Shown piece by piece: positions 1-23,590 of a stretch of DNA of 23,590 nucleotides. Numbering within the stretch: the stretch's first letter is position 1; each line of letters opens with the position of its first letter. The position numbers and the translations under genes are program-made. Source of the DNA: a virus; IMG/VR virus record IMGVR_UViG_3300006917_000156, positions 1 through 23,590 of that record; one strand, written 5' to 3'. Under the pieces are notes generated by a model. That model saw only the letters and a program-made list of their open reading frames with translations, had not been told where the DNA came from and did no database searches.

Positions 1-578
1 AAAAACGAACCATTATTGCTTGGTAGCAGTTGAGCGTTGGGTTCGTATTTGATCCGGGTATAGCGCAAATATTCTGCGTAGTCCCTGTAATTTTTGCCAC
101 CACCATCTGGACTGTAATAGCTGACATTGTTCCAGTACGGAGCCATTTGCGTGTCGTTAATCAGCAAATATGGGCGTGATTCAAAAGTCACAGTCACACG
201 ATACTTTTCATAACGCACATAAAAGCTGGGCAAATTGCGCTCAAGCTCGTCATTCAAACTAACAATGCTTATTTCGGCATCATTCGCACCAGCTGCACCA
301 ATGCCGACAACCCGATCAATCTTGCTGGCATAAAGCCAGTTGTATTCAGGATGAGCCAATGGAATTGTCCGAATCAATCGACCGGTCAAATTTCCATTGT
401 CATCTGTTTTTTGAATGACCGCTTTGCCCAGAATTTCAGTTAAAAAAGAATCCAACCCATTCCGAACAACAATGAAATCCATCGAAGCGGAACCGCCATC
501 CATGCCAAACGAAGAAACGGATGGACTGACGGCATCAATGGATTCCCAGAATTTTGTGTAAAGCGTTCCAGCAGCCAT
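1..578 (-). CDS. Distal tail / minor structural protein, 3' end cut by window edge
   Basis: An open frame starts at the ATG at 578 and runs without a stop to base 1, so at least 192 codons are present and the C-terminus is missing. It starts MAAGTLYTKFWESIDAV and continues with a mixed alpha/beta sequence containing many aromatic residues (for example PYWNNVSYYSPDGGG). The ATG overlaps the stop of the tape-measure gene (TAATG), showing translational coupling. The position directly after a tape measure protein suggests a distal-tail or baseplate-hub role, but I recognise no specific domain. Being real is well supported by the long open frame and the coupling; the function is inferred from position only. 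Confidence 0.75.
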   Translation of the reverse strand, partial: MAAGTLYTKFWESIDAVSPSVSSFGMDGGSASMDFIVVRNGLDSFLTEILGKAVIQKTDDNGNLTGRLIRTIPLAHPEYNWLYASKIDRVVGIGAAGANDAEISIVSLNDELERNLPSFYVRYEKYRVTVTFESRPYLLINDTQMAPYWNNVSYYSPDGGGKNYRDYAEYLRYTRIKYEPNAQLLPSNNGSF

Positions 579-1684
579 TAGAATTTACCCCTTCCGGCTT
601 GTCCGATCTGAATGGCTGGAGCTTGGTTTTCACCCTGACGAACCAGCGTTTCAATTCCTTCAGCCATTTTTGCTGTGTTTTCAGCCGTTTTGAATTCGGG
701 CGTATTGACGCTGCTTCCAAAGCTGGCTTCCATCAATTGCCTTCCAAAATCAGCAAACCCGACAAACGATGCGCCTTTTGCAGCAGCGCCACGGGATGCG
801 TCACGCTGAATTCCGGGAACTTTCAAACCGGGGCCGGTCTGTGTCGGTGCGATCATTCGCAGACCTTCAGCAGCTTTTCCAATGAGCCAAGCGAATACGC
901 TGACCACTTTGGCCACAACCGCTGCAAGCAATTTCAACGCTGGGATCAAAAGCGGAACAATGATTTGCATCATTGGTACAGCCAAGGCAAACATTGCTCC
1001 GATCAAATCGGTGATCGGTGGCATCAACATCCCGACCACATCCATCAACGCCGAAAACAACGGCACAAGCGCATCAATGTATTTGAACAAACCTTGGCCT
1101 ATGGTTGTCGCAAGTGTTCCCAGCCATCCAGCTAAAAGCTGGAATTGCGGAGCAAGCGCATTCAGCAAGCCAGAAAAAATGGCAATGACTGGACCAGCTA
1201 TATTCAAAATCGCATCGGCCAATAATTTAAAAGTTGGCATCAACGCTTGAACGACTGGAACCATTGCATCCGCAAAAGTGCGAACCACCGGCACAACAGC
1301 AGCCATGACAGGCACAAACAGTCTGCCAATCACGGCAAACAAATCATCAAACGCTAATTGCAATTGCTCAACAATCGCTGGGTTTAACGCTCCAGCAAAT
1401 TTCTCAGCGACAGCGATAATGCTGCCGAAAGCGTCTCCGACTCCTTCAAAAATTGCAAATGGGGCTTTGGCCAACGAAGCGGTTACAGCAACAAAACTTC
1501 CAGACAACATGGCAACGGTTGTGGCCAATTTGCCAAAAGCGTTTTCCATGCTCAAAAATTTTGATCCAACTTTGGAAGCAGCTGCTCCTAATTTGGAAAG
1601 CGCAGTTGATCCGACAACCGCACTTTGGGCGAGGTTGGAAAATGTCTGCGCCAGTTGCATCATTGCTGCATCACCGGCTGCCAT
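578..1684 (-). CDS. Tail tape measure protein (short)
   Basis: This 368-aa protein is rich in Ala, Leu, Val and Phe, with long amphipathic or hydrophobic helices through residues 50-270 (repeated VVP, LLxxL and GxxxA patterns) and a more polar, Gly/Arg-containing C-terminus. That composition and its place after two tail-assembly chaperones fit a tape measure protein, which sets tail length and passes into the host membrane during DNA entry. It is short for the family. At about 0.15 nm per residue it would specify a tail near 55 nm. Its start overlaps the end of the upstream chaperone gene (1671), and its stop overlaps the next ATG (TAATG). No lysozyme-like or peptidase domain is visible. Confidence 0.75.
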   Translation of the reverse strand: MAAGDAAMMQLAQTFSNLAQSAVVGSTALSKLGAAASKVGSKFLSMENAFGKLATTVAMLSGSFVAVTASLAKAPFAIFEGVGDAFGSIIAVAEKFAGALNPAIVEQLQLAFDDLFAVIGRLFVPVMAAVVPVVRTFADAMVPVVQALMPTFKLLADAILNIAGPVIAIFSGLLNALAPQFQLLAGWLGTLATTIGQGLFKYIDALVPLFSALMDVVGMLMPPITDLIGAMFALAVPMMQIIVPLLIPALKLLAAVVAKVVSVFAWLIGKAAEGLRMIAPTQTGPGLKVPGIQRDASRGAAAKGASFVGFADFGRQLMEASFGSSVNTPEFKTAENTAKMAEGIETLVRQGENQAPAIQIGQAGRGKF

Positions 1685-1925
1685 AAATCATCTCCCTCGC
1701 TTCTTCTTCTGATTTGCCTTGAGCTACCCAAAACCGAACAGCTTGCTGTCTATCCGATTCCCCGTCATCCCATGCGTATGGCAAAGGAATGGCGTTTCCT
1801 TTTTCATCCCGCTTTCTGAAATAAATGCCCAGAATTTGCCTCGGGGTCAGGTCAGCAACTTGCTCCATTGAAAGCAAATATGGCTCATCAATGAGCGTTG
1901 CCACCATCTGTGGCCAATGGGGCAC
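1671..1925 (-). CDS. Tail assembly chaperone, downstream partner (GT/T-like)
   Basis: This 84-aa protein contains LTPRQILGIYFRKRDEKGN at about residues 26-44, a pattern I know from second-frame tail chaperones of siphoviruses. They are commonly expressed by ribosomal frameshifting from the gene before. The apparent start is GTG at 1925, sharing its G with the TAG stop of the preceding gene (TAGTG); an ATG six codons inside (1907) is an alternative. This frame lies in the -1 phase relative to the upstream gene and remains open back through a GGGGAAAA run at 1939-1946, so a lambda G/GT-like fusion is possible. Simple stop-start coupling would explain it equally well. Confidence 0.7.
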   Translation of the reverse strand: MPHWPQMVATLIDEPYLLSMEQVADLTPRQILGIYFRKRDEKGNAIPLPYAWDDGESDRQQAVRFWVAQGKSEEEAREMIYGSR

Positions 1926-2374
1926 TATGTCGCTTCCGTTTTCCCCGCTTCCTCGTTTCCCTCCGTTCTCGGCATGGATTCAAGAATCACTTGATCCATC
2001 ACAATTTTAAGTGCTTCAGCCTCGTTTTGAATCAAATACTTGGCCCGAATCTCATCGACATCTAGCATCAAGCAAGTCAAAGCGATCATGCCGGGAACCG
2101 ATTGCAACGCTCTTTGGCAATCAACCCCACCAAAAGCATAACGGCCAGCAATGATGTCGGACGAAACCGCCGAAATGGCATCTTGAAAAGATGCGCCTAA
2201 AGTGTCCTTATGCTGGATCACCGCTTTCAGGGCACGGGATTCCAACCATTTCTCGAACTGGCCCATTAACGCAAGATTGAGCGGTTTGACTCGATGCGTG
2301 TTGCCGTCCTTGGCAGTAAAAGTAATTCCTTTTGCTTGCGTTCCGATTGTTTCGGAAATCGTCCTCATTGTCAT
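1925..2374 (-). CDS. Tail assembly chaperone, upstream partner (G-like)
   Basis: This 149-aa soluble, mostly helical protein sits between the tail tube candidate and the tape measure gene, the standard place of the G-type chaperone that coats the tape measure during tail assembly. It starts MTMRTISETIGTQAKGITF; the second Met (2368) is an alternative start. The N-terminal part has a beta-type segment (FTAKDGNTHRVKPLN), the rest is helix, and the C-terminal tail is acidic and Lys-rich. The last codons contain a GGGGAAAA run followed by TAG, where the next gene begins. I assign the role from position and general character, not from a sharp motif. Confidence 0.65.
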   Translation of the reverse strand: MTMRTISETIGTQAKGITFTAKDGNTHRVKPLNLALMGQFEKWLESRALKAVIQHKDTLGASFQDAISAVSSDIIAGRYAFGGVDCQRALQSVPGMIALTCLMLDVDEIRAKYLIQNEAEALKIVMDQVILESMPRTEGNEEAGKTEAT

Positions 2375-2389
2375 TTTGAAACTCTATTA

Positions 2390-2887
2390 TCAAGTTTGGG
2401 TAACATCAAAGTCACCTTGCGTATCGGCAGAACAATTCCACCGCATATACCCACGAACATTCTGCTCTATTGAGAATTGCGAAACAATAGCTGGAACGGT
2501 GACAACGCCGGTTGTTCCGTAAATGGCTGAATGCGTCAAAAGAATTCGCACATAATTTCCAACATGAGGCGTTGAAGCTTGAACGGTGCATATTCCAGTC
2601 AATGAAACTTTGCCACGACGAACACCACCGAAGGTGACTTGTCCCGGAGTGCCGAATTCCATGAACCTTCTTTTGTCACCGGGAATGGATGCCATCAATG
2701 GCACAAGCGGGTTCAAGCGAACTTGGTCATAAGGCCAATCCACCTGCCCACCATAAATTGAAATGTTTGTGGTATCGACTGTTGGCGCATCGACAGTCAA
2801 CGAAAAAGAATCCGCCTCAAGCTCCAGCGTTGCGCCGTAGATGAGGCGGGCGTTTCTTCCGTATAGCGAAACCAATGGGGCAGACAT
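2390..2887 (-). CDS. Tail tube-like structural protein
   Basis: This 165-aa protein is beta-rich and begins MSAPLVSLYGRNARLIYG, followed by strand-like segments (ATLELEADSFSLTVDAPTVD and DTTNISIYGG). It ends with a second set of strands (YMRWNCSADTQGDFDVTQT). The opening 'small protein with GRNA-like start then LEAD/TWxL' resembles the 118-aa protein encoded just upstream (2900-3241: MAFYAGKNASIVIGAVAYPMDTWTLD), suggesting both belong to the tail tube or tube-like fold. Position before the chaperones and the tape measure supports a tail tube role. Which of the two is the main tube subunit cannot be decided from the sequence. Confidence 0.6.
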   Translation of the reverse strand: MSAPLVSLYGRNARLIYGATLELEADSFSLTVDAPTVDTTNISIYGGQVDWPYDQVRLNPLVPLMASIPGDKRRFMEFGTPGQVTFGGVRRGKVSLTGICTVQASTPHVGNYVRILLTHSAIYGTTGVVTVPAIVSQFSIEQNVRGYMRWNCSADTQGDFDVTQT

Positions 2888-2899
2888 TCAAGCCCCCGA

Positions 2900-3241
2900 T
2901 CAAGCGGTGATGGAACCCGAAATTTCCAAAGTCGCCTTGTCCTTGACAGCGGTATTTTTCTTAACGCTGGTCAAAAGAATGGTTCGGGTTGCCGTGCCAC
3001 CTCCACCACCGACATCGAAAATGATGGTTCCTGTCAACCCAGCGGTTGGGGTGAGTCCCGTGTAAGGGCCGGACGCTGACATGGTTCCTGCTACGATTCC
3101 TGCGATCAGTTGACGAACTCCACCCGAAGTGAAGTTGGTGCAGTCGATTTCCTCGCAGGTGTCATCCAGCGTCCAAGTGTCCATCGGGTAAGCGACAGCC
3201 CCAATGACGATGCTGGCGTTTTTACCGGCATAGAAAGCCAT
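2900..3241 (-). CDS. Tail tube-like structural protein (small)
   Basis: I choose the ATG at 3241 because GGAGG lies 8 bases in front of it; the open frame extends five codons further to 3256. The product is 113 aa: MAFYAGKNASIVIGAVAYPM, then WTLDDTCEEIDCTNFTSGGVRQLIAG, a pattern common to phage tube-type proteins where a strand is followed by 'D...NF.SGG...'. A Gly-rich turn (DVGGGGGTATRT) and more strands follow, ending in LEISGSITA. This is compatible with the tail tube fold. It may be the major tube protein with the 165-aa neighbour as an accessory, or the reverse. Confidence 0.6.
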   Translation of the reverse strand: MAFYAGKNASIVIGAVAYPMDTWTLDDTCEEIDCTNFTSGGVRQLIAGIVAGTMSASGPYTGLTPTAGLTGTIIFDVGGGGGTATRTILLTSVKKNTAVKDKATLEISGSITA

Positions 3242-3242
3242 G

Positions 3243-3725
3243 TCACGGTCCTCCAATGATTGCGATGTTATAGGTCAGCGTTACTGCGCCTGTGTTTGTA
3301 AGTTTGAGATTGCGAACAGTTGAACTCACAGTTGCAGCCGTTGGTTGGGTGAAACCAAAGCCACCATTTGACGGGATGGTGATGCTCGGGGTTGTTCCAC
3401 CAAAGAACCAAACCAACGGATTGCTTGCACCCGGCTCCAATTTCAATGCAGCGTCTGTTGTCTTCACAACAATCGAATAAACACGAACCATCGAAACCGC
3501 TTGGCCAAGTTGATCCGTGAATGAAAACAAATCAATCGTTGTCGATGCCGAAGCTGCAAGAGTTCCTTGAGCGACATAAATGCTATTCGCTGCTGCTGCG
3601 CCAACAGTCAACGAAGCGTTCAACGAAAGCCCGTCTGGGCCTTGAACGGTGTCTTGATAACCCGTATTGGTTTTCCGCTGCTGCCATGCAGCGGAAATCC
3701 CAATGTTGGCAAAATCTAGTGCCAT
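3243..3725 (-). CDS. Beta-rich virion protein, unknown role
   Basis: This 160-aa protein is dominated by Ala/Ser/Thr/Val strands (for example LAASASTTIDLFSFTDQLGQ and VRNLKLTNTGAVTLTYNIAI) and has no visible catalytic motif. Similar Ser/Thr-rich small beta proteins are common in head-tail and tail regions of phages. The gene starts with ATG at 3725 just past the stop of the 126-aa gene (3729) with a weak GAGG site about 11 bases away, and ends next to the tube-like gene. The function is inferred only from position in the structural block: possibly tail fibre, tail spike attachment or decoration. Confidence 0.6.
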   Translation of the reverse strand: MALDFANIGISAAWQQRKTNTGYQDTVQGPDGLSLNASLTVGAAAANSIYVAQGTLAASASTTIDLFSFTDQLGQAVSMVRVYSIVVKTTDAALKLEPGASNPLVWFFGGTTPSITIPSNGGFGFTQPTAATVSSTVRNLKLTNTGAVTLTYNIAIIGGP

Positions 3726-3728
3726 TTG

Positions 3729-4109
3729 TTACACATCCTCAAGCACATAGACATAAAGGTTCCCGCCGGGGGTGCTGCTCACCGCAAGCGTAGCGCAATC
3801 GCCCGTGATCGGATTGGTTGTTGGAAATCCGTCTTGCCAAATCAACGGCTTGTTTGCGACCAAAGCAAAAGTGTTAACCGTGCTGCCACCGCTGTTTTTA
3901 GTCAGAACAGTCATGGCTGCATCAGCCCACATGACAACAGATTTCACTTGGCTGGCATCAATCGGAAAGATCACCGCAAATGCGCTTGCGCCGGGAGCGA
4001 TAACCACTTCAGCAGCGGATGATCCGTCAGCGGTTTGCGTAGAAGTAAATTGCTGATTCGGGCCACCAGAATTGCTGAAAACAATTCCGATTGAATGATT
4101 GATTGCCAT
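3729..4109 (-). CDS. Beta-rich virion protein, unknown role
   Basis: This 126-aa protein starts MAINHSIGIVFSNSGGPNQQ and is rich in Ala, Ser, Thr and Val strands with few charged residues. It ends GGNLYVYVLEDV. The composition and strand pattern resemble the 160-aa product of the next gene and the 105-aa product at 18548-18865, which also end in '...L.Y.L' strands. All three may share a small beta-sandwich fold, but this is a visual impression. Its start overlaps the stop of the tail terminator candidate at 4109. The role is unknown; it is very likely a virion component. Confidence 0.58.
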   Translation of the reverse strand: MAINHSIGIVFSNSGGPNQQFTSTQTADGSSAAEVVIAPGASAFAVIFPIDASQVKSVVMWADAAMTVLTKNSGGSTVNTFALVANKPLIWQDGFPTTNPITGDCATLAVSSTPGGNLYVYVLEDV

Positions 4110-4549
4110 CAGTTAATCCTCTGTTCAAGGCTAAGGAAACTGCAACGAAATGTTGTCAATTCTACTGTTGATCGGTTCTCTACCTGAATAAATGGCCCAC
4201 CTGAATTTAACTGGGTATCGTAAACAGTTCCAGCACCACCAAGTAACGGCTGATAAATCGCATTGCGAATGGTTTGCCTGAGCGACAAATAACCTTCAAC
4301 CGCAAGGTCTTGATTGCGATCACCGACAAGGTACATCACCACCACAACAGGGTAGATGTAAGTCACATTTTTGTTGAATGTTTCCTGTTCAATGATTTCC
4401 CCGTCTTCGGATGGCGAAATAACAACCATTGGAAACGGGTCGCCTGAAAGCATCACGGGACGCTTGCGAAGCGCAACAGTCGCATTGGTGGAAACAGCGG
4501 TTTCAACCCGTGTTTTCAATGCGCTCAAAATGTCAAAATAAACACTCAT
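4109..4549 (-). CDS. Tail terminator / tail completion-like protein
   Basis: This 146-aa protein begins MSVYFDILSALKTRVETAV, an N-terminal helix typical of tail terminator proteins. It continues with strands around PFPMVVISPSEDGEIIEQETFNK and VTYIYPVVVVMYLVGDRNQD, then a helix (LRQTIRNAIYQPLL) and a final strand set. A helix followed by 'P.VVI....E' and a long central strand is the usual pattern of the gpU/gp17-like terminator ring, which caps the tail tube and joins it to the head. Position between the head-tail connector candidate and the tail tube genes agrees. It overlaps the 151-aa gene before it by 4 bases. Confidence 0.55.
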   Translation of the reverse strand: MSVYFDILSALKTRVETAVSTNATVALRKRPVMLSGDPFPMVVISPSEDGEIIEQETFNKNVTYIYPVVVVMYLVGDRNQDLAVEGYLSLRQTIRNAIYQPLLGGAGTVYDTQLNSGGPFIQVENRSTVELTTFRCSFLSLEQRIN

Positions 4550-5001
4550 GGGGGAGGCAAATCCACTTCTTCCACGGCAGTACCGGCTTGAGCTTCACAC
4601 TCAAGTTGGTATTTGTTGCCCCAAACATCAATGTTCACGGCTGAAATATACCACTTGGTTCCCGATATGTCGGATATGTACCCGTTCAGCTGAGGAACCA
4701 ATGATCTCCAAATAATTTCCCGGGAACCGTCCACAGAAGTTGTTGTGTTCCATGCCAGCAACGCTTGCGGATTAGATTCGGCCACAATCGCATTAGCTGC
4801 ACGAACCGGTGAACGCCAAAGGTTCCACACACAAAAAGTGCGATACCCAAGCGTTCCGTCACCCATGTCGCTTAAAACGGTATCAACGCCTTGTTGCAAA
4901 GCGTAATCGACTGTTCCACCTGTTCCATCGGGATTTGTTAGCGTGACAGTTTGTGTGTTGTCAAACGCCATGAAATCGCCGGAAATGTCGATCGTGGGCA
5001 T
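4546..5001 (-). CDS. Head-tail joining (stopper-like) protein candidate
   Basis: This 151-aa protein begins MPTIDISGDFMAFDNTQTVTLTNPDG and contains beta strands with Trp-rich segments (FCVWNLWRSPVR and EIIWRSLVPQLNGY), ending in a Pro-rich tail. Proteins of this size between the capsid gene and the tail terminator usually close the head or join head to tail, and 'D...TVTL' openings are common among stopper proteins. Its end overlaps the start of the tail terminator candidate (ATGA-type coupling). An alternative start is the Met 11 codons inside (4971). The role is inferred from position; I see no decisive motif. Confidence 0.5.
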   Translation of the reverse strand: MPTIDISGDFMAFDNTQTVTLTNPDGTGGTVDYALQQGVDTVLSDMGDGTLGYRTFCVWNLWRSPVRAANAIVAESNPQALLAWNTTTSVDGSREIIWRSLVPQLNGYISDISGTKWYISAVNIDVWGNKYQLECEAQAGTAVEEVDLPPP

Positions 5002-5011
5002 GGTTCAAACC

Positions 5012-5230
5012 TCAGTAGATTTGCGCCCGTATTTCGACAGGATTCAAAATCTGCGACAGCTTATTCAATTCTTGAATCTGCCTCAAAAGCGATTCACGCC
5101 ATTCGGAGCGTGAAACCGACTGGCCCCCAACCGAATAGCTCGGCTGGGGGCTAATCGAATCCGCAGTCAACGCATTCATCAAATTGGTGCGTTGAGTTGC
5201 AATTGCAGCAATGTCATCAGCAAGCGCCAT
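5012..5230 (-). CDS. Small helical virion-associated protein
   Basis: This 72-aa protein has two predicted helices (ADDIAAIATQRTNLMNAL and SRSEWRESLLRQIQELNKL) joined by a beta-turn-like segment (SYSVGGQSVSRS) and a C-terminal PVEIRAQIY. I have seen the 'YSVGGQSVSRSEW...L...I..L......P.EI' pattern in small proteins between the capsid and head-tail genes of other phages, but without a known function. Its ATG overlaps the stop of the preceding gene (TAATG). It may be part of the connector or an assembly factor. Confidence 0.6.
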   Translation of the reverse strand: MALADDIAAIATQRTNLMNALTADSISPQPSYSVGGQSVSRSEWRESLLRQIQELNKLSQILNPVEIRAQIY

Positions 5231-5472
5231 TAGGATACCCTGTAAGCGTGTTCCGTTGCGATGATGCCCATTGCGTCATTGTAGGACTTGATCGCTTCAG
5301 CTTGGGATTCTGCCTCAATTTCCATATTCGGCAGCGATTCCAACCCGATTGTCCAAATCCTTTTTTCACTCGCCATGAGCGTCTGGGATTCTGCCGGAAC
5401 AGCCGGTGCGAGCTGTTCGCTCGTCACCGGCTGAATCAGGTCAGGGCCAGACTCTTTGCGGGGTCTAGCCAT
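5230..5472 (-). CDS. Small hypothetical protein after major capsid gene
   Basis: This 80-aa protein begins MARPRKESGPDLIQPVTSEQ, a basic and Pro-rich N-terminus followed by a short alpha/beta domain (RIWTIGLESLPNMEIEAESQAEAIKSYNDAMGI). The 'W.I......P...IEA.S.AEAI..YN...GI' pattern is one I associate with small head-region proteins of phages, where an edge strand is followed by a helix, but no function is known to me. It starts 6 bases after the stop of the capsid gene and its stop overlaps the next ATG (TAATG). It is clearly part of the head operon. Confidence 0.6.
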   Translation of the reverse strand: MARPRKESGPDLIQPVTSEQLAPAVPAESQTLMASEKRIWTIGLESLPNMEIEAESQAEAIKSYNDAMGIIATEHAYRVS

Positions 5473-5477
5473 TCAAA

Positions 5478-6644
5478 TTACTCCGATCCAAGAACCACAT
5501 AACGGGGATCACGGACACCGGCGACACCCATCCAGCTGGCTTTGACAGCCAGAGCGATGTCTTGGTTGAACTCCAAGGGGTTCAAAGGAGGCGCTTCGAC
5601 CACGGTCAAAGGCTTCGCTTCACGCCAGACGAACGCCTTCTTGAAGTCGCCCAGATACACACGCAAGTTAGCGTTGGCAGCGGTCACACCGCTGTCGGTC
5701 AACGCCTTCAGAGCGTGAGGACTGGTCATGATTTGGTAATCACGATCCAGCGGGTTGTCGCTGACATTCTGGATCGGCGCACCGCTGGTGGCATAACCCG
5801 GATTGTTACGACGAACTTCGGTTGCGTTGATGATGCTACGAGCTTGGTACTTCGTGGCAGGCATCACCAGCATTTGCTTCGGCTCCACCAGAATGGGGTA
5901 GCCGGTGACGGGATCGACCATGTTCACGAACAGCTGTTCAAGGCTGTTGATCGAGGTCCAATCCGTCAGCGAATAGGTGGTGATCCTGTTGATCCACGCC
6001 CCGCTGGTGAGGTAGGTGTTGTAGCTGGTTCCGTTCCAGCTGTGGTTGTTGGTCACGCCCAGCACGACCTGAAGGATTTTGTATTCCTTGGTCAGAGCGA
6101 GGTAAGTGCCGACAGACCGGGCCGAATCCAGAATCTGGGTGGTCAGGTCGCTGTAAATCGCTTCCATGCTCACCGCACAGATGCGCCCGTGCTTCTCAAC
6201 GCCGGGGTAAGTGATGTACTGACCAGCGAATTGAGTCTGGGGATAGGGTTCGCCTTCCTCCAGCTTTTCGCCAATGTCACGCACATCGGACAGGTAAGGA
6301 ACCTTTTGGGTTCCAAGGTTGCCATTGGTCACCGGGATGGTGGTAGCTAACTGATCGCCAATGAAGCTGGCCAGCTGGTACTTTTCCTTGATTTCGTTGA
6401 CCAACAGCTGACCGGTGATGGCGGTGAACAGCGATGCGGAAACCGCTTCGCTGGACTCCTGCACCCGACTCAGGCGATTCTCAAGAACCGACTGCCATTG
6501 ATGGCCGATGAACGCTTCGGCCATTCGGCGCAGCGAAAAGTCACCAGCGGTGATTTTCTTTTCGGCAAACGCTTCCTTCAAGGTGTTGACAGTAGCTGCC
6601 ACACCGTTCTGCTCACAAACCTGCTTCAGCTTGTACTCAATCAT
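5478..6644 (-). CDS. Major capsid protein (HK97-type fold likely)
   Basis: This 388-aa protein sits after the protease, scaffold and decoration genes, the normal place for the capsid subunit. The N-terminal 100 residues are helical and charged. The body contains segments typical of HK97-type capsids: LASFIGDQLATTIPV, an E-loop-like DVRDIGEKLEEGEPYPQ, then EKHGRICAVSMEAIYSD and PILVEPKQMLVMPATKYQ, the last being the usual P-domain helix-strand unit. A strong AAGGAGG lies 9 bases before the ATG at 6644. Codon choice is distinct from most neighbours (ATC, AAC, ACC, CTG, AAG preferred), fitting very high expression. Size, position and motifs make this one of the safest calls. Confidence 0.88.
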   Translation of the reverse strand: MIEYKLKQVCEQNGVAATVNTLKEAFAEKKITAGDFSLRRMAEAFIGHQWQSVLENRLSRVQESSEAVSASLFTAITGQLLVNEIKEKYQLASFIGDQLATTIPVTNGNLGTQKVPYLSDVRDIGEKLEEGEPYPQTQFAGQYITYPGVEKHGRICAVSMEAIYSDLTTQILDSARSVGTYLALTKEYKILQVVLGVTNNHSWNGTSYNTYLTSGAWINRITTYSLTDWTSINSLEQLFVNMVDPVTGYPILVEPKQMLVMPATKYQARSIINATEVRRNNPGYATSGAPIQNVSDNPLDRDYQIMTSPHALKALTDSGVTAANANLRVYLGDFKKAFVWREAKPLTVVEAPPLNPLEFNQDIALAVKASWMGVAGVRDPRYVVLGSE

Positions 6645-6671
6645 CTCTCAAAACCTCCTTGTGTTGTGGTG

Positions 6672-7154
6672 TTAGGACTGACGAGCGGTCGGGTTCAGAA
6701 CAGACAGAATCTGAATCTTGACCCGGGTGATGGAAGTGCCACGCTCGACAACCCTGCCGATGGCGGTTGCTTCGGTGGAAACCTTGACAACTTTCTGGTC
6801 TTCAAGAGCGTTGCCAGACTGCTTGGCAGCACCCACGAAATCGCCCACTTCGAAAGTTGCGCTGGCGCAATCGAAAGTGAACACGCCACCGGCATCAATG
6901 CGAATCACATTGTCCGTTGCGTTTCCAAAAACACGGGCGAGGTTGGCATCTTTCTGTTGACCAGAAACGCCAAGGGACAACGCTCTGAAATCCGATTGGG
7001 TGGTAGCCAAATCGGTATTCCATGTCGTGTCGCTGGCCTTCACCAAAGTGCCCGAAGACATACCGCACAGATCGCCGACAGCAACAGCTTTAGCGGTTGC
7101 GACAGTCGCAATCGTGGGGTTCGTTCCACCGTACTGGTATTGAGAAACAGGCAT
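6672..7154 (-). CDS. Capsid decoration-like protein (DUF2190-like)
   Basis: I choose the ATG at 7154 (MPVSQYQYGGTNP), since GGTGA at 7160-7164 serves as its ribosome site; the upstream GTG at 7163 is part of that site. The 160-aa product is beta-rich with Gly/Ala/Val repeats: AKAVAVGDLCGMSSG, then VGAAKQSGNAL and AIGRVVERG. This strand pattern, with 'VGD..G' twice, resembles small DUF2190-type or similar decoration proteins placed between scaffold and capsid genes. It probably binds the outside of the capsid. The codon choice is similar to the capsid gene, fitting high expression. Confidence 0.62.
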   Translation of the reverse strand: MPVSQYQYGGTNPTIATVATAKAVAVGDLCGMSSGTLVKASDTTWNTDLATTQSDFRALSLGVSGQQKDANLARVFGNATDNVIRIDAGGVFTFDCASATFEVGDFVGAAKQSGNALEDQKVVKVSTEATAIGRVVERGTSITRVKIQILSVLNPTARQS

Positions 7155-7177
7155 TGAAATCACCCTACCCTTTCGTG

Positions 7178-7786
7178 TTAGGACCGAAGTGCCTTGACCA
7201 GAGAATCGACCGTCAAATCACCATTGGACGCAACTGCCGAAACAGGTTGCTCCCCACGGAAGATCACCCGGCGACGGTCTTCGACCAAGGTCTTCCAACT
7301 CTTTTTGTCGGTTTCGCTAAGAATTCCAAGAAACGCATCGGTGATAGCGTACTTGGGCAAGCTGGCAGATTCGCATAATTTACGAGCTTCGCCCATCAGC
7401 TTTTCACGGCGATCACGGGCACGATACGCATCGACTTCCTCCAGCAATTTTGCAATCGCTGGGTCTTTGCGCCGACGAATGGATTCCTCAGTTTTCAGAG
7501 GCTCCTTTTCGTCCTCGGCTTCTTCCTTTTCCTCATCGCCAAGCTCAAGGGCGACATCTTCGGCTTCGTCCATTGGTTTGTCTTCGCCACCGTCCACTTC
7601 CTCGTCAGCTTCACCGCCGACAAGAGCAAGCAACTTGGCAACCTTTTCTTCAGCACCAAGTGAATCGTCCATGACGATGTCACCGATGTTGTCTTTCAAC
7701 GAATCTTCGTACCCACCATCCATGCCATCATCCTCCAAACGGGGAACAGGTTTTGGAATCACCTTGTCTTCTTCCTTCACGATCAA
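7178..7786 (-). CDS. Capsid scaffolding protein (acidic)
   Basis: This 202-aa protein is highly acidic through residues 18-105, with long Glu/Asp-rich segments (ADEEVDGGEDKPMDEAED and GDEEKEEAEDEKEP). A helical basic part follows (ESIRRRKDPAIAKLLEEVDAYRARDRREKLM), and a C-terminal domain near residues 140-202. Scaffolding proteins of phages are typically acidic, helical and encoded between protease and capsid genes, as here. The C-terminal helix would contact the capsid subunit. Its start overlaps the protease stop (7783). No enzyme motif is visible. Confidence 0.72.
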   Translation of the reverse strand: MIVKEEDKVIPKPVPRLEDDGMDGGYEDSLKDNIGDIVMDDSLGAEEKVAKLLALVGGEADEEVDGGEDKPMDEAEDVALELGDEEKEEAEDEKEPLKTEESIRRRKDPAIAKLLEEVDAYRARDRREKLMGEARKLCESASLPKYAITDAFLGILSETDKKSWKTLVEDRRRVIFRGEQPVSAVASNGDLTVDSLVKALRS

Positions 7787-9198
7787 ACCCCTTTCTTCAC
7801 AGAAAAGATTTCCTTCAACGCTTCAGCAACCAACTTGCGCCGAATGGCTTTGCGCCGTTTTGCTTCAGCAACTTTTCGCTGAACAGATTCAGGCGCACGG
7901 GACTGATACATATCCGTTTTGCGGTCGTAATATTTCCCTTCTTTAGGATCGTAATAAAGAATTTGGCCATTCCTGTATTTGAACGGTCCCTCCATCCCCG
8001 GAATTGGGGGATATTCATCTTTGTTGATTCCAGCGGAAACAGGAGCCTGTTTGTTCATCACCGAAGCAATGAAAGCCTTTTTGTCAGCGATGCTTTTTTG
8101 TTTTGGTGTCATTGGGGCTTCAGCGACATTGAGTTTTTTGGACGGCTTAGATTCAGTCATGCCACGCCTTTTGGCTTCAGCTCGATGGTCTTCAACCCTA
8201 TCGACATAATCCTTGTACATTTTTTCTGCAAGATTTCTTGCATCATTTATCATTTTGTACCAAGGCGAACTGCTTTTGCCTAAACCGTGGTCCAAAGAGC
8301 CATACCATTCTTTTGGAACACCAGTCCTTGGAACGGATTTGCAAGCGTTATAAAAAGCTTCCCCAATATCTTTTGCAAATTCATTGATTACTTTTTCAAC
8401 CGGCCCAAAAGATTCCTTTAATTTTTTCTCTCCCTCCATCACATTCATGCGATTCCCCTTTGCGGATTCGTTTGTTTTCCTAAGCACCTTGGACGCATCG
8501 TCAAGTTCGTTCAAAAACTCTTGAAGCTTCATGCTAGACGCACGAATCAATTTCTCTTGAGATGTTCCAGCTACGATTTTTTTGATTTCGTCCATAATCT
8601 TTTTGAATTCGCCATGAGCCTTGTTGTAGACCATGTCGAGCTTTTCGTGTTTAGGAGGGGTCCAAGCTTCACTTTTTTTGTCTTCCTTCGACCCAGAGTC
8701 CTTCCTCATTACAGCCTCCAACAATCCAGCAGTTGTAGCTGGCTCAGCCACAAGATCAACGGAATCAACCGCTACTATTTCTTCAATTTCTTCGACACCG
8801 TCTTGCTCATTCATTTTGGTTTTGGCTTGAGCGTTGTGTGACAAGCCAATAGCTTTGGGATCATTCTTGACCCACCATTGAAAACCTTCGGCCAATGGAT
8901 GCTTGGGGTTGTACGCCAAATCAGCGTAAATGCCATCTGATTCCATTCTGGCATTGGTCAACCTACCGAAACGGTCTTCATACGAGCGTGGTTCCGATCC
9001 GGCAGGGTGGTCGATATTCACAATTGCGCCTTCGTATTTCTCAAGCGCATTTTTCATCACTTCAAGCGGGTAACGCCGTCCATTCTTGGATTCAATACCA
9101 AGAACCTTCACCCCCGGCACGACAGGATTGTCGTTGGTTGCTTCGCCTTTCGGTAAGGCAAACGAACGCTCATGAATCGTTTTCGTCTGGCTCATCAT
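7783..9198 (-). CDS. Prohead protease with long C-terminal extension
   Basis: Residues 28-165 resemble a prohead serine protease: GVKVLGIESKNGRRYP, then NIDHP with His64, then KAIGLSHNA with Ser120-His121, and DLVAEPATT. The His/Ser spacing agrees with HK97-type (S78/U35-like) proteases, which cleave scaffold and capsid arms during head maturation. Residues 170-471 are helical, charged and Lys/Glu-rich, and may serve as a scaffold portion removed on maturation. There is a very strong AAAGGAGGT site, but it lies 14 bases before the ATG at 9198, further than usual; the second ATG (9195) is alternative. The gene overlaps the sigma-like gene by 29 bases. Catalytic assignment is by pattern only. 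Confidence 0.72.
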   Translation of the reverse strand: MMSQTKTIHERSFALPKGEATNDNPVVPGVKVLGIESKNGRRYPLEVMKNALEKYEGAIVNIDHPAGSEPRSYEDRFGRLTNARMESDGIYADLAYNPKHPLAEGFQWWVKNDPKAIGLSHNAQAKTKMNEQDGVEEIEEIVAVDSVDLVAEPATTAGLLEAVMRKDSGSKEDKKSEAWTPPKHEKLDMVYNKAHGEFKKIMDEIKKIVAGTSQEKLIRASSMKLQEFLNELDDASKVLRKTNESAKGNRMNVMEGEKKLKESFGPVEKVINEFAKDIGEAFYNACKSVPRTGVPKEWYGSLDHGLGKSSSPWYKMINDARNLAEKMYKDYVDRVEDHRAEAKRRGMTESKPSKKLNVAEAPMTPKQKSIADKKAFIASVMNKQAPVSAGINKDEYPPIPGMEGPFKYRNGQILYYDPKEGKYYDRKTDMYQSRAPESVQRKVAEAKRRKAIRRKLVAEALKEIFSVKKGV

Positions 9199-9676
9199 AG
9201 TAATAATTGACCACCTCCTTTAAAGCCTCTCTGGCTTGCCTCAAAACTTCTTGCGGTTCGACAAAAATCATGCCCATACGGGCACACGCTGACTCTGCGG
9301 TTTCTCCGTCGATCCAAATCATCTGTATGAATTCAGCTTCAGTTGGCGAAAGCGTCCCTATTGCGTCATTTAGATCGGTCAAAGGACGATCATTGGAATA
9401 CAGCTTGGGTGGCAACCCAATTTCTATTTCAATGGTTTTTTTCTTTCGCCCATGAACCTCCCGATACATCGAACCCCAAATCCAAGCCCGTGAATATGCT
9501 CCCAGCGTAATGCCACGGGATGGATCGTAATTTTTCAATCCCTTAAGCATCCCTAACCAACCTGCTTGAACCAAATCTTGATATGAACTTTTGCGCCGGA
9601 ATTTACCAACAAACCTTCTGGCGAATGAATGCACCAAAGGCGAATACTTCAGGATTTCTGCATCGGTAACCGACAT
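9170..9676 (-). CDS. RNA polymerase sigma-70 family factor (in head operon)
   Basis: This 168-aa protein matches sigma-70 region 2 at about residues 8-75: LVHSFARRFVGKF, then DLVQAGWLGMLKGLKNYDPSRG, then YSRAWIWGSMYREV, which includes the -10-binding helix. Residues 100-155 look like region 4 (LSPTEAEFIQMIWIDGETAESACARM, a helix-turn-helix), so both DNA-binding parts are present, as in short alternative sigma factors. It should direct host RNA polymerase to phage promoters. AAGGA lies 4 bases before the ATG. The gene sits between portal and protease, an unusual place that would couple sigma synthesis to late gene expression. It is distinct from the second sigma-like gene at 20306-20854. Confidence 0.85.
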   Translation of the reverse strand: MSVTDAEILKYSPLVHSFARRFVGKFRRKSSYQDLVQAGWLGMLKGLKNYDPSRGITLGAYSRAWIWGSMYREVHGRKKKTIEIEIGLPPKLYSNDRPLTDLNDAIGTLSPTEAEFIQMIWIDGETAESACARMGMIFVEPQEVLRQAREALKEVVNYYYDEPDENDS

Positions 9677-9683
9677 GAATTCC

Positions 9684-11624
9684 TTACAATTCGCCCCGGC
9701 GTTGCATACTCAAAGCGATAGCAACAGCTTGTTTTTGTTCATATCCTTCATCCATCAAGAGTTTAATCTTTTCAGAAAGTTTGTCACTAGCTTCTTGCGT
9801 TTCTTTTGCTTGAAGCTTTTTCAATTCGGTTTCGATTCCGGCCAAATTGGATTTGGCGTTTGCCAATATGGATCGTGCTTCGGTTGGTTCAACGCCTTTT
9901 GGTGCATTGGCAATCATCCGTTCAGCATTTTTGATGATCGACCTGAATTGATCGCCGGATTTCTTGAGCCGATCAATCGCTCGTTTTTGTGCAGCTTTTT
10001 CTTTTTGCGCTGCGCTGCTGCGCTTGGGCATTTTTGCAAGGATGGCGTTGAATTGCGCCAATTCGTCTGGTGTCAACGCTTCGGTGGCGTATTCGATTTC
10101 TTGAATGGATTCAGGCAATTCTGTTTGCTGCTCGCCATCCGTTTTTTTGTATTTTTGACTTAATTCAAAATCACGACTCGCCATTTCTTCTTTTGCTTTG
10201 GCAATGTTTCGTTGTTCTTCTTCAAAATTTTTGCCCGATTCAGCGGTGATTGTTTGCGGTGACCACAGACCCATATCCATGTAGGTTTTGGCCGTTTGAG
10301 CTTCTCGATCATAATCCCGTGCGATCAATTGTGGGCCTTTGGCCCGAATGATCACTTGATCCAAAACATCACGGGGCAGCATACCGATATTCACAGCATG
10401 GGAAATTTGCTGCCAAATCAACGAACGCTCAGGACGGGTGCGCCGTTCGCCAACCGATTGACCGATCAAGCGTTGCATACGCTCAAAAGTTTTGACCGCT
10501 GGAGCTTCAGCTACAAGCGCAGATGCGTAGTTGTTGTTTGAAGCATCGGTTGACATCATCGTCTCGGTAATACCAAACCGGGCAGCAATGGCCCGAAGGT
10601 TAGCCGAAAGCGTTTCCACCAAATCGGCAGCGCCGATATTCATGGCTGGGAAATCGTATTCGACATTTCCGGTGCTGGTCAGAATAGAACCATATCCCAT
10701 GTGGTTAATGGTTGTTGCTCGATTCTGCACGGGGTCAGTCACCGTGTAATCAGCAGCCGTTTGAGTCAATGCGCTGATCGCTTCGGGCGGTGAATCGTTC
10801 ACCTTTCTGATCACCGCAATTTTGCTTCGTGCTTTCGCAACGGCAATCATCGACTGCAACACATCCTCAGCAGCCCGAAGGTTTGATTCAACAGCGTAAA
10901 CGGTGGGCAAACCACGCTTGCTGTTCGATTCTGAATTGATCTTCAAATGAAGAATTTGATCGGCTGGAACAAGCGTTGGGGTCAAATTTTCCCACGGCTT
11001 TTCAATCACCCAATAGCCAACGACATGGTGGATGTCTTCGTCAGCACACTTGATTCCAAATGAGCTTGCTGGCGTTGTGTCATCCGCTGGAGGGCGAACC
11101 AGTTCAGGCTCGATGAACCGAATGCGGAGCAGCCCGTCCTCGCCTTTGAACGAACGCAAAAAGCATTCGCCATCGGAATGAAGCCTGTAAATGACTTCGC
11201 TTTCCAACTCAGGCATTCGATTGTGTTCAATGAACAAATCAACCAAATCCTGAGTACGGGAAATCAACTCGCTATTCGCTGAGTCAACCCGTGCTTGAAC
11301 CGAATATTGAAACCCAGTTCCAACTACATAATTCCGATGTGCATTGATCGCAGCGATGGCAAATTCATTGTTGCGACAGATTTGCCGGGAACGATCCCGA
11401 ATGATTTTGAGTTGCCACCAGTTGATGTACAACGGCAACAGTTCACCCGCCATCCGGTTATCCCGGCGGGTCAAATATTGCTGGGGAACGCCATCCATGA
11501 AGCCGTATGGGCCAGCTTCGGCAAATAAATCCCGGGAATCTAAGTACGGGAAATAAGGCAAGGACGCATACAAGTCCATCGCCTCATGAACTTTTTTTGG
11601 GCCGGATGCGCTTTTGCCGTTCAT
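9684..11624 (-). CDS. Portal protein
   Basis: The ATG at 11624 is preferred because GGGGGA lies just ahead; the open frame begins 4 codons earlier at 11636 without a ribosome site. The 646-aa product has portal hallmarks: LLPLYINWWQLKIIRDRSRQI near the N-terminus, VIYRLHSDGECFLRSF, then VPADQILHLKINSESNSKRGLPTV (the lambda-type portal pattern 'adqilHl......r..rG.p') and IGAADLVETLSANLRAIA. The portal forms the ring at one capsid vertex through which DNA enters. Residues from about 525 on form a charged coiled-coil-like region ending in LLMDEGYEQKQAVAIALSM, a short motif often found in phage proteins. It follows the large terminase directly. Confidence 0.87.
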   Translation of the reverse strand: MNGKSASGPKKVHEAMDLYASLPYFPYLDSRDLFAEAGPYGFMDGVPQQYLTRRDNRMAGELLPLYINWWQLKIIRDRSRQICRNNEFAIAAINAHRNYVVGTGFQYSVQARVDSANSELISRTQDLVDLFIEHNRMPELESEVIYRLHSDGECFLRSFKGEDGLLRIRFIEPELVRPPADDTTPASSFGIKCADEDIHHVVGYWVIEKPWENLTPTLVPADQILHLKINSESNSKRGLPTVYAVESNLRAAEDVLQSMIAVAKARSKIAVIRKVNDSPPEAISALTQTAADYTVTDPVQNRATTINHMGYGSILTSTGNVEYDFPAMNIGAADLVETLSANLRAIAARFGITETMMSTDASNNNYASALVAEAPAVKTFERMQRLIGQSVGERRTRPERSLIWQQISHAVNIGMLPRDVLDQVIIRAKGPQLIARDYDREAQTAKTYMDMGLWSPQTITAESGKNFEEEQRNIAKAKEEMASRDFELSQKYKKTDGEQQTELPESIQEIEYATEALTPDELAQFNAILAKMPKRSSAAQKEKAAQKRAIDRLKKSGDQFRSIIKNAERMIANAPKGVEPTEARSILANAKSNLAGIETELKKLQAKETQEASDKLSEKIKLLMDEGYEQKQAVAIALSMQRRGEL

Positions 11625-11650
11625 AATGTCCCCCATACTTAAATAAATGA

Positions 11651-13141
11651 CTAAATGCGCCCGGTGACCTGTTCAGTCCATCCTTCATTGTTTCGCAGTA
11701 AACAAGCCAGATTAAACGCATCAGCCAGATCGGGGCTGGCTTTTAACCTTCGTTTGGTCATCGCTTTCGCTTCCACCATACGCCTTTGTAGCGTATCCAA
11801 TGTAAAGATGGGTTGCCTTAATTCCAACAAAAGCGCCTGCTTAATTTCGTCTGGAAGCATGGCGATTGACAAGCTTTCAGCGTCTGCCAAATCAGCGGAT
11901 GCAAACCAAAGTTCAGAACGAAGGTTAGGGAAATCGCCTTCCCAACGGGATTTGAATGCGGAATTGATTTCCACAAAATTGTAACGGTCTGTCGCTTTCC
12001 CTCGCATATCCACCAATCCAGCACCAAGGCCAGCAGCGTCGATCAGCACAGGAATCTGTTTGGCTGATTGTCCTTTGGTTTGATACTGGATGCACAATTC
12101 TTTGAGCCGATCAGCGGTTTGATTCAAGCTCCACCCACGATGCGATTCCATGTGAATAACGCACATTCCTTTGCGTACCGCAATCGCTGTGCGATCATCG
12201 CCAAACCTTGCTGGGTCGCACCCAATTTGAACAAGCCAATCCGGGTTCAATGGTATCGGTTGTTGAACAAATTCAAGCGCACGATCTGACCAAACCGAAG
12301 CAACGGAGCGGGATGGCCAACGCCCCAGAATCTGAGTTTCAAACAGCGGTGACTCCGCTTCGTAGTATTTTCCTTCCCAAAGAAATGCGGTGGGTGGCAA
12401 TTGCTCATCCGCTTCAATTCGTCGGCATTCGTTGTACACTCTGGCCGATACTGTCGCCCGTGTGATTGCGCCGGGAATGATTTCTTCGCCACGCTTCACA
12501 TTGGGATGTTCCAATGCGCTCATTTCAATGACTGTGTGCTTGCCCGATTGCTCCGCAAGATACGCTGGACACGATTGGTCATATGGGTTGTAAATCGCCA
12601 GAAAATAATGCCCCGGCCTTCCAAGTTCAACCATCGTTTCAGCACGATCCCAAAACGAAACATCCACACCGGCAGCTTCATCGAACACAATCATGATGTT
12701 AGGCATATGCGCTCCTTGGAACGCATCGCCTTTGGATGCGGTGAAACCATGCACCCAATGGTCTGGTGAAGATTCCAGCCGTGTCGCCTTTGGAAGGAAA
12801 TTTGGATCGTCGTGCTTGATTCGCCTCAATTCACGAAACAAAAGGTCTTTCACCTGACGAGCTACAGGTGCAGTCGCAAGGCAAATGGATGGGTCAAAAC
12901 GGTCATAAAACCAGCTGCAAGCGACAGCGGTGATGAATGTTTTCCCCACATTGTGGGCAGCACGAACCAATACAGAGTAAGGTGGCGTGACCAAAGCCCG
13001 AAGAATTTGCTTTTGCTGATCCGTCAGCAACCATCCACGGGCTTCGGCATATTCAACCGGGCAGTCAGGAGTTTGATTTTCCGCTTGGTAGTATCTTGCC
13101 TTTAGATTTCTTAGTTCGATCAGTTCTTCCATACAATTCAT
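11651..13141 (-). CDS. terL: Terminase large subunit
   Basis: This 496-aa protein is the DNA packaging motor and headful or cos nuclease. The ATPase part has Walker A at residues 60-68 (RAAHNVGKT) and Walker B at 149-155 (IMIVFDE with Asp154-Glu155). The RNase H-like nuclease part shows Asp309 in GCDPARFGDD, Asp368 in VLIDAAGLGAG and Asp471/Asp474 in SPDLADAF, the three expected acidic metal sites. GGAGG lies 9 bases before the ATG at 13141; a second ATG three codons in is alternative. The gene overlaps the small terminase gene by 77 bases and is followed by the portal gene. Length and motifs are fully typical, and all key residues are intact. Confidence 0.93.
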   Translation of the reverse strand: MNCMEELIELRNLKARYYQAENQTPDCPVEYAEARGWLLTDQQKQILRALVTPPYSVLVRAAHNVGKTFITAVACSWFYDRFDPSICLATAPVARQVKDLLFRELRRIKHDDPNFLPKATRLESSPDHWVHGFTASKGDAFQGAHMPNIMIVFDEAAGVDVSFWDRAETMVELGRPGHYFLAIYNPYDQSCPAYLAEQSGKHTVIEMSALEHPNVKRGEEIIPGAITRATVSARVYNECRRIEADEQLPPTAFLWEGKYYEAESPLFETQILGRWPSRSVASVWSDRALEFVQQPIPLNPDWLVQIGCDPARFGDDRTAIAVRKGMCVIHMESHRGWSLNQTADRLKELCIQYQTKGQSAKQIPVLIDAAGLGAGLVDMRGKATDRYNFVEINSAFKSRWEGDFPNLRSELWFASADLADAESLSIAMLPDEIKQALLLELRQPIFTLDTLQRRMVEAKAMTKRRLKASPDLADAFNLACLLRNNEGWTEQVTGRI

Positions 13142-13463
13142 TTTTGAAAGCCTCCAACTCTTTCCTCAATTCCTCCATTTCCCAGCGTTCAGAATAGCCA
13201 CGGGATCGGCCAATGGTTTTCAGCAAAAAACAAACAGCCCAGCCCTCACCTTGAACAACTGCCCGATTCAATGCGGATTCGGCATTGTCGATGCTGCCTT
13301 CTCGCTGGTCATCCAAAATGGCTTTGAGCATCGGGGTCTTATGAATTTTCTTGGACAGCCAGCCCCGTTCACATTTCAAGGATCGAGCAGTCAAAGAAAT
13401 GTTGCCCATGCTGGCTTTCAGGGCTTGTGCGATTCGATCCGCATTTGCCTTTACTCCATTCAT
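13065..13463 (-). CDS. Terminase small subunit-like DNA-binding protein
   Basis: This 132-aa protein has an N-terminal helix-turn-helix-like part (ADRIAQALKASMGNISLTARSLKCERGWLSKKIH), then a helical region (LDDQREGSIDNAESALNRAVVQGEGWAVCFLLKTIGR) and a charged Lys-rich end. The pattern 'NI..TA..L...R..L...I...P.L...L...RE...D.AE..L..AV..G...A..FLLKT.G..RGY' is one I know from small terminase-like proteins of many phages. It would recognise the packaging site and recruit the large subunit. A GGGGGG run lies 5 bases before the ATG. The 77-base overlap with the large terminase gene suggests coupled expression. Confidence 0.75.
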   Translation of the reverse strand: MNGVKANADRIAQALKASMGNISLTARSLKCERGWLSKKIHKTPMLKAILDDQREGSIDNAESALNRAVVQGEGWAVCFLLKTIGRSRGYSERWEMEELRKELEAFKNELYGRTDRTKKSKGKILPSGKSNS

Positions 13464-13505
13464 TCATTCCCCCCTTTTCCTGTGTGTTATTTGGCCCGTG
13501 CTGCG

Positions 13506-13745
13506 TTATTCCGGTATGAACGCCCATTCCATCGCACGGCCATTAGATCTGTCGTATAAACGCAAAATTTGAGCAGATGCGCCACCACATGGTTTTCTGC
13601 CCGATTCCCAATGGGAAATCATATGCCCAGTAGGATAACCTAAATGTCTAGCCATGTCACGCTGGGACAAACCCAGTTTGGCACGAATGCGTCTAACTTC
13701 GCTGGCTGGCAATGGCTCAAGAACAGGATTGGGAATCGACGGCAT
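13506..13745 (-). CDS. XRE-family transcriptional regulator (HTH)
   Basis: I choose the ATG at 13745 because GGAGGT lies 5 bases ahead; the frame is open up to 13817. The 79-aa product has a Cro/C1-type helix-turn-helix at about residues 16-50: EVRRIRAKLGLSQRDMARHLG, then HMISHWESGRK, where the 'LSQ..MA..LG......ISHWE.G' pattern is typical. It likely represses or activates phage genes; the nearby amidoligase promoter with dyads and its own promoter are possible targets. It has no C-terminal effector domain. The ATG shares the palindrome CATG with the start of a possible plus-strand zinc-ribbon gene. Confidence 0.8.
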   Translation of the reverse strand: MPSIPNPVLEPLPASEVRRIRAKLGLSQRDMARHLGYPTGHMISHWESGRKPCGGASAQILRLYDRSNGRAMEWAFIPE

Positions 13746-13935
13746 GACAACCTCCATTTGTGATAAATGCGGAAGCCCCGGGGTTGAGTCCGGGGATATT
13801 GAAACTAAATCTGGCAAATTCTATCTGGTGCTGCAATGCTCAACCTGCACCGAACTTTGGGAATTTGACGGGCAAATTTTTACCACGGCAAAGACTTGGA
13901 CGGTTGAAACATTTGACGCTGAACCGGTCGAGTGA
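13744..13935 (+). CDS. Possible small zinc-ribbon protein (only plus-strand gene)
   Basis: On the plus strand, an ATG at 13744 opens a 63-aa frame that looks like a real zinc ribbon: CDKC at residues 6-9, a polar stretch, then a strand FYLVLQ leading to CSTC and ELWEFDG. Two CxxC pairs about 28 residues apart with a beta segment before the second pair are characteristic. The frame fills the 134-base gap between the XRE gene and the GATase gene, where no minus-strand gene exists, and its last 56 bases run antisense to the GATase 3' end. The ribosome site is weak (GGGA about 9 bases ahead), and any promoter would have to lie within the XRE gene. It may be real, or a fortunate reading frame. Confidence 0.45.
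   Translation: MTTSICDKCGSPGVESGDIETKSGKFYLVLQCSTCTELWEFDGQIFTTAKTWTVETFDAEPVE
13776..13795. repeat. Short GC hairpin ahead of XRE gene
   Basis: CCCCGG at 13776-13781 pairs with CCGGGG at 13790-13795, leaving an 8-base loop. It lies 31 bases upstream of the XRE start in the transcript and has no T-run on either strand, so it is not an intrinsic terminator. It overlaps the zinc-ribbon frame. Confidence 0.35.
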
Positions 13936-14641
13936 CATCCGTCCGCTTTTCCATCTTGCTGAACGATCGCTTCCAACCGTTCTTGCCTTTGTTCCAAACC
14001 GTGACCGATTCATCGGAAATGGATTTGGATTCACCGATACCCTTGATGCCGGGAACGGGCAGAGAACTGAGATAATACCCATCCGCATTATTGTAGACAC
14101 ACAGCGGGTTGCCCTGACGGATCGCAACGAGTCGATCCTTCCAAAGACCCAAAACAGCCAACGGGAAATATCGGTTGGGTTGGCAGGTTTTGAGCATCCA
14201 TTCAGCCCGCTTGGTTGCGTTGTCGGATGGGGCATCCGTCCACGCAATTGCCAGCATTTCGGAATCGCATTCAGAAAGCGGTTCGGTAAAAAACGAATCA
14301 CGAATTTCCGAATATTCCGGCAGCACTCCGTTGTGAACCATCCACCCGCCATCGCATGGGTGCGGATGATTGTTGGCGTTTATCAGTTCGCTGCCCTGAG
14401 TCGTAAAGCGTAAATGACCGATTAAGGCGACAGCGTCCTCAACCATATGGGCAAGCGCCAGCGGATCGATTCTTCCAGCTTGTTTATGTGATCTAAGGCG
14501 GTTTTGTGAATCAATCCAAGATACACCCCAAGCATGACCTCCACGCCTTGCATCGTTATGTTGTGCGATTTGGCAGATCGCATCAACATTAGGGCCGAAC
14601 CGATTTTCAGGAGAAGAAACAAAACCAAAAACTCCGCACAT
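13880..14641 (-). CDS. Class II glutamine amidotransferase (GATase2, Ntn hydrolase)
   Basis: This 253-aa protein starts MCGVFGF, so Cys2 becomes the N-terminal nucleophile after Met removal. The rest of the GlmS/PurF-type glutaminase pattern is intact: GHLRFTTQG (Arg78, Thr81), NHPHP (His92), VHNGVLP (His103-Asn104-Gly105) and ECDSE (Asp126-Ser127-Glu128). It hydrolyses glutamine and releases ammonia, or acts on a glutamyl-type amide. No acceptor domain is fused; the amidoligase encoded just upstream is the natural partner, a linkage described for amidoligase systems. GGAG lies 8 bases before the ATG. The C-terminal 50 residues are Lys/Arg-rich. The cytoplasmic location follows from lack of signal or membrane segments. 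Confidence 0.85.
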   Translation of the reverse strand: MCGVFGFVSSPENRFGPNVDAICQIAQHNDARRGGHAWGVSWIDSQNRLRSHKQAGRIDPLALAHMVEDAVALIGHLRFTTQGSELINANNHPHPCDGGWMVHNGVLPEYSEIRDSFFTEPLSECDSEMLAIAWTDAPSDNATKRAEWMLKTCQPNRYFPLAVLGLWKDRLVAIRQGNPLCVYNNADGYYLSSLPVPGIKGIGESKSISDESVTVWNKGKNGWKRSFSKMEKRTDVTRPVQRQMFQPSKSLPW

Positions 14642-14673
14642 ATGAAATTCTCCAAACTGCGACCTTCAGAAAT

Positions 14674-14694
14674 GGGGGAGCAACACGCTCCCCC
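14674..14694 (-). terminator. GC-rich hairpin between amidoligase and GATase genes
   Basis: GGGGGAGC at 14674-14681 pairs perfectly with GCTCCCCC at 14687-14694 around a 5-base loop. It lies 14 bases after the amidoligase stop. On the minus strand it is followed by ATTTCTG, a poor U-run, so termination would be partial at most. It could set a lower level of GATase relative to amidoligase, or protect the upstream transcript from decay. Confidence 0.45.
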
Positions 14695-14707
14695 GAAAGA
14701 ACCAAAA

Positions 14708-15592
14708 TCAGACAGCTGCCATTTCCAGATCGAATTCCTTGGCTGTTTCTAGCATTGCCTTGCGAGCAACCTTGGGGTCAGTCTGGGTTGAGGAAGGAAT
14801 CCATCCGAAATCTGCGCCGTTCTTGATTCGCTTGGTTGACTTGCTGTTAGACCAGCCCCAGCACAGGCGCTGCATCAAGCAGCGGATATGCTCATGGCCG
14901 GAAGATGCCGGGGTGTGCCAACCGCTGGTGAACTTGACTGATTTCTTGAGCGTTTGGGCAACTTGAACAAGGCCGATGCTGACCCGGATATAACCCAGAA
15001 CCACTTCGGTGCGGAAAGTTGCAGCGAATGCCCGAAACTCAACCGCAGGACGGCGACCGCTGGTCAGGTTGGTCAGGTTGAGCAGCTGGTAGCGGGTTTG
15101 TGCAGCTGCCTGAATCTGTCGGCCATTCTCATAAGCAGCTTTGATATTTGAGTCATTTTGGATACCACGGCAATAATGGTTGTTTGCACGAGTCTTGCCC
15201 TTGCGACCGCTGACAGCGAATAGGGCCTTTTCGTGCTGGGCGACTAGACCAACCAGTTTCTTGGCCGTTTCCTCATTAGAACCAACATGGACATGGATTC
15301 CACAAGATTCGTTGCAACCAGCGCCCATATCCCTGAGCCATTGTAGAACAAATTCGACCTGACGGATACCGTCAGCGCCCATCAAGATCGGGCTGACAAT
15401 CTCGATTCCTTGTTTGCCAAGAGGAGCACGGATTGAAGAATCCCGTTGAGCGTTCCAGCCTTGAGGCAGGCAGTTGACCTGAAGGCCATTGTGATACCCG
15501 CCGATGCGGACCCCGGCATTATGAAGGGCTTGTTCAGGAATGTAGCACTCGATTTCAATTCCAAAGGTCATGTTGTTGACTGAGCTGCTCAT
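14708..15592 (-). CDS. Amidoligase (ATP-grasp-like COOH-NH2 ligase)
   Basis: I choose the ATG at 15592 (AAGGA about 9 bases ahead); the frame opens at 15625, but that start has no ribosome site and lies inside an inverted repeat. The 294-aa product has the amidoligase pattern: MTFGIEIECYI at residues 8-18 with Glu13 and Glu15, then RDSSIRAP, GIEIVSPIL, SCGIHVHVG with its His pair, and AVEFRAFAAT. These are the metal/ATP-binding acidic residues of the family, which joins a carboxyl to an amine using ATP. Substrate is unknown. A class II glutamine amidotransferase follows. Codon use (CTG, ACC, AAC, AAG, GGC) resembles the capsid gene more than neighbouring genes, and a strong promoter precedes it. 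Confidence 0.85.
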   Translation of the reverse strand: MSSSVNNMTFGIEIECYIPEQALHNAGVRIGGYHNGLQVNCLPQGWNAQRDSSIRAPLGKQGIEIVSPILMGADGIRQVEFVLQWLRDMGAGCNESCGIHVHVGSNEETAKKLVGLVAQHEKALFAVSGRKGKTRANNHYCRGIQNDSNIKAAYENGRQIQAAAQTRYQLLNLTNLTSGRRPAVEFRAFAATFRTEVVLGYIRVSIGLVQVAQTLKKSVKFTSGWHTPASSGHEHIRCLMQRLCWGWSNSKSTKRIKNGADFGWIPSSTQTDPKVARKAMLETAKEFDLEMAAV

Positions 15593-15612
15593 TGTTCTGC
15601 GTCCTTTGTTTG

Positions 15613-15634
15613 ATGTAACCTTCATTGGTTACAT
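15613..15634. promoter_or_regulatory. Operator-like inverted repeat ahead of amidoligase
   Basis: ATGTAACC at 15613-15620 and GGTTACAT at 15627-15634 form a perfect 8-base inverted repeat with a 6-base spacer. It covers the start expected from the promoter at 15639-15666, so a bound repressor would block it. If transcribed, the same sequence would make a 5'-end stem-loop that could stabilise the message. I cannot tell which role is right. Confidence 0.6.
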
Positions 15635-15638
15635 ATTC

Positions 15639-15694
15639 ATATTAACACGGGATTTACCAGAGTAAACCCCAATGTCCACTTTTTTTGCTTTTTT
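15639..15694 (-). promoter_or_regulatory. Predicted promoter of the amidoligase-GATase unit
   Basis: On the minus strand, TTTACT (15661-15666) and TAATAT (15639-15644) are 16 bases apart, each matching 4 of 6 of the sigma-70 consensus, with a TGT extension before the -10. A-tracts (7 and 6 As, 15680-15694) lie upstream like an UP element. A second dyad, TTTAC-CAGA-GTAAA at 15653-15666, overlaps the -35. Together this suggests a strong, regulated promoter. It may alternatively be read by one of the phage sigma factors. Confidence 0.55.
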
Positions 15695-15708
15695 AATAAA
15701 TTAAAGAC

Positions 15709-16596
15709 CTACTTAGTCCAACTTGCGTGAGATTCCCTGAGAATCATCGGGGCGGTTGCTTTCCAATTAATCGTGTGGTGAATGCGTTTGTGGGTTGTGT
15801 GCATCATAGATACCTTGGCGCACCCCGGCGCAAGCATTACTGTGTAGAACGATTTGACATAGGTTCCATATTGTTTGTATGCGTCCGTGATTGCCCCTTC
15901 ATTAGACTGGGTTGCCTTTTGTGTCAGGGAAACCAGCGGGACAGTCAAAAACAAATCACCCCGATGGCCACCAATAACATAGGTGTTCACATCCTCGTTC
16001 TGCCTGCCTATGAATTTGAACGGGCGATCAGTCGAGCAAAAGAACGAATTCATGCATTTGCGTTTCAGGGTTGCAACAGTTGCAAAATCCCCGTCCGCTC
16101 CACCGATGAAATCTCCACCCTGAGAAAAGGCGATTGATTTTGCATTGGTGGACTTGAAGTACTCCAGCATGGAATTGAATATTTTGTCTAAGGTCGATTT
16201 GACCGTAAACACATTTTTTGGGTATTGGCCCCTCGAATCTGTCCTGAATTGAAATGCCGTGTAGTCATCGTCCAGTTGAACGAAATATTTGATTCCAAGG
16301 TCGGCTGCAATTTTGAATATTGCGTTTCTTGCGTGAGTCGTGGTTCGACGATCGTCGAAGTTGTCCATCTCGTCTGTCTGATCAGCAAACCATTTCTTAT
16401 CAAAAACGATGACGAATTCGCCATACTTTGTCTTGTATTCGCCTACAGTCTTGTCTTCATTGTCAACAATATAGTAAATGTCGCCGGTATACCCTGCCTG
16501 ACGAAGGGTAGTCTCTGTGTAGACCCTGTCTGGCCTACCGTGAGTCAAAATAAATACGGCGAAACGGTCCTGCTCATCTTTCGTTTTCTTCGGCAT
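15709..16596 (-). CDS. TET-associated-type glycosyltransferase (TAGT), DNA base modification
   Basis: This 295-aa protein fits the GT-A-like family first recognised beside TET/JBP oxygenases in phages. Residues 13-20 read AVFILTHG followed by RPDRVYTE; a DDD metal motif sits at 109-111 (FVQLDDDY); NEDVNTYVIGGHRGDLF at 200-216 carries Glu201-Asp202; and TQSNEGAITDAYKQYGTYVKSFY completes the pattern. Such enzymes add a sugar from a nucleotide-sugar donor to a hydroxymethylated base in phage DNA, protecting it from nucleases. The gene overlaps the end of the ParB-like gene by 23 bases. No TET oxygenase or hydroxymethylase gene lies in the window, so the source of the acceptor base is missing here. 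Family call good; exact base and sugar unknown. Confidence 0.8.
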   Translation of the reverse strand: MPKKTKDEQDRFAVFILTHGRPDRVYTETTLRQAGYTGDIYYIVDNEDKTVGEYKTKYGEFVIVFDKKWFADQTDEMDNFDDRRTTTHARNAIFKIAADLGIKYFVQLDDDYTAFQFRTDSRGQYPKNVFTVKSTLDKIFNSMLEYFKSTNAKSIAFSQGGDFIGGADGDFATVATLKRKCMNSFFCSTDRPFKFIGRQNEDVNTYVIGGHRGDLFLTVPLVSLTQKATQSNEGAITDAYKQYGTYVKSFYTVMLAPGCAKVSMMHTTHKRIHHTINWKATAPMILRESHASWTK

Positions 16597-17347
16597 AATA
16601 CTCTGAAAACTCCTTGCTCAATTTGACATATCCGTTTTCGATCGCTTTGTTCATGTCGATGATGACGAGTGCAGAATCCTCCATCAGCTTCTTCACATCT
16701 GCACTCGAATGAGCATAGAAATCTGCGATCATTTCATAATCAAAAACCAAATGCCTTTGAGCTGCTAATTTTAGAAAATCTTTGATCTCTTGAGGAGCAT
16801 CTGAAAACTCAATACTTGCAACAAGCTCGTTAGTTTTCGTCTTGTCTACTAAAAGAGATATGGCTGGCTTTTCGTTTTTTGGTTCATAGATCGGCGCTTC
16901 AATTTTTCTTGAATACATTTCCTCGTCTGATTTTCCATCGAGTATGCCAGCGTCCTCTGCGATTTGCGTCAGCATATTAGCGACAGCCTCATTGGATGTT
17001 TGAACATCCCGAAGAAGCGTGTCCAATGCAGCAGCATCCGATTCAGCCATTGCGCTGATCGGATCAAATGTGGCTAAAATCTTGTTTGATTCTGCCTCAT
17101 CTACATCCAGAATGAGGACGGGAATCTCGGCATCCACCATCGTTTCAGTTCGTAGGTGACCGTCTATCAGCATCAAGCCTTGAGGGGTCTCACGAGCAAG
17201 AACAGCCCCGGCAAATCCAATCTCAGCCAACAATCCCTTCAAAGCATCTTTTTGTGCTTTGGGATGCGTTCTCCAGTTTTTAGGGTTGGGAAGAATCTCG
17301 CTCGCTTTGACCCGTTTGAATTCCTTGATTCGGTCACGAATCTTCAT
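16574..17347 (-). CDS. ParB-like protein linked to DNA glycosyltransferase
   Basis: Residues 14-95 form a ParB/Srx-type domain: SEILPNPKNWRTHP, then a helix, AVLARET, LMLIDGHLRTE with the GHxR motif at 63-66, and PVLILDVDEAE. The C-terminal part (about 145-257) is a second domain with RHLVFDYEMIADFYAHSSADVKKLMEDSALVIID, which I recall from other phage proteins encoded beside such glycosyltransferases. ParB folds bind or hydrolyse nucleotides and bind DNA; the likely role is targeting or regulating base modification rather than partition, as no ParA is seen. It starts within an ATGA overlap with the previous gene (GAGG 7 bases ahead) and overlaps the glycosyltransferase gene. Confidence 0.82.
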   Translation of the reverse strand: MKIRDRIKEFKRVKASEILPNPKNWRTHPKAQKDALKGLLAEIGFAGAVLARETPQGLMLIDGHLRTETMVDAEIPVLILDVDEAESNKILATFDPISAMAESDAAALDTLLRDVQTSNEAVANMLTQIAEDAGILDGKSDEEMYSRKIEAPIYEPKNEKPAISLLVDKTKTNELVASIEFSDAPQEIKDFLKLAAQRHLVFDYEMIADFYAHSSADVKKLMEDSALVIIDMNKAIENGYVKLSKEFSEYYAEENER

Positions 17348-17568
17348 TCGTTTTCCTCGTCTTCCATTTCATCAAATTTTTGCCAATATTCTCGATCATC
17401 ATTTTCTTCGTCTTGCTCAAGACGAGTGATATTCAGAATAATATTGGCCAATTGAGTAGATGCGTTCAACTGTTGATCCACATCGCCATGTTCAACAATT
17501 TCGTTAAGCCGTGCCATTGAATTGTTCAAATATCGACGCATCAAAGTATCGCTGATGTAAATTCCCAC
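17344..17568 (-). CDS. Small acidic hypothetical protein
   Basis: This 74-aa protein starts with GTG at 17568; AGGAGG lies 5 bases ahead, which decides the start. It is helical with an acidic C-terminus (EQDEENDDREYWQKFDEMEDEENE). The helical middle (NASTQLANIILNITRLEQ) resembles a small dimerising helix. I recognise no family. It begins just after the stop of the 82-aa gene and shares ATGA with the ParB-like gene, so the three genes form one translational unit. It may be an accessory of the modification genes or of the upstream block. Confidence 0.6.
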   Translation of the reverse strand: MGIYISDTLMRRYLNNSMARLNEIVEHGDVDQQLNASTQLANIILNITRLEQDEENDDREYWQKFDEMEDEENE

Positions 17569-17569
17569 A

Positions 17570-17818
17570 TCAACCTCCTTTCACGACATCGTCCGTCAAT
17601 GGCCTGACATTTTGCGGTTGATCGGTATTTGCCAATGCGCCTTCAATTATCAACAAGCGCAAAGCGTCCACCGATTCCGCATGAAACAAAATCGCTGCGA
17701 CATTGGCCCGTTCATAGTTGCCAGCAAAATAAGCGCAATGCGCTTCGTTCAACCAATCGGTTGTTCCAACATCCGGGTTGGCATGATACGGCATATTTGC
17801 AGGTTGCTGTTCAGACAT
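17570..17818 (-). CDS. Small hypothetical protein
   Basis: I choose the ATG at 17818 with AGAGGT 7 bases ahead, in a TGATG overlap with the KTSC gene; a TTG one codon earlier is less likely. The 82-aa product (MSEQQPANMPYHANPDVGTT...) has a helical middle with two helix-like segments (DWLNEAHCAYFAGNYERANVAAILFHAESVDALRLLIIEG), resembling a helical-repeat pair, and an unstructured end. I do not recognise it. Confidence 0.6.
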   Translation of the reverse strand: MSEQQPANMPYHANPDVGTTDWLNEAHCAYFAGNYERANVAAILFHAESVDALRLLIIEGALANTDQPQNVRPLTDDVVKGG

Positions 17819-18546
17819 CAATGCGACCTCTTGGCTCGGCTACGGCTAATATGATGTGGACTTCTTGGATTGCGTGTCAGGTAACGACCCGTTGCCCTCA
17901 TTCGTTTTCCAATTTTCGCACGATTGCTATAAGAACGCAACGCTTTACTTCCACCGTATCCCCACCAGTAGAATCTGCCTTTAGATGGAGCAGACAACAT
18001 ATCATTCATCACTTTTCGTGGAACATTTGGGTAAGTGTAACGACCGCTTGGGTTATTACGGCTAGCTCCTTTTCCGACCATAGTAAGATCGCCTTTTTGA
18101 AAAAGGTAATCTCTTTGACCAACGCTTGACCCTAATCTGCTTCTTCCAAATGTTTGATGAACAATTTGGGCACGGCCACCTAAGGGACGAAAATTTACTG
18201 CAGCGATCCAACTGGAACTGACCGCAACATCAATTCCATCGGTATAAATAAATTTGTCTTGAGGCCCAATACCAGATACTCTTTTTGGAAATACCCCGGG
18301 AAGCAAAGATGGGGCAGCTGGAGGAATCGGTTTCCCAGTTGCTTGTTTGGGAGGTTGATAAGGAGTAACCGTTGGTGCTTTGGGCTGAAAGCCAGCTTTT
18401 CCCGGCTGGCTCAAACGAATCATCCGTTGGCCAAGTCGCTGAAGTGCTTTACCGGCTGAAATAAGAAAATTGCCATCCCCACGGACATACCCCGTGAAGA
18501 TGGCTTTCAGAAATCCAAAAAAAGATTTGGCTGTTGGCAGCGCCAT
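17818..18546 (-). CDS. KTSC-domain protein with Pro-rich linker and basic tail
   Basis: This 242-aa protein has three parts. Residues 1-50 are helical and basic. Residues 52-90 are a Pro-rich linker (TVTPYQPPKQATGKPIPPAA). Residues 109-198 look like a KTSC domain: VSSSWIAAVNFRPL, then SGRYTYPNVPRKVMNDMLSAPSKGRFY, with an insertion of about 30 residues in the middle. KTSC domains are short folds found in phage and lysine-tRNA-synthetase-related proteins, probably nucleic-acid binding. The C-terminal 40 residues are Arg-rich. There is no clear ribosome site; translation may be coupled to the 105-aa gene whose stop lies 1 base away. Its function is unknown; structural or DNA-associated. Confidence 0.65.
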   Translation of the reverse strand: MALPTAKSFFGFLKAIFTGYVRGDGNFLISAGKALQRLGQRMIRLSQPGKAGFQPKAPTVTPYQPPKQATGKPIPPAAPSLLPGVFPKRVSGIGPQDKFIYTDGIDVAVSSSWIAAVNFRPLGGRAQIVHQTFGRSRLGSSVGQRDYLFQKGDLTMVGKGASRNNPSGRYTYPNVPRKVMNDMLSAPSKGRFYWWGYGGSKALRSYSNRAKIGKRMRATGRYLTRNPRSPHHISRSRAKRSH

Positions 18547-18547
18547 A

Positions 18548-18865
18548 TCAGATCAACTGGTAAGCCAAATGCCCTGAAACTTGAATCGCTGCGGACAGAT
18601 TCAGCACTAACGCTTCACCCGGCGCAGTTTCAACCAAACCAATATGACCTGAAGGAGATTGACCTGTACCGCTTGGCGCAGCACCACCATTGGTGGTCAA
18701 TGCCATTGCGCCTGAAAGCGCCGTGCTTGCGCCGGATTTCCAGCGAATGGCAACATCGCCGGAAGCAATCGCCGTGTAGTTAATCACACGAATCTTCAGA
18801 TTTGGAACCGCTGCGACAATCGTATTGTCACCGCTGGTTGCCGTGTCGATCTTTGCAAATGGCAT
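18548..18865 (-). CDS. Small beta-rich phage protein (possible head fibre/decoration)
   Basis: This 105-aa protein begins MPFAKIDTATSGDNTIVAAV and reads as alternating strands: NLKIRVINYTAIASGDVAIRWKSG, HIGLVETAPGEALVLNLSAA, and VSGHLAYQLI. I know the pattern 'TA.SG..T.V.AV...KIRV....', then 'G..L.ETA.GE.L.LNLS.A..V.GHL.Y' from small proteins of many phages, often near structural genes, thought to be virion decoration or fibre-like. AGGAGG lies 8 bases before the ATG. It sits after the RusA gene, away from the main head block, which is unusual for a virion protein. Confidence 0.7.
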   Translation of the reverse strand: MPFAKIDTATSGDNTIVAAVPNLKIRVINYTAIASGDVAIRWKSGASTALSGAMALTTNGGAAPSGTGQSPSGHIGLVETAPGEALVLNLSAAIQVSGHLAYQLI

Positions 18866-18877
18866 TTTGTGGCCCTC

Positions 18878-19252
18878 CTACTGAATAATTGACACCGTAG
18901 CATACGCCACGCTTGCGGACGAATCATTCAGCCGAATCGTGACCTCACGCACAAACTTGGCGCAATCGTCTTCAATCCATCCACGATTGACAAGATAATC
19001 CAACACGGGTTTAGCGCAATTGTCCAAATCCCTGTTGGATCGCCATCCTTTGCCGGGAGTGATAACAATCAAAACCTTGACCGGATGACGAACCTGCCGA
19101 ATTTTTGATTCTTGAAAAGCCAACGCACGATCCGCTTCTTTCAACCAAGTAGCGTACTTTTTTGAAGTGTGCATTCTTCCACGCCCAACTTTCCAAATAT
19201 GGTTGGTGCTGGGAGGAATCGGCAAATCAAATTCAGCGAATAGATGACGCAA
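18878..19252 (-). CDS. rusA: RusA-family Holliday junction resolvase
   Basis: RusA enzymes cut four-way DNA junctions made during phage recombination and replication. The product has FDLPIPPSTNHIW at residues 8-20, the common RusA opening, and the catalytic Asp cluster RDLDNCAKPVLDYL (Asp75, Asp77, Asp85) followed by WIEDDCAKF (Glu94, Asp95, Asp96). No ATG fits. I choose the TTG at 19252 since GGAG lies 7 bases ahead; a TTG at 19258 overlaps the stop of the upstream 40-aa ORF but is only 1 base from GGAG. At about 124 aa the length is typical. It supports recombination-dependent replication or debranching before packaging. Confidence 0.88.
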   Translation of the reverse strand: MRHLFAEFDLPIPPSTNHIWKVGRGRMHTSKKYATWLKEADRALAFQESKIRQVRHPVKVLIVITPGKGWRSNRDLDNCAKPVLDYLVNRGWIEDDCAKFVREVTIRLNDSSASVAYATVSIIQ

Positions 19253-19254
19253 GA

Positions 19255-19377
19255 TCAATCTCCAATAGAAAGCGTCACCTCACGATTGATTTTGATCGTA
19301 AGCACCGACCAATGAGCCGTGAATGAATAATGATATTTCTTTTTGGCCCATGCCCAAACAATTACTTCTTCGCACAT
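19255..19377 (-). CDS. 40-aa hypothetical protein
   Basis: An ATG at 19377 opens a 40-codon frame that fills the gap between the 56-aa gene and RusA. It starts MCEEVIVWAWAKKKYHYS and ends VTLSIGD. The strand-like composition (VIVWAWAKKKYHYSFTAHW, then VLTIKI) would fit a small beta fold. TGGTGA lies close in front and the stop TGA overlaps the RusA start region, a typical operon junction. It is short and unrecognised, so it remains tentative. Confidence 0.5.
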   Translation of the reverse strand: MCEEVIVWAWAKKKYHYSFTAHWSVLTIKINREVTLSIGD

Positions 19378-19380
19378 GGT

Positions 19381-19551
19381 TCACCATGAAATGTGTTCAC
19401 GATCATAAGCGTCCAACGCCATTTGAAGCTCGTCATTTTCTTTTTTCAATTCAGCAATTTCTTTTTTTAACCTTGCGCCGTCAATGATGTAATTCACCAT
19501 CAATGAAAGCAGCTCATCGTGTTTCTTTTTCAACTCGGAATATTTATTCAT
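19381..19551 (-). CDS. 56-aa coiled-coil protein
   Basis: The ATG at 19551 has AGGTGG 5 bases ahead; the longer open frame (to 19722) runs through the terminator and the previous gene, so it is not used. The product is almost entirely one charged helix with heptad-like Leu/Ile spacing (LKKKHDELLSLMVNYII, then LKKEIAELKKENDELQMALD), pointing to a coiled-coil dimer. It is the first gene after the strong terminator. No function is known; small coiled-coil proteins in phages often act as adaptors. Confidence 0.65.
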   Translation of the reverse strand: MNKYSELKKKHDELLSLMVNYIIDGARLKKEIAELKKENDELQMALDAYDREHISW

Positions 19552-19564
19552 TTTCCACCTGTTC

Positions 19565-19595
19565 AAAAAAAGCCCGGGATTGATTCCCGGGCTTT
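19565..19595 (-). terminator. Strong intrinsic terminator after secreted-protein genes
   Basis: On the minus strand, AAAGCCCGGGA pairs perfectly with TCCCGGGCTTT (19569-19579 with 19585-19595) around a 5-base loop. A run of seven U follows, from the As at 19565-19571. It begins just 6 bases after the stop of the 113-aa gene at 19602 and would end that transcript. It is the only textbook Rho-independent terminator I saw in the window. Confidence 0.9.
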
Positions 19596-19601
19596 GTTCA
19601 A

Positions 19602-19943
19602 TCAATAACGGCAGCAAGCAAACCACATTCCGTTTGCGCCTTGCGCTATTCCAACCTCTCGGGGTTGCCAGCGGTTGCGGTAACAACAAGCCATTTCCGC
19701 AGCGTACGGGGTGGAACCGCAACCAACGCCTTCGTATCCCGAATTCCCACCGAAATGTCCGATCCTCAAAATTCTGGCCATGTGATTAGCCACGCCTTGA
19801 GCGGATGAAAATTCAGCAGACGGGACAGCTTGCCCTCCATTGTTTCCGTTGGAAATGCCCCGTCTGCTGAATAACCCAAATGGCCCAGCAAATGTTGATC
19901 CTGAAACAATAGCCATCAACGCAACAGCCATTAAACTTCGCAT
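19602..19943 (-). CDS. Secreted Cys-rich small protein, planctomycete-like
   Basis: This 113-aa protein starts with a Sec signal peptide (MRSLMAVALMAIVSGSTFA, cleavage before GPFG). The mature part has a Gly/Asn-rich linker, then a compact domain AQGVANHMARIL...GHFGG...YEGVGCGSTPYAAEMACCY...WFACCRY with five Cys. I associate this 'AQG.A..MA......HF.G...EGVG.GST...A...CC' pattern with proteins of Planctomycetota, but cannot verify that here. No enzyme motif is seen. AGGA lies 8 bases before the ATG. It follows another secreted-protein gene and ends at a strong terminator. It may be a host-derived moron gene that changes the cell surface, or a lysis-related protein. Confidence 0.75.
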   Translation of the reverse strand: MRSLMAVALMAIVSGSTFAGPFGLFSRRGISNGNNGGQAVPSAEFSSAQGVANHMARILRIGHFGGNSGYEGVGCGSTPYAAEMACCYRNRWQPREVGIAQGANGMWFACCRY

Positions 19944-19960
19944 GGTTTATTCCTGAAGAA

Positions 19961-19984
19961 GGAACGGGCGACACCACCCGTTCC
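19961..19984 (-). terminator. Hairpin between the two secreted-protein genes
   Basis: GGAACGGG at 19961-19968 pairs with CCCGTTCC at 19977-19984 around an 8-base loop, followed on the minus strand by TTCTTC, a poor U-run. A competing pairing exists: CGACACC (19969-19975) with GGTGTCG (19998-20004). The overlapping alternatives look like an attenuator, or chance. It lies between the gene ending at 20015 and the start at 19943. Confidence 0.4.
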
Positions 19985-20014
19985 AGAGAAATGCTCCCGG
20001 TGTCGGGCATGGGG

Positions 20015-20260
20015 TCACTTGGATTTCTTGGAAGCAGCGTCAGCGGGAACAATGGTGACCTTCTCGCCAACCTTCTTGTAAACCGATTCGGTTTTAATCA
20101 CAGCGGGGGTTTCCTTGACAGCGGTGACCGTGTTGCAGGAAGCGCATTCAGCCCTCGCAGCACGGCGAGCAGCCCGCCTGCCAAGCAACCCGCCAGTATC
20201 ACCAGCAAAGCAAGCGGGAACAAAAGCAATCGCCAAAAGAAATGCAACTAAACTTTTCAT
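20015..20260 (-). CDS. Secreted small basic protein
   Basis: The ATG at 20260 is chosen because GGAGGT lies 5 bases ahead; the longer frame to 20299 has no ribosome site. The 81-aa product begins with a Sec signal peptide (MKSLVAFLLAIAFVPACFA, cleavage likely before GD). A lipobox is not convincing: the Cys is preceded by VPA, where Pro is unfavourable. The mature part starts GGLLGRRAARRAARAECASC, an Arg/Ala-rich basic segment with a CxxC, then a Val/Lys/Thr-rich end. The Arg-rich 'LGRRAARRAAR' style is frequent among planctomycete secreted proteins. Function is unknown. It may be co-transcribed with the next secreted-protein gene. Confidence 0.68.
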   Translation of the reverse strand: MKSLVAFLLAIAFVPACFAGDTGGLLGRRAARRAARAECASCNTVTAVKETPAVIKTESVYKKVGEKVTIVPADAASKKSK

Positions 20261-20276
20261 TGGAACCTCCGTGTAT

Positions 20277-20323
20277 GGTTTCGAAACCGTCCCAAACATA
20301 ACCTTTCAACTGGCCCGTTGCAA
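20277..20323 (-). promoter_or_regulatory. Possible promoter and palindrome before secreted-protein genes
   Basis: On the minus strand, TTGCAA (20318-20323) and TATGTT (20295-20300) are 17 bases apart, each matching 4 of 6 of a sigma-70 promoter. Just downstream lies GGTTTCGAAACC (20277-20288), a perfect 12-base palindrome that would cover the expected start point and could be an operator. It sits between the sigma-like gene and the secreted-protein gene. Confidence 0.4.
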
Positions 20324-20854
20324 CATCGACCTTCGAATTTCATCCTTGGCCAAGTTAAATATCTGCCGAATGCGTTCTTTCTTCAATTTGTATCTTTTCT
20401 CCATTGTCTTAAATGATTCACCTTTCAAGTGTGAAATAACAATTCCTTTCCATCTGTTTCTTAATTTTGAAATGGACAGTTCCAATTCCTCCAATTCCTC
20501 TATTGTTTCAAACCCTTTGTCTTCTCGACCCAATTCATGCAATTCCCAATTGCCGTCATGTTCAAAGGATTTGAGCGTCAACGGGACAAATTTGATTCCA
20601 TATCCTCGCTTGATTGATTTGACATTCCAAAACAAATCAGAACGCTTGAAATGAAACGCTTGAGCAATGTAATTGGACAGCTTTCGATTGCCGTCAGGTT
20701 TCCATCTGGCAATAGCCATGCAAAGTGATTCGGAATATTCACCAACCAATTCGTCATATTCAAACTGGCTTGGTTGTTTTTTATTCCGAATAAACCAATG
20801 AACAAACTTGTAATTGTCTTCCACAAGTTTGCGTTTCTCATCACACAAAATCAT
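20306..20854 (-). CDS. RNA polymerase sigma-70 family factor (early region)
   Basis: This 182-aa protein reads like a short sigma factor. Residues 10-80 resemble region 2: EDNYKFVHWFIRNKK, YDELVGEYSESLCMAIARWKP, KLSNYIAQAFHFKRSDLFW. Residues 118-178 resemble region 4: a helix set and ESFKTMEKRYKLKKERIRQIFNLAKDEIRR, where 'KKERIRQI...A..EIRR' is the recognition helix pattern. It should recruit host RNA polymerase to phage promoters. It overlaps the zinc-finger gene by 4 bases (ATGA). The second sigma-like gene (9170-9676) is different in sequence, so the phage probably times transcription with two factors. The region 2 match is weaker here than in the late gene. Confidence 0.78.
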   Translation of the reverse strand: MILCDEKRKLVEDNYKFVHWFIRNKKQPSQFEYDELVGEYSESLCMAIARWKPDGNRKLSNYIAQAFHFKRSDLFWNVKSIKRGYGIKFVPLTLKSFEHDGNWELHELGREDKGFETIEELEELELSISKLRNRWKGIVISHLKGESFKTMEKRYKLKKERIRQIFNLAKDEIRRSMLQRAS

Positions 20855-21507
20855 TTCACTTTTCTCCCGATCTTCGCCATGATTTCCTGAAGCTTTTGCT
20901 GCACATTTTCGTTGGACGATGAAACTGATTTCATCTTTTCCAATTCCCTTTTGGCTTTGTGAACTTCATCCCGTGCAGCCAGTTGATCCCGATAGCCGGA
21001 ATTACGCCGAAGGTATTCGTTCAGATCCATTGGAAATTGTCCTTCACGAATAGGTTCTTTAGACCACCTCGCAGCAATTGCTGTTTTGGTCGCCTGTCCT
21101 TTTTCGCATGAACAACAAACAGCTTGGGTGTAATAAACTCCCATGTCGGTGTGCCAAATTCCGTCTTTGACATGATCCAAATGAGGCAAATCAACAACCC
21201 ACCCTGTCGATCCGCAAGTCGAACAGGAATGCGCCTCGAAATGCTTGCGCCTCAATTCCCGTGATTCACGGGCCGAAGCCAACAGTTCCTCATGAATTGC
21301 TTGCAAATGCTGCGGGGCAAATTGTGGCAAAACAGCCCGTCTTGCAACCCTGTAAACAGCGTCAGCAAGTTGCTCGTCATTCCAACCCTCAGCGGAAAAA
21401 AGACGAGTCCAAATTGCATAGGTTTCCCACCATCGTTCCGATGGGGTAGAAAACAATCTGGCATGAACTTCTTGCCACAACGGAACCATGTGCTGCAAAT
21501 TGCTCAT
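20851..21507 (-). CDS. Zinc-finger protein downstream of replication initiator
   Basis: This 218-aa protein has a helical N-terminus (about 10-90) with Trp-rich 'ERWWETYAIWTRLFSAEGWNDE' and 'LADAVYRVAR', and a DnaJ-like zinc site: CSTC with G (Cys95, Cys98) and CCSC (Cys131/132, Cys134). The C-terminus is helical and charged (AARDEVHKAKRELEKMKS). The gene sits directly after the replication initiator with ATGA coupling and a strong GGAGGT site 6 bases ahead. Position as in lambda O-P suggests a helicase loader, and 'helical domain with zinc site' would be compatible, but no AAA+ ATPase motif is present. I therefore leave the role open. Confidence 0.65.
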   Translation of the reverse strand: MSNLQHMVPLWQEVHARLFSTPSERWWETYAIWTRLFSAEGWNDEQLADAVYRVARRAVLPQFAPQHLQAIHEELLASARESRELRRKHFEAHSCSTCGSTGWVVDLPHLDHVKDGIWHTDMGVYYTQAVCCSCEKGQATKTAIAARWSKEPIREGQFPMDLNEYLRRNSGYRDQLAARDEVHKAKRELEKMKSVSSSNENVQQKLQEIMAKIGRKVK

Positions 21508-22463
21508 TTTGACACCTCCCCGTTAATGCCGTCTATTTTCGCATTAGACGAACGATCTTCTAAACTTGACTGATTCCCCAGCCCAAGGGTAGATCTCCCG
21601 CCATTCGTCAAATTTGACGGCAAAGAATCGAAGGTGGCGGGATTTGGTCGGATTGATCGGCGCATGGATGCCAAAATTGGATCGTCTTCGGGTATTTGCC
21701 CGACCCGGCCAATGATGTCCCGTTTTTCAGCTAAAACGCTCAGGGAATTTTGCGGTTGGGAAAAACCGTTTCGTGGTCGATCCGATGCCCGGGAAAGCCA
21801 GCTGGTCAAAAACCGGGGCATTCCACGGGCTGTTTTTTTCATCGTTCGAGCATTCAGCCACCCCAACGCTTTTCGACATTCGGCCAAAACATCTACCCCA
21901 GCATAAAGTGCTATCCATTCGTCCACCTGTGATTGCGTCAGAAACCACTTGGATGGATTCCCGTTGCAGGGATAGGTCAAAATCGGTGGCGTGTCCCCGT
22001 CAGGGGAACACGACACAACTGTTTTAATTTGGTTAGGTTTGGTTTGGTTAGGTTTGGTTAGGTTAGGAGGCATGGTGCTATGGCATGGTGCTATAGCAGG
22101 CTGCTCAAAGCACGATGCTACAGCAGGAGGTTGAATTGCAAACTTTTTATTGTGTTTTGCCATTGCGCCTTTGACAAAGCGTGGGCAATGTTCTGCCCAA
22201 TCGTGAATGACCAAACGATTCACGGGGCATGAATCCAACCAACCGCAATCAACCAAACTTTGAATCAATTCGTCAGGATTTCCGGCCCATTCAATTTCAG
22301 CTGCTATATCTTCGTTGCTCATTCGGCCTATTGCGCCGTCTTGGCAACTGGCTGATCCAATGTGCCAAATAGTTTCCAAAACGCCGACAACCGCATAATG
22401 GGGCACTCCCAATCTGCGTTTCAGCTTCTTGAATTTGCTTTTGGTAACAGCCGTGTGAATCAT
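21504..22463 (-). CDS. Replication initiator-like protein (winged-helix, DnaT/DnaD-like)
   Basis: I choose the ATG at 22463 (GGAGGG 5 bases ahead) since the recognisable domain begins there; an ATG at 22511 also has GGAGG 6 bases ahead and adds 16 residues. Residues 1-90 form a winged-helix-like domain (FKKLKRRLGVPHYAVVGVLETIWH, then LVDCGWLDSCPVNRLVIHDW) typical of phage replication organisers. A repeat-coded linker (TKPNQTKPNQIK) follows. The C-terminal part has LTQSQVDEWIALYAGVDVLAECRKALGWLNAR and GMPRFLTSWLSRA, a helical unit I know from DnaT-like replication proteins. It likely binds the origin repeats in its own gene and recruits the helicase. The next gene follows with ATGA. Confidence 0.75.
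   Translation of the reverse strand: MIHTAVTKSKFKKLKRRLGVPHYAVVGVLETIWHIGSASCQDGAIGRMSNEDIAAEIEWAGNPDELIQSLVDCGWLDSCPVNRLVIHDWAEHCPRFVKGAMAKHNKKFAIQPPAVASCFEQPAIAPCHSTMPPNLTKPNQTKPNQIKTVVSCSPDGDTPPILTYPCNGNPSKWFLTQSQVDEWIALYAGVDVLAECRKALGWLNARTMKKTARGMPRFLTSWLSRASDRPRNGFSQPQNSLSVLAEKRDIIGRVGQIPEDDPILASMRRSIRPNPATFDSLPSNLTNGGRSTLGLGNQSSLEDRSSNAKIDGINGEVSK
22028..22127. repeat. Tandem repeat cluster inside the initiator gene (candidate origin)
   Basis: Bases 22028-22067 are eight tandem 5-base units TTTGG or TTAGG (with TTTGGTTAGG at 22028, 22043 and 22053). Next, GGCATGGTGCTAT occurs twice head to tail (22069-22081 and 22082-22094). An 18-base unit at 22083-22100 recurs at 22110-22127 with 3 differences. 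The cluster is about 100 bases, flanked by an AT-rich stretch (about 22016-22030). Iterons within the initiator gene are the hallmark of a lambda-type origin. Confidence 0.6.
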
Positions 22464-22465
22464 TG

Positions 22466-22489
22466 ATCCCTCCGTAGAAATGGAGGAAT
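22466..22489 (-). promoter_or_regulatory. Hairpin that would hide the internal ribosome site of the initiator gene
   Basis: On the minus strand, ATTCCTCC (22482-22489) can pair with GGAGGGAT (22466-22473) around an 8-base loop, 7 Watson-Crick pairs and one G-U. The second arm is the GGAGGG ribosome site of the ATG at 22463. Folding would block that start and favour the upstream ATG at 22511, whose site lies outside. Confidence 0.45.
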
Positions 22490-22538
22490 CAAGCGGATAC
22501 AATTCTTGCATCGCTGGCCTCCAACTCAGGTCAGTTTT

Positions 22539-22571
22539 GGGGCTGGGTGTTTTAGCCGAACACTCAGCCCC
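22539..22571 (-). terminator. Long hairpin between nuclease and initiator genes
   Basis: GGGGCTG.GTGTT at 22539-22551 pairs with AACAC.CAGCCCC at 22559-22571, a 13-position stem with one mismatch (A-C on the minus strand) and a 7-base loop. It lies 6 bases after the nuclease stop. AAAA, not a U-run, follows on the minus strand, so classical termination is unlikely; a processing or stability element is more probable. Confidence 0.4.
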
Positions 22572-22577
22572 GATCTA

Positions 22578-23096
22578 TTATTTGAACAACAAACCGCACT
22601 CCAACGACTGAATATCTTTCATTGACCTATACCGTAAACACCAACAATCCAAAGAACATACCCAACCATTTTCAGGATTGACATCCCCTTTTTTGAAAAA
22701 GGTTGCGTCTCGAAAAAAACTGGGTTTTCCTATCCATCCGCACAGCGTGACGCTGATTGGATTTTTTTCTTCGTATTGAACCGAAGTGAAAATGTATCCC
22801 TGACATTGTTGCTCTTTTTGATAATCGGGAACAGTACCGCAATAGTCAGGGTTTGGAAGAACTGTTCTTCGCTTGGTTTTTACATCAAAACGAAAACCAC
22901 CCAAAATCAAATCGTGATTGTAAGTGTTGTTCCGTTGCGAATCCAAATAACCAAAATAACGATGAACAGCTAACTCACCAAGAAATCCAGCTTCGTTGCC
23001 TTCACCCTTGAGAATGCTACCCTTCAGAATCCCCATTTTGCTGGATTCTTTTCTGGCTATTTCCAATTCTTCCTGAATGATTGGCAGACGAATCAC
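22578..23096 (-). CDS. PD-(D/E)XK-type nuclease-like protein
   Basis: The start is GTG at 23096 with AAGGA 9 bases ahead. The 172-aa product has the order of a PD-(D/E)XK nuclease core: a helix with GFLGELAVHRYFG (Glu41), then YNHDLILGGFRFDVKTKRR, giving Asp62 and the Asp71-x-Lys73 motif, and then a strand-helix GYIFTSVQY. Those residues bind the metal ions. Cys/Trp-rich strands (GWVCSLDCWCLRYR) form the end. Small phage nucleases of this type act in replication, recombination or host DNA breakdown. The substrate cannot be stated. It overlaps the upstream 77-aa gene by about 80 bases. Confidence 0.68.
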   Translation of the reverse strand: MIRLPIIQEELEIARKESSKMGILKGSILKGEGNEAGFLGELAVHRYFGYLDSQRNNTYNHDLILGGFRFDVKTKRRTVLPNPDYCGTVPDYQKEQQCQGYIFTSVQYEEKNPISVTLCGWIGKPSFFRDATFFKKGDVNPENGWVCSLDCWCLRYRSMKDIQSLECGLLFK

Positions 23097-23250
23097 AAAT
23101 TTTCTTCCTTGAGTGATGGCTGATGCAATTCGGAAAACCGGGCATAGCCTTAAAACGGCAACTGCGATGGCTACAAATGATGCGTTCGGTCTTCTTCAAT
23201 TCCCTCAATTTTCTTTGAAGCGTTCTATTGGTTATTTTTTTGTTCGACAT
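23017..23250 (-). CDS. Small basic Cys/His protein
   Basis: The ATG at 23250 (MSNKKITNRTLQRKL) has AAAGGAGA 5 bases ahead, which decides the start; the frame opens at 23268. The 77-aa product has a basic N-terminal helix and CSHRSCRF...GFPNCISHH, a Cys/His arrangement that could hold one zinc ion. The last 20 residues are low-complexity. It overlaps the DUF3310 gene by 26 bases and, unusually, the nuclease gene by 80 bases. The upper half is likely real; the C-terminal part may be an extension past an ancient stop. Confidence 0.5.
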   Translation of the reverse strand: MSNKKITNRTLQRKLRELKKTERIICSHRSCRFKAMPGFPNCISHHSRKKICDSSANHSGRIGNSQKRIQQNGDSEG

Positions 23251-23473
23251 TGCGTCTCCTTTCAGCAATTAAAAATTCTAGACAGTTAATCGCTTTTCTA
23301 ATGTCATTTTCAAAAAAGCTAGAACCACCTTTTGTTCCAGCCCTGTAAATGTATTTCAAAGCGTTCCCACGCCAAAAACATTCCATTCCTTCCGTCTGAA
23401 TAATGTCACGAATGAAATCGGCACAAGTCAGGCCACTTGCTCCTTGATAGTGATTTGGAATATCACCCATCAC
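23225..23473 (-). CDS. DUF3310 family protein
   Basis: This 82-aa protein matches the DUF3310 pattern found in many phages: NHYQGASGLTCADFIRDI at residues 7-24, then ECFWRGNALKYIYRAGTKGG and the helix DIRKAINCLEFLIAE. The 'HYQ...G.....I', then 'F..GNA.KYI.RAG.K' core is characteristic. The function is not established; members are small helical proteins near nucleotide and replication genes. GGAGGGGA is in front of the ATG at 23473. The gene ends overlapping the next start. Confidence 0.85.
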   Translation of the reverse strand: MMGDIPNHYQGASGLTCADFIRDIIQTEGMECFWRGNALKYIYRAGTKGGSSFFENDIRKAINCLEFLIAERRRNVEQKNNQ

Positions 23474-23491
23474 TCCCCTCCCGGCAGCTTT

Positions 23492-23590
23492 TCACCCAGT
23501 CGCCCAATGAATCCACGCCTTGACGACTGGCCACAGCCATCGAGCCAGCAGTCCAGCCGCAATTCCGGAGCCAAATATCAGCATTGCGAC
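23492..23590 (-). CDS. C-terminal end of a small membrane protein, cut by window edge
   Basis: The minus-strand frame from the right edge is open and ends with TGA at 23494-23492. The visible 32 residues are VAMLIFGSGIAAGLLARWLW, then PVVKAWIHWATG: a hydrophobic helix with Trp residues at its interface, followed by a short polar end. It looks like a single membrane segment, as in small holin-like or unknown phage membrane proteins, but too little is present. Its start lies outside the window. It is followed by the DUF3310 gene after 18 bases. Confidence 0.5.
   Translation of the reverse strand, partial: VAMLIFGSGIAAGLLARWLWPVVKAWIHWATG

Follow-up and report, generated by a model that had tools for sequence, protein, structure and literature searches.

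A few model phages (lambda, SPP1 and 80alpha) are known to carry their origin of replication within the initiator gene, but there is no general way of finding such origins. The question of such an origin is raised by a 23.6-kb viral contig (IMG/VR record IMGVR_UViG_3300006917_000156, positions 1 to 23,590; this whole stretch of 23,590 nucleotides is hereafter called the window), in which short repeats are crowded into 100 bases in the linker-coding part of a replication gene: do these repeats constitute an origin, or do they merely reflect the peptide that they encode?

The initiator gene and its neighbours

The head, tail and early genes of the window lie on the minus strand. The features of the replication gene, its repeat block and the following gene, in coding order and with coordinates of the window, are as follows.

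21504–22511, minus strand: initiator gene, 335 aa (open reading frame), with a winged-helix N-terminal domain, a disordered linker and a small C-terminal domain
22137–22463, minus strand: codons of the winged-helix DNA-binding domain (aa 17–125), kept in relatives, blocks mostly with pLDDT >80
22076–22125, minus strand: part 1, four dyad iterons TGC-N4/5-GCA spaced 13–14 bp, seen in the sequence
22116–22125, coding (minus) strand: dyad TGCTGTAGCA
22102–22112, coding (minus) strand: dyad TGCTTTGAGCA
22089–22098, coding (minus) strand: dyad TGCTATAGCA
22076–22085, coding (minus) strand: dyad TGCCATAGCA
22070–22072, minus strand: final half-site TGC after the four dyads
22069–22094, plus strand: exact 13-base tandem repeat, GGCATGGTGCTAT twice, within the dyad array
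22028–22067, minus strand: part 2, eight tandem CCWAA pentamers (TTTGG/TTAGG on the plus strand), encoding PNLTKPNQTKPNQ, kept in all seven close relatives that reach the linker
22022–22061, no strand: 40-mer with the lowest thermal stability in the gene by a nearest-neighbour scan, overlapping the pentamers
21780–21980, minus strand: codons of the C-terminal domain (model residues 162–228, AlphaFold2)
20851–21507, minus strand: next gene, 218 aa with two Cys pairs, overlapping the initiator stop

In PHROG profile searches, residues 23–113 of the initiator match phrog_9474, 'replication initiation protein' (E=5.7e-15), and there is a weaker match to phrog_13246, 'replisome organizer' (E=0.0016). 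No Pfam match was obtained, and as its PHROG family is phrog_9474 and not the O-like phrog_678/345, the initiator does not belong to the O protein family. An AlphaFold2 model built with 20 relatives and starting at M17 shows a folded N-terminal domain of helices and strands, then a disordered segment, and lastly a small domain at the C terminus, the last being, by analogy with lambda O, a candidate for the partner- or loader-binding part. Fold matches of the N-terminal domain are weak and only of the MarR winged-helix type, and Foldseek and PDB sequence searches with the initiator gave no informative match. The next gene stays beside the initiator in relatives, including two contigs (L220 and L221) whose initiator is swapped; though placed where a helicase loader would sit, it has no family match and no helicase-loader match among Pfam and PHROG profiles. 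Elsewhere in the window, positions 16574–17347 encode a ParB-like protein of a type that occurs fused to, or next to, phage methyltransferases (phrog_620/498), followed by an ORF of unknown function at 15709–16596.

A two-part repeat block beyond chance

The repeat block (22028–22127) sits in the disordered-linker codons, between the two folded domains of the initiator as defined by the ORF and the AlphaFold2 model. On the coding strand it reads TGCTGTAGCA-TCG-TGCTTTGAGCA-GCC-TGCTATAGCA-CCA-TGCCATAGCA-CCA-TGC, with 3-bp spacers, and then CCTAACCTAACCAAACCTAACCAAACCAAACCTAACCAAA, which comprises the eight CCWAA units. A sequence-only reading had reported eight TTTGG/TTAGG pentamers, a 13-base tandem repeat and a near-repeated 18-base unit within 100 bases, and all of them are present at that place. 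However, the 18-base unit, real in itself, belongs to an imperfect 13-mer array (22076–22128) that is better described as four dyads on the coding strand. This refines the earlier picture, since the dyads rather than the pentamers are likely to be the initiator-binding iterons and the pentamers appear to be a separate element for opening or loading, an assignment made without binding data.

The repeats are real and far beyond chance, and neither part is expected from the encoded protein. A run of 3 CCWAA units was the most that 200 dinucleotide shuffles of the entire window produced, as against the 8 observed. When synonymous codons were re-drawn for the same 17 residues, only 4 of 200,000 trials yielded eight CCWAA units and only 1 of 200,000 yielded three TGCYRTAGCA dyads. 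Elsewhere in the window the plus strand has no CCWAA run of more than one unit, and the maximum on the coding strand is the array at 22028–22067 itself. The least stable 40-mer (22022–22061) is a candidate unwinding point, which is an inference from sequence alone. The pentamer tract is 60% A+T in the window; across 59 arrays of the wider family described below, mean GC equals that of the genes carrying them (0.59 vs 0.59), and therefore composition alone does not explain the arrays.

DNA is kept where protein is not

Eight IMG/VR contigs carry this initiator gene and seven extend to the linker. All seven keep the eight CCWAA units, despite variation of W between A and T and a Q-to-L change in the protein. 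Between the window and relative L093, 1 of 40 pentamer letters is changed, whereas the flanks differ at 27/150 (5') and 45/150 (3') positions (Fisher tests against the pentamers, 0.011 and 1e-4, respectively). The dyad zone shows 8 changes in 57 letters, divided into 1/24 in the half-sites and 7/33 in the spacers; for L088 the corresponding values are 0/24 and 2/33. With the more distant L107, whose N-domain is 49% identical, the repeat block is the only strong DNA match (70 nt, 93%, E=5e-25); it is followed, far behind, by a match of 28 nt in the N-domain (E=6e-5). Transfer by recombination explains this block match as well as purifying selection does, and the unit is DNA in either case.

Thus, both parts are constrained as DNA, arranged as dyads and then pentamers after the winged-helix codons, with the linker peptide as a by-product. 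The proposal of DNA-level selection on the linker held in the L093 and L107 comparisons, and one case that would have refuted the candidate origin, relatives with the same protein and no repeats, was not encountered among the seven close relatives that reach the linker.

A CC register at 5/6 nt in the wider family

The wider family was sampled with an alignment restricted to the N-domain (pattern around IHDW), and two scans gave 80 viral and 27 genome loci, mostly of Planctomycetota, Acidobacteriota and relatives. The alignment seeds other than the window had originally been found via the repeat, but only letters of the N-domain entered the scan. Once near-duplicates had been removed, 83 initiator genes were left, and a CC chain was defined as at least five CC spaced by 5 or 6 nt within the 330 nt that follow the N-domain. 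Such a chain occurs on the coding strand in 59/83 genes and is lacking in 24/83, whereas its GG equivalent occurs in 3/83. Control spacings yielded 7 genes (steps of 3/4) and 1 gene (steps of 7/8), the winged-helix codons yielded none, and the next-best dinucleotide at 5/6-nt steps, CA, was found in 29 genes.

The units are diverse (CCAGAG, CCAAA, CCTAA, CCAAG, CCAGTG, CCTTTA, CCTAT, CCTAAG, CCATAG and others). Among the 59 arrays, 20 are pentameric, 19, 7 and 3 are hexameric in frames 0, 1 and 2, respectively, and 10 are mixed, so that all three reading frames are represented. The encoded linkers (PNLTK, PSQAK, PEPE, SQSQ, SHSR, TETE, SASA, LPLP, PIPI) have only disorder in common, and imperfect arrays retain CC while the loop letters vary. 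Because CC is forced by Pro, a synonymous null is uninformative for Pro-phase hexamers such as PEPE, and third-position and frame tests were used instead. In the Pro phase, the third base is A or T (CCW) in 215/240 codons inside arrays vs 417/1149 elsewhere in the genes, with an excess in 43 of 46 individual arrays (sign test 5e-10), even in GC-rich genes. Upstream of the chain, 7-mer direct and inverted repeat pairs average 34.9, as compared to 4.5 in the synonymous null sequences and 1.5 in the codons of the N-domain, and reach p<0.05 in 51/59 genes; hence dyad or direct repeats precede the chain in most. The dyad and iteron sequences themselves vary between phages (TGCTAAGCA, GTGCGCAC, TGTCCNGACA, GTTCCGGAAC and others), and no CCWAA run of more than two units was found elsewhere in these wider-family loci.

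A second draw, made with the phrog_9474 profile on 788 bacterial genomes of two phyla, gave only a weak excess (CC chain in 11 of 35 ORFs vs GG in 6 of 35; in the subset with the HDW motif, 5/11 vs 1/11), and therefore the CC register marks part of the family and not all of it. When any DNA able to encode (PN[Q/L]TK)2 was sought, the 39 stretches obtained were all C-rich pentamers with Asn always as AAC, 23 being pure (CCWAA)6 and the rest near-variants such as CTAAA and CTTAA; some are noncoding. Of 37 ORFs with CCWAA arrays, 13 match phrog_9474, and others match further initiator families.

Two rival explanations bear on these results. Slippage could have generated microsatellites that are tolerated in a disordered linker without any DNA function; in its favour, the linkers are disordered, the arrays are of short period and polymorphic, and relatives without an array exist. 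It is nevertheless unlikely, as it fails to explain why CC recurs at 5/6 nt but not at 3/4 or 7/8 and solely on the coding strand, why CC is followed by W even where genes are GC-rich (43/46 arrays), why imperfect arrays retain CC with varied loop letters, why repeat-rich iteron zones adjoin, and why distant genes share 93% DNA identity at the repeat block alone. Alternatively, selection could act on the protein, for a Pro/Thr/Lys-rich linker with a 5-residue period. Whatever its frame, the pentamer does yield one and the same cycle of five residues (PNxTK), and the linkers are polar and disordered. However, unrelated peptides (PEPE, SQSQ, TETE, SASA, LPLP) share the CC register in all three frames and synonymous sites are constrained, which leaves this explanation with very little to recommend it.

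Two further classes of array were observed in other viral contigs. CCAAA repeated five times directly before an ATG (for example CCAAACCAAACCAAAAAACAAAATG) forms a 5'-leader class (L017, L023, L042, L047, L058, L064, L069, L071, L074). Pure runs of 5–11 CCTAA (TTAGG) units outside long ORFs (L019, L021, L031, L060, L063) resemble arthropod telomeres and are possibly misbinned eukaryotic DNA.

Other array units and a module swap

Contigs L220 and L221 resemble the window in gene neighbourhood, down to the next gene (54%) and the terminal part of the initiator. Their winged-helix domain is a different one, however, and their linker DNA carries GTAACGGTCAACCGTC followed by four AGACA units. AGACW arrays occur on viral contigs in several initiator families, including DnaD-like ones, and also at the start of methyltransferase-like ORFs. 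ORFs of the latter kind with an N-terminal AGACA array, encoding RQDKTRQDKT, are found in L225, L228, L229, L234, L236, L257 and L261; their starts may possibly have been over-extended across a leader array.

CACWA was tried as a composition-matched control (31 viral loci) and proved not to be clean, with 2 of 18 array-bearing ORFs matching initiator or primosomal families. Simple tallies of arrays across the collection therefore carry no evidential weight, and the genes selected by N-domain were used instead; for the same reason, the 5-nt period may be a more general feature than the letters that fill it. L266 and L282 encode initiator-like proteins whose NTTQHNTTQ linkers are made by CACAA pentamers. 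In L136, an ORF with regularly repeated VGVFKERHVLCS segments lies about 1.2 kb downstream of where the initiator gene ends and is possibly a translated direct-repeat or CRISPR-like array.

Annotated phages and known origins

Among annotated phages, palindromic repeats precede a CCAGAG chain in Microcystis phage Mae-JY24 and a CCTAA chain in Paenibacillus phage Harrison, and in Synechococcus phage Sc-Yong805-2, whose host is S. elongatus PCC 7942, palindromic repeats or iterons are followed by a CC chain of CCTAAG/CCTATG (array CCTAAGCCTATG). The annotated rep_origin of 80alpha contains palindromes and then short AT-rich ACTAATAAT repeats, Vibrio H20 has five 24-bp repeats, Shimadzu has an analogous array, AGAGTAGACAAGACT, and lambda has iterons (annotated in NC_001416) and an A-rich tract. 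CC chains were checked for in lambda, 80alpha, TP901-1 and Vibrio H20, and none was found.

The lambda plan places dimer-binding dyads beside an opening region within the initiator gene (PMC5043065), and lambdoid iterons have been studied by silent recoding in an origin plasmid assay (PMC7466680). As in lambda, the putative origin of the window lies in the linker-coding middle of the initiator gene, and four inverted repeats, the presumed iterons, are followed by an easily melted, candidate opening region of about 40 bp. Unlike lambda, its iterons are 10–11 bp dyads spaced 13–14 bp (18–19 bp in lambda), its second part is an ordered CC-phased pentamer array and not an A-rich tract, and its winged-helix family is phrog_9474 and not O-like. 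For 80alpha, the origin was assigned to ORF20 because trans-complementation failed and because ORF20–21 replicated autonomously (PMC5499656); oriL of SPP1, in gene 38 and inside the replisome-organizer gene, is described in the same paper. The putative origin of the window shares with that of 80alpha the location within a replisome-organizer gene and the order of palindromes and then short repeats, whereas the 80alpha repeats are of the ACTAATAAT type without CC phasing. The location first suggested by analogy with lambda-type phages thus corresponds to that of the origin in both the lambda O gene and 80alpha ORF20.

Outside phages, winged-helix initiators of the plasmid Rep type (RK2 TrfA) bind iterons and also, in a strand-specific manner, the repeated 13-mers of the opened region (PMC4081077). 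The window resembles such iteron plasmids in combining a winged-helix initiator with presumed double-stranded iterons that adjoin one-strand repeats; in the plasmids strand-specific single-strand binding has been shown, and the RK2-type repeats are 13 nt long, in an AT-rich region of a plasmid origin. Likewise, DnaD recognises one strand of the Bacillus origin (PMC10201434), and the DnaA-trios and DnaD Recognition Element of oriC are short-period strand-specific elements by double-stranded initiator boxes, directing opening and helicase loading (PMC10201434, PMC10797057). Unlike the array of the window, these have a 3-nt register (trios) or TnnT pairs, are bound by DnaA or DnaD, and are chromosomal rather than within a phage initiator gene.

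These comparisons bear on two more rivals. A two-layer G-quadruplex on the GG-phased template strand, or an i-motif on the C strand, might open or mark the origin, as each array has at least four GG tracts with loops of 3–4 nt, which in the window lie on the plus strand. However, short loops and GGG would be favoured, yet spacing 3/4 is rare (7/83) and 5/6 dominant (59/83), and the analogues AGACA (L220), AGAGTAGACAAGACT (Shimadzu) and ACTAATAAT (80alpha) lack GG phasing, which renders a quadruplex highly improbable. The dyads could also serve as an operator by which the initiator would repress either its own gene or some internal promoter, with the pentamers incidental; the weak resemblance of the winged-helix domain to MarR-type regulators speaks for it. 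Against it, the site lies well within the coding region, parts 1 and 2 co-occur in most of the sampled array-bearing genes, and the lambda and 80alpha parallels place origins at this very position, so that an operator, too, can be considered remote.

The block as a probable replication origin

The preferred reading is that the block is likely a phage replication origin embedded in the linker codons of its initiator, with lambda-like theta replication; origin function is inferred, as there are no replication data. It rests on repeats in excess of synonymous-codon chance, conservation at the DNA level (L093, L107), the CC chains of the N-domain-selected set, the upstream repeats, the codon test, the L220/L221 module swap, and the palindromes and AT-rich repeats of 80alpha. 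The earlier proposal of a candidate origin inside an initiator-like gene is to this extent supported by sequence comparison, without origin function having been shown. Against it stand the lack of GC-skew support, the 24/83 genes without a CC chain, the weak second draw, a next gene without a loader match, and the absence of CC chains from lambda, 80alpha, TP901-1 and Vibrio H20. GC skew, suggested earlier as a check, was dropped as an origin marker: the genes of the window are nearly all on one strand, and the cumulative-skew extremes of three related complete phages lie kilobases from the array.

Under the origin reading, three steps can be envisaged. Dimers of the initiator would bind the four TGC-N4/5-GCA dyads, 13–14 bp apart, which is inferred from dyad symmetry and the winged-helix domain in the absence of binding data. 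The initiator-dyad complex would then open the adjoining 40 bp, where the gene is least stable, again an inference. Finally, by analogy with plasmid Rep and DnaD, the initiator or a loader may hold one strand in the 5/6-nt register (units CCWAA in the window; CCAGAG, CCAAG, CCATAG and the like in relatives), so that the helicase is loaded with a defined polarity. By the same analogy, the 5/6-nt array is inferred to be a single-strand element specific to the initiator or its loader. Both the start of replication at the block and the identity of the protein that reads the array remain inferred.

Implications

The literature searched does not mention arrays of this kind in the initiator genes of phages; as it was open-access only, this is weak evidence of novelty. 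A bolder reading can be formulated, for which the present evidence falls a little short: many tailed-phage initiator genes would carry an unnamed strand-specific origin element with a 5/6-nt register, mostly CCW-phased (AGACW or CACAA in other families), 3' of dyad iterons and read single-stranded by the initiator or loader to set helicase polarity, with the 'low-complexity' PNQTK, VDKTR, PEPEPE and SQSQSQ linkers as by-products.

If the two-part signature holds, the origins of many uncultured phages would become readable from their sequences, and the low-complexity linkers of phage replication proteins would be explained. The 5/6-nt register would then be a testable code for DNA opening by a winged-helix initiator and helicase loading on one strand, comparable to the DnaA-trios and the DnaD element. 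One DNA sequence would thus serve two constraints, in a linker free enough that the DNA dictates the peptide.
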